Positions 1-64,000 of a DNA stretch of 64,000 bases are shown one piece after another. Positions within the stretch are counted from its first letter, which is position 1. Each line of letters starts with the position of its first letter. The DNA is taken from positions 4,960,001-5,024,000 of the forward strand of contig NZ_JADBEM010000001.1 of NCBI RefSeq assembly GCF_014873875.1. The letters run 5' to 3'. The position numbers and the translations under genes were made by a program. The stretch comes from Actinopolymorpha pittospori (GTDB taxonomy: Bacteria > Actinomycetota > Actinomycetes > Propionibacteriales > Actinopolymorphaceae). The notes below the pieces were generated by a model, which was given only the letters and a program-made list of their open reading frames with translations, was not told the DNA's origin and made no database searches.

Positions 1-462
1 CTCACCTACCGCGTCGAGATCGAGCAGGGCCTGCCCGTCGAGGCCACCAACGTGGCCACGACCATCCACGAAACCCTCACCGACCCGCGCGGATGGCAGC
101 GCCTGCGTGACGTCTCGTTCGAACGCACCGACAGTGACAGTGCAGAGCTCCGGGTCATCCTCGCCACACCCGAGACCACCGACCGACTCTGCCTACCACT
201 GGACACCGGCGGTGAGTTCTCCTGCCGAGTCGGGGACCATGTGGTGCTCAACGCCAAGCGTTGGACCTACGCCGTGCCCGCCTACGCCGGTGCCAACGAC
301 GCCTACCGTCGCTACCTCATCAACCACGAAGTCGGCCACGCACTGGGGAACGGCCACTCCCGATGTGAGACCCCCGGTAAGCCCGCACCGGTCATGATGC
401 AGCAAACCAAGGGCGTCGGCAGATGCCAGCCCAATCCGTGGCCGTCCGTCCACGCCACCTGA
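1..462 (+). CDS. DUF3152-type zincin-like protein, C-terminal part (5' end outside window)
   Basis: The reading frame is open from base 1, so the start lies upstream of the window; the 154 codons seen are the C-terminal domain. Beginning at codon 109 (bases 325-357) it carries HEVGHALGNGH, an exact HExxHxxGxxH metzincin-type zinc-binding motif with the usual helix context. It ends soon after a Cys-rich MMQQTKG tail. This matches the conserved core of the actinobacterial DUF3152 family, which are normally exported proteins with an N-terminal anchor; that anchor would lie outside the window. Seen: motif and frame. Known: DUF3152 members are predicted but mostly uncharacterised metalloproteases. 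Inferred: an extracytoplasmic Zn-dependent peptidase. The internal GTG at 52 is not a credible start because homology begins earlier (frame reads LTYRVEIEQG from base 1). Confidence 0.85.
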   Translation, partial: LTYRVEIEQGLPVEATNVATTIHETLTDPRGWQRLRDVSFERTDSDSAELRVILATPETTDRLCLPLDTGGEFSCRVGDHVVLNAKRWTYAVPAYAGANDAYRRYLINHEVGHALGNGHSRCETPGKPAPVMMQQTKGVGRCQPNPWPSVHAT

Positions 463-775
463 CGCTCGTGCGCGCCCGGCAGCTTCTGGGACAGGGGGAT
501 AATCCGGCGCTCGGGAATCTCCGGACTGGTGGCAAGTCCGGCTTGCGGTTCGACACGGGCACTGCCACACAAGACGGTGGCGACCCGGAAGGATGACGCC
601 GGGCGTCCTGCCCGGGCGCCCGCGGACCGGTTGAGGGCACGTCAAGGTGTCAATGACGCAGGACGTGCACATGTGGCCGGAAGGTCGCGGGAACGGGTAC
701 CGCTGCGGTTCCTGAGAAGATCGCCGAGCCAGCGGGAGGATCCCAAAAGTGCGGGTAAAGTGTGGGACCCGCCAC
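463..775. other. Intergenic region without a recognisable gene
   Basis: Open frames here have no family resemblance and no ribosome binding site. The stretch separates the DUF3152 gene from the minus-strand tRNA-Lys and its hairpin. I see no repeat or operator in it. Confidence 0.6.
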
Positions 776-803
776 GGTCAGCGGCACCGTGGTGCCGCTG
801 ACC
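776..803 (-). terminator. Perfect hairpin just 3' of tRNA-Lys
   Basis: Arms 776-788 and 791-803 are perfectly complementary (13 bp each, 2-nt centre). The hairpin begins about 9 nt beyond the encoded CCA of the minus-strand tRNA-Lys, the right place for its transcription end. There is no U-tract, so intrinsic termination is an inference. Confidence 0.55.
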
Positions 804-811
804 TGTGTGGG

Positions 812-887
<76 letters not shown>

Positions 888-937
888 GTGGCATCGGAGA
901 TGTTAGCAGTGTGCGCGCCGAAGGGCGAAGTCCAGGG

Positions 938-2521
938 TCACCCCCGGCGCTGGAGCACGGCCTGGGCCGCGTTGTGACCACCGATTCCGCTCACGGCGCC
1001 ACCCCGTCGGGCCCCGCTGCCGCAGATCAACACGTTGGGCAGGTCGGTCTCGACGCCCCAGGTCCCCGCCTCCTCCGGGGCCTCGGCCCAGGGCCAGGCC
1101 AGGTCGCCGTGGAAGATATGTCCGCCCGGCATGCCCACCGACGCCTCGACGTCGACGGGTGTCTTCGCCTCCACGCACGGGCGGCCGTCACCGTCGACGG
1201 CGAGGCAGTCCTCGATGGGTTCCTCCAGGTAGGCGTTGAGCGCGTCGAGATACCCGCGCGTGGCGACCTCCCGCAGGTGTGCGTTGTCGGTCTCGAACAG
1301 CCGGGCCGGTGCGTGCAGGCCGAACAGCGTCAGCGTGTGCCAGCCCTGGGCGGCAAGGTCGGGCGCGAGGATGCTCGGGTCGGTGAGGGTGTGGCAGTAC
1401 AGCTCGCCGGGCGGGCGGGACGGCAGCCGGCCGGCAGCGGCCTCGTCGTGGGCCTTCTGCAGGTCGGCGTACCCCTCGTCGACGTGGAGGGTTCCGGCGT
1501 AGGCGAGTCGCGGGTCGGCACCCGACCGCAACCGCGGCAGCCGGGTCAGCAGGAGGTTGATCTTGAGCTGGGCGCCCTCCGGCGACTGGGCGGGGGAGTG
1601 GCCCCGGAGCCGGTCGAGGGTGGCCGGCGCCACACCTGCGAGCACGTACGACGCACTGACGGTGTGTTCGGCCTCGCCCGCGACGTAGGTGAGTTCCGCC
1701 TCCTGGCCGTCCGCGTCCACACGGGTGACCTCCGCGCCGGTCCGCAACTCCGCGCCGGCCCGGCGGGCGGCGTGCGCGAGGGCGCCGCTGACCGCCCCCA
1801 TGCCACCGACCGGTACGCGCCACTCGCCGGTGCCGTTGCCGATCAGGTGGTAGAGGAAGCAGCGGTTCTGCCGCAGGGACGGGTCGTGCGCGGAGGTGAA
1901 GGTACCGATCACGCCGTCGGTCAGGACGACGCCGCGCACCAGGTCGTCGGCGAAGGTCGCCTCGACCACCTCGCCGAGCGGCCGCTCGACGAACCGCTCC
2001 CAGGACGGCGCACCGATCGACCCCCGGATCTCAGGCGCGGGGCGCAGCGGCTCCAGCATCGTGGGGGCGAGCGTCCGCGCCACCTGGGTCCACTCGCCGT
2101 AGAAGGCCTGCCACGCGGCGTACTCGCGGTCGGAGCCGGTCAGCGCCCGGAAGGAGTCGGCGGTCGCCGGGCCGGGCTCACGCTCCACCAGCAGGCCGCT
2201 GTGCCCCCCGTCGCGGACCACCGGGGTGTACGACGCGACCGACCGCGAGCGCAGCTCCAGGCGGAGACCAAGGTCGGTGACGATCTGGTCCGGGAGCAGG
2301 CTGACGAGGTAGGAGTAGCGCGACAGGCGGGCGTCCAGGCCGGGAAAGGCCAGCTCGCTGACGGCGGCGCCGCCCAGGTGGTCCTGGCGTTCGAGCACCA
2401 GGACGGACATTCCGGCGCCGGCGAGATAGGCCGCCGCGACCAGCGCGTTGTGGCCACCGCCCACGACGGCGACGTCGTACCGCTTCATGGCGCGCAGCCT
2501 AGGCTCCGGCCGGCCGATCAT
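938..2521 (-). CDS. Phytoene-desaturase-like FAD/NAD(P) oxidoreductase
   Basis: A 527-residue flavoprotein of the phytoene dehydrogenase-like family (CrtI/PYROXD2-type). The N-terminus has the dinucleotide-binding signature VVGGGHNALVAAAYLAGAG followed by the acidic end of beta-2 (VLVLER) and LGGAA. The C-terminus has the second FAD contact, CGSGARRGGAVSGIGGHNAA. Length matches the family (about 500-530). Two starts are possible: the ATG at 2521, or an in-frame ATG eleven codons later giving MKRYDVAVVGGG. The latter places the Rossmann fold at the usual distance from the N-terminus and is preferred; neither has a clear ribosome binding site. No carotenoid genes (crtB, crtE) are nearby, so the substrate is unknown. 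It shares the strand with the reductase at 2585-3223, 63 bp upstream, and may be cotranscribed with it. Confidence 0.88.
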   Translation of the reverse strand: MIGRPEPRLRAMKRYDVAVVGGGHNALVAAAYLAGAGMSVLVLERQDHLGGAAVSELAFPGLDARLSRYSYLVSLLPDQIVTDLGLRLELRSRSVASYTPVVRDGGHSGLLVEREPGPATADSFRALTGSDREYAAWQAFYGEWTQVARTLAPTMLEPLRPAPEIRGSIGAPSWERFVERPLGEVVEATFADDLVRGVVLTDGVIGTFTSAHDPSLRQNRCFLYHLIGNGTGEWRVPVGGMGAVSGALAHAARRAGAELRTGAEVTRVDADGQEAELTYVAGEAEHTVSASYVLAGVAPATLDRLRGHSPAQSPEGAQLKINLLLTRLPRLRSGADPRLAYAGTLHVDEGYADLQKAHDEAAAGRLPSRPPGELYCHTLTDPSILAPDLAAQGWHTLTLFGLHAPARLFETDNAHLREVATRGYLDALNAYLEEPIEDCLAVDGDGRPCVEAKTPVDVEASVGMPGGHIFHGDLAWPWAEAPEEAGTWGVETDLPNVLICGSGARRGGAVSGIGGHNAAQAVLQRRG

Positions 2522-2584
2522 GGGCGAGGGGTGACCAGGTCGCCCGCGACCGCCAACGGCGCCACGAAGATCGACAGGGCCCGG

Positions 2585-3223
2585 TCAGGAGAGGATCTTG
2601 ACCGCGCTGCCGAACCCGGTACCCATGGAGAACTGCAGCATGATGTGCACCAGTCCCATGCCCTCGAGGTAGCGGGCGCGGACCAGCGCGCCGACGTCGA
2701 GCGGGCGCATGCCGCCCATCTCGATCAGTTTCGCGATCGTCGCCTTGGCGTCGGCGTCGTCGCCGGCGAGCAGGACGTCCAGCGGGTGCCCGGCGACCTC
2801 CCCGCTCAGCAGCGTCCCGGCGAAGGTCGTGTTGAACGCCTTCACGACCCGGGTGCTCTCCGGCGTGGCCTTCGCGATCTCCTGGCCGGCGGAGGTGTCC
2901 GCGGCGACGCTGAGGCCGTCGTACGTCGCGTTGATCGGGTTCGTGATGTCGACCAGGATCTTGTCGGCGAGGCGGTCGTAGTACTCCTTGACGATCCTGC
3001 TGGCGGCGACGTAGGGGACGGCGAGGATCACGATCTCGCCGACGAGATCATCGCCCAGCGTGCCCGGGGAGACCCGACCCTCGCTGACGCCCCGGAGCTC
3101 GTCGACGAGCGTCGCGGCATGGCCGGCGTCGCGGTCGAGGATGTGCACCTCGTGGGAGCCGGCGAGCAACCTCGTGGCGATACCGCGGCTCATGTTGCCC
3201 GCGCCGAGGATGGTGATCTGCAC
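2585..3223 (-). CDS. F420-dependent NADP oxidoreductase-like protein (NpdG family)
   Basis: The 212-residue product begins MQITILGAGNMSRGIATRLL, a Rossmann GxGxxxxG at the extreme N-terminus, followed by VHILDRD, the acidic/basic end of strand 2 that selects the cofactor. Later come EIVILAVPY, DITNPINATYDGL and KAFNTTFAGTL, all characteristic of the NADPH:F420 reductase / F420-binding oxidoreductase fold, and the length is typical. Known members move hydride between F420 and NADP; actinobacteria make F420. Whether this protein uses F420 or is a diverged NADP-binding paralogue cannot be read from sequence. The ATG start at 3223 places the nucleotide-binding loop correctly. It precedes the phytoene-desaturase-like gene on the same strand. 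Confidence 0.85.
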   Translation of the reverse strand: MQITILGAGNMSRGIATRLLAGSHEVHILDRDAGHAATLVDELRGVSEGRVSPGTLGDDLVGEIVILAVPYVAASRIVKEYYDRLADKILVDITNPINATYDGLSVAADTSAGQEIAKATPESTRVVKAFNTTFAGTLLSGEVAGHPLDVLLAGDDADAKATIAKLIEMGGMRPLDVGALVRARYLEGMGLVHIMLQFSMGTGFGSAVKILS

Positions 3224-3381
3224 GATGCGCCTCCCGTCCAGATGGCTGCGCCTTCGGGGTACGACATACCCCGGGCGGCGCCGGCCAGAACGGCTGAGGC
3301 GGCCACGAGCGGGTCAGGGGAGTGGGCCGGTGGTCCCGGCCGTGGTCCGGACGTGCGGCGCGGGGACAAGGGGAGGAAAAA

Positions 3382-3417
3382 GGGCCGTTGTCCGCGCGCG
3401 ATGCGGAACAACGGCCC
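3382..3417 (-). terminator. Intrinsic terminator downstream of the tRNA 3' fragment
   Basis: GGGCCGTTGT (3382-3391) pairs with ACAACGGCCC (3408-3417), extended by CCGC/GCGG across one bulge. On the minus strand the stem is followed by TTTTT, a canonical Rho-independent terminator. It lies 7 nt beyond the tRNA 3' end at 3424 and is probably the terminator of the tRNA gene that served as integration site. Confidence 0.75.
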
Positions 3418-3423
3418 CTCTGT

Positions 3424-3451
3424 TGGGGTGAGTGACGGGGCTCGAACCCGC
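3424..3451 (-). pseudogene. tRNA 3'-end fragment (attachment-site half)
   Basis: Minus strand: T arm GCGGG-TTCGAGC-CCCGT (3451-3435), acceptor 3' strand CACTCAC (3434-3428), discriminator C and encoded CCA (3426-3424). No matching 5' acceptor (GTGAGTG), D arm or anticodon arm lies at the expected distance to the right, so this is only the 3' end of a tRNA. Tyrosine-recombinase elements duplicate precisely this part of a tRNA when they integrate. The element would extend to the right of this point, which is where conjugative-element remnants are found. The tRNA identity cannot be read without the anticodon. Confidence 0.7.
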
Positions 3452-3477
3452 TGCTTCGTGCATGTCGGACACTGGCT

Positions 3478-3510
3478 CTGACCTGCGGATCTTGCGTCGT
3501 CGCAGGTCAG
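3478..3510. repeat. 10-bp perfect inverted repeat beside the att fragment
   Basis: CTGACCTGCG (3478-3487) and CGCAGGTCAG (3501-3510) are perfectly complementary with a 13-nt spacer, 27 bp inside the tRNA fragment. Position suggests an integrase/excisionase arm site, but a simple terminator hairpin is possible. Confidence 0.45.
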
Positions 3511-3599
3511 ACCGTGTTTGGCGTCTCGGGGTTGGTGGGCACTGGTCGGGGTTGAGGGTGGTTGCGGGGTGGTTGTTGTGGATGGCATCCACAGACGAG

Positions 3600-3629
3600 A
3601 AGGGCCCCACCAGCGTCGGTGGGGCCCTT
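3600..3629 (-). terminator. Strong hairpin terminator of the 3643-3843 gene
   Basis: AAGGGCCCCACC (3600-3611) and GGTGGGGCCCTT (3618-3629) form a perfect 12-bp stem with a 6-nt loop, starting 13 nt beyond the stop codon of the minus-strand gene at 3643. Confidence 0.75.
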
Positions 3630-3642
3630 CGTCATGCGCCGG

Positions 3643-3843
3643 TCACACCTTCGAGAGCTTCGCTTCCTCGTCGCGGCTGACCCGGAGCCAGTGGCCCGGA
3701 GGGTAGGCGCCCATCACCTTCCCGGACGCCTTGGAGTCGAAGAGCGTGAGGTGGCCGTCGGAGACGTTGAAGTGGTTCGCCTGGGGGTACGTCTCAGAGG
3801 CTTGAGGAATGCCCCCGGCGTACGTCGTGAGCACTACGGTCAT
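3643..3843 (-). CDS. Small hypothetical protein of the integrative element
   Basis: Encodes 66 residues with no family I recognise (MTVVLTTYAGGIPQASETYP...). It is a compact, soluble, mildly basic protein with alternating hydrophobic residues (HFNVSDGHLTLFDSK) suggesting a small beta-rich fold. Two close ATGs exist; GGAG ends one base before the first ATG (3849), while the second ATG (3843) has ideal 7-nt spacing from the same GGAG, so 3843 is chosen. A strong hairpin follows the stop codon. It lies between the tRNA att fragment and the HicB-like gene, and may be an accessory gene of the integrated element. Confidence 0.6.
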   Translation of the reverse strand: MTVVLTTYAGGIPQASETYPQANHFNVSDGHLTLFDSKASGKVMGAYPPGHWLRVSRDEEAKLSKV

Positions 3844-3877
3844 CGCCATGCTCCGGAATGTAGTCAGGCAAGATCAC

Positions 3878-4102
3878 CTATCCGGATTCGGGGGTGCCGT
3901 CCTCACGGGTGACGATCAGCCCGACTGTGGCCGGGTCGACCTCGAGCCACACCGCGATGAGATCGCGGGCCATGTGGTCGATCTCGTCGACACTTCGGGC
4001 CTGCGTCACGATGTCGAGCTCAGGGACTCGGATCAGCCAAAACTGTCCGTCCCGGGACACGACCGCCCGGTAGGTCTGGCCGGCCTCGCTCACCGCAGCC
4101 AC
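3878..4102 (-). CDS. HicB-like antitoxin-type protein
   Basis: The 74-residue product reads YRAVVSRDGQFWLIRVPELD, then DIVTQARSVDEIDHMARDLIAVWL, the partial-RNase-H-like HicB fold (strand-strand-'tq a.s.eea...a..ai'). The ATG at 4102 overlaps the end of the GIY-YIG gene by 13 bp, indicating translational coupling. No HicA toxin (a roughly 60-aa double-stranded-RNA-binding-domain protein with a catalytic His) is seen on either side, so this is either an orphan HicB, as often found on actinobacterial conjugative elements, or a regulator paired with the GIY-YIG protein. It lacks the C-terminal DNA-binding extension of long HicBs. Confidence 0.65.
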   Translation of the reverse strand: MAAVSEAGQTYRAVVSRDGQFWLIRVPELDIVTQARSVDEIDHMARDLIAVWLEVDPATVGLIVTREDGTPESG

Positions 4103-4575
4103 CCCTCAGGCATGCATGAGAGGGGCGCGGCCACCTTCCGAAGGACGTCCGAGCTCGGAAACACCTGACGTGGCAGCGCCAGCTTGTGCTCACCGCACGG
4201 ACAGCTCCAGACCTCGTGCATGCGTCCCTCACGCAGAAGGCGGCAGCCGGCCGCAGAGAGATCGTCAGACGGGGCGAGCGAGCGAGCGGGTCCAACGCGA
4301 ACTTGGCGCCTCAAAGGGGTGGCCGTGGTCGCTCGAGGCTCAGCTTCCCGGATGTTCCACGCCGGCCGTTCCGTCCGGATGGCTTCCGTCTCGGCGGCGA
4401 TCGCCGCGGCGCGGGAGTCGTAGTGGTCGACCGTGATACGGCGTAGCGACGTCCACCAGGGCTTCTCTGCGGCGTGCTCACCAAGTCTCCTCGGCAGGCT
4501 GGCAGTGATGCCCACGTAGAGCAGGGCGCCGTCTTCATCGAAGAATCGGTAGAGCGCGTTCGGCTCACCCGTCAC
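4090..4575 (-). CDS. GIY-YIG nuclease domain protein
   Basis: 161 residues. ALYRFFDEDGALLYVGITAS is a GIY-YIG signature (LYR...LYVGIT), followed by LPRRLGEHAAEKPWW with the conserved Arg and His and by AAAIAAETEAIRTERPAWNI, which holds the catalytic Glu and the closing Asn. A C-terminal extension ends in a WSCPCGEH motif, possibly metal-binding. The chosen start is GTG at 4575, because GGGAGGAGG lies 4-6 nt upstream; the longer frame to 4677 runs back into the truncated FtsK region and has no such signal. Such stand-alone nucleases are common on actinobacterial integrative elements. It is cotranscribed with the HicB-like gene. Endonuclease activity is inferred from the motif. Confidence 0.8.
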   Translation of the reverse strand: MTGEPNALYRFFDEDGALLYVGITASLPRRLGEHAAEKPWWTSLRRITVDHYDSRAAAIAAETEAIRTERPAWNIREAEPRATTATPLRRQVRVGPARSLAPSDDLSAAGCRLLREGRMHEVWSCPCGEHKLALPRQVFPSSDVLRKVAAPLSCMPEGWLR

Positions 4576-4712
4576 GGTCCTCCTCCCGTCAGTCCTTGGG
4601 TTTGAGGCCCGGCACGTCACGGGCTTCTCCCAGGGCTTGTCCTTGCGTTCACGGTCATCTCGTACTGGTCCATCCACCGCCGGGTCGCGTCCAGGTTCCG
4701 CCAGCCCTGCGC

Positions 4713-5606
4713 CACATCGATGAGTCGCACGACCCGTTGAAGGACGCCGAGCTGGCTAGGGACTTCGCTGATCTGTCCCGGATGACCCGCAAGCTGGGCA
4801 TCTCCTACGTGGTCATCAGCCAGTACGCCGGGCTGCCGACGTTCGGCGGCCTGGAGCCGCTGCGCTCCAGCATTATGGCTGGCAACGCGCTGGTCATGTA
4901 CACGCGGTCGAAGTCGCCCGGCAATCTGATGGCCGGCTTGGAGGTCGACCCGCTGACGATCCCGCAGATCAAGGGGTACGCCTACACGATGCGAACCGGA
5001 GCGACCGGTCGTGTTGCCCCGTTCCGGAATCGCCTGATCACCAACCCCGCCGAGCGCTGGATCGAGGACGCACCGCGCTGGAGTCTGAACGAGCAGGACG
5101 CCGTGTGGGTGATGGAGGCGTACGCCAAACGAGCCACCGACGTGAGCCAGATCCGCGCGGCGCAGGGCGAGATCCTCCGGAAGGTCATGTCCGGCGAGAT
5201 CAGCCCTGAGGCTGCCATGGCCGGCGCCAAGTCCGCCGCGGAGGCGCACGACATCGTCCAGCGCGCGAGCGGTACCCCTGGCGCGATGCAGACCGGCCCG
5301 GTCGCCGAGCGGATGGAGGCGCTGGTCGGGTCGGTGCCGTCGTGGCCGGACGTTTCGGTGTCGGACATCAAGGCGCCGGTGAACGCCGAGGAGGCCGACA
5401 ACCAGGCGCGGATCATCGCGGCGATACGGGACGGTGCCACGAAGCCTTCGCAGATCGTCGCTGCGCTCGCGGTCGACGGCTGCGGTAAGGACCTGAAGGA
5501 TCGTCGGGTGCGGCAGCTCCTCACCGAGCTGGTGGCAGACGGGAAGGTCCACGACGGGGGCCAAGGCGTGTGGAAGCTGCGCGAGCAGGCCGGGAGCGCC
5601 GACTGA
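4713..5606 (+). pseudogene. FtsK/TraB-type DNA translocase, 5'-truncated
   Basis: From codon HIDESHD (4713) the frame matches the C-terminal half of FtsK/SpoIIIE-type conjugal transfer proteins of actinobacterial ICEs: the Walker-B-like acidic cluster, then SRMTRKLGISYVVISQYAGL (the 'GI..v..tQ' strand), RSSIMAGNALVMYTRS, and a C-terminal winged-helix-like region (IIAAIRDGATKPSQIVAAL ... DRRVRQLLTELVADGKV). The Walker A half is missing. The bases upstream (4596-4712) read as unrelated sequence, so a deletion joins this gene to the back of the GIY-YIG gene. Full-length proteins move double-stranded DNA hexamerically between mycelial cells; this remnant cannot. Its stop overlaps the next ATG (TGATG). 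Confidence 0.8.
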
Positions 5607-5770
5607 TGATGGGTCACACCCACGTGTGCACGGGTCTCACCGCCGGGGCCGGGTTGCTCCCGGCGGTGAGCCCGCTCCTGCACGGGCCGGTCGAGCAGCT
5701 CGCGTTCGTCGCCTGCTGCGGGGCCCTGGCTTGGGGCACGCGAAGGGCAGGCGGCCTTGTTTGTTCGTAG
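5606..5770 (+). pseudogene. Metal-dependent hydrolase (YdjM-like) N-terminal fragment
   Basis: MMGHTHVCTGLTAGAGLLPA resembles the N-terminus of membrane-bound metal-dependent hydrolases of the YdjM family (M..HTH...G...g), followed by a hydrophobic segment. It starts on the TGATG overlap with the FtsK remnant, as expected for an operon of the conjugative element, but stops after 54 codons where the sequence switches into the direct repeat at 5761. The rest of the gene (usually over 200 codons) is absent. Confidence 0.65.
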
Positions 5771-5821
5771 GGACAGGCAGGTTGGTCGCTCGCACTGCTG
5801 GCGTCGACCAGGTGCTCATCG
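5761..5821. repeat. Direct repeat copy 1 flanking the GNAT gene
   Basis: Begins TTGTTCGTAGGGACAGGCAG and ends GTCGACCAGGTGCTCATCG (5803-5821). The same two blocks recur at 6463-6537 on the other side of the GNAT gene; the 19-base end block is identical and the spacing between blocks differs by about 14 bp. Confidence 0.7.
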
Positions 5822-5914
5822 CCGGCCTTGCCGAGTGGTTTGTGTTCAGGTTTATCCTCGCCGCGTCCTGGCCAACAGTTAAGTTCGTTTGCAGGCTCGG
5901 TACGCTCTTACCCT

Positions 5915-6457
5915 GTGGCGCCCGAGGGTCTCAGTTTCAGCACGGCCGACAGCTCTGTTGCGCCAGAGATCTCCCTGCTTTTCAGCCAGGCGATCGCCTA
6001 CTCTCTCGGTACTGCGAAGCCGGTTGTGCCTGACTCTCAGTTCGTGGACAAGCTGCGCAGACGACTTGATGCGCCGGGCACGGTCGTTGTAGTCGGGAAG
6101 CGAGGGGACACGTGTGTGGCCTGCTGCTTCGGACAGCCACTTCGCCTGGCAGACGGCCAAGTCTCGGAGGTGGAGGCTCATCTGAGTCTTGTCGCGGTCG
6201 CGCCCTCGTATTGGGGCCAGGGCTACGGCACGGTGCTAATGCAGTTCGCGGAGGAGTCATTTGAGGTCGCTGGATATATACGTGCCCAGTTACATGTACT
6301 ACAGGCCAACACAAGAGCACGGAACCTGTACGAGCGTTGTGGTTGGTCGTTTCTCGGAGCCGGTGAGCCTCACGAGGACGGTCCTCAGGTGGTGTACGGG
6401 AAGCAGTTCGCTGCGGGCCCACAGCCGTCCGAGGGTTCGGCCATAGGAGCGTGTTGA
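5915..6457 (+). CDS. GNAT-family N-acetyltransferase
   Basis: 180 residues. The acetyl-CoA-binding core is LSLVAVAPSYWGQGYGTVLM (motif A, the P-loop variant Q-x-G-x-G replaced by WGQGYG), followed by LHVLQANTRARNLYERCGW, the helix and strand typical of GNATs that acetylate small molecules or protein N-termini. The chosen start is GTG at 5915; a TACGCT -10-like hexamer lies 9 bp upstream, so translation may be leaderless; the longer open frame to 5828 has no signal. The gene sits alone between two copies of an imperfect direct repeat (5761-5821, 6463-6537), with slightly lower GC than the surroundings, suggesting it arrived as a unit. The substrate is unknown; antibiotic or amino-sugar acetylation is possible. 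Confidence 0.85.
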   Translation: MAPEGLSFSTADSSVAPEISLLFSQAIAYSLGTAKPVVPDSQFVDKLRRRLDAPGTVVVVGKRGDTCVACCFGQPLRLADGQVSEVEAHLSLVAVAPSYWGQGYGTVLMQFAEESFEVAGYIRAQLHVLQANTRARNLYERCGWSFLGAGEPHEDGPQVVYGKQFAAGPQPSEGSAIGAC

Positions 6458-6462
6458 GTTTC

Positions 6463-6537
6463 TTGTCCGTAGAGGCAGGCAACCTGATCGCGACGTGCTC
6501 GTCCGCGCTCCGAGGCTCGTCGACCAGGTGCTCATCG
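6463..6537. repeat. Direct repeat copy 2 flanking the GNAT gene
   Basis: TTGTCCGTAGAGGCAGGCAA starts the copy and GTCGACCAGGTGCTCATCG (6519-6537) ends it, matching 5761-5821. It begins six bases after the GNAT stop codon. Confidence 0.7.
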
Positions 6538-6761
6538 TCGCACGCCGGTGCAGGTTGTTGGGGTCAGGCGGAGAGACAGTGTGCCGCCGCTTGACCGTCC
6601 CTCTCGTTGTCCTCGGCTAATGGCCCGCTTATGGCCCGGCTGATCTCGTCCGTGACCTGGCCGCGGCCGGCGCCCCCATCAGGGTGGCGGGGCTCCTTTG
6701 AAGGGAAGGTGGCGTGGCGCGCGATCTGTAGGAGCGCCACCTCTCCTTTAGGAGAATCACT
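6538..6761. other. Non-coding stretch before the iteron-like array
   Basis: No credible gene. The only open frames have neither ribosome binding sites nor family motifs. It ends in AGGAGAATCACTTGAATCACC, the entry to the repeat array. Confidence 0.5.
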
Positions 6762-6933
6762 TGAATCACCCCTAAAACCGCAGGTCAGAGGCGGTGTCCA
6801 GGAGCCGTGAATCGCGAAAGGGCGTGAATCATGAATCACTTCGGCGTTTGCGCAGGTCAGTGGGTGATTCAGGGGTCGTGAATCAGCGTGAATCAGGCGA
6901 ATCCAGGGGTGGTGATTCAGCGCCCGTGAATCA
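6762..6933. repeat. Iteron-like array of TGAATCA / TGATTCA
   Basis: TGAATCA occurs at 6762, 6825, 6832, 6879, 6889 and 6927, and its complement TGATTCA at 6865 and 6913, plus a near match TGAATCG at 6808: eight exact heptamers in 172 bp. Spacing is irregular (7-48 bp), direct and inverted. This density is far above chance and resembles iterons of a replication origin or a cluster of regulator sites. It lies just downstream of a minus-strand helix-turn-helix reading frame (6971-7177). No CRISPR-like regular spacers. Confidence 0.7.
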
Positions 6934-6970
6934 CCCATACGCGCACGTTTGTCCGTTTCGGGCTTGAGCC

Positions 6971-7177
6971 TCATGCGGCGCCCTCCTGGAGCTGGCCACG
7001 GAGCGCCTGGTGCTGCATCGAGTAGGTGCCGAGGATGCGGGACACGGTGACCTGGGAGATGCCGGTGGCCGTCGCGATCTCCCGCTGCGACAGGTCCTTG
7101 CCGGCGTCGACGACGCACTTCCGGATCTGCTGCCACCGGTACTCGCAGTCGGACGGACCAGGGCCACTCGCCGCCAC
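6971..7177 (-). pseudogene. Helix-turn-helix protein, probable remnant
   Basis: 68 codons from a GTG. DLSQREIATATGISQVTVSR is a clear helix-turn-helix (recognition helix ISQVTVSRIL), preceded by EYRWQQIRKCVVDAGK. The protein is too short to be a full regulator, and another minus-strand frame immediately upstream (about 7190-7330; WPEFGLWLDADGTVEHWRGD) reads like a coding segment, suggesting that one longer gene was broken by a frameshift near 7180. The iteron-like array lies 38 bp downstream. A replication initiator or repressor of a mobile element is plausible but unproven. Confidence 0.5.
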
Positions 7178-7338
7178 GCATCAACAGGCTCGGCCAGGAC
7201 CGTTCGTCGCGGTCGCCGCGCCAGTGTTCGACGGTGCCGTCGGCGTCCAACCAGAGCCCGAACTCAGGCCAGCGGCGCCACCCAGACCATCCGACGGGGC
7301 GGGTGGGGCGCTTCTTCCCAGCCAAGAACTGGCCACCA

Positions 7339-7692
7339 GTGGGGACACTTTCATGGCCATGGACACTTGTCGAGTTGGAATGCGTCGAGTACGGCTGGGC
7401 GATGCTCGGCTGGGTCGACGAGCGCGCAGACAATGACGAGCTGCGGGCGCAGTACCTGGCGATCCTGAACCGGGTACGTCGGATCGACAGCCTCCTTGAC
7501 CACCTGGACGGCTGCCTGCAGGGCCTGGAAGACGTCCTCACCGAGTCGCGCTCGGGACCTCAACAAACGAGCTTCGCCGCGAAACCACCATGCGCCCGGA
7601 AACGGTCCAGGCCGGCTCCCGCGCCCACGGCGCTGCTCGATCGCCGCCACCTCACCTCCGATGCCCCCGGTCGAGGTGTGAGGGAGGTGTAG
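7339..7692 (+). CDS. Hypothetical coiled, acidic protein
   Basis: I do not recognise a family. The central part (VEYGWAMLGWVDERADNDEL ... YLAILNRVRRIDSLLDHLDG) has a strongly amphipathic helical pattern and good actinobacterial codon use; the C-terminal third is low-complexity Arg/Pro/Ala. The start is uncertain: the GTG at 7339 is used, a TTG at 7375 is an alternative, and the frame stays open further upstream without signals, so the 5' end may be truncated. Its stop (GTG TAG) lies 2 nt before the next ATG, and that gene's GAGGGAGG ribosome binding site lies inside this one, so the two form an operon. Confidence 0.45.
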   Translation: MGTLSWPWTLVELECVEYGWAMLGWVDERADNDELRAQYLAILNRVRRIDSLLDHLDGCLQGLEDVLTESRSGPQQTSFAAKPPCARKRSRPAPAPTALLDRRHLTSDAPGRGVREV

Positions 7693-7694
7693 CG

Positions 7695-8171
7695 ATGACA
7701 CAAGTGGCGGGCAGCTATATGGTGCCGCCGGTCAGCTGGTCGATGCGGTTCACCGAGCTCGCACGACTGGCTGGCAGTGCGGTGCAGGCACAGGCCACCT
7801 CGCAGCCCGGTCCGCTGAGCGATGCCGATGTCCGCGACCTGGCCTACGACGTGCAGATGCTGGCGGCTGCGGCTGATGAGTGGGCGCTGGAAGCTTCCCG
7901 TCTCGCTCAAGACGCGAAGGCCACGGCCGAACACGTCCTGAACAAGAACCTGGGAACCGTTGTCGGTTCGACCTCGCTGCAGATCGAGCTGAACCGGCTC
8001 GCTCAACACCTCTACGGGATCCCCCAGCAAGAGGCGGAGCCCGGGACGACAACGGAACAGTCTTCACACAGAACCGTTGTTGATGGACGGCCATCTTTGG
8101 GGCGCGCCGTGAACACCATCGCCGCGGCCGTCGTCGTTGACCTGATCCGCTCCCGGGGCGGTGCCCGATGA
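7695..8171 (+). CDS. Hypothetical alpha-helical protein
   Basis: 158 residues with an excellent start: GAGGGAGG 7-8 nt before ATG 7695. No family recognised. The middle (VRDLAYDVQMLAAAADEWAL EASRLAQDAKATAEHVL in two successive stretches) is strongly helical with heptad-like spacing; the C-terminus has a short hydrophobic segment (VNTIAAAVVVDLIRS) which is too weak for a confident membrane anchor. The gene follows the preceding hypothetical by 2 nt, and its stop overlaps a further ATG (8168) that opens a 20-codon peptide rich in Arg and Cys (8168-8230), possibly a truncated third gene. Context is the accessory region between a decayed conjugative element and detoxification-type genes. Confidence 0.6.
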   Translation: MTQVAGSYMVPPVSWSMRFTELARLAGSAVQAQATSQPGPLSDADVRDLAYDVQMLAAAADEWALEASRLAQDAKATAEHVLNKNLGTVVGSTSLQIELNRLAQHLYGIPQQEAEPGTTTEQSSHRTVVDGRPSLGRAVNTIAAAVVVDLIRSRGGAR

Positions 8172-8399
8172 CCGTCCGGACCGTCACGTGCGTGGAGATC
8201 ACGTGCCGACGCGGCGGACGCCGCTGCTGACGCGCTCACCGGACCGCGCGAGGCTGGGTCTGTCCGGACTTTGTGCGACGGCCAGGTGGTGCGTCATGAG
8301 CCGCCTGTACCGCTGGACCGATTACCGGCACGCGCCGTGTCTAATTGCACGCCAGTTGCACGCCGGTCGGTCGCCACCTTGTTAGGGCGCCGATAGATT

Positions 8400-8413
8400 G
8401 CTAGCATTCTAGC
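8400..8413. promoter_or_regulatory. Palindrome over the start of the RHH-VOC operon
   Basis: GCTAG-CATT-CTAGC, a perfect 5-bp dyad with 4-bp centre, ends two bases before the ATG at 8415. CTAG is rare in this sequence. No Shine-Dalgarno precedes the ATG, so the transcript is probably leaderless, and this dyad is well placed as the autoregulatory operator of the ribbon-helix-helix protein encoded next. A direct repeat TTGCACGCC x2 (8345-8353, 8357-8365) lies 35 bp upstream. Confidence 0.5.
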
Positions 8414-8414
8414 T

Positions 8415-8582
8415 ATGCCGGAGCCAGAGAAAGTTCAGTTCAATGTCTACCTCCCGCGTGATCTCGTCACGCAGGTCAAGCACCGCGCGATCGACGAGGG
8501 TCTCTCGCTGAGTGTCCTCGTCGAGCGGGTCATGCGCAGCTACGTCGACAACGTGACCAACACGAAGGGAGCGAGCCGATGA
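8415..8582 (+). CDS. Ribbon-helix-helix (CopG/Arc-type) DNA-binding protein
   Basis: 55 residues. [20 protein letters not shown] begins with the DNA-contacting beta-strand (QFNVYLP), followed by two helices around [20 protein letters not shown]; this is the full CopG/Arc dimerisation fold. Length is typical of antitoxins and plasmid copy-number repressors. The stop codon overlaps the start of the next gene (ATGA at 8579-8582), so the two proteins are coupled. It has no upstream Shine-Dalgarno and begins immediately after a palindrome (8400-8413) that may be its own operator. Partner gene is a VOC-fold protein instead of a known toxin. Confidence 0.8.
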
Positions 8583-8935
8583 TCTCCTCCGCACCAATCC
8601 GTTTCACCGCGAACATCGACCAGATGCGCAGGTTCCTCGAACTACTCGGGTTCGAGGCGCACATCATCTCCGAGGAGCACGGCTGGGTTGAGATGCGTGG
8701 CGACGTCAGCATCATCAACCTCCACGGCGCCGACCGCGAAGAGAGCTCCGTCGTGTTCGACACCGACGAGCCGCTCGAATCCCTCCAGAAGCGTCTCCAG
8801 GACGCCGGGTTCAGCGACGCGCACATAACCGATGAAGCGTGGGGACGCATGCTCGAGGTCACTGACCCGCAAGGCGAGTCAGTCTGGATCAACGAGCGAA
8901 TGAACGACACCTACGGCTACCGCGTCGTCGACTGA
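8579..8935 (+). CDS. VOC-superfamily (glyoxalase/bleomycin-resistance-like) protein
   Basis: 118 residues in one babbb-type module: [20 protein letters not shown] (strand, helix), [36 protein letters not shown] and [16 protein letters not shown] with the terminal Glu that usually binds metal in glyoxalase-type enzymes. Single-module length fits dimeric VOC proteins that bind or modify small toxic molecules. It overlaps the ribbon-helix-helix gene by 4 bp. Resistance or detoxification is inferred; the alternative is a sensor/partner of the RHH regulator. No second VOC copy nearby. Confidence 0.8.
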
Positions 8936-8990
8936 GATTCGGACGTCTATCGCTCGTGCAGGCTGCTCACGCCCTGGACTCTGGCGCAAG

Positions 8991-9073
8991 ATGGACGATC
9001 ATGGACCCGGCTGGCAGGTCGCAAGCCTGCTTGTAATCGGGTGACTGCTGAACCGACCTCTCTTGAGGTCAAG
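8991..9073. repeat. 83-bp direct repeat, copy A
   Basis: Starts ATGGACGATCATGGACC and ends TTGAGGTCAAG. Copy B (9406-9488) has the same length with 13 mismatches, about 84% identity; both are followed by GCGCCG(C/T)TGACGCG. Confidence 0.85.
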
Positions 9074-9240
9074 GCGCCGCTGACGCGGCGCACCACCCGG
9101 CTACCGCCCTTGCGGGCGGCGCTGGGGCGCCGTCCTCGGACTCACCGGGCGGCACGGAGGCGCAGAAGCAATAACTGAGGCCGGTCGACACGGGTTGGGC
9201 GTCGCACCTATCCGACCGCCCCGTCCTCCTCGCATGCCAG

Positions 9241-9300
9241 TCTCCGGCCTGCACTCCACGCGTCAAGGGCGCCTGCCGGCGTCGCTTCGCGATCTTCGAC
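9241..9300. repeat. Interspersed repeat, intact copy
   Basis: TCTCCGGCCTGCACTCCACG through GTCAAGGGC (9241-9270) recurs at 11007-11036 with one mismatch, and the following GGCGTCGCTTCGCGATCT recurs at 15413-15430 as GGCGTCGCTCGGCGATCT, beyond the three-IS array. It therefore serves as the empty-site reference for that array. Confidence 0.8.
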
Positions 9301-9405
9301 AACGACCCGGGGTGACCACGATGCCTGACCAGGCGACAGCACCGTACACAGTTCGCGCGCTCGAGCCATCGCTCGCGGGCCGCTCGCCCCTGGGTCCCGC
9401 ATGAG

Positions 9406-9488
9406 ATGGACGATCACGGACCTGGCTGGCGGGTAGTAGGCCTGCTTGTAATCGGATGATTGCCGGGCCGACCTTTCTCGAGGTCAAG
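9406..9488. repeat. 83-bp direct repeat, copy B
   Basis: Same length as copy A (8991-9073), 70 of 83 bases identical. It ends 74 bp before the second GNAT gene. Confidence 0.85.
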
Positions 9489-9562
9489 AGCGCCGTTGAC
9501 GCGACGCGGCGCGCCGTCCTCGGGCTTACCGGATGTTGGCGCTACCGCCTAGCGTGATCGCC

Positions 9563-10057
9563 ATGACAACCTGTTGCGTAGTCCGACCGGAGACAGCCGC
9601 AGACATCGCCCGCGTCGCCGACGTCACCCGCCTTGCGTTCGGTGGGCGCCAGATCGAGGTCGATATGGTCGCCGCGATCCGGGCGTCGGACGAGTACGTT
9701 CCAGAGCTTTCCCTCGTGGCCGAGGTGGACGGCACCGTTGTCGGGCACTGCATGCTCGGCCGCAAGGCCCTGCTCGGTGTCACTGCCCCACCGGTGCTGG
9801 CCCTCGGTCCGCTCAGCGTTCTTCCGTCATGGCAGCGACGCGGCATCGGAAGCCAACTCGTGTCCACAGCTCAACAAGTCGCCACGCACCGGGGGAAGGA
9901 AGCGCTCATCGTGCTCCTCGGCCATCCGGACTACTACCCGCGCTTCGGGTTCCTCCCAGCCCGCGACTTCGGCATCCGGCCAGACTGGCCCGCAGCCATG
10001 GCCTACCCCTTGCTACCCGATCTCTCGAACTACCGTGGGGCCGAGATTCCGCACTAG
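9563..10057 (+). CDS. GNAT-family N-acetyltransferase (YhbS-like)
   Basis: 164 residues. LGPLSVLPSWQRRGIGSQLV is motif A with the Q/RxxGxG/A pyrophosphate loop; LIVLLGHPDYYPRFGFLPAR is the diagnostic YhbS-type motif ('vlGdp.YY.rfGF'). The ATG at 9563 is chosen over an upstream ATG/TTG at 9533 because conserved residues start directly after it (CCVVRPETAADI); no Shine-Dalgarno is visible. Substrate unknown; members of this group acetylate small amines or tRNA-linked targets. It lies immediately after the 83-bp repeat and before a broken kinase gene. Confidence 0.85.
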   Translation: MTTCCVVRPETAADIARVADVTRLAFGGRQIEVDMVAAIRASDEYVPELSLVAEVDGTVVGHCMLGRKALLGVTAPPVLALGPLSVLPSWQRRGIGSQLVSTAQQVATHRGKEALIVLLGHPDYYPRFGFLPARDFGIRPDWPAAMAYPLLPDLSNYRGAEIPH

Positions 10058-10124
10058 GGAGGCTTCCGTCCACCGCGCGGTAAACCTGGTGACGAATCGA
10101 GTCTGGTCTTGTCACAGTGTCCGG

Positions 10125-10849
10125 ATGAACTCGGCGTTCGACACCCGCGACCAGACGAAGCCCCGCCTGGTCATGCTTTCCGGTTCCTGTGCGGGCATCG
10201 GCAAGTCGACGCTTGCCGAAGGGCTCACACGCAGGCTGGAGGAAGCAGGTGCGACCGTCGACCTGTTCGGCGAGCACCAGATCTTCGCCCGAGCCGACTT
10301 CGTCGACGTCGCGGAGGCTTTCCGCAGCAGGGAGTTTCCGACACCCGAGCTCTTCCTGCCCACGTACACGCGGGTCTTCGACGGCTTCCGGGCCGCAAAC
10401 GCCTGAGGTGTGTTCGACTGGCACTGTGCAGGCATGGCGGCCGACCTTCCGTGGGCGATGCGGGACCACGGTCGGCTTGCGCGGCTTGCCTGGATGTACG
10501 AGAGCTCGCGGAGGACATGGATCCCGTCCTCCTAGACCTGGCCGGTGATGTGCGGACGGCGACCGAACGGGCGCTTGCCCAACGTGGTGACGTGTGGGCG
10601 AAGCGCTACGCACGCCTCGCGAGCGACGCCGGTCACACGTCTGGGCGCATCGCTGAGCGGATCGTGGCGTGGTCGCGAGATCAGCTGGGCGGGCTGCGGG
10701 AACAGGAGCTCGCGGCCATGCGGTCGGCGGGCTGGCCGATCGTAGAGTTGGACGCGATGGCATCGGCTGCTGAGGTCCTGGAGCAGGCGTGGGATGCCCT
10801 GGGCCTCGGCCGGTCCACAGCGCTCCCGTCCCCGTGCGTAACGGGTTAG
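10125..10849 (+). pseudogene. P-loop kinase (AAA/zeta-type), broken
   Basis: The first frame (10125-10406, 93 codons) has a clean Walker A, LSGSCAGIGKSTLAEGL, and substrate-binding helices, but ends in TGA at 10404. In the same frame beyond the stop the sequence still reads FDWHCAGMAADLPWAMRDHG, and the remaining C-terminal part (ELAEDMDPVLLDLAGDVRTA ... IVELDAMASAAEVLEQAWDA) is in another frame from about 10485. Joined, these make a nucleotide or small-molecule kinase of about 235 residues. At least one nonsense and one frameshift lesion are needed, so it is a decayed gene, not a sequencing slip at one place. Position: downstream of the GNAT gene on the same strand. Confidence 0.7.
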
Positions 10850-11040
10850 GGCCGCCCGGACTCGGGCGTCTTTCATGCCTGCCGCCAAGTGGGTTCGAGC
10901 TTGTCGCGCCGCCGGGCGCGCCCCCAACGTCTCGTCGTGGGCGGCCTCGATCCGGAGCGCCAGGCCTGCAGTGTCCGCTGCAGGGCCATGTATAGCTCGC
11001 CAGCGGTCTCCGGCCTCCACTCCACGCGTCAAGGGCCTAG
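10850..11040. repeat. Interspersed repeat copy interrupted by the IS array, left half
   Basis: The stretch after the broken kinase has no gene. Bases 11007-11036 match 9241-9270 (29 of 30). They are followed directly by CTAG (11037-11040) and the IS1380 terminus. The right half of the same repeat resumes at 15413. Confidence 0.75.
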
Positions 11041-12796
11041 CCTCGGCTATTCACGTGGGTCGGCGGCACGGGGTCTAAATGCGGCGGAGTGCCTTGCCTG
11101 TAAGGAAGAATCGGTGTTTGAGGACAACGATCTTTCTCGTAGAAAGGCACTCCGTAGGTGAAGCGTAGCAAGGGTTCGTCGGGTGGGAAGAGGGCACGCC
11201 GAGGCAAGGATGGTTCGGCTGGCGGCAGGGGTGGCGTGGCTGGGCCGCGGTTTCGGGTCAGCTCGGATGGGCACGGGTTGGCCTCGCATGCGGGTGTGTC
11301 GATGCTGCGCGAGCTCGCTGAGTTCGTGGGTCTGACCAGGTTCGTCACCCAGGCGTTGGCTGACACGTATCGGGGCCCGTGGCTTCACTCTCCGGGGCAG
11401 GTGTTCGCTGATCAGGCGTGTGCGATCGCCGATGGGGCGACGTCGACGTCGGGGATCGCGGTGTTGCGGGACCGCCCGCAACTGCACGGGGCGGTGGCCA
11501 GTCAGCCGACCGTGTGGCGGCTGGTCGACAGGATCGATGAACGGCATCTGGGGCTGGTGCGTCAGGCGCGGGCGAAGGCGCGTGAGCGGGCCTGGCAGGC
11601 GGGAGCGGCCCCGGACCTGGAGGCCACCGGTGGGTATCTGCACATCGACTTCGATGCCACGATCACCATCGCTCACAGCGAGAAGTCCGGCGCTGCACCG
11701 ACCTGGAAGAAGAGCTTCGGGTTCCATCCGCTGCACTCCTATCTGGACCGGCCCGAGATCTCCGGCGGGGAGTCGCTGGCTGGGATCCTTCGGCCCGGAA
11801 ACGCCGGGTCGAACACCATCGCCGACCACAAGACACTGCTGGACCTGACCCTTGAAGCGCTCCCGGAGTCCTACCGGCCTGGCGTCGACGGTGCGCCGGA
11901 GATCCTGATCCGGGCCGATGCGGCCGGGGCGACCTACGACTTCGCCGCCTACTGCCGGCAGAAACACTGCGAGTTCAGCTTCTCCACCGAGTCGACCCCC
12001 ACCTATGTGGGGATCGCCGACGCGGTGGACGAGCAGCTGTGGGCGACCGCGATCGAAGACGACGGGATCCGTGACGGTGCCATGGTGTTCGAAGCCACAC
12101 ACTGTGTGGATCTGTCGAAGTGGCCGCAAGGCACCCGGCTGATCCTACGCAAGGAACGCCCGCATCCGGGCGCCCAACTCCAACTGCACAACACCACCAG
12201 TGACGGGATGCGGCTGACCGCGTTCATCACCGACACCCCGGCCCGTGTAGTCCCCCACCAGATCCAGGGACTGGAGCTACGACACCGCCAGCACGCCCAC
12301 GTCGAAGCACGGATCAAAGACTCCGGCCACCTCGGCCTGGGCAACCTGCCGCTGGACGCGTTCTGCCACAACCAGGCCTGGTTCGAGATAGCGCTCGCCG
12401 CCGCGGATCTGATCAGCTGGGCGAAACTGCTCGGCTTCAAAGACCACCCCGGGATCGCCAAAGCCACACCCGAAACCTTCCGCTACAAAGTCCTACACGT
12501 CGCCGGAAAAATCGTCTCCACCGCCCGACAGCTGTATCTGAAACTGGACTCTTCCTGGACCCCCAGCCCCGCGATCGAGAAAGGCTGGACGCGCATCCGT
12601 ACGGCCTTCGGCTAACACCCGCCGTCCCTGACCACCTCGCGAGCCGCAGAAACGGAGACCCGCAAACCCCCACTGAACAACAACAACCGGCGCCCAGCCG
12701 CCGGGCGCGCCAGCCTACCCGCAAGCAGCTTTCACAACCACGCAAGCCCAAACAAGAATCCATCACCACTAGATCAATTTCCGTGAATAGTTGAGG
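11041..12796 (+). mobile_element. IS1380-family insertion sequence, copy 1 (complete)
   Basis: Ends CCTCGGCTATTCACG (11041-11055) and CGTGAATAGTTGAGG (12782-12796) are imperfect inverted repeats (13 of 15). Both outer flanks are CTAG (11037-11040, 12797-12800), a 4-bp target duplication as known for this family. One transposase gene. The first 80 bp are identical to bases 63921-64000 at the right edge of the window, so at least two copies exist in the genome. Confidence 0.9.
11158..12615 (+). CDS. IS1380-family transposase
   Basis: 485 residues, full length for the family. A basic, glycine-rich N-terminus leads into the DNA-binding region (DGHGLASHAGVSMLRELAEF), then a DDE-type RNase H-like core: GYLHIDFDATITIAHSEKSG with the first catalytic Asp, EILIRADAAGATYDFAAYCR with the second, and ELRHRQHAHVEARIKDSGHL with the Glu. 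The start is GTG at 11158 with AAAGG 10 nt upstream. No lesion is visible, so the element is probably active. Its promoter must lie in the 117 bp between the left terminus and the start. Confidence 0.92.
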   Translation: MKRSKGSSGGKRARRGKDGSAGGRGGVAGPRFRVSSDGHGLASHAGVSMLRELAEFVGLTRFVTQALADTYRGPWLHSPGQVFADQACAIADGATSTSGIAVLRDRPQLHGAVASQPTVWRLVDRIDERHLGLVRQARAKARERAWQAGAAPDLEATGGYLHIDFDATITIAHSEKSGAAPTWKKSFGFHPLHSYLDRPEISGGESLAGILRPGNAGSNTIADHKTLLDLTLEALPESYRPGVDGAPEILIRADAAGATYDFAAYCRQKHCEFSFSTESTPTYVGIADAVDEQLWATAIEDDGIRDGAMVFEATHCVDLSKWPQGTRLILRKERPHPGAQLQLHNTTSDGMRLTAFITDTPARVVPHQIQGLELRHRQHAHVEARIKDSGHLGLGNLPLDAFCHNQAWFEIALAAADLISWAKLLGFKDHPGIAKATPETFRYKVLHVAGKIVSTARQLYLKLDSSWTPSPAIEKGWTRIRTAFG

Positions 12797-12800
12797 CTAG

Positions 12801-14256
12801 TAGGACTTTGTCATGTCGATCATGGTGGGGCGAGTGTTTCGATGTGGTCGATGGTGACTTCTTGTCGGCAGGTGGGGCATGCGCCGGCGATGAGGGCGAG
12901 CACGATTTGTAGCTCGTGTACGACTGCGTACAAGCTCAGGCCGGCGCATCCTGTTTTGGGTCGAGTCTGACCATGGTGCAGAAAGCTTGGGCGATCGCGA
13001 CGAGTGTGACGTGGCGGTTCCAGCCGGTCCAGGAGCGTCCTTCGAAGTGGTCGAGTCCGAGCCCGGTTTTCAGTTCGCGGTAGTCATGTTCGATCCGCCA
13101 CCGGATCTTTGCCAGGTCGACGAGCTGATCGATCGGTGTGTCGGCAGGCAGGTTAGAAAGCCAGTAGTCGGTAGGCTCGTTCGCCTCATCGGGCCATTCG
13201 ACCAGCAGCAGCTTCGCCGGCAAGGTCCCATCGTCTGCGCGAGGGATGTCGCGGTTGGCCGGACGTACCACGAACACCGCGAACTTCGAGGTCATGGCAG
13301 CACTCGGATTACCTTTCGTTTTTCTGGTCCCCTGCCGCCACGCCACCTCCTGGTAGGCATCGCGGCCGGCCGCCATGGCGATCTCGCGCAGACTCGATGC
13401 CGGCTTCGGGTAGTGAGGCTTGGGACGTCTGCCACGACCACCGTTACGTGGCGGTCTCACCGGCTCCGCTTCGCCGGGGTGGGCGCTGGTGCCGGCTTTG
13501 AGTGCGACCACATAGTCCAGACCACGTTCTTCCACGCCGAGCCGGAACCTGGTGCAATCCCCATATCCGGCATCGGCAACGACGGGAAGCCTCGGCGACC
13601 CCCATTCGGCTTGCTCATCAAGCATGTCCAGCGCGAGCCGCCACTTCTCGACATGCCTCACGTCGTCAGGGACTTTGGATTCGGCTCGCTTCCGGCGGAC
13701 CTTCTCGGCCTGCTCAGGATCATCACAGGCCTTGTCGTCCCAGCTTTCCGGGCAAAACAACCGCCAGTCAACCGCCGCCGAGCAGGTGTCGTTGACCGCG
13801 TGAACACTCACCCCGATCTGGCAGTTGGCGGTCTTGCCCAACGTCCCGGAATACTGCCAGGCCACACACGCCGAGGCAGGCCCATCCTTGGGGAATCCGG
13901 TGTCGTCGATCACGTATGCCCGCGGCCCAATCGCCTGCGCAGCCCACGAGCTCAACCTGCGCCGCACCGCGGTGAAATCCCATGTCGAGGAAGTGACGAA
14001 CTGCTGCAACCGCTGATGATCCACACCCAGCCGCTCCGCCATCGGCTGCATCGACTTACGCCGACCATCAGTCAACAGGCCACGCAGATACAACTCACCC
14101 GTGGCACGCTGATCCGAACGCGCAAGACAACCCAGCATGTCGGCTGCGAACTCGCCAAGCCTCGGCCGCAACTCCGCTATCTGATCAGGAGTCATGCACC
14201 GACCATGTCAGAACATCAACCACAGAACACGAAACGACACACCTAACAAAGTACTA
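12801..14256 (-). mobile_element. IS701-family insertion sequence, copy 1 (complete)
   Basis: Termini TAGGACTTTGT (12801) and ACAAAGTACTA (to 14256) are inverted repeats with one mismatch. Flanks are CTAG on both sides (12797-12800 and 14257-14260), a 4-bp target duplication; the left one is shared with the preceding IS1380. Length 1456 bp, identical to copy 2 at 23980-25435, which lies in opposite orientation. Confidence 0.92.
12936..14195 (-). CDS. IS701-family transposase (intact)
   Basis: 419 residues. N-terminal dimerisation/DNA-binding part is MTPDQIAELRPRLGEFAADM and GVDHQRLQQFVTSSTWDF; the DDE core has YVIDDTGFPKDG (first Asp pair), LPVVADAGYGDCTRFRLGVE (second Asp) and IRWRIEHDYRELKTGLGLDH (the Y-R-E-L-K signature with the catalytic Glu). 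It is the intact version; copy 2 has a stop at codon 150. The ATG at 14195 is 61 bp inside the element's terminus. Transcription runs toward the IS1380 element. Confidence 0.92.
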   Translation of the reverse strand: MTPDQIAELRPRLGEFAADMLGCLARSDQRATGELYLRGLLTDGRRKSMQPMAERLGVDHQRLQQFVTSSTWDFTAVRRRLSSWAAQAIGPRAYVIDDTGFPKDGPASACVAWQYSGTLGKTANCQIGVSVHAVNDTCSAAVDWRLFCPESWDDKACDDPEQAEKVRRKRAESKVPDDVRHVEKWRLALDMLDEQAEWGSPRLPVVADAGYGDCTRFRLGVEERGLDYVVALKAGTSAHPGEAEPVRPPRNGGRGRRPKPHYPKPASSLREIAMAAGRDAYQEVAWRQGTRKTKGNPSAAMTSKFAVFVVRPANRDIPRADDGTLPAKLLLVEWPDEANEPTDYWLSNLPADTPIDQLVDLAKIRWRIEHDYRELKTGLGLDHFEGRSWTGWNRHVTLVAIAQAFCTMVRLDPKQDAPA

Positions 14257-14260
14257 CTAG

Positions 14261-15408
14261 GTGTTGCGGCTCATGAGGTTGTTGACGGTGGCCGGGGTGT
14301 GAGGGAGGGGTAGATCGCCTGGCGGCAGGATGGAAGTGCGACCAACCGTTCTGCTCACCGAAAGGGATCTACCCCTCGTGTCCCACGCTAGCGCCCCGTT
14401 GACTCCTGCCGGCCGGCTGCGTCTTGTTCTGCGCTGTCAGTCCCGTCCGATCGCTCACGTGGCCGCCGAAGCGGCGGTGTCGCGTCAGTGCTTGTCGAAG
14501 TGGGTGAACCGCTACCGGACCAGCGGCGAAGCCGGCCTGGCCGATCGGTCCAGCGCCCCGCACAGCTCACCGGCACAGACGCCACCGGAGGTGGTGGAGC
14601 TGATCGAGAGCTGGCGGCGGGAGCACAAGTGGTCAGCCCGCCAGATCGCGGTCGAGTTGGCGATCCTCGGGCACCAGGTGTCGACTGCGACGGTGGGGCG
14701 TTGGCTGGTCAGGTTGGGTATCAACCGCCGTCGCGACCTGGACCCCAGCGGCGCGAGCAACCGCCGGCCGGGCAAGATCACCGCCCGGTATCCGGGTCAC
14801 ATGGTCCATCTGGACGTGAAGAAGGTCGGCCGGATCCCTGATGGGGGTGGCTGGCGGGCCCATGGCCGCGACAGCGAGGCTCACGGGGCGGCCCGGCGCG
14901 CGGCCGCTAAGCAGCGTGTCAGGGCCAAGAAGAGCGGCGCCGGCCGGCCGAGCTACGTTTTTCTGCATTCGGCGGTGGACGGGTTCTCCCGGCTCGCCTA
15001 CACCGAACACCTACCCGATGAGACCGCCGCCACCACCATCGGCTTCTTCCACCGCGCCCGCGGCTTCTTCGCTGCCCACGGCATCAACCGGATCGTGCGC
15101 GTGGTGACCGACAATGGTGCGAACTGCCGTGCCGGCGACTTCGCCCGCAGTACACGCGCGTTCGTCTCACGCCACCAACGCACCCGCCCCTACACGCCCC
15201 GGCTCAACGGCAAGGTCGAGCGCTACCAGCGCATCCTCGCCGAAGAACTCCTCTACGCCCGCACCTGGACCAGCGAGGCCCAACGCGCCGACGCGATCCA
15301 GGTGTGGAACATCCACTACAACTATCATCGAGCCCACACCGCCGCCGGCGACAAACCCCCCGCCACCCGCCTCCGGCGCACCGTCACCAACGTCATGATC
15401 GCGAACAC
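14261..15408 (+). mobile_element. IS481-family insertion sequence (complete)
   Basis: Left end GTGTTGCGGCTCATGAGGTT and right end (complement) GTGTTCGCGATCATGACGTT are inverted repeats that remain similar for about 28 bp. CTAG flanks both ends (14257-14260, 15409-15412); the left one is shared with IS701. It is the third element at the same tetranucleotide. Confidence 0.9.
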
Positions 15409-15412
15409 CTAG
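14378..15412 (+). CDS. IS481-family transposase
   Basis: 344 residues from GTG 14378 (an ATG at 14330 gives 360). The N-terminal helix-turn-helix pair is VAAEAAVSRQCLSKWVNRYR and KWSARQIAVELAILGHQVST; the integrase-like core has HMVHLDVKKVGRI (first Asp), RIVRVVTDNGANCRAGDFAR (second Asp) and PRLNGKVERYQRILAEELLY (catalytic Glu with the family's NGKVER). All three acidic residues are present. Unusually, the TAG stop (15410-15412) lies in the CTAG that is the target duplication or outermost terminus, so translation ends exactly at the element's edge. Confidence 0.92.
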   Translation: MSHASAPLTPAGRLRLVLRCQSRPIAHVAAEAAVSRQCLSKWVNRYRTSGEAGLADRSSAPHSSPAQTPPEVVELIESWRREHKWSARQIAVELAILGHQVSTATVGRWLVRLGINRRRDLDPSGASNRRPGKITARYPGHMVHLDVKKVGRIPDGGGWRAHGRDSEAHGAARRAAAKQRVRAKKSGAGRPSYVFLHSAVDGFSRLAYTEHLPDETAATTIGFFHRARGFFAAHGINRIVRVVTDNGANCRAGDFARSTRAFVSRHQRTRPYTPRLNGKVERYQRILAEELLYARTWTSEAQRADAIQVWNIHYNYHRAHTAAGDKPPATRLRRTVTNVMIANT

Positions 15413-15569
15413 GGCGTCGCTCGGCGATCTGTGACGCTTGACCCGCTCCGCTCCGGCCTTCAATCTGGCTGGTTGCGAGGACTACGGGGAAGAGTGATTG
15501 CCCGAGTAGTAGCCCCCCGCCGGCCTCGCTGCACATACGTGGGCTGCTCGCACGCGTGCCGCCGGTTGT
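15413..15569. repeat. Right half of the repeat split by the IS array
   Basis: GGCGTCGCTCGGCGATCT at 15413-15430 matches 9283-9300 of the intact repeat (GGCGTCGCTTCGCGATCT). No gene is seen in the remaining 140 bp before the APH remnant. Confidence 0.7.
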
Positions 15570-15899
15570 TCAGCCTGGCGAACGACAGCCGTCTAGTTGG
15601 TCGAGGAGTTGGACGATCTTCTCCCGAAGGCCTGAGATCCAGGGAACGCTCTCCCGAGCGCACCACTCGGCGTTGCGAACGGCGTTGAAGATGTCGTAGA
15701 TCCAGAAGAGCTGGTCCCAGTTTCTCGGCTCGGCGCCTCCGTGTGCTGCGTAGGACCTGCGTACTCCCGGGAGGATCGCAGCCGAGCGGGGGTCATCGGC
15801 TGGGCCGCCGCGAACGAAGTGAGCGAAGTCGTAGAGCGGGTCGCCGACCACGGCATCTCCGAAGTCGACGATGTCGACGACTCGGTTCCTGCGTCGCAT
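15570..15899 (-). pseudogene. Aminoglycoside-phosphotransferase-family (APH) C-terminal fragment
   Basis: Only the C-terminal third of an APH/ChoK-fold kinase is present: RVVDIVDFGDAVVGDPLYDF contains the Mg-binding DFGD and the following DP-x-x-D-F that close the active site, then LFWIYDIFNAVRNAEWCARE and a terminal amphipathic helix. The N-terminal lobe and the catalytic HGD loop upstream are missing; the bases where they should be (beyond 15900) belong to the divergent AAC(3) gene. It is therefore a truncated, inactive remnant, head-to-head with an intact aminoglycoside acetyltransferase. Confidence 0.7.
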
Positions 15900-15940
15900 C
15901 GGGGAAACCGGATTGCGCGGCTCCATGGCCTGCAACCACA

Positions 15941-16795
15941 ATGCCGGACGTGCCGGCGCCCACTGACCTGATGCGTGACCAGACGTTCATCCCGATGACC
16001 CAGCCCAAGCTCGTCGAGGGCCTGCGGCAGCTTGGCGTCGAGCCCGGCTCCGTGCTGATGGTGCATGTCCGAATGTCGGCATTCCGATGGGTCGTCGGCG
16101 GGATCGACGCCATCGTCGAATCTTTGCGTGATGCGGTCGGCCCGTCCGGCACTCTTCTTGCCTTCACCGGCTGGGAGGACAGCCCCTACCACCTGCCGCT
16201 GTGGGACGACTGTCCCCGGTGGCAAGCCGCCTACCGCGACCACCAGCCCGCCTTCGACCCAGCCGTCTCGAGCGCCCGCCGCGACTTCGGCCGCTTCCCC
16301 GAGCGACTCCGCACCTGGCCAGGCGCCCGTCGCAGCGGGCATCCGGAGGCCAGCTTCGCCGCCCTTGGACCTGGCGCCGCACGCCTGCTCGCCGACCAGC
16401 GGGACAACGACCCGTTCGGGTTCGACAGCCCTCTGGACCGGCTGTGCGAGGAGGACGGCCAGGTCTTGCTGCTCGGCGCGCCGTTGAACAGGATGACCCT
16501 CTGCCACCACGCTGAAGCACTGACCGATTTGCCGAGCCGTCGGTTCCATACCTTCCGTGCGCCGGTAGCGGGCATGGGCCTCCGCGAGTACCGCATGATC
16601 GACACGTTCTACGGTGCGTTCCCCTACTACGAGGACGGGCGGGGCATCGACTCGCCGACTCGCACGATGGCCGAACAGGCGGTTGCTGCTGGCGCCGGCC
16701 GCAGCACGCAAATCGGCGGGGCGACCGCCTGGCTGTTCGACTCTCGGGCAACGGTTGCCGCGGTGCGAGCGTGGCTGGAGCGCGAGTTCGGCTGA
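15941..16795 (+). CDS. Aminoglycoside N(3)-acetyltransferase
   Basis: 284 residues, the normal length of the antibiotic_NAT (AAC(3)) family. Signature segments: LRQLGVEPGSVLMVHVRMSA (the 'G...lvHsSl' strand), GPSGTLLAFTGWED, the RRSGHPEASFAALGPGA motif with the conserved R-x-x-H-P that contacts CoA, and VLLLGAPLNRMTLCHHAEAL with the conserved catalytic-region His. The enzyme acetylates the 3-amino group of 2-deoxystreptamine aminoglycosides using acetyl-CoA. Start ATG 15941 has no Shine-Dalgarno; GTG 15950 and ATG 15971 are alternatives. It stands divergently from the APH fragment. Resistance to a given drug cannot be predicted from sequence alone. Confidence 0.88.
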   Translation: MPDVPAPTDLMRDQTFIPMTQPKLVEGLRQLGVEPGSVLMVHVRMSAFRWVVGGIDAIVESLRDAVGPSGTLLAFTGWEDSPYHLPLWDDCPRWQAAYRDHQPAFDPAVSSARRDFGRFPERLRTWPGARRSGHPEASFAALGPGAARLLADQRDNDPFGFDSPLDRLCEEDGQVLLLGAPLNRMTLCHHAEALTDLPSRRFHTFRAPVAGMGLREYRMIDTFYGAFPYYEDGRGIDSPTRTMAEQAVAAGAGRSTQIGGATAWLFDSRATVAAVRAWLEREFG

Positions 16796-16965
16796 CGGCA
16801 TGGGCACCCGTGCATGCCCAGCCAGTAGCCAACCAGCCGAGATCACCCCGAGCGGCACGCGGTACCGCCGCTCGACGCGACCAAAAGGCAGACATTCGGC
16901 AGTTCGGAGCCTGCATCGCCGGCGCCGACACGCAAATGCCGGCACGAAATCAGCCACCGGCACCT

Positions 16966-17520
16966 CTACTCGAGATGGACAGCAGATTCGAATCTGGCCC
17001 GCACGGGCGGATCATCGAATCCGACCTCGCTCACCAGTCGTGTCACGATCTGTTCTTCGCTCTCGTCGGCGGTGATGATCGACTCGTCGACGAAGCCCAG
17101 CAGATCGCGAGGGTGATACCACTCGCTCAGTGTCTCCGGGCTGACGGTGATCAGCTGTTTGGTCTGGTGCCGACGCTGGGTCTCTTCCAGCTGGATGTCG
17201 AAGTAGTAGTGCTTGGTCACGCCCGCGTGATCATCTGTGAGTCGCCGGAGCATCTCACCGTACCGTTCCGCACCGAAGATGCCGTCGGCGATCACGTGGT
17301 AGCCGGCGTCGAGGGCGTACCGAGCAGTCATGTCGATCAGTCCGATGTTCGGCAGGCCAGGCCGGTCGTGCTCGCGGAGCACCGTACGGCGCAGGTAGTC
17401 CTGCTCGACCCAGGCGACACCACGCCCGAGGCGCTCCCGCAGACGTTTCGCGATTGTCGACTTGCCTGAGGCGGAGTTGCCACGGAGGATCACCAAGCGG
17501 GTTTGCGGGCTACCGACCAC
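16966..17520 (-). CDS. P-loop kinase (zeta-toxin/AAA_33-like)
   Basis: 184 residues. LVILRGNSASGKSTIAKRLR is a perfect Walker A at residues 9-28; WVEQDYLRRTVL carries the conserved Asp after strand 2, and YHVIADGIFGAERYGEMLRR provides the Walker-B-like ADG segment. A lid (RRHQTKQLITVSPETLSEWY) follows. The architecture is that of small-molecule kinases related to zeta toxin, chloramphenicol phosphotransferase and gluconate kinase. A zeta toxin would need an adjacent epsilon antitoxin; none is seen, so a drug- or metabolite-modifying kinase is more likely. ATG at 17520; upstream lies an integrase remnant on the same strand. Confidence 0.82.
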   Translation of the reverse strand: MVGSPQTRLVILRGNSASGKSTIAKRLRERLGRGVAWVEQDYLRRTVLREHDRPGLPNIGLIDMTARYALDAGYHVIADGIFGAERYGEMLRRLTDDHAGVTKHYYFDIQLEETQRRHQTKQLITVSPETLSEWYHPRDLLGFVDESIITADESEEQIVTRLVSEVGFDDPPVRARFESAVHLE

Positions 17521-17646
17521 GGCGAGACGATATCCGAAGGGTCGGTCCGGCCATTAGCCGCTCGGCGTCGGGCAGCTCGGCGGCGGCGAGCAGCCGCACC
17601 CGGTCGTTGAGGCGGCGTCGGCCATGCCTCCCGGCCGGAGCTTCCC

Positions 17647-17859
17647 CTACCGGTTCACTTGGCGCAGCAGCAGGCCGTCGGTGACGCTGTGTGCGGCGAG
17701 CGCGGCGAGCCAGGCGCGGACCACCCGCACCAGATCGGTCGCAGGGTGCACGCCGGGCGGCACCTTCACCCGGGCATCCTCGGCGTCCTGGTCGGTCTTG
17801 GACGTGCGGATGAGCACACCACCAGGCCCAGCTGGACCCGGTTCGACGCCATCTGGCAC
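17647..17859 (-). pseudogene. Tyrosine recombinase (integrase) fragment
   Basis: About 70 codons read VLIRTSKTDQDAEDARVKVP followed by HPATDLVRVVRAWLAALAAH and LLLRQVNR. This is the segment between box I and the catalytic His of phage-type integrases, with the diagnostic S-K-T-D-Q. The HxxR and Tyr region is missing, and the sequence downstream (RRLNDRVRLL) continues only in another frame. It is thus a decayed internal piece, possibly left from the integrative element whose att fragment lies at 3424. Confidence 0.65.
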
Positions 17860-18024
17860 ACATGGGTGCGAGCGTCCTCGGCGAACGCCGCTCGAGTACT
17901 CAGTCCCTTGAGTTCAGGAGGGCTATGCGCAGCATATATCTGGCTCTCTGGAGACGGCGGCTCTTCCGCCTCACCGCATCGGTTACAGAGTGTGGCGCCT
18001 TCTTGGTGATGTCATGGTTGGCCC

Positions 18025-18667
18025 ATGAGTGTGGACGATGCCGGCTGGCCAGAGGATGTCTACGGCCTGCTCCTACGTTTGGAATGCGATCCGTCTGCAG
18101 AAGTCCTGCAGGCGCTGCGGGGGGAACACGATCGGCTCGTCCGCCGGCCGATGGGGGGTGTGCGACGCCCTCGGCATCGTGGGCGGCTATGGTCGGGCGT
18201 GGCCATCTGCGCGGAGTTCCACCCTGCTGTCATGGCAACAGACCCGGGCGAACGTGTGGGTCGCCCGGCGGGTTCACATGACGGTGCTGTTCGACCTCGA
18301 CGGTCTGCGTGTTGAGGGTGGGTGGACATCCAACGACACCGACCAGCTGTGGCGTTACCGCTCCACTGTCGACGACGAGGACGCCGGTGGCGAGCTGGTA
18401 GAGGTCGTCATCGACCTCGACAAGGCGGGGTATGCCCTGACCGACGATCGGCTGACCCGGATGCCCCGCGGGTATTGCGCGGGGCATCCCCGGGCGGAGT
18501 TGATCCGCCGTCGAACTGTGATCGCCCGGCGCGACCTCGGCACTGGTCCGTGGCTGCACTCGGCGGAGGTCGTCGATCGCGTATGCGCAGCGTTTGATCA
18601 GTTGTTGCCGTTGGCGTCGTGGTTCGTCGGCTACGTGGTCAATGATGGCGACGACTCGGCGCCGTGA
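18025..18667 (+). pseudogene. DUF2461-family protein, frameshifted
   Basis: The first 45 codons (MSVDDAGWPEDVYGLLLRLE ... DRLVRRPM) and the remaining 170 (CDALGIVGGYGRAWPS ... VWVARRVHMTVLFDLDGLRV ... LTRMPRGYCAGHPRAELIRR) together give a DUF2461 protein of normal length, but they are in different frames. The shift falls in a run of six G at about 18150-18156. DUF2461 is a widely distributed family of unknown function with conserved 'Y.aDhPraelLr.k' near the C-terminus, visible here. A homopolymer sequencing error is possible; the gene would otherwise be intact. Confidence 0.75.
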
Positions 18668-18745
18668 CTGGTTCGGTCATGGCGTTCGGTTCTCGCCGTC
18701 GAGACCGGCCATCACCTTGCGCACGGTCGCCATCGGTCCGCGCGT

Positions 18746-19216
18746 TTACCCCACCGCGGCCGCCCAGTGCTCGCCGGCGTCGCGTTCCAGCGCCTTGAGG
18801 TACACGCTGAGCTTGCCGTAGAAGATGTACACCGCCTCGCGGTAGACCTGATGCTGGACGAACGGCGATGCGATGAAGCCGCCGCCGCGGTCGATCCGGT
18901 CGATGTGCAGCTCTTCTTCGGTGAAGCTGTCCAGGGCACCCTTCATGGCGTCGTCCTGTGCTTGGAACCAGTCGCGCAGGCTGGCGATCGTGATCGGCGC
19001 GGGCGGCGGGAGCTGGCGGTGCGCCCAATCAAGGGTGAACTTCTCGAAAGAATTGGTGTAGACGCCCTGGAGGCCACCCATCTCAACCAACAGTTCGCCC
19101 AGCGTGGGGTTCTGGCCCGGCAGCTTGTAGTTGAGATCGGCATCCGACACCACGGTGAGCAGGTGGTCCCGCATGCTGTGGTGTCCGCGAATTTCCGCTT
19201 CGAACAGGCTGTTCAA
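18746..19216 (-). CDS. DinB-superfamily protein
   Basis: 156 residues from TTG 19216, chosen because GAGAGGG lies 9-15 nt upstream and helix 1 (LNSLFEAEIRGHHSMRDHLL) starts right there. The four-helix DinB fold is supported by ELLVEMGGLQGVYTNSFEKF and SPFVQHQVYREAVYIFYGKL. The canonical metal-binding His triad is only partly visible (His in helix 1 and helix 4), so catalytic activity such as thiol transfer is uncertain. Third gene of an operon: the phosphoesterase stop lies 4 nt upstream of this start. Confidence 0.7.
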   Translation of the reverse strand: MNSLFEAEIRGHHSMRDHLLTVVSDADLNYKLPGQNPTLGELLVEMGGLQGVYTNSFEKFTLDWAHRQLPPPAPITIASLRDWFQAQDDAMKGALDSFTEEELHIDRIDRGGGFIASPFVQHQVYREAVYIFYGKLSVYLKALERDAGEHWAAAVG

Positions 19217-19220
19217 TCGT

Positions 19221-20060
19221 CTATCCCTCTCGTAATTGTGGGTGGTCCGGATGTTCGAGCCGACGCCCCGAGTGGTTTCGACTGACGTCAGGCTGGGTCT
19301 GGGTCGATGACGCGGCCCACGATCCACCTGTGTTTGCCGATCTGGCGTACGCGCTCGAATGCTTACTCGCTTGCTTGCTTATCTCGGCGTGGTGCCAGGT
19401 CACGTCCCACTTACCATCGCCGCCCGTCAACATCGCGTAACCCACGCGTTCCTTGTTTCGTGTACCGGCCCGGACAACCCGTAGGGCGCGCCCATCCGAT
19501 AGTCGATCCTCATACGTGCAGGGGTCGGGCACGTGACCGCAGAGCACCAGGTCTGCGTCGAGGTCGGCGAGCATGCGGAGCGAGGCATCCCGATCGGCGT
19601 CGGAAACGTTGGCATCGTAGGTCGGATGTCGCGGCCAGATGGAGTTCCACGGATTCCCCGGCATGCCGTGGCAAACCCATACCCCCTCGGTGAGGAGGAA
19701 CTCCTCAGGAAGCTCGCGCAGCCAGGCGAGGTCGGCGGGCGTGATCAGAGCCTGGCCCGCTCCAACCTCGTCAATCCAAGGGCCGGCGGGATCGGAACGG
19801 CGCAATCTCATCCAGAGCGTGTGCGGCCAGCGAGGGGTTCCCCAGTCCATGAGGTACCGGTCATGGTTGCCGGGAATCGTCCGGATGTCCTCGGCGCGAA
19901 GCAACGCGATCGTCTCTGCAGGCGGATCGGGTGAGAATGGACACTCCAGGACATCGCCAGCGAACACCAGCACGTCCGGGGCATGCCCCTTCATCGCAGC
20001 CACGGCAGCCTCAAGGGCCACAACGTTGCCCTCAGTGTCTGAGATCAGGCCGATCCTCAT
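19221..20060 (-). CDS. Calcineurin-like metallophosphoesterase
   Basis: 279 residues from ATG 20060. MRIGLISDTEGNVVALEAAV is the D-x-H/E...G(N) first metal motif, here with TEGN for the usual THGN; FAGDVLECPF is GD; IRTIPGNHDRYLMDW is GNHD; WVCHGMPGN is the fourth (H-G) and LVLCGHVPDP the GHxH-like fifth. The fold is the YfcE/MJ0936-type small phosphodiesterase group. The tail after about residue 235 is low-complexity and may be extended relative to relatives. It overlaps the upstream DinB gene by ATGA and runs to 4 nt before the next DinB gene: a three-gene operon. Confidence 0.85.
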   Translation of the reverse strand: MRIGLISDTEGNVVALEAAVAAMKGHAPDVLVFAGDVLECPFSPDPPAETIALLRAEDIRTIPGNHDRYLMDWGTPRWPHTLWMRLRRSDPAGPWIDEVGAGQALITPADLAWLRELPEEFLLTEGVWVCHGMPGNPWNSIWPRHPTYDANVSDADRDASLRMLADLDADLVLCGHVPDPCTYEDRLSDGRALRVVRAGTRNKERVGYAMLTGGDGKWDVTWHHAEISKQASKHSSAYARSANTGGSWAASSTQTQPDVSRNHSGRRLEHPDHPQLREG

Positions 20061-20680
20061 GCCGGGCAGCGTTGACGGGTCCTGCCATAACGGTTGGCGT
20101 AGATGTCGCGCACCATGCAGATCTGCGTGCCGTGGTGGCTCACCTCGTTGAGCATCGCCGCGAGGGCGTGGTCGCCGCGCCCCCAGGGATGTCCCGGGTA
20201 GTCCCGCTCGAGCATCTCGTCGGTCGTGTTCTTGAGCGCTTCCTTGAGCGCGGCCCAGCCGTCGTTGAATCGCGCTAGGCCCTCGTCGACGGTGGGGATG
20301 ATCGTGTGACCCCACATGCGCCCGTAAATCTCGCGTGTCGGGGTGGTGGGGCCGCCGACGATCTCAAGCTCGGCGAACAGGCCGGGCGCGGCGCCGAAGT
20401 GGTTGAGCAGCCAGTTGATGGTTGTCATGGGCATCAGGACCGGCTTGCCGTCGAACTCGTCGGTCGCAAGGTCCCAGTCGCACTCGACGACCCACTGGCC
20501 GCTGTCATCGCCGCCGGCGTGCTTCGTACGTTGCTCGCCCCGCGGGCGGATGCCCCACGCACCCGGGTGCGGCTCGAAGTCGAGCTCGTCTTGGATGAGG
20601 TCCTTCCGCGCTCGGTCGAGCGTGTAACTGTCGATGAGTCCCATCCAAGTGAGGAACAGGTCGGCGCGCTTGTCCGTCAT
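20057..20680 (-). CDS. DinB-superfamily protein (DUF664-like)
   Basis: 207 residues. The core is PMTTINWLLNHFGAAPGLFA (helix with conserved His) and AMLNEVSHHGTQICMVRDIY, the family's closing 'hh..EhghH.gqi..lRd.y' motif. With an additional His earlier this could form the three-His metal site of DinB/YfiT proteins. An insertion (residues 40-75) precedes the second helix. First gene of a DinB-phosphoesterase-DinB operon; stop overlaps the next ATG. Function is unknown; DinB proteins in actinobacteria often act on mycothiol or bacillithiol conjugates, which is only a family-level possibility here. Confidence 0.75.
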   Translation of the reverse strand: MTDKRADLFLTWMGLIDSYTLDRARKDLIQDELDFEPHPGAWGIRPRGEQRTKHAGGDDSGQWVVECDWDLATDEFDGKPVLMPMTTINWLLNHFGAAPGLFAELEIVGGPTTPTREIYGRMWGHTIIPTVDEGLARFNDGWAALKEALKNTTDEMLERDYPGHPWGRGDHALAAMLNEVSHHGTQICMVRDIYANRYGRTRQRCPA

Positions 20681-21398
20681 GGCGCCGAGCTTGGCATGCC
20701 CTCACTGCGTGCTACAAGATCCCCAGAGCCGAGCGACATCACGGACCGTGCCCCCGCAGGTCGATGGCGCTCTTGCTGGGCGCTCCTTGGGTGCGCCAGA
20801 ACCAGACGTTCTGGGCGGACGCCGTAACCCTTACTCAGGAGCGCGGTGGCCGCACCGATCGACGGTTCTGCGCGGCTTGGCAAGACGGTCGACACCGGGA
20901 GCAATGATCAGAACCTGTGGATGGCCCTCGGCCTGATGACGTGAAGGGACGCACCTTCCCGAGGAAGATCTGGAATCCATAGCTGTCTGATCAGGGCCGG
21001 CGTTGGCGCGCCGGTTCGGGAAGGTACGTCCGTGCTCGAGGTAGTCCAGGAAGAGGCCCAGTCCCACCACCAGCACGAGCCCGAGACCGTACTCGCCCTC
21101 GACGCCGTTGGTCGGGCGCAAGATCGCCGACCCTACTGCCGGCGGACGCATCGTCGTCTCACCCGGCAAAGCGGCGATCAATTCGACCCACATGCCTCGA
21201 TCATGCCGGACGAGCTTGCGGACGATCCACGCTCAGCGCAGCGGGACGAGGCGGCGACCTGTGCTGACCCCAGCGTGACCCCAACGACCTGCAACATCCG
21301 GCGACGATGAGCACCTGGTCGATGACCTCCGAAGCGCGCACAAGCAGGCCGTGATCAGGGTGCTCGGTCCTACGGATCTGATGGTCGCCGGGTGGCGT
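20681..21398. other. Stretch without a supported gene
   Basis: The best open frame is minus 20831-21193 (120 codons), with one hydrophobic segment EYGLGLVLVVGLGLFLDYLE and no recognisable domain; its C-terminal half is low-complexity. I cannot support it as a gene. Short inverted matches (GAAGGTACGTCC/GGACGCACCTTC) lie at 20941-21027. Confidence 0.4.
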
Positions 21399-21821
21399 TT
21401 ACGTCCGCTGTCGCAGGACGGCTGCCGTCCAGACTCCCAGGCTGCGCAGTGCTCGGCAGCGCGCGTATCCGTCCACCAGGTGGAGAGTCGGTCCGAGGGC
21501 GATCAAGGGTGGGATCGGCTCGTCGGCGCGAATGCGCGCAACGAAGCCATCCCGCCGCGCAACATGGATAGGGTCCGCGTCGTGCCGTTCCACCATGTCT
21601 TCGTTGACATCCAACAGCTCCAAGTTCAAGGTGTCCTGGAACCAGTCGTGGCGGGTGATCAGCTCGATCGGGATATCCGGCGCCTCCTCCGTCAAGGTCG
21701 CGAGGGCGTGGGCGGCCGGGTCATCGATCACCTTCCAGTGGACATTCACAAGCTCGCACGGTGGTCGATGACGAATCGTGGGGTGTGGGGACGACGTGTA
21801 ACCGTGTGTCGTGCGGGCCAT
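21399..21821 (-). CDS. ParB/sulfiredoxin-like domain protein
   Basis: 140 residues. The C-terminal 45 (FVARIRADEPIPPLIALGPT ... LHLVDGYARCRALRSLGV) match the ParB/Srx catalytic-fold signature (iPPlI.lg....lvDGyaR..al..lGv). The N-terminal part contains paired strands (PIELITRHDWFQDTLNLELL). There is no DNA-binding helix-turn-helix, so it is not a segregation ParB; stand-alone proteins of this type may be nucleotide hydrolases, kinases or nucleases. Start ATG 21821 is uncertain (no Shine-Dalgarno). It is monocistronic. Confidence 0.6.
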   Translation of the reverse strand: MARTTHGYTSSPHPTIRHRPPCELVNVHWKVIDDPAAHALATLTEEAPDIPIELITRHDWFQDTLNLELLDVNEDMVERHDADPIHVARRDGFVARIRADEPIPPLIALGPTLHLVDGYARCRALRSLGVWTAAVLRQRT

Positions 21822-22146
21822 CCACGGGCCATTAGCGCCGATTCTCGTGTCTAGCGGTGGCGCGTCGGTGGCTCCAGGATGTTGGGCGGCTCCGGGCTGC
21901 TTTCGCCTATGGGCATGTGATTGTGATGGTCGTTGCGCCCGAAGCGGGTGATCGGTCAGGGTCGATCTGACTGCCTGTTGTGGCGGATTTCGGATTGTCG
22001 TCCGACCCGGATGTGATGAGCGAGCACGATCTCACTTGGAGTACGACGGCGGGAGAGACGCAGCGATGGCTGCCGTTGCGCTCTGTCGCCGCCAGTGATC
22101 GGCGTGTCATGTTGACCGCGATCGTGTCGCTTGCTGTAGTTGAATC
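21822..22146. other. Region upstream of the transposase, probable IS left end
   Basis: 325 bp without a gene; it should contain the left terminus of the element encoding the 22147 transposase, but I could not find an inverted match to the 23890-23975 side. CTAG occurs at 21850-21853. Confidence 0.35.
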
Positions 22147-23890
22147 GTGGAACAAGCAGCGATATCCACCCCAGAAGCGGCCCGTCGGGGCAGTGAGTAC
22201 TTCGCCGCCCCAGCAGCGGCGAACCAGCGTCGTTACGAGGCACTGCGCGCGTACCTGTTCGAGGGAGTCTCAGCGGCGGAGGCGGCGACCCGCTTCGGCT
22301 ACACCCTGACGACGCTGCAGTCGCTGGTGCGGGACTTCCGGGCCGGACGCTGCGAGTTCTTCCAGAGCTCGCGTCCGGGCCCGAAGACGGCCCCGGCCAA
22401 GGAAGCGGCCCGCACCAGGATCATCGAGCTGCGCCGGTTGGGCCACTCGGCCCAGGAGATCGCTGCCGCGCTCGCCGAGGAGGACACTCCGCTCAACCGC
22501 ACCGGGGTCGCCGAAGTCCTGGCCGAGGAAGGGTTCCCACGCTTGTGGCCCCGTCCGCACGCCGAGCGCGGCCTACCCCGACGCGAATCCCAGCCCCGCA
22601 CCAAGGTGATCGACTTCGCCGTCCTGCCCGCCCACGCCGACACCCGGATGGCCGGGCTACTGCTGACCATCCCCGATCTGGTGGCACTGGACCTGCCCGG
22701 CCTGGTGCGGGCCGCGGGCTATCCCGGCACGTCTGTGATCCCGGCGATCAGCTCGATCCTGTCGCTGCTGGCGATCAAACTCACCACCACCCGCCGCGTC
22801 TCCCACATCGACGACATCGCCACCGACCCCGGTGCGGCGTTGTTCGCCGGGCTGACCAGCCTGCCCAAGGCCACCGCGCTGACCACCTACTCCTACCGGC
22901 TCGACCACACCCGGCAACAACGATTCCTTGCCGCACTGGACAAAGCCAGCCTCGCCGCAGGGCTCGCGCACGGCGAGGCGATCAACCTCGACTTCCACGC
23001 CGTCATGCACTGGGGCGCCGACCCCGCGTTGGAAAAACACTACGTGCCCAGACGTTCGCAACGCACCCGCTCAGTGTTGACCTTCTTCGCCGAAGACGCG
23101 GCCACCCACACCCTGCTCTACGCCAACGCCGACCTCGCCAAAGCCAACCAGAACAACGAAATCCTCGCCTTCGCCGACCACTGGCGCACAACCTCCGGAG
23201 CGGACCCGAAACTGTTGATCTTCGATTCCAAGGTCACCACCCAGGCCCAGCTCGCCGACCTCGACGCCCGCGGCATCGCCTTCATCACCCTGCGCGCCCG
23301 CACCCCGAAACTCACCGAACACCTACATGCCTTGCCCGCCAAGGACTGGACACCACTCACCATCGCCCGAGCGGGCGGGAAAACCCGCCGTGTCCGCGTG
23401 ATCGAAGACCCCGCCGCCACACTCTCGGCCTACCCCAGCACGCTACGCCAACTCGCCATCACCGGACTCGGGCACGACGAACCCACCATCCTGATCACCA
23501 ACAATCGCACCACCCCGACCAAACACGTGATCGAGGCCTACGCCAGGCGGATGAACATCGAACAACGCCTCGCCGAAGCCATCCGCTCCTTCGGCCTGGA
23601 CGCCCTCGCCGGCGCGGTCCCCCAACATCGACCTCGACGTCGTGCTCTCCGTACTCGCCCACACCATCTGCGCCGCGCTCCGCCGACGCCTCCCCGGCTA
23701 CGCCACCGCCACACCCGACACCCTGCAACGCCGATTCCTCTCCACCGGCGGCACAATCGAAAACCGCGATAACGAAACCATCGTCCGCCTCGACCGACGC
23801 GCCTACTCACCCGTCCTCCGCCACGCCGACCTCCCCACCACCGAAGTCCCCTGGTGGGGCGGACGACACCTCCGCTACGAATACGAGTGA
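22147..23890 (+). pseudogene. IS4-superfamily (IS1634-like) transposase, frameshifted near the 3' end
   Basis: The main frame from GTG 22147 has N-terminal helix-turn-helix segments (GVSAAEAATRFGYTLTTLQS), then a DDE core with GEAINLDFHAVMHWG (first Asp) and KLLIFDSKVTTQAQLADLDA (second Asp), and the Y-R/N-x-E helix RRMNIEQRLAEAIRSFGLD. After codon 496 the frame goes into Arg/Pro nonsense, while the expected ending (VLSVLAHTICAALRRRLPGY ... WWGGRHLRYEYE) follows in the next frame to 23890. The break is in CCCCC at about 23622-23626: one C too many. Full protein would be about 580 residues. Family assignment is tentative. Confidence 0.75.
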
Positions 23891-23935
23891 TCAAGCTGGG
23901 GTTGAATCCGCTGCGCGAGAATCAGCGTTAGCCGA

Positions 23936-23975
23936 GGGCGGATTCAATCGGTCGTTGCAACGCCGACACCTTGGC
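23936..23975. repeat. Solo terminus resembling an IS30-type end
   Basis: GGATTCAATCGGTCGTTGCA closely resembles GGATTCAACCGGTCAAGTCT at the left end of the IS30 element at 43.9 kb. It is cut off after 40 bp by the CTAG and IS701 copy 2. Confidence 0.45.
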
Positions 23976-23979
23976 CTAG

Positions 23980-25435
23980 TAGTACTTTGTTAGGTGTGTC
24001 GTTTCGTGTTCTGTGGTTGATGTTCTGACATGGTCGGTGCATGACTCCTGATCAGATAGCGGAGTTGCGGCCGAGGCTTGGCGAGTTCGCAGCCGACATG
24101 CTGGGTTGTCTTGCGCGTTCGGATCAGCGTGCCACGGGTGAGTTGTATCTGCGTGGCCTGTTGACTGATGGTCGGCGTAAGTCGATGCAGCCGATGGCGG
24201 AGCGGCTGGGTGTGGATCATCAGCGGTTGCAGCAGTTCGTCACTTCCTCGACATGGGATTTCACCGCGGTGCGGCGCAGGTTGAGCTCGTGGGCTGCGCA
24301 GGCGATTGGGCCGCGGGCATACGTGATCGACGACACCGGATTCCCCAAGGATGGGCCTGCCTCGGCGTGTGTGGCCTGGCAGTATTCCGGGACGTTGGGC
24401 AAGACCGCCAACTGCCAGATCGGGGTGAGTGTTCACGCGGTCAACGACACCTGCTCGGCGGCGGTTGACTGGCGGTTGTTTTGCCCGTAAAGCTGGGACG
24501 ACAAGGCCTGTGATGATCCTGAGCAGGCCGAGAAGGTCCGCCGGAAGCGAGCCGAATCCAAAGTCCCTGACGACGTGAGGCATGTCGAGAAGTGGCGGCT
24601 CGCGCTGGACATGCTTGATGAGCAAGCCGAATGGGGGTCGCCGAGGCTTCCCGTCGTTGCCGATGCCGGATATGGGGATTGCACCAGGTTCCGGCTCGGC
24701 GTGGAAGAACGTGGTCTGGACTATGTGGTCGCACTCAAAGCCGGCACCAGCGCCCACCCCGGCGAAGCGGAGCCGGTGAGACCGCCACGTAACGGTGGTC
24801 GTGGCAGACGTCCCAAGCCTCACTACCCGAAGCCGGCATCGAGTCTGCGCGAGATCGCCATGGCGGCCGGCCGCGATGCCTACCAGGAGGTGGCGTGGCG
24901 GCAGGGGACCAGAAAAACGAAAGGTAATCCGAGTGCTGCCATGACCTCGAAGTTCGCGGTGTTCGTGGTACGTCCGGCCAACCGCGACATCCCTCGCGCA
25001 GACGATGGGACCTTGCCGGCGAAGCTGCTGCTGGTCGAATGGCCCGATGAGGCGAACGAGCCTACCGACTACTGGCTTTCTAACCTGCCTGCCGACACAC
25101 CGATCGATCAGCTCGTCGACCTGGCAAAGATCCGGTGGCGGATCGAACATGACTACCGCGAACTGAAAACCGGGCTCGGCCTCGACCACTTCGAAGGACG
25201 CTCCTGGACCGGCTGGAACCGCCACGTCACACTCGTCGCGATCGCCCAAGCTTTCTGCACCATGGTCAGACTCGACCCAAAACAGGATGCGCCGGCCTGA
25301 GCTTGTACGCAGTCGTACACGAGCTACAAATCGTGCTCGCCCTCATCGCCGGCGCATGCCCCACCTGCCGACAAGAAGTCACCATCGACCACATCGAAGC
25401 ACTCGCCCCACCATGATCGACATGACAAAGTCCTA
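23980..25435 (+). mobile_element. IS701-family insertion sequence, copy 2
   Basis: Termini TAGTACTTTGT (23980) and ACAAAGTCCTA (to 25435), flanked on both sides by CTAG (23976-23979, 25436-25439). 1456 bp, same length as copy 1 and nearly identical, in opposite orientation 9.7 kb away. Confidence 0.92.
24041..25300 (+). pseudogene. IS701-family transposase with nonsense codon 150
   Basis: Same 419-codon gene as copy 1, but codon 150 is TAA (24488-24490) where copy 1 has GAA: a single G-to-T change just after the LFCP motif. Downstream sequence (VEKWRLALDMLDEQ, IRWRIEHDYRELKTG) is intact in the same frame. The stop comes after the first catalytic Asp pair but before the second Asp and the Glu, so the product is inactive. 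Only one other difference from copy 1, synonymous (a G/C change near the LGLDHFEG codons), was noticed, so the lesion is recent; copy 1 could still mobilise this one in trans. Confidence 0.9.
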
Positions 25436-25440
25436 CTAGG

Positions 25441-25563
25441 TCAGTTACCGACCGGTCGACGCGGGCGACGCGTCTTCTTGGGAGCCGGCTTGCGTTGGGA
25501 ACTCCTGTTCTTGTCGTCGTCCTTGCGGCGGGACTTCACAGGAAGGATCTTGTGGATGCTCAT
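25441..25563 (-). CDS. 40-residue, highly basic peptide
   Basis: ATG 25563 is preceded by AGAAGGAAA at 7 nt, a good ribosome binding site. The product begins MSIHKILPVKSRRKDDDKNR and ends KKTRRPRRPVGN; about 17 of 40 residues are Lys or Arg, with no hydrophobic segment. It stops two bases after the CTAG target duplication of IS701 copy 2, so the insertion lies right behind (or truncated) its 3' end: the TGA at 25441-25443 uses the first bases after CTAGG. I do not recognise it; small basic nucleoid- or ribosome-associated peptides look like this. Confidence 0.5.
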   Translation of the reverse strand: MSIHKILPVKSRRKDDDKNRSSQRKPAPKKTRRPRRPVGN

Positions 25564-25609
25564 CGTATTTCCTTCTACTTGATGGTGCTCTCTGTCGAAA
25601 CCGTTCGGC

Positions 25610-25909
25610 TTGACACGGAAAAGATTACGTGATGCTTTTCGAGTGGAGAAGGGGATAGAGCTGAGAGTTCACCCAATTGATGATGAGCGGATTAAGGTAA
25701 CAATCCCAGCATCGGAAACTGTCGAGATTCCGCCCGACCGGGGACAAGCACTTGTGATCACTGACGCGGACTTGGCCCTATTTTCGCGAATAGCTCACTC
25801 GCTGGATCACGTGAGCACCAAGGCTTCGGGTCCGGCCGTTGTTGCAGCCCGGCTGTCGTGCTTCTTGCAGGCGGCAACGCTGTGTTGCGCCGAGACCCCA
25901 GCGAACTGA
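25610..25909 (+). CDS. Hypothetical protein, lower-GC gene
   Basis: Up to 99 residues from TTG 25610 with no Shine-Dalgarno. The middle (ELRVHPIDDERIKVTIPASE ... GQALVITDADLALFSRIAHS) looks like a real beta-rich polypeptide with balanced composition, and codon use is distinctly less GC-rich than neighbours, suggesting foreign origin. No family recognised. It is divergent from the 40-residue basic peptide, sharing a 46-bp intergenic region. Confidence 0.35.
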   Translation: MTRKRLRDAFRVEKGIELRVHPIDDERIKVTIPASETVEIPPDRGQALVITDADLALFSRIAHSLDHVSTKASGPAVVAARLSCFLQAATLCCAETPAN

Positions 25910-26443
25910 CCACGCTGAGATGCTCACGGAGTTTCCTGCTACCGCCAGCGCGGGGCAGATAGTGCCTCGCCCATTCGAAGTATGTCCCTTTGACGGTCAG
26001 CGGTTTGGGTTGGCGTGGGCCGGAATACCAGACGGTCTCACATGGCCGCGGGCTTGGGCGTGACTTTACTCGACGGCCACTACAGCCTGGCGGGGCGGAA
26101 GCCGGTCTAGATTGTCGCCATCAAGCTCTTCCTACATGACGATCTGGACTCGGCTCTGTCTGGAGGCGATCTGTTCCTACAGCTGTGCGCAGACAATCGG
26201 GACACGGTGGTGCACGCGGTGATCGACCTGGTGGACTACACAAGTGGCGTGCTGACGTTGCATTGCCGTATCGATTGCCAAGCAATCGCCTTCGTCCCGT
26301 CGGTGTCCGCAGAGACTGGTTCGGTTTCACGCTGCATCGCCGATCCGACATCTCGAAGGCCACCCAATTGAACCAGCTGGTCTGGGTACAGCCACGTACG
26401 GCAGACTCAGCTCTCACCGACGCACGGTTGGGTTGAGCGCCCC
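25910..26443. other. Gene-poor junction region
   Basis: Apart from the short peroxidase remnant (26121-26240) nothing here is supported. It separates the IS-rich left part from the intact envelope-gene block. Confidence 0.5.
26121..26240 (+). pseudogene. DyP-type peroxidase fragment
   Basis: The frame KLFLHDDLDSALSGGDLFLQ followed by LCADNRDTVVHAVIDLV matches the conserved 'D.lDp..sggDl.vqicaddp.v..hA.r.l' segment of dye-decolourising peroxidases (first ferredoxin-like domain). Nothing upstream or downstream continues the enzyme, so only about 40 codons remain of a gene of roughly 400. Confidence 0.55.
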
Positions 26444-27802
26444 TTACGCCGGCCGCGTGTCCAGGGCCTGCGGCTCGCGGTTCGTGGACCGAAAAACCCA
26501 CAGTCGCAGCAGTAGGAAGCGCAGGACGGTCGCGGCGAGATTGGCCATGACGAGGACGATGAGTTCGAGGCCGCGCTCGGGTGCGGGGGCGAGCGTGTGC
26601 AGGACGCCGAGTGAGCCGCTGGTCAGGACCAGCCCCAGTGCGAAGACGAGCAGTCCCTGTGCTTGGTGTCGGCCGGCGGCGCGACGGCCCCGGACGCCGA
26701 AGGTGAGCCGCCGGTTCGCGGCGGTGTTGGCGATCGCGGTGAGGAGCAATGCGAGCAGGTTCGCGCCCTGCGCGCCGACCGTGCCGCGGAAGGCGACGTA
26801 CAGGACCAGATAGGCGAGTGTGCTGACCGCGCCGACGGCGGCGAAGCGGAGGAGCTGGCGGGTCAGGCCCGCGGCCACCCCTGGTGCGAGGGGTTCCAGC
26901 GGTCCCCGACCGAACTGCGTACGCAGCTGCCCCAGCGGCAGCCTGCCAACGGCGAATGCCCCGACCAGCCGGATGATTCCCCGCAGGTCGGCCAGCGCGG
27001 TCGCCACGATGTCCACCCGGCTGTCCGGATCGTCCACCCAGTCGACCGGCACCTCGTGAATGCGCAGGCCCGCACGCTCGGCGAGAACGAGGAGTTCGGT
27101 GTCGAAGAACCAGCCGCCATCCTCGACGAGGGGCACCAGGTGCTGGGCGACGTCGCGGCGGATCGCCTTGAAGCCGCACTGTGCGTCGGAGAATCGGGCG
27201 ACCAGCGTGCCGCGGAGCAGCAGGTTGTAGCCGCGGGAGATGAGCTCCCGCTTCGGGCCGCGGAGTACGCGGGAGGCGGGTGCGAGCCGGGTGCCGATGG
27301 CGAGGTCGGAGTGCCCCGAGATCAGCGGTGCCACCAGCGGAAGCAGGGCCGCAAGGTCGGTGGACAGGTCGACGTCCATGTAGGCGAGGACCGGCGCGGG
27401 TGAGTCGAGCCAGACGGCGCGTAACGCACGGCCCCGGCCCTTTTCGTCCAGGTGTACGACGCGCACCTCGGGAAACTCTGACGCGAGTGTCTGGGCGATC
27501 GAAAGAGTCCTGTCGGTGCTGGCGTTGTCGGCGATCGTGATGCGGAAGGGATACGGAAAGGTATGGGCGAGGTGCCAGTGCAGCCGGCGTACCGAGTTGG
27601 CGAGGTCGGCTTCTTCGTTGTACACGGGGACCACCACGTCCACCACCACCGATGGGTCGCGCCGCATCGGCTGGTAGGTCGAGCGGTCTGCGAGGGCACC
27701 TGTCGCTCGTGGGCTCGTGGATGGGGAGAGATTCGACGTGGAGATTCCATTCGGCGGGACCGACCCATCGTTCGGCCTGGAAGGAAAGGTAGCGGTCGTC
27801 AT
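26444..27802 (-). CDS. Glycosyltransferase family 2 - GtrA fusion protein
   Basis: 452 residues. Residues about 50-290 are a GT2 domain of the dolichyl/polyprenyl-phosphate sugar synthase type: VVVDVVVPVYNEEADLANSV, ITIADNASTDRTL, the D-x-D-like AYMDVDLSTDLAAL that binds the metal-nucleotide sugar, and FSDAQCGFKAIRRDV. Residues about 330-445 are a GtrA domain with four membrane helices (LLRFAAVGAVSTLAYLVLYV ... LLALLLTAIANTAANRRLTF). Such fusions charge polyprenyl phosphate with a hexose and help flip it, feeding GT39/GT83-type transferases outside. The GT39-type gene 255 bp upstream on the same strand is the natural partner. Start ATG 27802. Confidence 0.88.
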   Translation of the reverse strand: MTTATFPSRPNDGSVPPNGISTSNLSPSTSPRATGALADRSTYQPMRRDPSVVVDVVVPVYNEEADLANSVRRLHWHLAHTFPYPFRITIADNASTDRTLSIAQTLASEFPEVRVVHLDEKGRGRALRAVWLDSPAPVLAYMDVDLSTDLAALLPLVAPLISGHSDLAIGTRLAPASRVLRGPKRELISRGYNLLLRGTLVARFSDAQCGFKAIRRDVAQHLVPLVEDGGWFFDTELLVLAERAGLRIHEVPVDWVDDPDSRVDIVATALADLRGIIRLVGAFAVGRLPLGQLRTQFGRGPLEPLAPGVAAGLTRQLLRFAAVGAVSTLAYLVLYVAFRGTVGAQGANLLALLLTAIANTAANRRLTFGVRGRRAAGRHQAQGLLVFALGLVLTSGSLGVLHTLAPAPERGLELIVLVMANLAATVLRFLLLRLWVFRSTNREPQALDTRPA

Positions 27803-28057
27803 GCAATCGAGGGTTGACGGTCCGGCTGTCAGCGAAGTGTGGCGTGCCTGTGGACGACCTGTGAGCTAACCCCTCCTTGTGGCGGTGGACATCCAGGAGA
27901 CCGGTCGGCGAGACGTCACGTCATGGGCGGGGCTGCCCGCCCTGGCGGCAGACAAGTCCCCACGACCGCGCCTGGGGACGCGGATCGCGGGGACGGGTCG
28001 GAACCGGACCAGGCACCGGTCGGGCGACTTGGTGCCGGGTCCGTATTGCCCGTGGGG

Positions 28058-30253
28058 TCAGGCCGTCGCTCCGCTCTGGGTGGTCAGGTCGTAGACGGTC
28101 ACACCGCCGACCGTCGTGGGCGGGAAGGTGGCGGCTACCCAGGTCTCGATCTCCTGTGAACTCGACGTCGCGCCGTTCGTCCACATGCCGCCGCGCTGAC
28201 CACCGTTGCCACCCCTCCCGGCAGCGTCACCGCCCGGTTCCCGGGCGCTGTCGCCGAGGAAGTAGTGGATCCTTCCCGCGGCGACGTAGGCCTGGAACTG
28301 CGCGAGGGTCGGGGAGGGGTCGGTGCCGTTGAATCCACCGACGGGCATCACCGGTTCCCCGGTCGCGAGTTGGTAGCCGGCCGCGCTGTTGGAGCGGACC
28401 GTGGCCGCGACCCAGGTGTAGGAGTCGCTGTCCTTCTCCAACAGAGCAACGAGTTCGACGCTCGGCGTACTGCCCTGGAGGGGCCCGCCCATGCCTCCGG
28501 CGCCTTGGCCGTTCGGGCCGCCCTGTCCGCCGGGGAAGCCCCTGCCGGGACCTCCCTGGGCGTTCGGTCCGCCCTGTCCGTTCGGCCTGGCGGGGAAGCC
28601 GCCACCTGGTCCCGCCTGTCCGCCCTGGCCGTTGGGTGCGCCCCGACCGCCCGGGCGACCCCCCGGGAACATGCCACCCATGCCGCCCTGGCCGGCCGGT
28701 CCCGCCGAGGGGATCGCTCCCGCATGGGGTGTCGCGGCGGTGGCGATGGAGTACGCCGTAGGACCGGCGAGGATCGCCACGACCGCGAGGCCGGCCACCG
28801 CCGTTCGCACGGCGGCGAACCGGCCAACAAGCAGCAGCCCCACGACGGCGGCCAGTCCGGCGACGAGCACCGCGGTTCGCAGCCAGGGCTGCCAGTCCGA
28901 ACTCCGGGAGAGCAGCAGGTACGCCCAGTACGACGTACCCGCCACCGCCACCGCCAGCACCGCGCGGGCCACAAGTCGTCCGCGCAGCCGCCACAACTCG
29001 ACCGCACCCGCGCCCACGAGTGCCGCGATCGCTGGTGCCAGCGCGACCGTGTAGTAGGGGTGGATGATGCCGTGCATGAAGCTGAACACCAGCGTGGTGA
29101 CGACCAGCCAGCCGCCCCACAGCAGGAAGCCGGCGCGGGTCAGGTCCGTACGAGGTGCCCGTCGGGTCAGCCACAGCCCGATCAGGATGGCCACCACAGC
29201 TGCGGGCAGGAGCCAGGCGATCTGACCGCCCATCTCCGCGGAGAACAACCTGCTCCAACCGATCTGGCCCCAGCGGCCACCTCCCGGACCACCAGAGCCT
29301 GGGCCGCCACCGCCGCCGACGCTCCCGATTTCATTCCCGGTCAGGCGTCCCAGCCCGTTGTAGCCAAGAGCGAGCTCCAGAATGCTGTTGGTCGGCGATC
29401 CTCCGATGTAGGGCCGGTACTTCGCCGGCACCAGTTCGACGACGGCGATCCACCACCCCGCGGAGACGAGCAGGGCCAGTCCCGCAAGCAGAAGTTGACG
29501 GATCCTGCGGAACAGCCCGGTCGGGGCGGCCAGCAGGAAGACCAGGGCGAGCGCGGGGACGACGAGCAGCGCCTGGAGCATCTTCGTGAGGAAGCCGAAG
29601 CCGACGAGCGTCCCGGCCAGAACGAGCCAGCCCGTGCTTGCCTTATCGGTCGCTCGTACCGTCGCGTAGGCGGCGAGCAGGAGAAGTAGCACCAACAGCG
29701 CCTCCGGGTTGTTGAAGCGGAACATCAGTGCCGCCACCGGCGTGGCCGCGAGGACCAGCCCGGACAGCAGCGCGGCGGAGGGCGGGAACCACCGCCGTAC
29801 GGTCGCGACGAGCACACCCACCGAGGCGATGCCGGCGAGTGCCTCCGGGACCAGGACGCTCCACGCGTTGAGCCCGAACACGCGTACGGACAGAGCCATC
29901 AACCACAGCGCGGCGGGCGGTTTGTCCACGGTGATCGAGTTCGCCGCGTCCGAGGAGCCGTAGAAGAACGCCTTCCAGCTGACCGATCCGGCCTGGACCG
30001 CTGCTGAGTAGAAGCTGTTCGCCCACCCGGAGGCGCCGAGTCCCCACAGGTAGAGAACACCGGTGGCCAGCAACAGCCCGAGCAGCGCCGGACGTAGCCA
30101 ACGAGGGTCCTCCCTCCGGCCACGTAGCAACCGACCGGTCAGGGCCGTTCGCTGCGTCGGGGCGTCCAGTTCCGATCCAGCAGGACCACCCGGTCCTTCC
30201 GCAGATGCGGCGGGTCCGCCTGGGCCGGGAGTCGCGGGGAATGTCGTCGTCAT
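28058..30253 (-). CDS. GT39/ArnT-type membrane glycosyltransferase with Gly-rich loop
   Basis: 731 residues. About ten to twelve membrane helices; the first periplasmic loop carries NSITVDKPPAALWLMALSVR, the D-K-P-P motif with catalytic-type Asp of the GT-C fold used by protein mannosyl- and arabinosyl/hexosyl transferases, and FNNPEALLVLLLLLAAYATV. Between the last helix and the globular tail (about residues 510-590) is a low-complexity Gly/Pro/Gln stretch (PNGQGGQAG-like repeats). The soluble C-terminal domain (YTWVAATVRSNSAAGYQLAT, PVMPVGGFNGTDPSPTL) would lie outside. It would transfer a polyprenyl-phosphate-linked sugar, made by the GT2-GtrA protein, to an envelope acceptor. It follows the two-component genes by 42 bp. 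Confidence 0.87.
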   Translation of the reverse strand: MTTTFPATPGPGGPAASAEGPGGPAGSELDAPTQRTALTGRLLRGRREDPRWLRPALLGLLLATGVLYLWGLGASGWANSFYSAAVQAGSVSWKAFFYGSSDAANSITVDKPPAALWLMALSVRVFGLNAWSVLVPEALAGIASVGVLVATVRRWFPPSAALLSGLVLAATPVAALMFRFNNPEALLVLLLLLAAYATVRATDKASTGWLVLAGTLVGFGFLTKMLQALLVVPALALVFLLAAPTGLFRRIRQLLLAGLALLVSAGWWIAVVELVPAKYRPYIGGSPTNSILELALGYNGLGRLTGNEIGSVGGGGGPGSGGPGGGRWGQIGWSRLFSAEMGGQIAWLLPAAVVAILIGLWLTRRAPRTDLTRAGFLLWGGWLVVTTLVFSFMHGIIHPYYTVALAPAIAALVGAGAVELWRLRGRLVARAVLAVAVAGTSYWAYLLLSRSSDWQPWLRTAVLVAGLAAVVGLLLVGRFAAVRTAVAGLAVVAILAGPTAYSIATAATPHAGAIPSAGPAGQGGMGGMFPGGRPGGRGAPNGQGGQAGPGGGFPARPNGQGGPNAQGGPGRGFPGGQGGPNGQGAGGMGGPLQGSTPSVELVALLEKDSDSYTWVAATVRSNSAAGYQLATGEPVMPVGGFNGTDPSPTLAQFQAYVAAGRIHYFLGDSAREPGGDAAGRGGNGGQRGGMWTNGATSSSQEIETWVAATFPPTTVGGVTVYDLTTQSGATA

Positions 30254-30294
30254 GGAGCCAGCCTCGACACCGGTCCTGTGCGCCGGCTAGCGCC

Positions 30295-31929
30295 TCACTG
30301 TGCGTGGCCTGTGCGATTCCGCAGCCGGAAGGGCGCGCCGACTGGCCGGCGATGAGCCAGCGTCGTGTGGGGTGGGCGAGCGTCCGGGGTTTCGGGCGCC
30401 TCGGGTGATGCGGGTCGTGCGCGGCTGTCGTGCCGCGGGGTCCGGTTGGGGAGTTCGATGGTGAACGCGGTTCGCCCCGGTGTGCTGTCGACCCGTACGC
30501 GACCCCCGTGGGCCTCGGTGACGGCTGCCACGATCGCCAGGCCGAGGCCCGTGCTTCCGGCGGCGCGGGAGCGGGAGGTGTCGCCGCGGGCGAAGCGTTC
30601 GAAGACGGTCGGCTGCAGGGACGCCGGGATGCCGGGCCCTTCGTCGATGACGCGCAGCAGCACGACGCCGGTCCTCGAGGGTGGTGTGAGTTCGACGGTG
30701 ACCCGGGTTCGGGTGGGGGTGTGGGTCCGCGCGTTGGTGAGCAGGTTGGCCAGGACCTGGTGCAGGCGGTGCGGGTCACCGGTGACGACTACGGGTTCCT
30801 CGGGGAGGTGGAGTTCCCAGCGGTGTTCGGGTCCTGCGGCGCGGGCGTCGTTCAGGGCGTCCACGAGGAGGCGGGACAGGTCGACGCGGTCTCGGGCGAG
30901 TGGTCGGCCGGCGTCGAGGCGGGCTAGCAGGAGCAGGTCGTCCACGAGTGTCGTCATTCGGGCGGATTCGGACTCCACTCGGCCGATCGCGTAGGCCACG
31001 TCTTCTGGTACCACCTGCTGGCCGCGTCGGGTGAGTTCGGCGTATCCGCGGATCGCGGCGAGTGGGGTACGGAGTTCGTGGCTGGCGTCGGCGACGAACT
31101 GGCGTACCCGGGTTTCGCTGGCGTGCCGTGCGGCGAGTGCGGAGGCGATGTGGCCGAGCATCTGGTTGAGCGCGGAGCCGACCTGGCCGACCTCGGTGCG
31201 CGGGTCGGTGTCGACCTCGGGTACCCGTACGGCGAGGGCGACCTCGCCGCTGTGCAACGGCAGTTCGGCGACCCGCGTGGCGGTCGCAGCGACCCGATTG
31301 AGCGGCCGCAGGGTGCGCCGCACGATCGCCGCGCCAGCGAGGAACGCCGCCAGCAGACCCGCCGCGGCGACACCACCCACCACCAGAGCCACCTGGGTCA
31401 CGGTTGCACGTACAGGCGCCAGCGGAAGCCCCGTGATGACCACGTCGCCGCCCGGCAGGTCGGCGGCGATCAGCCGGTAGGTGCCGAGTCCTGTGATGTC
31501 GCGGCTGTGCGGATGACCGTCGACTGGCAGTTGGGTGAGGACGGGACGTGCCGAGGAGGCGACGGGCTGCGCCGTACCTGTTTTGTCGAGGACGGCGGCG
31601 GCGCTGACCTGTCCGTCGACCAGGCGGGCGCCGAGGGTGTCCGCGGCCGTTCCTGGAGCTGCGAGGAACCCGAGCTCTTCGGGGAGTTCTGGCCGGTCCG
31701 CTAAATCGGGCCGCGGTGCTCGTTGCCGGTGGTCGGCTGGTGGGCGTAGGGCGGTGGCGGTCCGGTCGGCGGCGGCGATGAGTTGTTCGTCGACGCGATT
31801 GGTCAGCGAGCTTTGCAATGCGAGCACGGTCACCACGCCGACGACGGTGCACACGGTGAGCAGCAGGGCCATCAGTACCGCGAGCAGTCGCGCCCGCAAT
31901 GTCCATCTCGCGGGTGTCAGGACAGCCAT
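30295..31929 (-). CDS. Two-component sensor histidine kinase
   Basis: 544 residues from ATG 31929 (CAGGTC just upstream; a longer frame to 31977 is less likely). Order: TM1 (LLAVLMALLLTVCTVVGVVT), extracytoplasmic sensor of about 120 residues, TM2 (VALVVGGVAAAGLLAAFLAG), HAMP, HisKA with FVADASHELRTPLAAIRGYA (phospho-His), N box LANLLTNARTHTPTRTRVTV, G1 DEGPGIP, G2 GLGLAIVAAVTEAHGG. It is 16 bp downstream of its response regulator and 42 bp upstream of the GT39-type gene, so RR-HK-GT39 form one transcript. The stimulus is unknown; envelope status is likely from context. Confidence 0.92.
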   Translation of the reverse strand: MAVLTPARWTLRARLLAVLMALLLTVCTVVGVVTVLALQSSLTNRVDEQLIAAADRTATALRPPADHRQRAPRPDLADRPELPEELGFLAAPGTAADTLGARLVDGQVSAAAVLDKTGTAQPVASSARPVLTQLPVDGHPHSRDITGLGTYRLIAADLPGGDVVITGLPLAPVRATVTQVALVVGGVAAAGLLAAFLAGAAIVRRTLRPLNRVAATATRVAELPLHSGEVALAVRVPEVDTDPRTEVGQVGSALNQMLGHIASALAARHASETRVRQFVADASHELRTPLAAIRGYAELTRRGQQVVPEDVAYAIGRVESESARMTTLVDDLLLLARLDAGRPLARDRVDLSRLLVDALNDARAAGPEHRWELHLPEEPVVVTGDPHRLHQVLANLLTNARTHTPTRTRVTVELTPPSRTGVVLLRVIDEGPGIPASLQPTVFERFARGDTSRSRAAGSTGLGLAIVAAVTEAHGGRVRVDSTPGRTAFTIELPNRTPRHDSRARPASPEAPETPDARPPHTTLAHRRPVGAPFRLRNRTGHAQ

Positions 31930-31945
31930 GACCTGCGTCCTCGTT

Positions 31946-32725
31946 TCAGGAGGCGGGTTTGAGGACGTATCCCGCACCGCGCATCGTGTGGATCATCTGG
32001 GGCCGGCCGGCGTCGATCTTCTTGCGCAGGTAGGAGATGTAGAGCTCCACGACGTTCGCCTGCCCGCCGAAGTCGTAGCTCCAGACGCGGTCGAGGATCT
32101 GGGCCTTGCTCAGGACCCGGCGCGGGTTGCGCATCAGGAACCGCAGCAGTTCGAACTCTGTCGCGGTCAGCGTCACGAGGTCACCGTCGCGTCGTACCTC
32201 GCGGCTGTCCTCGTCGAGGGTGAGGTCGCCGACCACGAGCAGGGCGTCGGAGCGGACGGCGGTGGCCACAGTGCGCCGCATCAGACCGCGCAGCCTGGCC
32301 ACGACCTCCTCCAGGCTGAACGGCTTGGTCACGTAGTCGTCCCCGCCCGCCGTCAGACCGGCGATGCGATCCTCCACCGCGTCCTTCGCGGTCAGGAAGA
32401 GGACGGGAACGTGGGGGTCCTCCTCACGCAGCCGGTGGAGGACCTCTAGGCCGTCCAGATCGGGCAGCATCACGTCCAGGACGACGGCGTCCGGGCGGAA
32501 CTCACGTGCGACGCGGACCCCCGTCAGGCCGTTGTCGGCCGCCCGCACGTCCCAGCCCTCGTAGCGCAGCGCCATCGCCAGCAGATCGGTGAGGGTGGGT
32601 TCGTCGTCGACGACCAAGACCCGAACCGGCGCGCCGTCGGCCCGACGCAGGCCTGCGTCTCCGCCGGCTCGGGCACCTGGCGTGGCGGCGCCGGTGCTCT
32701 GCGTCGACGTACTCGTGGTAGGCAT
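31946..32725 (-). CDS. OmpR/PhoB-family response regulator
   Basis: 259 residues from ATG 32725; the frame stays open further upstream but that part is low-complexity and not homologous. Receiver: VRVLVVDDEPTLTDLLAMAL (acidic pair), AVVLDVMLPDLDGLEVLHRL (phospho-acceptor Asp), VLFLTAKDAV and GGDDYVTKPFSLEEVVARLR (Lys). Winged helix: LTATEFELLRFLMRNPRRVL and VVELYISYLRKKIDAGRPQM, ending RGAGYVLKP. Such proteins bind tandem direct repeats; I did not find a convincing pair in the upstream 360 bp. First gene of an operon with the kinase and the GT39-type transferase. Confidence 0.93.
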   Translation of the reverse strand: MPTTSTSTQSTGAATPGARAGGDAGLRRADGAPVRVLVVDDEPTLTDLLAMALRYEGWDVRAADNGLTGVRVAREFRPDAVVLDVMLPDLDGLEVLHRLREEDPHVPVLFLTAKDAVEDRIAGLTAGGDDYVTKPFSLEEVVARLRGLMRRTVATAVRSDALLVVGDLTLDEDSREVRRDGDLVTLTATEFELLRFLMRNPRRVLSKAQILDRVWSYDFGGQANVVELYISYLRKKIDAGRPQMIHTMRGAGYVLKPAS

Positions 32726-33084
32726 GCGGGCATCGTGGCGGCGGTTCCTGTGTGGAACCTCAGCGCAACCTGTGAGTCGGCTGTGGTGTTGCCCGGACCC
32801 GCAGTCGGACCCGCCCTCGCGCACTGTCGCGTACCGTCCGTCGTGGTACACGAGCGGTGTGTGGTCGCCGTACCTCGCGTGGGTGACGCGCGCGACCACA
32901 GGATGGTGGTCAAGTACCGTTCGACGCCGGAACCAGCGCGAACGCCCGGATAACACCGAGGCTTCCGAAGAAGTGTGTGGCGAGTTCGAGCCGGATTGTC
33001 CAGCGATCACTTCCGCCTGCTTGTCGGCCAACTCGGGCGACGTGCCGAAGCGTCGGGCAAGGATGCTGGCCGGCTTCTCCGTGG
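32726..33084. promoter_or_regulatory. Upstream region of the two-component operon
   Basis: 359 bp with no supported gene; it must hold the response-regulator promoter. Minus-strand frames that continue the regulator backwards are low-complexity. No clear operator repeat was found. Confidence 0.4.
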
Positions 33085-33234
33085 TCACAGCTTGTCCCTC
33101 CACCTCTTGGGCAGCAGCCGGAGGCAGTCGTCACGGAACCGTCGCCTGGTGCAGACCCGGCCTGGGTGCCGGCCCTGGCAGATCCGCGCGAAGGCCTCGT
33201 CGACCGACCCAGGCTCTGGCACCTGCTCGCTCAC
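33085..33234 (-). CDS. Small basic protein, third gene of overlapping operon
   Basis: 49 residues from GTG 33234, which overlaps the preceding stop (GTGA) and is preceded by GGAGGAG at 8-14 nt inside the upstream gene. Sequence VSEQVPEPGSVDEAFARICQ then an Arg-rich half ending LRLLPKRWRDKL, with two Cys. No family recognised. The overlap, ribosome binding site and conserved operon style argue for a real gene despite its size. Confidence 0.5.
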   Translation of the reverse strand: MSEQVPEPGSVDEAFARICQGRHPGRVCTRRRFRDDCLRLLPKRWRDKL

Positions 33235-33473
33235 GTGTTCCGCTCCTCCTCTCCGGCCGACTGCTCCCGTTTGGGCTTCGTCCACAGCGCCATCGCACAG
33301 ACCAGGACGAAGAGCGTCTCGACGCCGTAGCTGATTGGAATGGACCCGCGTGCCAACTCGGTGATGATCGCAGTCATGCCGGTCACCACCAATGTCCAGC
33401 AGGCGATCGAGAGGAGCTTGCGAATCACCCGGACAACCTTGACCGATTCACTCTCTCGAGTACGTTTGATCAT
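33231..33473 (-). CDS. Small two-helix membrane protein
   Basis: 80 residues. Two hydrophobic segments, LLSIACWTLVVTGMTAIIT and VETLFVLVCAMALWT, separated by a short loop (ELARGSIPISYG); both ends are charged (RTRESESVKVV..., KPKREQSAGEEERNT), so N and C termini are likely cytoplasmic. Start ATG 33473 overlaps the preceding stop by ATGA; its own stop overlaps the next GTG. No family recognised. The two-helix layout resembles small membrane partners of toxins or sensors, but this is only analogy. Confidence 0.65.
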   Translation of the reverse strand: MIKRTRESESVKVVRVIRKLLSIACWTLVVTGMTAIITELARGSIPISYGVETLFVLVCAMALWTKPKREQSAGEEERNT

Positions 33474-33715
33474 CCTGCTAGACGCCGTCGGAATGTGCCA
33501 ATAAGGACGCGAAGGAGTCGCACGTCGGTGCCGCCCTTCTCAGGTTGGTGGTCGATCAAGAGGAGTTGGAAGGTTTCTTGGAATGGTTGAACCCGCAGTC
33601 CATAGCGCTCGGCGATGCCCTCATCCGCGAGCATGACTGTAAGCCGTTTGAGATCTCCGTACGCCCGTTCGTGCGTCACGTATGTCTGGATCACATGTTT
33701 CTTGGGCCGGCACAT
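33470..33715 (-). CDS. Hypothetical soluble protein, first gene of overlapping operon
   Basis: 81 residues from ATG 33715 (AAAGGA about 10 nt upstream; frame open to 33781 but without signals). MCRPKKHVIQTYVTHERAYG and DLKRLTVMLADEGIAERYGL suggest an alpha/beta fold; QPFQETFQLLLIDHQPEKGG follows and the end is strongly basic (RVLIGTFRRRLAG). No family recognised. The start Met is followed by a Cys. Three genes at 33715-33085 overlap end to end (ATGA, GTGA), indicating a stoichiometric unit of unknown function. Confidence 0.6.
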   Translation of the reverse strand: MCRPKKHVIQTYVTHERAYGDLKRLTVMLADEGIAERYGLRVQPFQETFQLLLIDHQPEKGGTDVRLLRVLIGTFRRRLAG

Positions 33716-33998
33716 ACGGCAGCCATCCTTTCGACCCCACGAGGTGAGTGGCGGCAGAGTAGGCCAGGTTCCGCTGATCACAGAAGGCCGGGGTGGTTGA
33801 TCGCTTGGTGCGGGTTACTCCCATGATCGCCGTAGGACCGTCCGGCGGCCCAGGGATGACTCATCGAATGACCGATCGGTCCACACTTCGCGGCATCCCC
33901 CGGAGGCGGACTGGGCGTTTTCACAGGCCGCCCACAGGGTTCTCACATAATCGGCGTGCAGCCTCTGCACAGGTATCTATCTAGCTAGGAGCGCCATC

Positions 33999-34913
33999 AT
34001 GGACGATTACGACCCCGCAAGCCTTCACGAGACGAGCGCGACGTCTGGTTCGCCGGTTGCTGAAAGTTCGAGCGGCATGGGCGCTGCGCAGCTTCTCCCG
34101 CCAGCGTCTTTGCCGGATTCGTCGGTCTCCGTAGCAACGGTCAAACAAGCACGCTGGGAAGGCGAAAGGCGATCATTGTTGATCAGAAAAGGGAGATGGC
34201 CCGCGGCCGTGGCGCTGATGTGTGCGGTGGTCGGGTTGTCCGGCTGTGCCGCGACGCCCTCCTCGGCCGCAGCCACCCCACCCTCGGCGACAGCCGCAGC
34301 CCTCTCCGCAGAGGCGCGGGACGGCATGCCCGGCAGCGGCGGCGATCTCGGATCCGGTGGTGGGGGATCCGAGGCTCGATTTGGGCCGGCCGCAGGGGGA
34401 TCATCGGGCACGGTCAGCAACGTGTCCACGTCGAGCTTCACGATGTCGACAGCAACGGGTCAGAAGGTGACCGTCAAGGAGACGTCCACCACCACATACC
34501 GGAACGGGGCGAGCTCGACCTCGGCGAGTGCCATGACAACGGGCGAACCCGTTGTCGTGCTCGGGACCGTCGACAACACGACCATCACGGCTACGCAGGT
34601 CATCGTGCAAGCGACGGCCGGCGGATCCACGACGTCTTCGCAGCGACAGGTGATCCCCTTCCAGCAAGGAGCCCCGACGACGTCGAAGCAGGTCGGTCAG
34701 GTCCCGGCGAACTACAGTGAGGGGTCGGGGACGATCGTCAGCGGAGCGGCAGCGAACAAGGCGACGGAAGCCGCGCTGGGCGCCTATTCGGGTGGTGTCG
34801 TCGACCGTGTTGTGAAACTGAGCAACGGCGAGTACGAGGTCCACAACATCGGCGTCAACTGGCCCCATCACATCTTCGTCAACCAGGGCTTCAAGGTCAT
34901 CGGCGCCGAGTAA
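33999..34913 (+). CDS. Secreted lipoprotein with DUF5666-like beta domain
   Basis: 304 residues; start ATG 33999 has TAGGAGCG at the right distance. A charged cytoplasmic N-terminus of about 65 residues precedes a hydrophobic stretch ending in LSGC (VALMCAVVGLSGC, residues 71-83), a lipobox, so the mature protein may be anchored at Cys 83; the long N-region is unusual. After an Ala/Ser/Gly linker comes GTVSNVSTSSFTMSTATGQK followed by GEPVVVLGTVDNTTITATQV, a DUF5666-type OB-like beta unit. The C-terminus (GVVDRVVKLSNGEYEVHNIG, then HHIFVNQGFKVIGAE) is a small PepSY-like module. Function unknown; envelope-associated by inference. Promoter region includes TTCTCACATAATCG at about 33940. Confidence 0.7.
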   Translation: MDDYDPASLHETSATSGSPVAESSSGMGAAQLLPPASLPDSSVSVATVKQARWEGERRSLLIRKGRWPAAVALMCAVVGLSGCAATPSSAAATPPSATAAALSAEARDGMPGSGGDLGSGGGGSEARFGPAAGGSSGTVSNVSTSSFTMSTATGQKVTVKETSTTTYRNGASSTSASAMTTGEPVVVLGTVDNTTITATQVIVQATAGGSTTSSQRQVIPFQQGAPTTSKQVGQVPANYSEGSGTIVSGAAANKATEAALGAYSGGVVDRVVKLSNGEYEVHNIGVNWPHHIFVNQGFKVIGAE

Positions 34914-35929
34914 CTGCCTGGCAGTGCGGATGTGCTCAGTGGGGCGGGCTCGGCTCACAAAAGGCGACGCGATGCCACCCACGGCTGTCTGCCGCAGGTG
35001 AGCGAAGCCGAAACGTCGAAGACCGTTGTCGCCATACCCGGATTCACCGATGAACAGCGCGTGGTGAGTCTGGGTTGTGGCGCAGGAGTGCCCTCCATGT
35101 TGTGATCGGACTTGTCTAAGGTTCGCTCTGTCCAGCATGGAAGGGCATCTCTGAGGTGGTGCGACGCGAGGTCGCACGGGTTAGTAACGCGTTGGCTTGG
35201 CGGTCGGTGGCGGCTCCGATGACGTGGCCCGGGTGTTGAAAGTGAGCGTGACGTTGTCTGCTCGGCGCGAGATCGATCGTGTCGCTCTCGGCGCCGCCCA
35301 GCCCACGTATGAGGCATGGAGCGGCGCCGGCCTGCGCTGGAGGAACGCCAGCCGGCGCCTCGGCCGTATCCCGGGCGTTACGAGAGGACCCGGCCGTGAC
35401 GCACAACGTACCCGCCGAACCTGGACGCGATAGTGCACTATTCGCCTTGAGTCACGACCGGATTGTGCGGATGGCAGGTGCGAACCACGCGATAGCGGAA
35501 GGTTGCCAGTTCGGCGCGGTGGGAGCGTCGGTGAAGCGCTGCGCCGAAAATGGGTGAGCGGGTGGTGAGGAAAATCTACCGAGTCTTGCCCTAACGAAAC
35601 CTGCTCGTCCAATTGGACTAGCGTGTCTACGCATTTGGCTTATCTAAAGATCGACCGTTGGTACGTCGTAGTCGTATGTCCGGCCTGTCTACGTTTTTGT
35701 GCTAGATCGTTTGATAGCCGAAAGGAGATAGACGAATTCGCTTGTCGCCAACTGTCTCAACCAGCAATCGACCTCAGTTGGGGCCATTCACTATCAACTT
35801 AGCGAACTGCGTCCAGGCAAGGTCGCGTAAGACCTCAACGCGACCGCCCACCGGGCCGCCGGTATGGCCTTCACCGGTGTCGTCAAGGCTTTGGCGATCT
35901 GAGCTTCCCGAGACTCCGATGGAGACACT
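34914..35929. other. 1-kb intergenic region
   Basis: No supported gene. The right 200 bp are AT-richer and contain AAAGGAGATAGACG (about 35721-35734) followed by TTG 35742, which could open a 64-codon leader frame ending inside the start region of the GH5 gene (stop 35934-35936). This may be a leader for translational coupling; I did not recognise a known riboswitch. Confidence 0.4.
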
Positions 35930-37360
35930 TTGCTAACGCTGTCCAGTCCGCAATGCCCAGGAACACCGCACGCTGCGCGATTCGCACTAGCCCGGGCGGC
36001 CGTCATAGCGCCGGCCGTGCTTGTCGCGTCGCTGATCGGCGCCTTCGCGCCGAACTACGCCACAGCCCAGGCCGCGGCCGAGCCCACCGCGTCGGCGGGC
36101 CCGCTCCACGCAGAGGGCTCGAAACTGTTCGACGCCAACGGCAAGCAGGTGACTCTCACCGGCGTGAACTGGTTCGGATTCGAGACCAACGCGTTCGCCC
36201 CGCACGGGCTGTGGACCCGAAACTGGAAGAGCATGCTCGACCAGATGAAGGCGTCCGGGTTCAACACCATTCGCCTGCCCTACTCGAACCAGCTCTTCGA
36301 CCCGGCCAGCAAGCCGGCCGCCGCGATCGATTACCACAAGAATCCCGATCTCAAGGGTCTGCACGGCCTGGCTTTGATGGACAAGATCGTGGATGGGGCC
36401 ACAGACCGTGGCCTGATGGTGCTCTTGGACCAGCACCGGCCCGACGCACAGGCCCAGAGTGAACTCTGGTACACCGATCACCTCAGCGAGGACAAGTGGG
36501 TCCAGGACTGGACCATGCTGGCGCGCCATTACCGCGACAATCCACTGGTGATCGGTGCGGACCTCCACAACGAACCGCACGGAAGGGCTACGTGGGGCAC
36601 CGGCGACAAGAGCACCGACTGGCGACTCGCCGCCGAGCGAGCGGGCAACGCGGTGCTGAAGGCGAACCCGAACTGGCTGATCGTCGTTGAAGGCATCGAC
36701 AGCTACAACAACGACGGTTACTGGTGGGGCGGAAACCTGATGGGCGCAAAGGACCATCCGGTGCGCCTGTCGGAGCCGAACAAGCTCGTCTACTCCGCCC
36801 ATGACTACGGTCCGGGCGTTTCCCAGCAGTCCTGGTTCGGCGCGCCCAACTTCCCCGACAACATGGCCAAAATCTGGAAGGACCACTGGGCCTATCTCGC
36901 GATGGACGGCACCGCCCCGGTGTTGATGGGCGAATTCGGTGGCCGATCGGTGAGTCCCAGTACCACCGAAGGCAAGTGGCAGCACGCGCTCGCGAACTTC
37001 CTGAAGCAGCACGGGATCAGCTACACCTACTGGTCGTGGAACCCTAACTCCGGCGACACAGGCGGGGTCCTGAAGGATGACTGGAAGCACGTCCAGCAGC
37101 AGAAGCTCGACATGCTCAAGGGCTACCAGGCGCCACGCCTCGGAGAGGCGGATGACCGCCGGCGGAAGACGTCGGACTCGCCCGCCATGCCTGGGCGAGC
37201 CGAGGACGGGATCTATGTGGTCCGGCCCGGCGACACCCTCGACGGGATCGCCCGAAGGAACCACGTCCTCGGTGGATGGCGGGCCCTACAGAAGCTCAAC
37301 CAGGGCCGCGTCACGGATCCGGCCCTGATCCGCCCGGACCAGCGGCTTCATCTGCAGTAG
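35930..37360 (+). CDS. Secreted GH5 cellulase-like glycosidase with C-terminal LysM
   Basis: 476 residues; TTG start 35930 preceded by GGAG at 5 nt. Signal peptide: RFALARAAVIAPAVLVASLI ending near ATAQA. GH5 barrel: VTLTGVNWFGFETN, SGFNTIRLPYSNQLFD, VIGADLHNEPHG with the acid/base Glu (LHNEP), VYSAHDYGPGV, and PVLMGEFGG with the nucleophile Glu. Residues about 425-476 are a LysM repeat (GIYVVRPGDTLDGIARRNHV ... IRPDQRLHLQ). LysM binds peptidoglycan or chitin, so the enzyme may stay on the cell wall, an uncommon arrangement for an actinobacterial endoglucanase, which usually carries a CBM. Substrate (cellulose, mannan or other beta-glucan) cannot be told. A strong hairpin lies 60 bp beyond the stop. 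Confidence 0.92.
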   Translation: MLTLSSPQCPGTPHAARFALARAAVIAPAVLVASLIGAFAPNYATAQAAAEPTASAGPLHAEGSKLFDANGKQVTLTGVNWFGFETNAFAPHGLWTRNWKSMLDQMKASGFNTIRLPYSNQLFDPASKPAAAIDYHKNPDLKGLHGLALMDKIVDGATDRGLMVLLDQHRPDAQAQSELWYTDHLSEDKWVQDWTMLARHYRDNPLVIGADLHNEPHGRATWGTGDKSTDWRLAAERAGNAVLKANPNWLIVVEGIDSYNNDGYWWGGNLMGAKDHPVRLSEPNKLVYSAHDYGPGVSQQSWFGAPNFPDNMAKIWKDHWAYLAMDGTAPVLMGEFGGRSVSPSTTEGKWQHALANFLKQHGISYTYWSWNPNSGDTGGVLKDDWKHVQQQKLDMLKGYQAPRLGEADDRRRKTSDSPAMPGRAEDGIYVVRPGDTLDGIARRNHVLGGWRALQKLNQGRVTDPALIRPDQRLHLQ

Positions 37361-37421
37361 GTCAGGACCTACCACGCGCTGACCCACACGGCCACCCGTG
37401 GATCGTCTTGGAGATGCTGCC

Positions 37422-37457
37422 GGATGCCCCGCCCCAGAAGAATGGGGCGGGGCATCC
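37422..37457 (+). terminator. Strong hairpin after the GH5-LysM gene
   Basis: GGATGCCCCGCCCC (37422-37435) and GGGGCGGGGCATCC (37444-37457) form a perfect 14-bp stem with an 8-nt loop. No U-tract follows, as often in high-GC actinobacteria. Confidence 0.7.
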
Positions 37458-37920
37458 ACCGCGTTCGCTCGTCAAGACATGCATGACGTCGAGTTTGGGC
37501 GCGCCTCTTGGGTCTTGGTGTGGGGCTCGATGCGCGGCGGGAGATGACGGCAATGTGCAGGTCGCGGCCTGCGGCCGGTCACCACCGCGGATCGGGCGCT
37601 GCCGTTCGGTCTTGCCCGGGGGCCTGGTTGGGGTGTCAGGCGTCCGGGGCTGTCGCGGATGGTGCAGGGTGCGATCTGGTCGACCGGCGCGGTGCTGGTC
37701 AGAGCGGCTGTCGGAACTGTCCGTCGGCCCAGGCAGATCTGGCATAACGTCTAAGGACTCGTCGGAGATCGTCTCGCGACGGCCGCCGCAAGCTGTCTGA
37801 GGAAGAAGGGTCGGATGGGGGAGGTGAAACCGGCAGACGTGTGTGACGTTCGTGTCGCAACCACCCATCCATCGCGGTCGCCTGTCGCGAAGGTTGGACT
37901 CGAGGAGGGAGGCGAGTGAG
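37458..37920. other. Intergenic region before the aquaporin gene
   Basis: No supported gene in about 460 bp. It ends with GAGGAGGGAGGCGAG, the ribosome binding region of the aquaporin gene. Confidence 0.5.
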
Positions 37921-38763
37921 GTGATACTGCGACATACCTTCCGTGCGAGGGGGCGGGAAGCCCATGTGGAAAGGCCGGCCAGGCCGACCGAGGAGATGAC
38001 GGGGCTCTACGGGCACCGGATCGGCGCGAACATGGCCGCCGCCGCGGCCGCGGAGGCGATCGGCACCTTCGTGCTGGTGTTGGCGATCATCGCGACCGCC
38101 ATTCCAGCCGCGCTGGGCAGACCGCTCGCCGGCGGTCCCTACAACTCACTCGCGGTGGTGTTGGCCAACGGGCTCGCGCTTCTTGTGCTGGTCGCCGCGT
38201 TCGGGCACGTCTCGGGGGCGCACTTCAATCCCGCGGTCACGCTGGGGCTCGCGGTGACGCGGAAGTTTCCGTGGAGCTATGTTCCGGCGTACCTGGTGGC
38301 CCAACTCGGCGGCGCCCTGATAGCCGCGCTCATCGCCTGGGTGCTGTACGGCACGGCGGGGCGCTCGGTGGCTGGTCTTGGCGCTACGCAACCATCGCCC
38401 GGGGTGGGGGCGGGCCGGGTCTTCCTCGCCGAGGCCGTGGTGACGTTCGTCCTTGTGTTGGTCATCATGTCCGTCGCGACGGACCGGCGGGCGCGGACCG
38501 GTGTCGCGGCCACCGCCGTCGGGTTGGCGCTGGCCGCGGCGGTCTTCATCGCGGGCCCTCTGACCGGTGCTGGGGTCAATCCGGCGAGGGCTCTGGGCCC
38601 GATGATCGTGGCCGGGAGATTTGTCGACGTGTGGGCCTACATCGTCGCGCCGATCGTCGGCGGCATCGTCGCCGCCTTCACCTACGACCGGCTCCTGCGC
38701 AAGGCGGCGATGCCCGAACACCATCACGAGACGATGCCCGAGCAGCGCGAACCAAGCCGCTGA
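37921..38763 (+). CDS. Aquaporin / MIP-family channel
   Basis: 280 residues from GTG 37921 (GGAGGGAGG about 9 nt upstream); ATG 37996 is an alternative. Six membrane helices and both signature half-helices: GHVSGAHFNPAVTLGLAVTR (first NPA) and GPLTGAGVNPARALGPMIVA (second NPA). Selectivity-filter residues cannot be assigned with certainty, but the Arg after the second NPA is present. The N-terminal 35 residues are a basic extension not typical of AqpZ. Likely water or small neutral solute (glycerol) permeation, single gene on the plus strand. Confidence 0.9.
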   Translation: MILRHTFRARGREAHVERPARPTEEMTGLYGHRIGANMAAAAAAEAIGTFVLVLAIIATAIPAALGRPLAGGPYNSLAVVLANGLALLVLVAAFGHVSGAHFNPAVTLGLAVTRKFPWSYVPAYLVAQLGGALIAALIAWVLYGTAGRSVAGLGATQPSPGVGAGRVFLAEAVVTFVLVLVIMSVATDRRARTGVAATAVGLALAAAVFIAGPLTGAGVNPARALGPMIVAGRFVDVWAYIVAPIVGGIVAAFTYDRLLRKAAMPEHHHETMPEQREPSR

Positions 38764-39050
38764 GCTCAGCCGCCCGGCCGGCGCGCCGAGCGGTCGCATC
38801 ATCCTCGCGGAGTCCGGAACGGCGTGCGTTTGCCGCCCGCCCTTCGCCGTGGTCACGGCGGAGGAGCTGCGGGAACGCGCCGCGGCGGGACGCGACCGCC
38901 AAACCCGAATTGGCAGTCCCTCAACTGCCGGGGACTTTGCGTGATGGTTGGTGCTGGGTCGGTCTGGCGCTCTTTCAGTGTCAGGATGGGTTTGGTGCGA
39001 GGTGAGTCACGGGTGGCGGCCTCGTTCACTTCTGGGGAAGGGCTTCTCTC

Positions 39051-39998
39051 GTGCGCTGGTCCCGAAGTCGAATTCATTGCGCCGCGGTGGCGGCTGTCGC
39101 AGCCGTCGTTGGCCTGCTGACGATGGCCTCCGGCGGTTCCAACGCCGATACGGACGCCGCCAAGGCCAACGGGTACGGTGCGCCGACCGTGTCCGCTCCC
39201 TGTGGTGTCCACCGCGGCCGGCATGCTCCCGAAAAGTATCGGCACGTGATCTGGATCTTGATGGAGAACAAGAGCTACTTCCAGGTGATCGGATCGCCGG
39301 AAGCTCCGTACATCAACAAGCTCGCGCGCCAGTGCGGACTGGCCGCCAACTACTGGGCCATCGCCCACCCCAGTCTGCCCAACTACATCGCCCTGACCTC
39401 AGGCGGGGCACAGGGCGTGACGGACGACGCCAGTCCGTCCCGGCACCGACTCGACGTACCCAGCATCTTCTCCCAAGTCGGTGTCGACTGGCGGAGCCTG
39501 AACGAGTCCATGAGGACCAACTGCCAGCAGACCAACGACGCCCTCTACGCGGTTCGGCACAATCCGGCGGCGTACTACACCAACATCCGGCACGTCTGCG
39601 CCACCAGGGACGTACCACTCACCGCCCACCCCGAGCTGGATGCCAGGTTCACGTTCGTCACTCCGAACATCTGCCACGACATGCACAGCGTCTGCCCCGG
39701 GAGCCGTAGTGAACTGAGAACTGGTGACGCGTTCCTGTCCCGTATTGTGCCGAAGCTCGTCGACAGCCCTGAGTACCGGTCCGGTAGGACGGCGATCTTC
39801 CTCACCTGGGACGAGGGTGGTAGTGGCCCGAACCACGTCGTCACCGAGGTCATCGCGCCGACCGTTGTCCCGGGTACCCGCTCCCACGTGAGGTTCACCC
39901 ACTACTCGCTCCTGCACACCACCGAGGAACTACTCGGCGTGCCCTACCTCGGCAAGGCGGGGACTGCGCCCAGCATGCGCGACGCCTTCGGGCTCTGA
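39051..39998 (+). CDS. Secreted phosphoesterase (phospholipase C/acid phosphatase superfamily)
   Basis: 315 residues; GTG 39051 with GGGGAAGGG upstream. Signal peptide AAVAAVAAVVGLLTMASG. The alkaline-phosphatase-like fold is shown by HVIWILMENKSYFQVIGSPE (metal-binding E-N of the PLC family), IAHPSLPNYIALTSGG with the nucleophile region, FVTPNICHDMHSVC (metal-binding N-x-C-H-D) and RTAIFLTWDEGGSGPNHVVT (W-D-E). Related actinobacterial enzymes release phosphate from phospholipids or phosphomonoesters outside the cell. Monocistronic; no PHO box noticed in the 290 bp upstream. Confidence 0.87.
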   Translation: MRWSRSRIHCAAVAAVAAVVGLLTMASGGSNADTDAAKANGYGAPTVSAPCGVHRGRHAPEKYRHVIWILMENKSYFQVIGSPEAPYINKLARQCGLAANYWAIAHPSLPNYIALTSGGAQGVTDDASPSRHRLDVPSIFSQVGVDWRSLNESMRTNCQQTNDALYAVRHNPAAYYTNIRHVCATRDVPLTAHPELDARFTFVTPNICHDMHSVCPGSRSELRTGDAFLSRIVPKLVDSPEYRSGRTAIFLTWDEGGSGPNHVVTEVIAPTVVPGTRSHVRFTHYSLLHTTEELLGVPYLGKAGTAPSMRDAFGL

Positions 39999-40145
39999 AC
40001 CCGGGCGGTCGCACCGCGCGGGCATCTGCCAGGGGCCCCAGCGGCCGACGTCGAGGGCGCTTTTTGACACCTCACAGCCGAGGTCGGTGCAGCGGCACCA
40101 TGGCTGGCTCCTCGCCGAGTTTGGGGCGGGTTGGCTCGACGGCGC

Positions 40146-40784
40146 TCACTCTGGTGTGGTCGGCCGGTCGGCCGTCGCAGCGCGGCCATGACGATGTCGG
40201 CGAACGCGCCAGACCGCGATCGTTGTCAGCACAACCACGACGACGACCAGAGCGCTCACTCGGCCAAAGGTGTTCTCCACGACCGCGTACGACGTACCGG
40301 CGAGGTCGCCGATCAGGACAGCGGCCACACCCCAAACGACGCCTCCCGCGGCGTTGTAGGCGAGGAACCTGGGATAGGGCATCCGTGCGGTGCCTGCCAA
40401 TGCCGGCATGGTGGCGCGGAAGAACGCGACGAACCGGCCGAGAAACACCGCACCGCCACCTCGTCGAGCCAGGAGGGCGCGGGCCGAGTCGACCCGTTCG
40501 GCGTGCCGACTGAGTACACGGGTGGCGAGAAGCCGTGGCCCCAGGTGACGTCCGACCTCATAGCCCACGGTGTCGCCAAGGATCGCGGCCACAACCACGA
40601 CGATGATCACCGTGGTGAGGCTGGCGTGCCCGATGCTGGCGTCAACGCCTCCGAGGATGGCGGCGATCTCACCGGGAAACACGAACCCGACGAACACCGC
40701 GTCCTCTGCGAACACGACCAGACCGACCAGCGCGTAGAGAGGAAGACCGTGCAGGGCCAGCAACCAGTCAGTCAGCCAATGCAT
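40146..40784 (-). CDS. DedA-family membrane protein
   Basis: 212 residues. LVVFAEDAVFVGFVFPGEIA carries the DedA 'E....fP.P/G' re-entrant segment, AAILGDTVGYEVGRHLG the second (G-D...Y-x-x-G), and GAVFLGRFVAFFRATMPALAG the conserved F-x-R-F-x-P/A-x-x-R region; AYNAAGGVVWGV completes the motif set. DedA proteins flip or recycle polyprenyl-phosphate or phospholipids, which fits the neighbouring LCP gene 111 bp upstream on the same strand. A second DedA is encoded at 55718-56359 next to UppP. Confidence 0.9.
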   Translation of the reverse strand: MHWLTDWLLALHGLPLYALVGLVVFAEDAVFVGFVFPGEIAAILGGVDASIGHASLTTVIIVVVVAAILGDTVGYEVGRHLGPRLLATRVLSRHAERVDSARALLARRGGGAVFLGRFVAFFRATMPALAGTARMPYPRFLAYNAAGGVVWGVAAVLIGDLAGTSYAVVENTFGRVSALVVVVVVLTTIAVWRVRRHRHGRAATADRPTTPE

Positions 40785-40894
40785 CGCGGTTCCTCGGGTG
40801 CTGCCCCGGTGAGCGGGCCACGGTCCCTGTCCGGCTCATCGTCATCCTTCGCTGATGCGGTCCTTGATTCTTGTCACGTGATCCTTCTATTGCC

Positions 40895-42019
40895 TTACGG
40901 AAGGAGCGCACTGAGCTTGCTGTAGGTGGAGTGTGCAGGTGACGGCGTCGCTGGCGAGGGCGTAGGTGTCGTGCTGGATCTGTCCTTCGGGTCTTGATCA
41001 TCAAGGTTCCGGTCAGACTTCAGCGTCGACCACAGATTGTCGGCGTCTGGCTGTACTAGCGCGACGCGGGCGCCGGCGTAGCGCCACGGCACAATGACGA
41101 AACTGATGTCGTCCGGGCCGATGTCGCGCGCGGACATGGCGAAGGACATGAGTTTCGCGGCCGAGTCAAGGCCGGGATCGACCGTCAACGACTTGGTGGC
41201 AGCGTCCGCGAGCGGAAGGAGAGTGGTCGGATTCATTCCCTTGGCCTGAACTGTCGCGACCAGGCTGGCAAGGAAGGCCTGTTGGCGTTCGATCCGGCCT
41301 ATGTCGGAACCGTCGCCGAGGCCGTGCCGGACGCGTACGTAGTCCAGGGCCTGCTTGCCGGACACCGTCTGGACGCCCTTGGCGAAGACGAGTTGGCCGC
41401 GCGATCCGCGGTTGGGGTTGAGGTCATCTGCGTAGACGTCCTGCGGTACGTCGACCTTGACACCTCCGACAGCTTGCGTCATGGCGGCGAAGCCCTCGAA
41501 GTCGACCACGATCGTGTGGTCGATCCGCAGTCCGGTGAGCTGCTCGACCGTGTTCTGGGTGCACGCCGGATTGCCCGCGGCGGTGAGGCCGACGGTGAAC
41601 GCCTCGTTGAACATCACCTGGTGTCGCGGTGTGGACCATTTGCCATTGGGCAGAAGGCAGGCTGGAATGTCGACCAGGGTGTCCCGCGGTATCGACACCG
41701 CGACGGCATGCTGGTGGTCGGCGTACACATGCAACAGGACCGTGGTGTCCGAACGCCCGACGGCGCCCGCCCCGCCGCCGAGGTTCTGGTTGCCACCCGC
41801 TCGCGAATCCGAACCGATCATGAGGACGTTCACCGGGCTGCTGCCCGCGGCGTTGGGTTCGGCCGCGGGCGGGCGATGGCTGCCGATCCCGCGCGGATCG
41901 AACGTGCTGAGGTTGCCGTCGAGCCAAATGTAGATCGCCCCGAAAGCAACGAACGCGGCCGCCACGACGGCCGCCAGCGCCAAGGCGGTGATCCTCGCAA
42001 TCTTGTGCCGCGCCATCAT
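40895..42019 (-). CDS. LytR-CpsA-Psr (LCP) family glycopolymer ligase
   Basis: 374 residues. Single N-terminal membrane anchor (ALALAAVVAAAFVAFGAIYI), then the LCP domain: VNVLMIGSDSRAGG, GRSDTTVLLHVYADHQHAVA, VSIPRDTLVDIPAC with the conserved catalytic-site Arg-Asp, GGVKVDVPQ and DYVRVRHGLGDGSDIGRIER with the R-x-R...D-x-G-R-x-x-R that binds the pyrophosphate of the polyprenyl donor. LCP enzymes attach arabinogalactan or teichoic-type polymers to peptidoglycan. A Ser/Thr/Pro-rich C-terminal tail follows. Start ATG 42019 or 42016 (two Met in a row). Confidence 0.92.
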   Translation of the reverse strand: MMARHKIARITALALAAVVAAAFVAFGAIYIWLDGNLSTFDPRGIGSHRPPAAEPNAAGSSPVNVLMIGSDSRAGGNQNLGGGAGAVGRSDTTVLLHVYADHQHAVAVSIPRDTLVDIPACLLPNGKWSTPRHQVMFNEAFTVGLTAAGNPACTQNTVEQLTGLRIDHTIVVDFEGFAAMTQAVGGVKVDVPQDVYADDLNPNRGSRGQLVFAKGVQTVSGKQALDYVRVRHGLGDGSDIGRIERQQAFLASLVATVQAKGMNPTTLLPLADAATKSLTVDPGLDSAAKLMSFAMSARDIGPDDISFVIVPWRYAGARVALVQPDADNLWSTLKSDRNLDDQDPKDRSSTTPTPSPATPSPAHSTYSKLSALLP

Positions 42020-42651
42020 GGCGTCATAAGCCCTCTGCGCCCGGGGCCCGTCCAGCCGTGGCCGCGATATTGGGTAGAAGATGCGTCATTGACCATCCCA
42101 GCTCTACGGGTAGCCCTAAGGGCCACGAGAGGCGCGGCGTCGCTCCGGAAAACAGCAGCACACGGCTCCCAGCCCACAGTCCGAGCAGACATGGCGCACT
42201 CACTTCCGCCCATTTCGGTCTCTAGGACCCTTGGAAATGAGCTCGTTGTCCAATTTGCTACATTCGTTGGTTGAGCAGTCTCAGTTGTCATCGGACGCTA
42301 ACGCGGTTATCTAAGAACCAGCTGTGTGACGGGTGCGATCGTCGCAATCTTTGACGGGACGTCGTACTATCAAGCAGATAGTAGACGTAGAAGGGCTTCA
42401 GATGTCGAGGCTGAGGACACCGCCGCCCCAATTGTGGGGAATGGGTGTTTTGGCGCGGAGGCTCACGCGGTCGCTCCCCCCGATACGCTCCGGGCGAGCG
42501 AGCCGGCTACCGCTGGGACGTGCGCTCGGGCAGAGCTCGTCTTGGTAGAGCTTCTGGCCGCGGTGCGGAGAACCACGCTGCCCGGGCCCAGACGGCCTGC
42601 CCTGCAGCGTTCACGGACGAGGCGCTGTCGCGCAGCCGGAGGGCGATCCCA
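42020..42651. other. Regulatory region between LCP and transglycosylase genes
   Basis: 630 bp with no convincing gene. A plus-strand frame 42402-42548 (48 codons, MSRLRTPPPQLWGMGVLARR) begins 19 bp after the operator-like dyad and could be a leader peptide or remnant; I cannot support it as a gene. Confidence 0.45.
42365..42383. promoter_or_regulatory. BlaI-type operator-like dyad
   Basis: TACTA-N9-TAGTA (42365-42369 and 42379-42383), extended to TACTAT/ATAGTA. The same half-sites with the same 9-bp spacing lie directly upstream of the BlaI-family gene at 56418-56436. This places the transglycosylase gene (42652), and perhaps the divergent LCP gene, under the same repressor. Confidence 0.55.
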
Positions 42652-43416
42652 GTGACGACGACGCATCGAAAACGGTGGTTCGTGCGCGTCGGCCGCGTCC
42701 TGACGGCGGTCCTCGTGGCGGTCGCGGTGGCTGTCGGGGTCATGTGGGTGACGACTCCCGGCGTGGGTGATGCCGCCCAGCGTGCTGCAGAGCTCGATCG
42801 CACCCATGGCGTCCTCGGACCCACGACACCTGTGCCGTCACGTTTCGCGGCGGCCTTGATCGCCACCGAGAACTCCAGGTTCTACTCCGACCTCGGGATC
42901 GATCCGGTAGCGATCGTCCGGTCGGGCATCAGCGTCATGAAGGGGCGCGGCGAGATGGGTGGTGCCACCCTGGAGCAGCAGTTGGTGAAGCAGTTGTACT
43001 ACAGCGGGCAGTCCGCAGGCGTGGGAAGGAAGGCGGCGCAGGCGGCGCTGGCGATCAAGCTCGACGCGAGCTATTCCAAGCGGCAGATCCTGCAGATGTA
43101 TGCGGCGGTCGCGTACTTCGGGCACGGCTACTGGGGTCTGGATGCTGCCAGCCGTGGGTACTTCGGTCGCGCCCCGGGACAGCTGAGCTGGGGGCAGGCG
43201 GCCCTCCTTGCCGGCCTTTTGCAGGCGCCGTCAGCGTATGACCCTCTGCAACACCCGGAACTGGCCCGCGCGCGCCAACGCCATGTCCTGGCACGGCTCG
43301 TTGCCACCGGCCAGCTCACCGTGGAGACCGCAGCGATCGCCGCCTCTACCAGCCCTGAATCGGCCGGCGTCGGAGCGCCGGGGATACACCAGCCCGGATA
43401 CCTCCCTTCCGGCTAG
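42652..43416 (+). CDS. Monofunctional peptidoglycan transglycosylase (GT51)
   Basis: 254 residues from GTG 42652, with GGAGGG 9 nt upstream. One N-terminal membrane helix (VLTAVLVAVAVAVGVMWVTT), then the GT51 domain: ALIATENSRFYSDLGIDPVA with the catalytic Glu of the 'E-D/N-x-x-F' motif, GATLEQQLVKQLYYSG (the 'GgSTitQQl' motif), ALAIKLDASYSKRQILQMYA and AVAYFGHGYWGLDAASRGYF. No transpeptidase domain follows, so it polymerises lipid II without crosslinking, unlike class A PBPs. A possible BlaI-type operator lies 270 bp upstream. Confidence 0.9.
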   Translation: MTTTHRKRWFVRVGRVLTAVLVAVAVAVGVMWVTTPGVGDAAQRAAELDRTHGVLGPTTPVPSRFAAALIATENSRFYSDLGIDPVAIVRSGISVMKGRGEMGGATLEQQLVKQLYYSGQSAGVGRKAAQAALAIKLDASYSKRQILQMYAAVAYFGHGYWGLDAASRGYFGRAPGQLSWGQAALLAGLLQAPSAYDPLQHPELARARQRHVLARLVATGQLTVETAAIAASTSPESAGVGAPGIHQPGYLPSG

Positions 43417-43702
43417 ACGCCGGAGACTACGGTTTACCGCGCCATCTCCGGGGTGCGGTCAGGCTTGGCTGGGTAAGGCCTCGGCCCATGAGGCCCTTCA
43501 TCGAGCGATTTGCCTGGCGTCCGCTCCCCCGGGTCCGAAAAGGATCTATCTCCCTCGCCCGCCCGATCCTTCGTTGGGATCACCAGGGCGCCGAGCAGCC
43601 ACCGTAAGGATGAGTCGACAGGGCCCAACCGGGGCGCCAGACGCGGAAGGGTGTCTCCGCCCCAAACCGGACTCCCGCCAGCGGGAGTTCACGGCCGGTG
43701 AA
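43417..43702. other. Intergenic stretch left of the IS256 nest
   Basis: No gene. Contains ACTCCCG-CCAG-CGGGAGT (43671-43688) and TTCAC-N5-GTGAA (43688-43702), the second directly at the IS256 terminus. ACGGCCG (43691-43697) recurs right of the element (48306-48312) and may derive from a target duplication. Confidence 0.5.
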
Positions 43703-43742
43703 GGGAGTGTCAAGTTAACGGTTGATCTTGGTTTGTAGGGGT

Positions 43743-43883
43743 TCAGTTGTTGGCCGGGGTGAGGCGGCCTTCGAAGGCGATCTGGAAGGCGTTGAGCGGT
43801 GCCTTCCAACGCTGGGTCCATCGTTTGCGGCCCTGGCCGGTGGGGTCCAGGCTCATCAGCGCCATGTAGACGCACTTGAGTGC
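43743..43883 (-). pseudogene. IS256-family transposase, C-terminal piece
   Basis: Minus strand, 46 codons: ALKCVYMALMSLDPTGQGRK, RWTQRWKAPLNAFQIAFEGR and LTPANN then TGA. This is the standard ending of IS256/Mutator transposases (the 'lk.ly.a.......rW...w..aln.f.i.f..R' helix). The reading frame is cut at 43883 where the IS30 sequence GGGTGGATTCAACC begins. Confidence 0.85.
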
Positions 43884-43930
43884 GGGGTGGATTCAACCGG
43901 TCAAGTCTTGGTGGTCGGCCTGCGATTCCG

Positions 43931-44633
43931 ATGGCGGTACAGCGCGAGTTCTGGGCTGGGGTGCGCTCTGGAATGGTGGTCGCCGAAGCAGCGGCTTCTG
44001 TCGGAGTGTCGATCACCGTCGCCTGGCGATGGTTCCGGCACGTTGGCGGAGTGATGCCCGAGCCTTTCCCCGCTGGCAAGACCCCGATCCGCGCGCGCCG
44101 ACTCTCCTTCCAAGAGCGGGAGGAGATCAGCTGCCGCCGGGCCGCGGGCGAGGGGGTGCGTGCGATCGCGCGAGAGTTGGGGCGCTCCCCTTCGACGGTG
44201 AGCCGGGAACTGAGGCGCGGAACAGTTCGCCAGAAGTCGGGCTACCGGGCGTCGGTGGCCCAAGCGGTGGCGGATCAGCGTGCCCAGCGGCCGAAGGCGA
44301 GATTGCTCGCGCTCGACGACAGGCTCCGCGAGCACGTGCAGAATCGGCTGCATGCCAAGGACAGCCCTGAGCAGATCAGCCGGCGGCTTGCGCTGGTCTT
44401 CCCCGACGACCCGAGCATGCGCGTGAGCCACGAGACCATCTACCGCAGCCTCTACGTGCAAGGCCGCGGCGGTCTGCGACGGGAGTTGATCAAGTGCCTG
44501 CGCACCGGGCGGGCACTACGCAAAACCCGGCGGACTGCCGAACGGCGAGGGCGCATCCCCGGCATGGTCGGCATTGCGCAGCGACCGACGGATGCCCTGG
44601 ACCGTGCGGTGCCAGGACACTGGGAAGGAGACC
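43931..44633 (+). CDS. IS30-family transposase, exon 1 (interrupted by intron)
   Basis: From ATG 43931: MAVQREFWAGVRSGMVVAEA and SVGVSITVAWRWFRHVGGV (first helix-turn-helix), then SFQEREEISCRRAAGEGVRA and IARELGRSPSTVSRELRRGT (the IS30 helix-turn-helix), LHAKDSPEQISRRLALVFPD, SHETIYRSLYVQGRGGLRRE, ending ALDRAVPGHWEGD. That last Asp is the first catalytic residue of the IS30 DDE domain. One base after its codon the group II intron begins. Unspliced, the frame runs 18 more codons into the intron and stops at 44689, giving an inactive protein. Spliced, it continues LITGAENKSAVGTLVERSTG. Confidence 0.88.
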
Positions 44634-45305
44634 GTGCGACACGAAGCCGCACGAATTTGAGTGGACTGTCCAGTTGGAGAGGCGGTTGATAAGGCCGTAG
44701 GTGCAGTCACGGGTCTGTGTCCGTATGGCCCGTCCCCGCCCTTGACGTGCGACGCCGGTAACGGGGTGGTGCGAAGCTCAGGGGAAAGCCCAAGGACTCC
44801 CGTTCCATCCGGGAGTTACAGGCAAGGGGAAGACCGGACGGGTGAACGAAAGTGAACTCCCGATGATGCCTCGTGATCCCAAGCCTCGCCGATGGAAGTT
44901 CTTAGTGGGGTGTATGGCTAGCCGTTGTGAAGCGGTAGGCGCTGGCTGGTAGAGGTCACTCCGGCCAGGTGGACACCGCCGCCTCGGGGTAAAGGGAGCA
45001 CCCACCCCGGTCGTATCTCATTCGTGTGGAACGTGGAAACCCCGTTGGGGTCCGGGCTGTTAGGAGCCCGGTCGGCCGACTGTGAGGAAGGCTAAATTCC
45101 CCAGCGGGAACAGGATGACCCAAGAAGCCAATGCCGGAAGCCGAAAGGAAACGGGAACCCGGGGCAGTATGGCCGGCCTCTCCGCCGGCCGCCCCGCATA
45201 ACCGTCCGGATACGGGTGTGCTGCCCGGCCCGAAAGGGTGCTGACGTGGGCCAGGTGAGCCTGTGCAGAGATCACTGAAGAAAGACGACGGAACCGAGGG
45301 GCAAG

Positions 45306-47117
45306 TTGGACACCATGTTGATCGCGGGACGGAACGGCCTCGGTCGTTCTGCCGCCTCCGCGCTGGTGAACGGACCCGAGGGCGAAGACTTGGACTGGGC
45401 GTCGGTTGACTGGCGGCGGGTCGAGGAAGACGTACGACGTCTGCGGCAGAGAATCTTCACGGCATCGCAGGCAGGGGACCTGAGGAAGGTCCGCAATTTG
45501 CAGAAGCTGATGCTTCGGTCCCGCTCGAACACGCTCCTGAGCGTGCGACGGGTGACGGAGATCAACGCGGGACGTGCGACGGCGGGAGTCGACGGGAAGG
45601 TGGTGTTGCTTTCCCAGTCAAAGGCCGCTCTGGCCGACTGGGTCCAGCACCGTGCCCGACCGTGGATTCCCTGGCCCGTCAAGCGGGTGTTTATCCCCAA
45701 GCCGGGGACGAAGAAGAAGCGCGGGCTCGGGATTCCAGTGATTGTTGAGCGATGCCTGCAAGCTGTGGCATTGGGTGCACTGGAGCCCGAGTGGGAAGCG
45801 CGGTTCGAGCCGAAGTCGTATGGCTTCCGGCCTGGCCGCGGCTGTCACGACGCGATCGGGGCCATCTACTCCACGCTCAACGGGAAGAACCCGCAGCGTG
45901 CGTGGGTGCTCGACGCTGACCTGACGGCGGCATTCGACCGTATCGACCATGCCCGGCTCATGGCGGCGCTCGGCACCTTCCCAGCCCGGGGACTGGTCCG
46001 GCAGTGGCTGAAGTCCGGGGTCGTGGATCGCGGTCGGTTCGCCCCGACCGAGGAGGGAACTCCGCAGGGCGGGTTTATTAGCCCTTTGCTCTTCAACGTG
46101 GCCTTGCATGGGATGGAGGAAGCCGCAGGGGTCCGCTATTACACCTCCGGCAGAGATGCCGGGAGTGCGCAGAGCGGTAGCCCCGTGCTGGTGCGGTACG
46201 CAGATGATTTTGTCGCGATGTGCACCAGCCGTGAGCAGGCCGAACAGGTCAAGGAACGGCTGGCGGTATGGCTGACGCCCCGGGGGCTCGCCTTCCACGA
46301 GGGCAAGACACGCATTGTCCACGCGGAGAGCGGGTTCGACTTCCTGGGATTCAATGTCCGCCGCTATCACGGCAAGCTGCTGATCAAACCGAGTGCAGCG
46401 GCTCAACGACGGATCCGGGAACGGCTGCGCACCGAAATGCTGGCCCTGCGAGGGGCCAACGCTGGTGCGGTACTCAAGAAGATCAACCCGATTGTGCGGG
46501 GTTGGTCGGCCTATTACCGGACGGTGGTGTCCAGCGAAATCTTCACGGCGCTGGACAGCTACATGTGGAAGCTCGCTTACAAGTGGGCCAAGCACGGCCA
46601 CCCGAACAAGCCGAAGCACTGGATCTGCGACAAGTACTTCGGCCGGTTCAACAAGACCAGGAGGGACCGATGGGTGTTCGGTGACCGCGACAGCGGCGCC
46701 TACCTGCTCAAGTTCTCCTGGACGAAGATAGTCCGGCACCAGTTGGTCAAGGGGAAGGCGTCCCCGGACGACCCCACCCTGGAGTCATACTGGGCTCAGC
46801 GGCGCCGCAAGGGAACACCTCTGCCAGTCGCCGCTATGACCGTGCGCCTCCTACAGGCTCAACACGGCCGCTGCTCGGTCTGCGGAGGGCTCCTGCTGCA
46901 CGCCGACCACCCGCCACAAAGCCCACAAGAATGGGAAGCATGGCGGGTCGTCATCCGGAAGGCGATCTCCAAGCAATACATCGCATTCCCGGAGGAGAGC
47001 ACGCCTGGCGATCAACGAGTCCGTCTCCTCCACACCCATTGTCAACGGCGGAACGGAGCCGCCGTGATGACGAGTCCCGCACCTTCTCCTGCCGGTGCGC
47101 CTTTCGGGCTTGCTTGA
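45306..47117 (+). CDS. Group II intron reverse transcriptase/maturase with HNH domain
   Basis: 603 residues from TTG 45306 (GAGGGGC 6 nt upstream; ATG 45315 is the alternative). RT0-RT7 are complete: VDWRRVEEDVRRLRQRIF (RT0), VKRVFIPKPGTKKKRGLGIP (RT1-2), SYGFRPGRGCHDAI (RT2a/3), VLDADLTAAFDRIDH (RT3 Asp), EEGTPQGGFISPLLFNVALH (RT4), VRYADDFVAMC (catalytic YADD, RT5), GKTRIVHAESGFDFLGF (RT6-7). Maturase X domain: NPIVRGWSAYYRTVVSSEIF and LAYKWAKHGHPNKP. C-terminal Cys/His endonuclease: CSVCGG ... LLHTHCQRRNG. The stop TGA (47115-47117) lies in the first nucleotides of domain V, a compact arrangement. All catalytic residues are present, so mobility is plausible. Confidence 0.93.
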   Translation: MDTMLIAGRNGLGRSAASALVNGPEGEDLDWASVDWRRVEEDVRRLRQRIFTASQAGDLRKVRNLQKLMLRSRSNTLLSVRRVTEINAGRATAGVDGKVVLLSQSKAALADWVQHRARPWIPWPVKRVFIPKPGTKKKRGLGIPVIVERCLQAVALGALEPEWEARFEPKSYGFRPGRGCHDAIGAIYSTLNGKNPQRAWVLDADLTAAFDRIDHARLMAALGTFPARGLVRQWLKSGVVDRGRFAPTEEGTPQGGFISPLLFNVALHGMEEAAGVRYYTSGRDAGSAQSGSPVLVRYADDFVAMCTSREQAEQVKERLAVWLTPRGLAFHEGKTRIVHAESGFDFLGFNVRRYHGKLLIKPSAAAQRRIRERLRTEMLALRGANAGAVLKKINPIVRGWSAYYRTVVSSEIFTALDSYMWKLAYKWAKHGHPNKPKHWICDKYFGRFNKTRRDRWVFGDRDSGAYLLKFSWTKIVRHQLVKGKASPDDPTLESYWAQRRRKGTPLPVAAMTVRLLQAQHGRCSVCGGLLLHADHPPQSPQEWEAWRVVIRKAISKQYIAFPEESTPGDQRVRLLHTHCQRRNGAAVMTSPAPSPAGAPFGLA

Positions 47118-47150
47118 GCCGTGTGCGGTGAATAGCTGCTTGCACGGTTC
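47116..47150 (+). ncRNA. Group II intron domain V
   Basis: GAGCCGTGTGCGGTGAATAG and CTGCTTGCACGGTTC form the short two-stem hairpin with AGC-like catalytic triad region (GAGCC...GGTTC closing pairs, bulge, GAAU tetraloop region). It is the most conserved part of group II ribozymes and is 35 nt long here, one longer than the usual 34. Confidence 0.8.
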
Positions 47151-47157
47151 TGAGGGG

Positions 47158-47191
47158 GCGGGGACGCAGTAATGCGTCCCCGCTACCCGAC
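47158..47191 (+). ncRNA. Group II intron domain VI and 3' splice site
   Basis: GCGGGGACGCA (47158-47168) pairs perfectly with TGCGTCCCCGC (47173-47183). Adenosine 47185, seven bases before the intron end, is the candidate branch point, though it lies just outside the stem instead of bulged within it, which may mean hydrolytic splicing or an alternative pairing. Confidence 0.65.
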
Positions 47192-47709
47192 TCATCACTG
47201 GCGCGGAGAACAAGTCCGCGGTCGGAACCCTCGTGGAGCGCTCCACCGGCTACGTCATGCTCCTGCATCTGCCGAACAGCCACGGTGCTGACGACGTCCA
47301 GGAAGCCATGGTCGAGACAATGAGCGAGCTGCCGCAAACCCTGCGCCGCACCCTGACGTGGGATCAGGGGCAGGAGATGGCTAACCACGCGGCCATCGCG
47401 AAGGCTGCGCAGCTTGAGATCTACTTCTGCGACCCGCACTCGCCCTGGCAGCGGGCAACGAACGAGAACACGAACGGCCTGCTGCGTCAGTACTTTCCCA
47501 AGAGCACCGACCTGTCCGGCTACCACCGCGACTACCTCGAGTTCGTCGCCGCGCAACTCAACAACAGGCCACGCAAACGGCTCGGCTGGCGCACCCCTGC
47601 CGAAGCGCTCGACCAGCTACTCTCAGATCAAGACAACCCGCCCGGGCGGTTGGCGACCTGCCCGTCGCGGATCTTGACGTTGATGGCGTCCACGAACAGG
47701 ACCGGGTAG
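47192..47709 (+). CDS. IS30-family transposase, exon 2 (C-terminus replaced)
   Basis: Continues exon 1 in frame: LITGAENKSAVGTLVERSTG, YVMLLHLPN, then TWDQGQEMANHAAIAKAAQL with the second catalytic Asp and PWQRATNENTNGLLRQYFPK with the catalytic Glu; YLEFVAAQLNNRPRKRLGWR and TPAEALDQLLSDQDNPP close the domain. From 47646 the frame runs in antisense IS256 sequence for 21 codons to TAG 47709, so the natural C-terminus is missing by a few residues. All three DDE residues would be in a spliced product of about 406 residues. Confidence 0.85.
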
Positions 47710-48256
47710 ACGCGGTCGAGAGGGCGGTTCTGCCATTCGGCCATGCCGTCCATCACCTTGTCGGTGATCGTGGAGATGGTCTGTTTGGACACCTCGGCCC
47801 CATAGACCTCGGCCAGGTGCGCGGCGATCTCCCCGTGGGTGAGCCCTTCGCCGACAACGACAGGACCATCTCCTCCACCCCGGTCAGGCGCCGCTGCCGC
47901 TTGCGGACGATCTGCGGCTCGAAGGTGCCGGCCACATCGCGCGGGACCTTCACCTCCACCGGGCCGACGTCAGTCAACACGGTCTTGACGCTGGCGCCGT
48001 TACGGCTGTTGCCGCTGTTCTTCCCCACCGCATCGTGCTTGTCGTAGCCGAGGTGGTCAGTGGTCTCGCCCTCCAAAGCCGACTCCAGCACCCGCTTGGT
48101 CAGCTGCTGCAGCAGCCCGTCCTCCCCGGTCAGCTGCAGGCCCTCGCTACGGGCCCGGTCCACGAGCATCCCGATCAACTGCTCGCCCGACGCTGTGCTT
48201 GACAGCGCCTCGACAGGCTGCTCCACCGACTCAGGCGCAACGGCGGTCTCGGTCAT
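47646..48256 (-). pseudogene. IS256-family transposase, N-terminal piece (frameshifted)
   Basis: ATG 48256 begins MTETAVAPESVEQPVEALSS; QLTKRVLESALEGETTDHLG, YDKHDAVGKNSGNSRNGASV and DVGPVEVKVPRDVAGTFEPQ are standard IS256 N-terminal motifs. After LTGVEEMVLSLSAKG the frame shifts by a missing C (about 47850) and the continuation EIAAHLAEVYGAEVSKQTIS ... VLFVDAINVKIRDGQVANR, with the first catalytic Asp, is in another frame. It then ends abruptly at the IS30 remnant (47646). Together with the piece at 43743-43883 it defines one split gene. Confidence 0.85.
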
Positions 48257-48305
48257 CTGGCGTCTCTCCCTTGATCAACAGATCCGCCGTTATTTTTACA
48301 GTCCC

Positions 48306-48532
48306 ACGGCCGCGGCAGTGAGTCCGGTGTGGGGTCTCCCGATGTGACTGATCAAGGATCCAGTTCGCTCCGCAGCCCATCCATAGCTCCGAGCACGTTG
48401 ATGACGTTCGTCGCGACGGCGGTTTTGTCCTCCAGGCAGGGGGGATGGTTGATGAGAACTCTGCGTAAGTGCTCGGCTCGGTACCAGAGCGGTTGTGGCC
48501 ATGTCGTTGAAGAAGGGTAGTGGGAGTAGGCA
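48306..48532. promoter_or_regulatory. Catalase upstream region, abutted by IS256
   Basis: Only 227 bp remain between the IS256 terminus and the catalase start. GGGAGTAGGC lies 3-12 nt before the ATG. The IS256 insertion removed or separated whatever lay upstream, for example a Fur-type regulator often linked to such catalases. Confidence 0.5.
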
Positions 48533-50005
48533 ATGAGTGAGCAGCCACCGAACACGACCTCGGACGCCGGCGCGCCTGTAGCCAGCGATGAGTATTCACT
48601 CACCGTCGGTGCCGCTGGGCCAGTGTTGTTGCAGGATGCGTACCTGATCGAGAAGTTGGCTCACTTCGTCCGCGAGCGTGTCCCCGATCGCGTGTACCAC
48701 GTCAAGGCCAGTGGTGCCTTCGGCTATTTCGAGGTGACCGCCGACGTCACCCAGTGGACTAAGGCCGCCTTCCTCAGCGAAGTCGGGAAGCGCACGCCGA
48801 TGTTCGCGCGAATCTCGTCGGTGGCCGGCGAAGAGGGCTACGCGGACACGCTCCGCGACGTGCATGGCTTCGCCCTCAAGTTCTACACCGAAGAGGGCAA
48901 CTATGACATGGTCGGCAACAACACGCCGGTCTTCTTCGTGCGCGACCCCATGAAGTTTCCTGACTTCATTCACTCCCAGGAGCGCATGTCCGACACCGGC
49001 CTACGCAGCAACAACGCGCAGTGGGACTTTTGGACGCTTTCGCCGGAGTCTGCCCACCAGGTGACGGTCCTGATGGGCGACCGGGGCACGCCGCGCACCT
49101 TGCGCAACATGAACGGCTACAGCAGTGACACGTACATGTGGGAGAACGCCGCAGGCGAGAAGTTCTGGGTCAAGTACCACTTCAAGACCGAACAGGGCAT
49201 CGAAAACTTCACCGACGCCGAAGCCAGGGCTATGGTGGCTGAGGACCTCGACTACCACCGGCGGGACCTGTGGGAGGCGATCGCCCGCAACGACCACCCG
49301 TCCTGGCGCCTCGAGATGCAGATCATGCCGTATGAGGACGCGCCCAACTATCGCTTCAACCCCTTCGACATCACCAAGGTCTGGCCGCACAAGGATTACC
49401 CGCTAATCCCCGTCGGCCGGATGGTGCTCGACCGCAACCCTGAGAACTTCTTCGCCCAGGTCGTGCAGGCCGGGTTCGACGTGGCGAACTTCGTCCCGGG
49501 CATCGGGCCCAGCCCGGACCGGATGGTGCTGGGGCGGATGTTCGCCTACGCCGACTCCCAGCGTTATCGCACCGGCCCGAACTACGCGCAGCTGCCGGTC
49601 AACAAGCCGATCAACGAGGTGCACAACTACAACAAGGACGGCCCCATGCGCTACCACCACAATGGGAACCAGCCGGTCTACGCACCGAACAGCTACGGCG
49701 GACCGCGGGCCGACCCGCAGCGCTACCGCGATCCGAGCTGGTTTGTGGAGTCGGCGGAGATCATGCGTACGGCCTACGTGCCACACAAGGACGACGACGA
49801 CTTCATCCAGCCCGGCACCCTCTACCGTGAGGTGATGTCGCCACCCGAGCAGGCTCGCCTGGTCGAGAACATCGTCTGGCACCTGAGTCAGGGTGTCGAG
49901 CGCAACATCCAGGAGCGCGCGGTCAAGGACTACTGGAGCAAGGTCGACCCGGACCTCGGCGCCCGCGTCGCCGACGGCTTGGGTCTGGGGAGTTCTGCGC
50001 GGTAG
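48533..50005 (+). CDS. Monofunctional haem catalase (clade 3-like)
   Basis: 490 residues, the small-subunit size. Distal site: VYHVKASGAFGYFEVT with catalytic His 56 (the usual V-V-H-A-K-G reads VYHVKAS here), Asn in MVGNNTPVFFVRDP (129/130), proximal haem ligand Tyr 339 in GRMFAYADSQRYR, and the NADPH-site region NPFDITKVWPHKDYPLIPVG. It converts hydrogen peroxide to water and oxygen in the cytoplasm. Start ATG 48533 preceded by GGGAGTAGGCA. No lesion seen. The IS256 nest ends 227 bp upstream and could influence its expression. No furA-like regulator is encoded nearby. Confidence 0.95.
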   Translation: MSEQPPNTTSDAGAPVASDEYSLTVGAAGPVLLQDAYLIEKLAHFVRERVPDRVYHVKASGAFGYFEVTADVTQWTKAAFLSEVGKRTPMFARISSVAGEEGYADTLRDVHGFALKFYTEEGNYDMVGNNTPVFFVRDPMKFPDFIHSQERMSDTGLRSNNAQWDFWTLSPESAHQVTVLMGDRGTPRTLRNMNGYSSDTYMWENAAGEKFWVKYHFKTEQGIENFTDAEARAMVAEDLDYHRRDLWEAIARNDHPSWRLEMQIMPYEDAPNYRFNPFDITKVWPHKDYPLIPVGRMVLDRNPENFFAQVVQAGFDVANFVPGIGPSPDRMVLGRMFAYADSQRYRTGPNYAQLPVNKPINEVHNYNKDGPMRYHHNGNQPVYAPNSYGGPRADPQRYRDPSWFVESAEIMRTAYVPHKDDDDFIQPGTLYREVMSPPEQARLVENIVWHLSQGVERNIQERAVKDYWSKVDPDLGARVADGLGLGSSAR

Positions 50006-50239
50006 GGGTCCCTTTACTCGCGGCTCTCGGCCGGACGCTCCCTGCTGACGCTGACGCGCCCATGGAAGAGAGCAAACTGCGAGCGCGATGGCACTTTGTC
50101 GACCCCGATAGCGGCCGGCCTGGGCCAGATTTACGCCCTCGCTCGGCGCTAGCCTTTGCCGACGAGTGCCTACGCGGGCTGTTGCTGACCCATGTGAGCC
50201 GGCAGGTGGCTACCTGGCGAGGACGCGGGGATGACCATC

Positions 50240-50271
50240 TGAAACCGAAAAGATCAATTAAGGGACAGCCT
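50240..50271 (-). repeat. Solo IS5-type terminus
   Basis: Complement reads GGCTGTCCCTTAATTGATCT then TTTCGGTTTCAG. The IS5 element at 63032 begins GGTTGTCCCGTAATTGATCT, 17 of 20 identical, so this is probably the end of a related element whose body is gone. Confidence 0.5.
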
Positions 50272-50319
50272 TCACCCACATCAAGCTGAGCCGTACGGAT
50301 CAGCTTGATGTGGGTGAAC
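50272..50319. repeat. 19-bp perfect inverted repeat
   Basis: TTCACCCACATCAAGCTGA (50272-50290) and TCAGCTTGATGTGGGTGAA (50301-50319) with spacer GCCGTACGGA, immediately beside the IS5-type terminus. A 19-bp perfect dyad is unlikely by chance. Confidence 0.8.
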
Positions 50320-51677
50320 AACGTCCGAGGAAAGTTGCCCAGTTTCGTTGGCGTGCCTGCTGAGCGTTGCTGGTGGGGCGATGGTGCTGGGCCCATCGGT
50401 GGTCGGCGTGCGTGGGAGCGGCCTCGCGGGATTGTGCGGGGTTTCCGCGGCGTCCTGCGGCGCGGCTGTTGTCAGGGCGCTACGAGGCTGCTGACCTGTG
50501 GAGATGTCGGTGCGGGTGTGGTTCTGCGGATTGTGCGTCTTCTGCGGCGGGCATGGAGCCTGCGTGTGGTTGACCAGGAGGACGCTCGCGACCGTAGGCA
50601 ACCGGGCTCCGCCCGGTCGAAACCGATGACTAGCGATCAATCTCCATGGCGGGCGCACGCCGGCAGACTCCGACGGCTACCCCACAGACATGGTGCTCCG
50701 GTCCATCTCGTGCGCGCCGGCCCGAGCGCGCATCGGGGGCAGATGCCCGCCTTCGAGCAGACTTTGTGTCCGGGCAGCGCGTGCGAGCCACCCGAAGTCC
50801 TGGCCGGAACCGTAACAGCATCGGTACGAACCCTGCCGACCAAAGGGCTTGCGCGAGGGGGATGTCGTTGAGTTCGTGGGAACCGTCGACCTCGTGACGG
50901 AAGGCCCACCACGCGCCCACCGCCATCACCGGCAGCGCCGCCGCGATCACGGGGCCAGGGCTTAGCCTGCCGAGCAGACAACCAGAGACAGAAGTCGCGC
51001 TTCCGGTGCGGGGGACGCGACGTAGGATCCAGCTTTCTTCGCTGCACTGGACGCGATCTTCGAGGGGCGCATCGCGTCTTCCCCGTGGCGGTGCGCTGAT
51101 CCGCGGTGCGGCGGGGCATCTGCTCGGCTCGATCGGGTCAGCGGGGAGCGTCCGGAGAACGACGAAGCGTGTTCCGTAGCAGCAGTCGAGGGCGTCGGAC
51201 TGGTCGCAGGCGTGGGCTGACCTCGCGTGGTGGGCTCCACCACCGCAAGCGCCGAGCCTCTTCGAGCAGCGCGTGAGTTCAAGGGCGCGTGGGGTCCGCG
51301 GGAGCCCGCTGATCAGGCGAACGCCACTTCGCGCCCTCTGATCACCTCGAGCGACGGGTTATCGGGCAGGAGCTGGTCCTTTAGGCCTCGGGCCTTACTC
51401 GGGTGTGGGCGGCTGCTGGCGGCGTCCGAGCCGGGCACGGTGAGCGACTCGGCGGTCGCGGCGCCGAGGTGCGTACCTTCGTGGCTATCGCGCGCACTGC
51501 GGTGGGTAGGTCCAGGCTCCCGCCGATACCCGTGAGAGCGTTGGTGGTGATGAGTGCGACGTACAGGCTACGAGGAACGCTGGCGGTTGTCGCGCCTGTA
51601 CTCTGCGCTGCTTTCGACCGGGCCCTGGTCGCGTTGGTGTGGTGTTCCTGGGGGCGTGCGTTGGCCGGGAGGCTTGA

Positions 51678-52673
51678 TTGGTGACCGGGCGGGTGGCACC
51701 GCTGGGAGGAGGCGGCGGGGACGTCGCACCTCCTGCGGCGCCAGGCGGTCGGGGGCTGTTCTTGCCGGTGCCGTTGGCGGTGTCGGTGTCGGTTCTTGGT
51801 GGTGCGTGTTCAGCGGCGCAGGCGTTGGCGAACGGTCGGCTGGGCGCTGAGGTTGGCTCGCCGGTGACAGCGGCGCTGGTGAGTAATGGGTTGGCGACTT
51901 TGGTGCTCGCTGCCACGCTGGTGTTGCGGTCGGTGCGTGCCGGTCTGTGGCGCTTGAAAGAGGCGCGACTGCCGTGGTGGCTGGGGCTGGGTGGTGTGTT
52001 GGGCGCGTTGTCGGTGGCTGGTACGGCGCTGGCCACGCCGGTCCTGGGTGTCGCGCTGTTCACGGTGGTGCAGGTGTGTGGCACATCCGTCGGCGGTATT
52101 GCGACCGACCGGGTTGGGCTGGGACCGCTGGGTCGGGTTTCGGTGACGGTGGTTCGGCTGGTCAGCGTGCTGGTCGCCGTCGTGGCGGTGGGAGTGGCGC
52201 AGGTCGGCCGTCCGATCGGGCAGATCACGGTCGGCATGCTTGCGTTCGTTCTGGTGCTTGGCGTGTGCCGACCGGTGCAGGTGGCGTTGAACGGGAGGAT
52301 CACGGCGGTGGCGTCGAATGTGGGGTCGGCGTCCCTGGTGAACGCGGTTGTCGGCACCGGTGCGTTGGTGGTCGTGCTGGCGGGATTCGGCGTCACTGGG
52401 CACCTGGGGCTTGGTGGTTGGCCCGCCGGGTGGTGGCTGTATGTGGGCGGGTTGCTGGCGCTGGTCGTTACTGGCGCCAACATGATCACGGTGCAGTCGA
52501 TCGGTGTACTGCGCACGGGCCTGTGCGCACTTGCCGGCCAGATCACGGGGGGCCTGGTCATCGACGCCGTCGTACCAAACGGCGCGCGGCCCACACTGTG
52601 GGTCTGCTGCGGTGCTTCGCTCACGATGGTCGCGGCACTGACCGCAGGGCTCGGTCGGCGCCGCCACGGCTGA
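51678..52673 (+). CDS. YdcZ-family (DMT superfamily) permease
   Basis: 331 residues, about ten membrane helices in two homologous halves. Each half has the YdcZ/DUF606 motif: GGACSAAQALANGRLGAEVG and SPVTAALVSNGLATLVLA in the first, VALNGRITAVASNVGSASLV and NAVVGTGALVVVLAGFGVTG in the second; QSIGVLRTGLCALAGQITGG closes it. The two-repeat form in one chain is typical for actinobacteria. Substrate unknown (DMT relatives export metabolites or amines). GTG/ATG at 51678 to 51681; the Gly-rich N-terminus before LAVSVSVLGG may be over-extended. Monocistronic. Confidence 0.8.
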   Translation: MVTGRVAPLGGGGGDVAPPAAPGGRGLFLPVPLAVSVSVLGGACSAAQALANGRLGAEVGSPVTAALVSNGLATLVLAATLVLRSVRAGLWRLKEARLPWWLGLGGVLGALSVAGTALATPVLGVALFTVVQVCGTSVGGIATDRVGLGPLGRVSVTVVRLVSVLVAVVAVGVAQVGRPIGQITVGMLAFVLVLGVCRPVQVALNGRITAVASNVGSASLVNAVVGTGALVVVLAGFGVTGHLGLGGWPAGWWLYVGGLLALVVTGANMITVQSIGVLRTGLCALAGQITGGLVIDAVVPNGARPTLWVCCGASLTMVAALTAGLGRRRHG

Positions 52674-53117
52674 GGCGGAGTGGTGTACGTCAGGTGTCCA
52701 CTGAATGCCGTCGGGGCGAGGTTCGCTCGCCGCATCCGAGCATCCCACGGCCTGTGCGCTGCGGTGGTCGTGCGCTCGGCCGTCCATGCTTTCCCGTTAT
52801 AGCGGCGCTGGACTCGCAGCTCACCCGTGAAGGGCGGATCGGTGAGGTTCTCGTCCGGTCAGTGCCGCGTGCGCGGTGGCAGTCGCGGCTCCTGCGCATT
52901 GGCGGGCGGACTGGTGAACGGACCGCAGCGGGGTACCAACTCCTCCGTTTGGGAGACAGGTCACCATCGTGTGGGACCTTTGGGGGCGTTGATCACCCCC
53001 TGTCACTGGTGGGGTCGACAAGAGGAGGGCGCCAGCTGGGCCGCGCCGACGAGGCAACCGAACAGAGGCGCCCACCGGTGAAGCGCCCGCCACCGGGCGT
53101 CCTGCGGAGGTGAGGAC
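52674..53117. other. Intergenic region
   Basis: No supported gene in 444 bp. Ends in TGCGGAGGTGAGG, the ribosome binding site of the next (broken) gene. Confidence 0.5.
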
Positions 53118-53975
53118 ATGCGGGTGGGAGTGCTCGGCGTCGGCCTGATGGGCGCGGCTATGTCGCGGCGCCTACTGTCGCAGGGCTTCGACGTGACCGC
53201 GTGGGACCGGCACCGGGAACGCGCCCAGGCCCTGGAACCACATGGTGGGCGATCCGCCGCCCAGCCTGCGGACGTCGTACGCGAGGCCGACGTGGTCCTC
53301 ACCATGCTCCGGGACGCCGACGTGCTGACCGACATCGTGCGGCCGCTGTTGCCCGCGTGGCGACCGGAGACGAGTTGGCTGCAGTGCGGGACCATCGGTG
53401 CGGGGGAGACCGACCGCCTGGTCGCACTGGCCCGGGACCACCAACGTCGTCATGTTCGACACACCGGTCTCCGGAAGCACCCAGCCGGCCGAGCTGGGTG
53501 AGCTCATCGTGCTGGCCTCCGGTCCGTTACCTCAACGCGCGCGCGTTGAACCAGTCCTGCGAACGCTCGGAGCACGAGTTGTCTGGGTCGGCGAGACGGG
53601 CACAGGTTCGCGGCTGAAGTCGTGGTCAACCACTGGATGATCGTGACGACCGCCGTCCTCGTCGAGACCCTCCGTGTCTGCGAGGCGACAGGGCTTGATC
53701 CACGTGCGTTCGAGGAGTACCTCAGGGGCAGCCCGCCGCTGGAGATGTCGTACGCCCTCGGGAAGCTGGCCGAGATGCGGGAGCACGACTACCCCGTGGG
53801 CTTCCCGGTGCGGCTCGCGGCGAAGGACCTCCGGCTCGTCTCCGAGGTGTCCCGCCACGCCGCGCTAAATGCACCGCTGCTCGACGCCACCATCGAGCGC
53901 TTCACCGAGACGATGGCGGCCCACGCCGACGACGACGTCGCGGCGGTCTACGAAGTGGTCTCGGCCAAGAGGTGA
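53118..53975 (+). pseudogene. 3-hydroxyisobutyrate-dehydrogenase-type oxidoreductase, two frameshifts
   Basis: Segment 1 (53118 to about 53440) has MRVGVLGVGLMGAAMSRRLL, the GxGxMGxxM cofactor loop, and VVLTMLRDADVLTDIV. Segment 2, next frame, has VVMFDTPVSGSTQPAELGEL (D-x-P-V-S-G-G substrate motif with a Ser for the second Gly) and LGARVVWVGETGTGSRLK. Segment 3, back in the first frame from about 53618, has NHWMIVTTAVLVETLRVCEA (catalytic-region helix; the usual K-x-x-N Lys is in segment 2 as RLK) and FPVRLAAKDLRLVSEVSRHA. Joined they give a normal 285-residue beta-hydroxyacid dehydrogenase. Two separate single-base lesions make a sequencing cause less likely. Confidence 0.8.
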
Positions 53976-54038
53976 CGCAGTGAGCCCGACAAACGAGCCG
54001 AGCCCGCGCGAGGCTAACTCGGTGAGCCAAACCACGGG

Positions 54039-54150
54039 AAGATCGACGCCATCGCGGCCAACCCCGACGTGTGGGCCAAGACCGTCTTCATCGTGGTCTG
54101 GGACGAACACGGGGGGCCTGCTCGACCATGTCCGGCGCTGAACCCCGCCG
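54039..54150 (+). pseudogene. Phospholipase C/alkaline-phosphatase-like fragment
   Basis: The frame KIDAIAANPDVWAKTVFIVV followed by WDEHGG is the conserved metal-site segment of PLC-type phosphoesterases ('aia.np..W.kTv.ivvyDEndG'). The expected FDHV continues one frame over (LLDHV). Only about 35 codons remain. Confidence 0.6.
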
Positions 54151-54587
54151 GCCGGCACTCCCGACGAGACCGCGACCTTGACCTCTCTGACTGGAATCCT
54201 GGGGAACGGCCTTCCTACAGGGCAAGGTTTCCGGCGGCCGTCTACGCCAGCCATTCCCGGGCGCCGGTGTAGGCGGTCCGGGGGGAGCAGGCGGGGTCCC
54301 CGCACCATTCACGCCTGCCGTGCGGACACCCTAACCTCTGCGAGCGGGAAGGCCCACACCAGGCGTGAGGGGCGCCGGTGCGGGCCTTCTCGTGGAAGAG
54401 GGGTGCCCACCACGTCTCAACCAGCTCGGCGTGCGGGCGGAGGGGCGGACGCCGCCCCGCGCCGCGGTGGTGGACCCGCCTGCCGGCGAGGATGATCGGC
54501 TCCCGGCGAGGCGGACCCGTGGCACACACTTTCACCGCTCCCCGCAGCTGTCACGCAAAAGTCGATGAGGAATCGCTCATGTGGTGC

Positions 54588-54634
54588 GGGTCGCCTACGC
54601 CGGCATGTGCGGCGGCGCCTGGCGTAGGCGACCC
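54588..54634. terminator. 14-bp perfect hairpin
   Basis: GGGTCGCCTACGCC (54588-54601) pairs with GGCGTAGGCGACCC (54621-54634), loop 19 nt. It lies about 180 bp beyond the stop of the minus-strand UppP gene and may end that transcript. Confidence 0.55.
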
Positions 54635-54815
54635 TTCTGGAGTCGGACCCCTCGGGGGAGTCTTGCCCAAGATGAGGGCGCTCTGACCTGCCGGCGTGGC
54701 GGGTAGCCGCCTGCGCCCGCGTCCTACTGCGCCATCGTTGCGAAGTGCTCGGTGGCCGCCAAGGGCGGCCTCCGAACGGGTCATCGCGTAGCTGTCCGGC
54801 TGCGGTGAACGCCGG

Positions 54816-55721
54816 TCAGCGGCTGAGGAAAAGCGCCAGGCTGAGGGCACCCGTGACCAGGCAGTAGACACCGAACGGGCGCAGCGACCGGTTGGCGAGG
54901 TACCGGGTGAGGTATCGGACCGACAGGTAGGCGCCGATGCCCGAGAGCAACGACCCGAACAGCACCTGGCCGCGGATGCCGTCGCCCAGCGGTCCGGCCA
55001 GGTCGGGAAGCTTCAACACTCCCGCTGCCAGGATCACCGGTGTGGCCAACAGGAAGGAGAACCGGGCGGCGTCCTCGCGGGACAGCCCGCGCAGCATTCC
55101 GCTGACCATCGTGATCCCGGATCGGGAGATCCCTGGCGCGAGCGCCAAGCACTGGGTCGCGCCGACAAGAACTGCCTGCCCGACAGGCAGGGTGGCAAGG
55201 CGTGCGTCGGAGAGCGGCCCGCTGACCCGCTCGTCGACGTAGGTCGAGTCGGCGCTGCCGAAGCGACGACGCCTGCCTTCCGCGCCGATCAGGAACAGGC
55301 CGTTGAGGATCAGGAACGCGGCTGCCGGGGTCGGTCTGCCCAGCGTGGTGCGAAACCAGTGTTCACCGACGAGGCCAACCAGTCCGACGGGGATGGTGGC
55401 GAGGACGAGGAGCCATGCCAATCGCTGGTCGGACGTCGCGACCTCACGCCGGAGGATGCTGGTCGCCAGTCCGTGGATGACGCGCAGCCAGTCCCGCCAG
55501 AAGTAGATGATCAGGGCGAGCGCGGTGGCGACGTGCAGTCCGACGACGAACGCGAGGTACGGCGATTCCGGCGCACTCACGTCGAGGTCGCGGGTCCACG
55601 CGCCACCCACCCAGGCCGGAATCAGAATGCTGTGCCCGAGGCTGGAGATCGGAAACAGTTCGGCGATGCCCTGCATCGCACCGACGACGCCGGCCTCCAG
55701 CCAGCCCAGGTGGCCACTCAT
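54816..55721 (-). CDS. uppP: Undecaprenyl-diphosphatase UppP (BacA)
   Basis: 301 residues from ATG 55721, which overlaps the DedA stop by ATGA. Both family signatures are present: GAMQGIAELFPISSLGHSIL (E-x-x-P-I-S-S-x-G-H) and CLALAPGISRSGITMVSGML (P-G-x-S-R-S-G). Eight membrane helices are expected. It dephosphorylates undecaprenyl diphosphate outside to regenerate the lipid carrier for peptidoglycan and other glycopolymers, and overexpression gives bacitracin resistance in relatives. Coupling with a DedA transporter, thought to return undecaprenyl phosphate, gives a lipid-carrier recycling operon. Confidence 0.95.
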   Translation of the reverse strand: MSGHLGWLEAGVVGAMQGIAELFPISSLGHSILIPAWVGGAWTRDLDVSAPESPYLAFVVGLHVATALALIIYFWRDWLRVIHGLATSILRREVATSDQRLAWLLVLATIPVGLVGLVGEHWFRTTLGRPTPAAAFLILNGLFLIGAEGRRRRFGSADSTYVDERVSGPLSDARLATLPVGQAVLVGATQCLALAPGISRSGITMVSGMLRGLSREDAARFSFLLATPVILAAGVLKLPDLAGPLGDGIRGQVLFGSLLSGIGAYLSVRYLTRYLANRSLRPFGVYCLVTGALSLALFLSR

Positions 55722-56359
55722 GCCCGGCTCCTGTTCGTACGGGCTCGATATGCCTCGAGCGCAAGGGGTATCAGCGAGATCACGACGACAAGCGCGATGA
55801 TCGGCAGCAGGTAGGTGTCGATGTGGGGGACGTGCGAGCCGAGCGCGTACCCGGCGAGGGTCACGCCGGCGGACCAGACGACGCCGCCGACCACCTGCCA
55901 CACCACGAAGGTGCGGGCCGGCACGGCGATCACTCCCATCAACGGGTTCATGACCGTCCGCACCAAGGGGATGAAGCGGGCAAGGACGACTGCCTTCTCC
56001 GGTCCGTAGCGTTCGAGTGCGGCGCGTCCCCCCGCTACGGCCGTACGAACTCGCGGGCCGCGACGCTCGTCCACCAGCGCGGGTCCGGCGCGACGCCCGA
56101 TGAGGTAGCCGATCTGGGCGCCGACCAAGGCGCCCGCGACGGCGGCGAGCAGAACCGCGGGCAGGGACAGGTGTAGTGATCCCTGGGCCTTCGTGGCGCA
56201 CAGCAGCCCGGCCGTGACGAGCAGTGAGTCGCCCGGCAGGAAGATCCCGATCAGCAGCCCCGTCTCCGCGACCAGGACGACGAAGACACCGATCGGCCCG
56301 AAGCTGGCGAGCAGGCTGTGCGGGTCGAGCGGATTCAGAGCCAGGAGGTGGACCGGCAT
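55718..56359 (-). CDS. DedA-family membrane protein
   Basis: 213 residues. Motifs: LVAETGLLIGIFLPGDSLLV (E...FLPGE/D), AVAGALVGAQIGYLIGRRAG, KAVVLARFIPLVRTVMNPLM (the F-x-R-F-x-P...R-x-x-x segment) and VVWQVVGGVVWSAGVTLAGY. It is translationally coupled to uppP downstream. The start ATG 56359 faces the BlaI-family gene; the operator-like dyad at 56417-56437 lies 58 bp upstream of it, so this operon and the BlaI/M56 operon could be co-repressed. Confidence 0.9.
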   Translation of the reverse strand: MPVHLLALNPLDPHSLLASFGPIGVFVVLVAETGLLIGIFLPGDSLLVTAGLLCATKAQGSLHLSLPAVLLAAVAGALVGAQIGYLIGRRAGPALVDERRGPRVRTAVAGGRAALERYGPEKAVVLARFIPLVRTVMNPLMGVIAVPARTFVVWQVVGGVVWSAGVTLAGYALGSHVPHIDTYLLPIIALVVVISLIPLALEAYRARTNRSRA

Positions 56360-56416
56360 CGCTGCTCCTTCGCGGGCCGGGGGCCGGTCGTGGGACGATC
56401 GGAGGACGAAGGTTGA

Positions 56417-56437
56417 CTACTACAGTATTGATAGTAG
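56417..56437. promoter_or_regulatory. BlaI-type operator between dedA-uppP and blaI-m56
   Basis: CTACTA (56417-56422) and TAGTAG (56432-56437) form a dyad with a 9-bp centre (TACTA-N9-TAGTA core), the form recognised by BlaI/MecI proteins (TACA/TGTA-like dyads). It lies 25 bp before the BlaI start and 58 bp before the divergent DedA start, and has a match at 42365-42383. Confidence 0.7.
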
Positions 56438-56461
56438 ATGGTCGTGGTGGAGAGGAGAGCG

Positions 56462-56860
56462 ATGCCCCGACGGGAGGGACGGCCGCGTGGGTCGCTCGAG
56501 CGTGAGGTTCTGGCTTGCCTGGCCTCCGCAGGTCGTCCGCTGACGGCGGCGCAGGTGCAGATGGAGATCGGTGGTGATCTCGCGTACACGACAGTCATGA
56601 CCACGTTGTCGCGCCTGCACGGCAAGGGCGCGCTCGAGCGCACGCCGGCTGGGCGCGCCTACGAGTACTCCCTGGCCGGCGGCGCGGAGCAGGCGCGCTC
56701 GAACATGAAGGCGCACCAGATGCTCAAGCTGCTTGACGAAGACTCCGACCGGGCCGGTGTGCTGAGCCGCTTCGTCTCCGAACTCACCCCGGAAGACGCG
56801 CGGCTCCTCGCCGACCTGCTCGGCCCGCAGGCGGGTGAAGGGCAGCGCCGCGAGACATGA
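56462..56860 (+). CDS. BlaI/MecI-family transcriptional repressor
   Basis: 132 residues from ATG 56462, chosen for GAGAGGAGAG immediately upstream (ATG 56438 is inside the operator-proximal leader). Winged helix: GSLEREVLACLASAGRPLTA, AQVQMEIGGDLAYTTVMTTL with recognition helix TTVMTTLSRL, and GALERTPAGRAYEYSL (wing). The C-terminal dimerisation part (LLDEDSDRAGVLSRFVSEL) normally holds the cleavage site for the partner protease. Its stop overlaps the M56 gene (ATGA). The operator at 56417-56437 suggests autorepression. Confidence 0.92.
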   Translation: MPRREGRPRGSLEREVLACLASAGRPLTAAQVQMEIGGDLAYTTVMTTLSRLHGKGALERTPAGRAYEYSLAGGAEQARSNMKAHQMLKLLDEDSDRAGVLSRFVSELTPEDARLLADLLGPQAGEGQRRET

Positions 56861-57777
56861 TCACGTTCGCCGCCGCACCGCTGCTGGTCGGGCTGCTGTT
56901 GGCGGCCTTCCACGACCAGTTGGCGCGCCGTCTGCGGCCGAACGTCGCCGTTCCTCTGCTGACCGCGCTGTCGCTCACGGTCGCACTGTGCACCGGCCTG
57001 ATTCTGTCCGCGGTCGCGGTGCTGGTCTGTGTCCGGCTGGGTCCGCTGCCACAGATCGGGCAGTGGTCGGCCAGTGCCCTACAGTCCCGTAGCGGCGTGC
57101 CGCTGGGGTTCGGTGTCGCTGCGACGGCGATCGTGGCCGGCTGCCTGACCGCTGCGGTGATCCAGGCCGTGCGTTCGGCACGGGCTCTCGCCATCGCGGC
57201 TCGGGCGGCGCGGCTGCTTCGACCGGTCGCCGGTGACCTTGTCGTGATCGAGGACGCCACGCCGAGTGCCTACGCTGTGGCCGCGTTCACCGGCCGGATC
57301 GTGGTCTCGACCGCGATGCTCAAGGCCCTGTCCGCGGACGAGCGGCGCGCCCTGCTCGCCCACGAGCACTCCCACCTGCGTCATCGCCACCATCTCTACC
57401 TGCACGGAGCGCATCTGGCCGCGGCCGCGAACCCGTTGCTGCGTTCGCCCGCCCGCTCGATCAGCCGCCTGATCGAGCGGTGGGCCGACGAGGATGCCGC
57501 CGCCGAGGTTGGCGACCGGGCGCTGACGGCACGCGCGCTCGCTCGCGCAGCACTGGCGCGGGACGGCAGTCCGCCCGCGCCGCACACCCTGTCTGCGGCC
57601 GATCATCGCGTGGGCGAACGCGCGCGTCTGTTGCTCGCGCCGCAGCCCGTCCACAATCGCCTCGCCGTGGTGCTGGCCGTCGGCGCGGGCTTGCTGACCT
57701 GGGCGGCCGCAGGCGCCATCACCTTGTGGGCCAACGGCGTCGTGCAGTTCGCGGAGGCCGTCTACACGCGTCGCTGA
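56857..57777 (+). CDS. M56-family membrane metalloprotease (BlaR1/MecR1-like, no sensor domain)
   Basis: 306 residues. Three N-terminal membrane helices (AAPLLVGLLLAAFHDQ; ALSLTVALCTGLILSAVAVL; GVAATAIVAGCLTAAVI), then a cytoplasmic zincin domain with LLAHEHSHLRHRHH (HExxH) and RLIERWADEDAAAEVGDRAL (the third-ligand E-x-x-A-D helix), and a final helix AVVLAVGAGLLTWAAAGAI. BlaR1 proteins have an extracellular penicillin-binding sensor at the C-terminus; this one stops after the last helix, so another input or partner senses stress. It would inactivate the BlaI repressor encoded just upstream with a 4-bp overlap. Confidence 0.88.
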   Translation: MITFAAAPLLVGLLLAAFHDQLARRLRPNVAVPLLTALSLTVALCTGLILSAVAVLVCVRLGPLPQIGQWSASALQSRSGVPLGFGVAATAIVAGCLTAAVIQAVRSARALAIAARAARLLRPVAGDLVVIEDATPSAYAVAAFTGRIVVSTAMLKALSADERRALLAHEHSHLRHRHHLYLHGAHLAAAANPLLRSPARSISRLIERWADEDAAAEVGDRALTARALARAALARDGSPPAPHTLSAADHRVGERARLLLAPQPVHNRLAVVLAVGAGLLTWAAAGAITLWANGVVQFAEAVYTRR

Positions 57778-57789
57778 CCTTTGCTCGCT

Positions 57790-58586
57790 GGTGTGAATCG
57801 CAATCGCATCGGCACAACGTAGAGTTCTCCGCGCTGCATACGGAGCTTGACACCCTCAAGCAGCACAGCATCAGTCGAGACGAGCTCGGCAGTGATCTCC
57901 TGACCACCTATCACCAGCTCGAAGCGTTGCAGGATCGGTATGCGGCGATCGAAATCGACCAACCAATTCCCCAGACTCGGGGATCCCCACCCTCACCGAC
58001 CTCCTTGCTCCTTGTGGATCTGGTGCGGGTTCGCAGGCCCCACCTGATCGGCACGTGCGGGAGGGGAAGTCGACAGCGTCGCTCGCACTCGCGCTCCGCA
58101 AGTTCGGGATCGAGGGGCGAATCGTCGCGCTCGAACACCATCAACGTTGTCACGATGAGACGCGCGCCCTGATCGAAACGTGTGGCCTGGGGGATCTGGC
58201 AGAGGTCAGGCTCGCGCCGCTCGAGCCGGTGGACGTCGACGGCGACTCGTTCCGCTGGTACACACGGTCGGCCTGGGAGGACCTCACCGACATCGAAATC
58301 CTCTTCGTCGACGGGCCGCCGACTTCCAGCGGAAGGCTGGCCCGCCTTCCCGCGCTCCCGCTCCTGGCCAAGCACCTTCGACCCGAGCACGTCGTCGTGC
58401 TCGATGACACACACCTACCGCACCGACGAGCGGGAGAACGCAGCCTCGTGGGTCCGGATGTTCCCCGAGTATTCGGCAGACGGCCTCTCCCTGGAGAAGG
58501 AGGCGGTCGTGCTGCGCTCGCAATCGACCAGCAGGGCACCAGAACTCACCGAAGACGAGGCCCAAAGGCACGTGCGTAAGGAGTAG
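57790..58586 (+). pseudogene. SAM-dependent methyltransferase, frameshifted
   Basis: Three frames join into one class I methyltransferase: an N-terminal helical part ending SDLLTTYHQLEALQDRYAAI and SLLLVDLVRVRRPHLI, then KSTASLALALRKFGIEGRIV, ALEHHQRCHDETRALIETCG, and LTDIEILFVDGPPTSSGRLA with LLAKHLRPEHVVVLDDT, and finally TDERENAASWVRMFPEYSAD with GLSLEKEAVVLRS. Breaks are near 58060 (in the glycine-rich SAM loop itself) and about 58415. The SAM loop is damaged (ends GTCGRG), so it is not functional. It lies directly after the M56 gene. Confidence 0.7.
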
Positions 58587-58799
58587 CACGCAGGCGTTCC
58601 AGCGACCGTGGGGTGTGAAGTGAGGTCACTTCGCCTGCTGCTGGCGGACCTCGACGGCATACGAGACGGTTGCTCACGACTGCTCTGCTGACGGGGACAA
58701 CGCCGTCCGGCCGGGACGTGCGGCACCGCCAAATCGCCGCCGAATTCACTGATCGCGTCCGCGGCGCCAAGCGCTGGGACGCCGGTGCCCGTCGCTGGC

Positions 58800-58979
58800 T
58801 GGACTGCCCGAGATCAAAGACATCATCGATCTGCAGCGCGACGGCGCCACCGGTGCGGCCGCGTCACCGAAATCCTCGACACGCACATCGCCGAGATCGA
58901 CCGCACCCTCACCGAGCTGCGTCAACTCCGCCGCTCCCTGGCCGTCGCCCGCCACACCGCCCGGGCTACCGTGTCGTAA
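58800..58979 (+). pseudogene. MerR-family regulator, C-terminal remnant
   Basis: LPEIKDIIDLQRDGATG is the end of a MerR winged helix ('l.eI..il.l...g'), and in another frame EILDTHIAEIDRTLTELRQL followed by RRSLAVARHT is the antiparallel dimerisation helix. A frameshift separates them near 58855. The recognition helix is missing. Its TAA stop (58977-58979) coincides with the boundary of the IS630 element. Confidence 0.6.
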
Positions 58980-60141
58980 TTAAAAGTGCTTTACTTGGGG
59001 TTGTAGTTGTTGGCGACCAGCTTCACGTAGTCGCGGTCGAGCATGGCTACTTTCTCAAGGATCTGATCGGCTGTCGCTGTCCACTCGAACGGCTCGGCGT
59101 CTTCGTTCCAGTGGTCGATGTAGTTCTCGATATGGCGGATGAGCTCGGCGAGGGATTTGAAGGAGCCGCGGCGGATGGATTGCCGGGTGATGATGCCGAA
59201 CCATGTTTCGATCTGGTTGATCCAGGAGCTACCTTTCGGCGTGAAGTGGAACTTCACGTTGGGGTGTTTGGCCAGCCATTCGTTGATGTCGCCGTTGTTG
59301 TGAGTTTTGAGGTTGTCGAGGACTACGTGGATTTCTTGCTCTGCCGGGTACCGTTTGACCAGTCGTTCCATAAAGCGTAGGAACTCTTTGGTCCGCTTTC
59401 GGTGGAAGGTTTGTCCGGTGATTTTTCCGGTGAGCACCTCAAGGGCGGCGAACAGGTTCGTGGTGCCGTGGCGGACGTAGTCGTGGGTGCGCTTCTCGGT
59501 CTTGTCGAAGCTGATCGGCAGTAGCGGCTGGGTCGGTCCAGAGCCTGGACCTGCGTCTTCTCGTCGAAGCTGAGCACCATCGCACCCTCGGGCGGATCGA
59601 GGTAAAGGCCTACGACGTCGACCACTTTCGTCGCGAACTCCGGGTCGGTGGAGGTCTTGAACGTGCCCTGCCGATGTGGCTTCAAGCCGTGCTCACGCCA
59701 CAATTCGGCGACGAAGTTGTGCGAGACGCTGATACCTTCACGGCGTCTCAGATACTTGGCCATCTCATAGCTCGACCAGTGCGTCAGCCCCGTTTCTTTC
59801 GGCGGGCCGAGCTTCGTTAACGCCACAATCCGCGACCGCACCGAATCAGACACAGAACGAGGCCTGCCAGTCGACGTACGGTCCTCTAACCCCGCTACGC
59901 CGGCCTCTTCGAACCGGTCCACCCACTTATACACCGTCGGCTTCGACGCTCCGAAGCGCCTCGCAATATCCGCGGCACTCTCACCGTCGAACCACGCCAG
60001 CACCATCTGTGCCCGCATCGACACCGAGCCGTCGTACCCGACAGACACAACCGACTCCAACTCGCTACGCCGCTCCTCCGTAAGCTGCTGCATACCAAAA
60101 TTGTTTCACAAGCACCATTGAAAGTAAAGTGAATTCAATTA
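58977..60141 (-). mobile_element. IS630-family insertion sequence
   Basis: Left end TAATTAAAAGTGCTTTACTT (58977) and right end, on the complement, TAATTGAATTCACTTTACTT (from 60141) are imperfect inverted repeats bounded by TA, the target duplication of this family. Lower GC at both ends. One frameshifted transposase on the minus strand. Confidence 0.8.
58991..60093 (-). pseudogene. IS630-family transposase, frameshifted
   Basis: ATG 60093 begins MQQLTEERRSELESVVSVGY; helix-turn-helix ESAADIARRFGASKPTVYKW; AMVLSFDEKTQVQALDR with the first catalytic Asp. At about 59540 one base is missing (CGACCCAG where CGAACCCAG would keep the frame), and the rest (MLTGKITGQTFHRKRTKEFL, HVVLDNLKTHNNGDINEWLA with the second Asp, FTPKGSSWINQIETWFGIIT with the Glu) is in the next frame to 58991. 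IS630 elements sometimes use programmed frameshifting, but the site here lacks an obvious slippery A/T run, so decay is more likely. Confidence 0.85.
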
Positions 60142-60667
60142 CATGACACTAGCCAACGTCGCGGTGAAGACGCAATGGTCTGCCGGATCATCGAAAGTCA
60201 CGCCCCTGATGGCGTGGGCTGACCGACCGGGCGGCGTTGTTTCCCGCGTGCTACCCGAGCTCCAAGCAGATCCCCACTCGGCGACCGTCGTCGGGTCCGC
60301 GCGGCGTAAACCGGCGCGTGGTGGCCTCGGCCGAGATCGGCCGAGGTATCTCGGTGGCGAGCGTCCTCAAGCGAGCCGAAGCATCGCTCTACCGGTGGCC
60401 GCTCGGTCTGATGTTGGCCTGGTCCTTCGGTGCTGACCGGGGTCCGGGTCAGTGGTGATCACTAAACGGATCGCTAGTACTAGCCGTCAGGCCAGTGCCT
60501 CCACATCCGTAATGGTGACTTCAGCTTGCTCGGCGCAGGTGGCGGCATCCTTGTCAGCGCAATCCGGGGCGTTACCTCTTCGCTGTCTGGTCGGCAGCGC
60601 TCTTCGCGGGCGCTCGTCGTGCATGTCCGGGCCCAACGTCGAAGTGACGACTGCTCCTCAAGCGCAT
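60142..60667. other. Region without supported genes, ChrB promoter at its end
   Basis: About 525 bp. A plus-strand frame (VASAEIGRGISVASVLKRAE at about 60327) looks like part of a coding sequence but I do not recognise it and see no complete gene. Confidence 0.4.
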
Positions 60668-60681
60668 GTAACGCGTGTTAC
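60668..60681. promoter_or_regulatory. Palindrome before the ChrB-like gene
   Basis: GTAAC-GCGT-GTTAC, perfect 5-bp half-sites, ends 3 bp before the GTG start at 60685. Position fits an operator (autoregulation) on a leaderless transcript. Confidence 0.55.
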
Positions 60682-60684
60682 TTT

Positions 60685-61263
60685 GTGGAGGTGGGTGAGG
60701 GGTCGGCGATCCGATGGGTGGTGCTGATCGTGCGGCTGCCTGCGCAGCCGTCGCGGCATCGGGTGGCGGTGTGGCGGGAGCTGCGCAAGGTTGGTGCGCT
60801 ATCGCTGGGGCAGGGTGTGTGGGCGGTGCCGGACGTGCCTGTCTTTGCCGACGGGGTGCAGCGGGCTCTGGAGCTGGTCGAGCGTGCCCAGGGGGAGAGT
60901 GTGGTGCTGCGTGCCGCTGGTCGGGGTCCGCAGGATGCGGCCCGGTTCGAGGCGATGTACACCGCGGCCCGTGAGGAGGATTGGGCGGAGTTCACCGCCG
61001 ACTGCGGCAAGTACACGGGGGAACTGGACAAGGAGATCGGCAAGGCGAAGTTCACTCTGGCGGAGCTGGAAGAGGAGGAGCAGTCGCTGGAGCGGCTGCG
61101 CCGCTGGCACCGTGATCTGAAGGCCCGGGACGTGTTCGGCGCCCCGAGTAGTGGAGAGGCCGAGCGGGAGCTCGCCGAGTGTGTACGGAGGTTCGAGGAC
61201 TACAGCGACCGGGTCTTCGCCCACATGCACGCCTTCGCCCGTAGCGAGGGCCGGGCGTTGTGA
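60685..61263 (+). CDS. ChrB-like regulator (ChrB N-terminal domain)
   Basis: 192 residues from GTG 60685 (second GTG at 60691 possible). RWVVLIVRLPAQPSRHRVAV and WRELRKVGALSLGQGVWAVP match the ChrB N-terminal winged-helix-like domain ('W.lL...lP.....r...wR.l...Ga..l..gvy.LP'). A long charged coiled-coil region follows (LDKEIGKAKFTLAELEEEEQ SLERLRR split as two stretches). ChrB proteins sense chromate or regulate linked transporters. The next gene is an MFS permease that overlaps the stop, not a CHR chromate transporter, so the ligand may differ. A palindrome sits over the promoter. Confidence 0.75.
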   Translation: MEVGEGSAIRWVVLIVRLPAQPSRHRVAVWRELRKVGALSLGQGVWAVPDVPVFADGVQRALELVERAQGESVVLRAAGRGPQDAARFEAMYTAAREEDWAEFTADCGKYTGELDKEIGKAKFTLAELEEEEQSLERLRRWHRDLKARDVFGAPSSGEAERELAECVRRFEDYSDRVFAHMHAFARSEGRAL

Positions 61264-62469
61264 GCGGGCAGACGGCCGCCAAGAACGCCAGGCTATCGCG
61301 GGGGTCGGGCGTCGGATGTGGCCGCTATACGCGGCCGGGTTCACCACCGCCTTCGGCGCGCACGGCATCGCGGCCAACCTCGGTGCCGGCGATGCGGATC
61401 TGGTCCGGTCGATTCTCTATCTGGGCGTGCTGCTGGCGCTGTACGACGGCGCCGAGGTAGTCCTGAAGCCGGTGTTCGGCGCCCTCGCGGACCGCGTTGG
61501 CGCCCGCCCGGTCCTGGTGGGCGGGCTGGTCGCCTTCGCCGCGGCCTCCGCCGTGTTCGTCGCCGTGCAGGACACTGGTTGGCTATGGGCCGCGCGGTTG
61601 GGGCAGGGGCTGCCGCCTCCGCGTTCTCCCCGGCCGCCTCCGCGCTGGTGGCCCGTTTGAATCCGCAGGCCAAACACGGCCGCGCGTTCGGCTCCTACGG
61701 CTTCTACAAGAGCATCGGTTACACCGCAGGCCCCCTGCTCGGCGGTGCCCTGGTCTGGGTGGGCGGGCTGACGCTGCTGTTCGCCGTCTTGATGCTGCTG
61801 GCTGCCGTCGTCGCGGTGTGGGCCGGGCTCGCGGTGCCCGCCGTGCCGCCCCTGCCGAAGGACCGCCAGACCCTCATGGGTCTTGCCCGTCGCCTGGCCG
61901 ACGGGAGCTTCCTGCGTCCAGTCGCTGCGTTGGCCGCTGCCACCGCCGCCCTGTCCGTTGGTGTGGGATTCCTGCCCCTGTCCGGCCTGGCCGACGGTCT
62001 GCCGCCGGTGGCCACCGGCGCCGCCGTCTCCGTCCTGGCGGCGTGCGCGGCTCTCGTCCAGCCGTGGGCGGGGCGCGAGCTGGACAAGGGGCGGCTGACC
62101 ACTCCCACTGGTCTGGCCATCGGACTCGGCCTGGCCGCATGCGGGCTGGCTGCCGCCCTGCTACCCGGCGTGACAGGACTCCTGATGGCCGCAGTCCTGA
62201 TTGGCGCGGGCACCGGCCTGATCACCCCGCTCGGCTTCGCCGCACTTGCCGCCACAACCCCCAAAGAGCGGATGGGTCAGACCATGGGCGCGGCCGAACT
62301 CGTCCGCGAACTCGGTGATGCCGGAGGCCCGCTTCTGGTCGCCTCCGTTGCCTCCGCCGCCACCCTCAGCTGGGGATATACCGCGCTCGCCCTCCTGACC
62401 GCGTTACTCCCGCTTGTCCTGGCGACCCGCCGCACATGCCGCTACCGCCTTGACCAGGACCAAGACTGA
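61260..62469 (+). pseudogene. MFS transporter, frameshifted
   Basis: Membrane helices from MWPLYAAGFTTAFGAHGIAA onward are typical of MFS permeases: LALYDGAEVVLKPVFGALAD with the motif-A-like GxLaDRvGaRp (ALADRVGARPVLVGG), then VAVQDTGWLWAARLGQG. The expected AAASAFSPAASALVARL continues in the next frame (to 62469); the break is a run of four G at about 61606-61609 where five would keep the frame. The N-terminal start (GTG 61260 or ATG 61316) may hold a second shift. If it is a sequencing error the gene is a normal 12-helix exporter, cotranscribed with the ChrB-like regulator (GTGA overlap). Confidence 0.75.
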
Positions 62470-63031
62470 CCGCCCTGTCCGCCCCTACGCAGCCAGGCAC
62501 CGTGAGTGACGCCCCGGCCCAATACCCGTCTTCACTCCTCGCCGCTGCCGTCATCCCCGTCGTACTCGACCGGATCCGATCGAATACGCCCCTCGGGCCG
62601 ACAATCCGGTTCACGGCCTCCGCTCCTCGGTGCGTGGCTGGCCGTGATCACAACCTGGATATCTTCACGCGCTCCCGATTGATCCCGTGCGCTTTTGATT
62701 CGCCACGGGTCCTCTGCGGTATTCGCGCCAGGTCAACCATGCGATGGCCGCGTCGAAGATGGTCAGTGCGGCGAGTCCGACCGTGGGAGCCAACACCATG
62801 CGGTAGAGCTGGTAGACGATGAACGCGATGAGGAGCTCTGCGTCATCTACATCGCGATCGCGATCGGCGCCCTGGTCCACAACCGTCGACACATCCTGCC
62901 CACCCTCGCCGCACCGTTCCGCCGGCACCTCACACCCGCGGCAGAGCCCGAACGCCAGCCCGCCCCGTTGCCGTGACGAACGTCAGGGCATGCCACATAT
63001 CGCAACCCCACTAGGAAATGGAGCATCTAAA
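62470..63031. other. Junction of two 5'-truncated genes
   Basis: Minus strand 62845-62665 reads ELLIAFIVYQLYRMVLAPTV, GLAALTIFDAAIAWLTWREY then RR and a short tail, the C-terminus of a DUF2127-like membrane protein. Plus strand 62837-62976 reads ELCVIYIAIAIGALVHNRRH followed by ILPTLAAPFRRHLTPAAEPE, the C-terminal end of another membrane protein. Both lack their N-termini and meet head-to-head near 62840. Confidence 0.5.
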
Positions 63032-63915
63032 GGTTGTCCCGTAATTGATCTTTGGGGGCGTTGAGCCTGTCTGGGTTGGTGGTTCAGTCGGTGGTGAGGG
63101 TGAGGTTGCGCATGAGGGCGATGCCTGAGGTGGCGTAGTAGACGCCTTGGCGTTTGCGTCGGCAGTTGCGCAGGATGTTGTAGTTCTTCATGCCGGCCAG
63201 AGCGTGTTCGGCTCGGGCGCGGATGCGGCGGTGGCGGGTGTTGATCTGCTCCTTCCATGCCGGCAACGCGCCGCCAGCTGGTTTACGGAACGGTGTGATC
63301 ACCCTGGTGCCTTGGTAGCCACCATCGCCCATCACCGCCATCTGCGCGCAGGCGGCATCAGTGCCGGACTCGGCGAACGCTTTACAGTCGTTGCGGTTGC
63401 CCGGCACCGGCTTGCCCACTGTGACCGCCAGGCGGGTGTCGGCGTCGATGACGACCTGCAGGTTGGTGGAGTACCGGTAGTTCTTCGACGACGCCGCGAT
63501 GCTGCGGTCATGGGTGGGAACCAGGGTGCCGTCCACGATCAGCACCTGCTCCGGGCCGCGACGGCGCCGCAGGGGCGAGAGCACCAGATACGGAGCGAGA
63601 TGGTCGACGACCCGCCCTGCCGCGGACTTGGAGATCCCGAACAGCAACGCCACCTGCCGCAACGTCAGGTTCGTGCGGTAGTACACCGCGACCAGCAACA
63701 CCCGGTCCTCAAGCGGCAGCCCCCACCGGCGACCCGCACCCGTCTGCTCGGCGCCACGAGCCCGCACGATGCCCACCAGCTTGCGGAACTGCCGCACCGA
63801 CAACCCCGTAAACGGTGGAATCCAGCCTTCCGAGGCGGCACTGATCACCTGCACCACGACATGATCAACCTCGATGGCCGGCCACACGACCCGACACGCC
63901 GATTACGGGACAACC
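63032..63915 (-). mobile_element. IS5-family insertion sequence
   Basis: Termini GGTTGTCCCGTAAT (63032) and ATTACGGGACAACC (to 63915) are perfect 14-bp inverted repeats, and similarity extends outward as CTAAA/TTTAG. 884 bp, one transposase. The right end abuts the IS1380 copy at 63921 with only TTTAG between. Confidence 0.9.
63084..63887 (-). CDS. IS5-family transposase
   Basis: 267 residues from GTG 63887. N-terminal helix-turn-helix: EDRVLLVAVYYRTNLTLRQV followed by ALLFGISKSAAGRVVDHL. DDE core: VLIVDGTLVPTHDRSIAASS with the first Asp, MAVMGDGGYQGTRVITPFRK with the second (D-G-x-Y), and INTRHRRIRARAEHALAGMK with the H-x-x-x-R-x-x-x-E signature. All residues are present and the frame is intact, so the element may be active. 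Size and motifs fit the small IS427/IS1031-type branch. Confidence 0.92.
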   Translation of the reverse strand: MWPAIEVDHVVVQVISAASEGWIPPFTGLSVRQFRKLVGIVRARGAEQTGAGRRWGLPLEDRVLLVAVYYRTNLTLRQVALLFGISKSAAGRVVDHLAPYLVLSPLRRRRGPEQVLIVDGTLVPTHDRSIAASSKNYRYSTNLQVVIDADTRLAVTVGKPVPGNRNDCKAFAESGTDAACAQMAVMGDGGYQGTRVITPFRKPAGGALPAWKEQINTRHRRIRARAEHALAGMKNYNILRNCRRKRQGVYYATSGIALMRNLTLTTD

Positions 63916-63920
63916 TTTAG

Positions 63921-64000
63921 CCTCGGCTATTCACGTGGGTCGGCGGCACGGGGTCTAAATGCGGCGGAGTGCCTTGCCTGTAAGGAAGAATCGGTGTTTG
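63921..64000 (+). mobile_element. IS1380-family element, copy 2 (cut by window edge)
   Basis: The last 80 bases are identical to 11041-11120, the left end of IS1380 copy 1, starting at CCTCGGCTATTCACG. The flank here is TTAG instead of CTAG, consistent with a YTAG target. The transposase start lies beyond the window. Confidence 0.95.

Follow-up and report, generated by a model that had tools for sequence, protein, structure and literature searches.

A group II intron nested in IS30 and IS256 in Actinopolymorpha pittospori, and probable homing of its lineage to conserved IS30 transposase codons

The window, by which we mean the whole analysed stretch of 64,000 nucleotides (positions 4960001-5024000 of a single 10,562,590-base contig), holds at 43703-48305 a group II intron inside an IS30 element that itself lies inside an IS256 element. 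A preliminary description made from the letters alone had proposed this three-layer nest, and every element it described was found where it had been placed: the IS256 transposase pieces and termini at both edges are borne out by NF033543, PF00872 and 96-98% identity of both remnants to two other copies in the same genome, and the IS30 transposase exons between them each match NF033563 (transpos_IS30) separately. In window coordinates the features are the following.

43703-43885, minus strand: IS256 remnant, a part with one terminus (98% identity to intact IS256 copies at 820465 and 10271043)
43886-44633, plus strand: IS30 left end and transposase exon 1 (NF033563 and PF13936 on the ORF at 43880-44689); the left edge is GGTGGATTC, at the point where the IS256 match stops
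44621-44625, plus strand: IBS2, TGGGA, exon positions -13 to -9 (guide covariation analysis)
44628-44633, plus strand: IBS1, GAGACC, exon positions -6 to -1 (guide covariation analysis)
44634-47191, plus strand: group II intron of 2558 nt (GTGCG...CCGAC boundaries; copies and relatives share both end points)
44877-44881, plus strand: EBS2, TCCCA (covariation over 55 introns)
44954-44959, plus strand: EBS1, GGTCAC (covariation over 55 introns)
45306-47117, plus strand: reverse transcriptase/maturase of 603 aa with a C-terminal CxxC...HxxC domain
47114-47191, plus strand: domains V and VI with an unpaired A at 47185 (RF00029; fold)
47192-47642, plus strand: IS30 transposase exon 2, without right terminal repeat (NF033563 on the ORF at 47233-47709)
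47643-48305, minus strand: IS256 remnant, transposase N-terminus and the other terminus (97% identity to the IS256 copy at 821183; NF033543 and PF00872)

The intron begins with GTGCG at 44634 and ends in AC at 47191, which fits 5' GUGYG and 3' AY, and its relatives have the same boundaries. The Rfam model RF00029 matches 47114-47191 with 51.6 bits against a gathering score of 40, and domains V and VI fold with A47185 unpaired (z = -7.58), none of 200 shuffled sequences being equally stable. The 2558-bp group II intron first read from its GTGCG...CCGAC ends and domain V/VI is thus confirmed by the RF00029 match, the fold and the common ends of relatives. The claim of a complete reverse transcriptase-maturase gene within it likewise holds, since the 603-aa ORF is uninterrupted, contains RVT_N, RVT_1 and GIIM domains (PF13655, PF00078 and PF08388) and scores 306.4 against TIGR04416, the cut-off of which is 300. 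A YADD motif lies at residue 298 of the 603-residue protein, the best solved-structure match of which is 6me0_C (E = 3.3e-99), presumably the TeI4h protein; this nearest solved relative is also the one pointer to what we take to be the group IIB or chloroplast-like class. The C-terminal CxxC...HxxC pattern is present in the window intron and most of 13 aligned relatives, is absent in L068 and L086, and gives no Pfam HNH hit.

Removal of 44634-47191 makes the exons abut as GAC-C|TC-ATC in phase 1, and the junction frame then reads GHWEGD-L-I-T-G, which is the restored IS30 frame D-L-I-T-G that had been predicted. The Asp at the junction is presumably the first catalytic residue of the IS30 transposase, and this role is in keeping with a Pfam rve match, below the Pfam cut-off, that starts at residue 269 of the spliced protein of IS30-A, a different IS30 of the same genome, with the Asp at 278. 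Intronless IS30 relatives have uninterrupted sequence through the insertion site, and among the matches listed 139 of 150 Streptomyces sites lack an intron and read on into a Leu codon. A differing empty site was looked for in IS30 relatives, and the empty relatives match the predicted ligated exons. Judged against these, the intron interrupts the IS transposase at a phase-1 junction and a full-length transposase would need splicing; the transposase frames are open on both sides of the intron in most IS30-clade copies. The dependence of transposition on RNA splicing that had been put forward for this locus would indeed follow from the anatomy, but it does not carry over to the window copy, which has no right terminal repeat.

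In the window IS30 just 38 nt lie between the GWRTPAE motif and the resumed IS256, as compared with about 64 nt in complete IS30s, and complete relatives end in a repeat containing GTGTTGC. No right terminal repeat was recognisable in the window IS30 by end comparison or complementarity, and a pair of terminal repeats was accordingly not found. The complementarity of its left and right ends is 12, with a shuffled median of 14 and a 95% point of 19, whereas IS30-A (29) and two plasmid relatives (29 and 38) lie above the 95% points of their own shuffles; an earlier, looser-scored alignment of the window ends was likewise without signal, with a score of 26 where the shuffled mean was 25. The homology to the closest plasmid match, from Curtobacterium (71% identity), reaches within four bases of the window's break, and in that plasmid IS30 the right repeat absent from the window directly follows the homologous part. 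The length of exon 2 was dropped as a sign of a lost right end, because the difference is partly that of a shorter protein. Furthermore, comparison with the intact IS256 at 820465-821846 reveals that 535 bp between the two IS256 pieces are missing, and presumably the right end of IS30 and part of IS256 were lost at some time. Without the right repeat and these 535 bases the copy should not move even if spliced, and although splicing might give back a trans-acting transposase, it would not make the element itself mobile. We read the window copy as an intron insertion in an IS30 that lay in IS256, and the IS here is a dead end.

Retrohoming of group II introns by EBS/IBS pairing is established, as is intron insertion into IS elements. 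Pairing between the exon and the intron guides had been named as a check on the window intron, and both EBS1/IBS1 and EBS2/IBS2 are supported by covariation over 55 introns. The first 720 bases of these introns were aligned and intron stretches were scored for complementarity to their own versus the others' upstream exons. Intron positions 321-326 gave a difference of 2.40 pairs against exon positions -6 to -1 (next best 0.57), and positions 244-248 one of 2.31 pairs against exon positions -13 to -9 (next best 0.60). With poorly pairing rows included, 328 of 407 positions pair in the 55 introns with their 37 distinct exon ends, and 20,000 permutations had a mean of 172 and a maximum of 228, none reaching the observed value. 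Pairing at the assigned guides is poor in some distant introns (L088, L091 and L102, and TnpB targets at EBS2). The base before EBS1 was considered as a partner of exon position +1, but it fits the IS30 clade (A-T) and few others, and no IBS3 partner was assigned.

In IS30-clade introns the partner of EBS2 is the Trp codon together with positions 1 and 2 of the Glu codon, and EBS1 pairs across the Gly and Asp codons and into the first base of Leu. The single mismatch of the window EBS1 is opposite the third base of Gly, and the IS30-clade EBS1 has two G residues opposite positions occupied by C or T. Mismatches of the guides are found above all at third codon positions: in one intron for each of nine target classes, with class labels and frames assigned by us from flanks and exon searches, 57 of 66 contacts at codon positions 1 and 2 are Watson-Crick, as compared with 18 of 33 third-position contacts (one-sided p = 0.0008). 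Both shifted frames give p = 0.98, and p never exceeds 0.008 when the representatives are chosen in 960 different ways.

Three other copies of the intron in the same genome (A, B and C, or L009, L010 and L011) differ from that of the window by 2, 2 and 3 bases, intron identity between the window IS30 and IS30-A being 99.92%. They occupy the same codon of a different IS30, the exons of which align to those of the window at 52.5% (500 nt) and 63.6% (400 nt). All three are complete, with both ends and the 3-bp duplications CAA, CTC and CTG, and no intronless copy of IS30-A was found in this genome. A, B and C vary among themselves in 10 of 928 columns of exon 1, in none of 525 in exon 2 and in one of 2,558 in the intron, and four comparisons in Streptomyces sp. 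NBC_01549 agree with this pattern. The latter genome has seven IS30 introns in three IS30 types, the sole difference between them being the length of a T-run at 425-427. Over the five comparisons between same-IS copies in the two genomes, summed without gap columns and with L042 entering two of them, there are 27 substitutions in exons and 1 in introns, which argues that the intron mostly entered IS copies already dispersed. Exon and intron identities are weakly rank-correlated in a set of 136 non-independent pairs (0.20 and 0.31), and this correlation was not used.

As to occupancy, the site is present in 102 of 392 Streptomyces genomes. Among the matches listed, comprising 150 sites in 83 Streptomyces genomes, 11 sites are filled, in 4 genomes (7, 2, 1 and 1) without an empty site, and 139 are empty, in 79 genomes; these are hand counts, and 19 of the 102 site-bearing genomes lie outside the listed matches. 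The search of the own genome for intron-less IS30 copies with the same site, which had been suggested at the outset, gave 4 filled and 0 empty places by pattern match, but one damaged IS30 fragment there carries an empty core site, and one intact IS30 has GAC|TGC. Strict all-or-none occupancy, as suggested by the Streptomyces matches, was dropped because the carriers G002, G008 and G009 have filled and empty sites together; the introns of two such mixed carriers look damaged, L056 having 7 stops and the first 31 nt of L038 being unmatched. Site occupancy is nonetheless high in most carriers examined, and saturation is not universal.

On these grounds we hold it very probable that a mobile group II intron recognises the HWEGD-L codons of IS30 by EBS1/EBS2 and homes to this point in whatever IS30 copies its genome has, a reading that draws together the guides, the one fixed codon, the near-identical introns in unlike IS30 types, the lesser variation of introns than exons and the high occupancy. 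The simplest reading of the near-identical introns would be recent homing into IS30 copies already dispersed. Insertion would proceed by reverse splicing and target-primed reverse transcription, splicing would yield a working transposase mRNA, and the intron and its splicing may limit the movement of IS30.

Homologous recombination in place of retrohoming, by which empty copies were converted from filled ones, perhaps following a cut made by the intron protein, and the flanking exons were co-converted, appears unlikely as the general explanation. It would account for the uniform exon 2 of A, B and C and for changes that start 191 nt upstream of the intron, and indeed the unchanged 525 bp of exon 2 and last 190 bp of exon 1 suggest that recombination with co-conversion may have contributed in these three copies. 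It cannot however explain near-identical introns in IS30 types with exons 50-70% alike, and one of the exon changes in NBC_01549 is separated from the intron by 17 nt (L039/L044). Even less probable is that IS30 and intron multiplied together as units, each move needing spliced transposase mRNA. This is favoured by the completeness of A, B and C with their ends and duplications, by L039, L044 and L046, also complete as judged by eye, by the failure to find an intronless IS30-A in its own genome, and by the open frames flanking most IS30-clade introns. The duplications are however also expected if the IS moved before the intron arrived, the window copy is without a right repeat, and the 27 exon substitutions against 1 in the introns appear to point away from movement of the intron-bearing IS30; with substitutions so concentrated in exons, unit transposition was set aside as the main source of copies. 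That the nest is an inert relic or an assembly join, as the damage to both the window IS30 and IS256 could suggest, is scarcely credible given an intact intron and reverse transcriptase, three further near-identical copies elsewhere in the same contig and a junction common to relatives in many genomes.

The 72 related loci are from actinobacteria, and 21 of them align to the intron at 87% or more; one end or both could be resolved for 20 of these, every one of which lies in IS30 at the HWEGD|L codon. When the exon pieces of more distant introns were searched apart they matched IS4 (L054), IS701 (L068), IS110 (L058) and IS1380 (L098), and, below the models' own cut-offs, IS5 (L074) and IS630 (L064), further targets being an rve integrase core (L086) and TnpB (L077). 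PCMT-type methyltransferase genes outside obvious mobile DNA are interrupted in L070, L071 and L081 (EVGSG|GYNAAL in L071). The exon pieces of L090, L072 and L101 gave no family match, and those of L096 and L091 just weak HTH matches. The junctions YHERW|.E of IS4, EECF| of IS701, SWANPI| of IS630 and EATSGY|W of IS110 presumably fall in motifs with catalytic acidic residues, and we take the IS1380, TnpB and methyltransferase sites not to do so. In a reverse transcriptase tree of 51 rows the 12 target labels need 11 changes, which is the minimum and is reached by none of 200 label shuffles, the labels of rows without a family match of their own (e.g. L053, L066, L069, L072, L073, L087, L090 and L102) being our reading of the flanks. 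In this tree the IS1380 pair is weakly joined (69/16), the bootstrap is unsettled and L056 is a long frameshifted row. Judging from these sequences, the distant relatives appear to sit at conserved motifs of transposases and other genes, mostly with one clade per target.

A wider reading, to which we give an even chance, is that an actinobacterial group II intron lineage radiated as its EBS1/EBS2 were redirected to conserved codon motifs, often catalytic ones, in many transposase families that are not related to one another. With guides that are firm at codon positions 1 and 2 and tolerant at 3, such introns would in effect read a protein motif whatever its synonymous codons, and they could come to occupy almost all the copies of an IS family that a genome has. 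As filled IS30s would themselves often lie in the HSDRG motif of IS3-type elements, the result would be a chain of parasites, each aimed at the active-site codons of the next.

The window had been offered as a natural case of a retroelement gating a DNA transposon, and a natural case it is, but not the first of its kind, since splice-gated IS movement is published for RmInt1 in ISRm2011-2 of Sinorhizobium meliloti, where the authors regard splicing as essential for mobility of the IS and argue that the intron limits its dispersal (PMC4238363). Both are group II introns inside an IS transposase gene (PMC4238363), but RmInt1 is of type IIB3/class D, resides in another IS and encodes a protein without endonuclease domain (PMC8914252), whereas here the intron sits in IS30 at the HWEGD codons and the C-terminus is HNH-like, which speaks against class D. 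E.c.I4 and other IS-targeting introns of Enterobacteriales insert position-specifically in several IS with variable saturation, some genomes being saturated, and diverge by less than 1% within strains (PMC3522654). They use another IS family, and the passages of that paper at hand treat neither codon positions nor one lineage over many transposase families (PMC3522654). The TeI3/TeI4 introns of Thermosynechococcus elongatus form families with different EBS that are separate clades; some of them insert at a conserved position within an IS or within another intron, and identical inner with diverged outer elements were interpreted as recent independent insertions (PMC2882425). The same logic is applied here to the IS30 introns, but TeI3/TeI4 are the introns of one cyanobacterium and ours are an actinobacterial group mostly on conserved transposase motifs. 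Ll.LtrB, in a conjugative relaxase gene, is a precedent for an intron restraining its host element, in this case through EBS/IBS contact with the mRNA (PMC6003770), although its host is a conjugative element and not a DNA transposon.

In the open-licence library searched, we came upon no report of an intron at the HWEGD codons of IS30, which is no proof of absence, and likewise no description of third-position tolerance or of one lineage over so many transposase motifs. By itself the nest is one more case of an intron in an IS, but the comparative set makes it testable how group II introns gain new targets, given that target classes mostly follow clades with matching guides, and likewise whether an IS family is silenced in a genome where an intron occupies most of its copies. 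Tolerance at the third codon position would furthermore give a simple explanation for the durability of homing sites in conserved protein motifs.

Several minor observations may be added. Intron-holding IS30s are often found at the HSDRG motif of IS3-type elements (A, B, C, L043, L044, L046 and L075 of 24 examined), and A and C lie at the same place in two related IS3-type elements, in opposite orientation and with the duplications CAA and CTG. Of 19 matching IS30 left ends from 14 Streptomyces genomes, 13 come immediately after H[ST]DxG codons, a count by our own translation with a pattern that required G or C at the first flank base and thereby slightly favours His codons. Within its reverse transcriptase region, the intron relative at L096 4295-10380 is interrupted by some 3.6 kb of other sequence. 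The genome holds thirteen further group II-type reverse transcriptase matches of other families, several with equal scores, at 5036284, 5129476, 7090098 and 2379084 of the contig (G000:C1) and at nine other places. Elsewhere in the window, Rfam matches Ms_AS-8 at 20924-20995 on the minus strand, with a score of 50 against a gathering score of 48.
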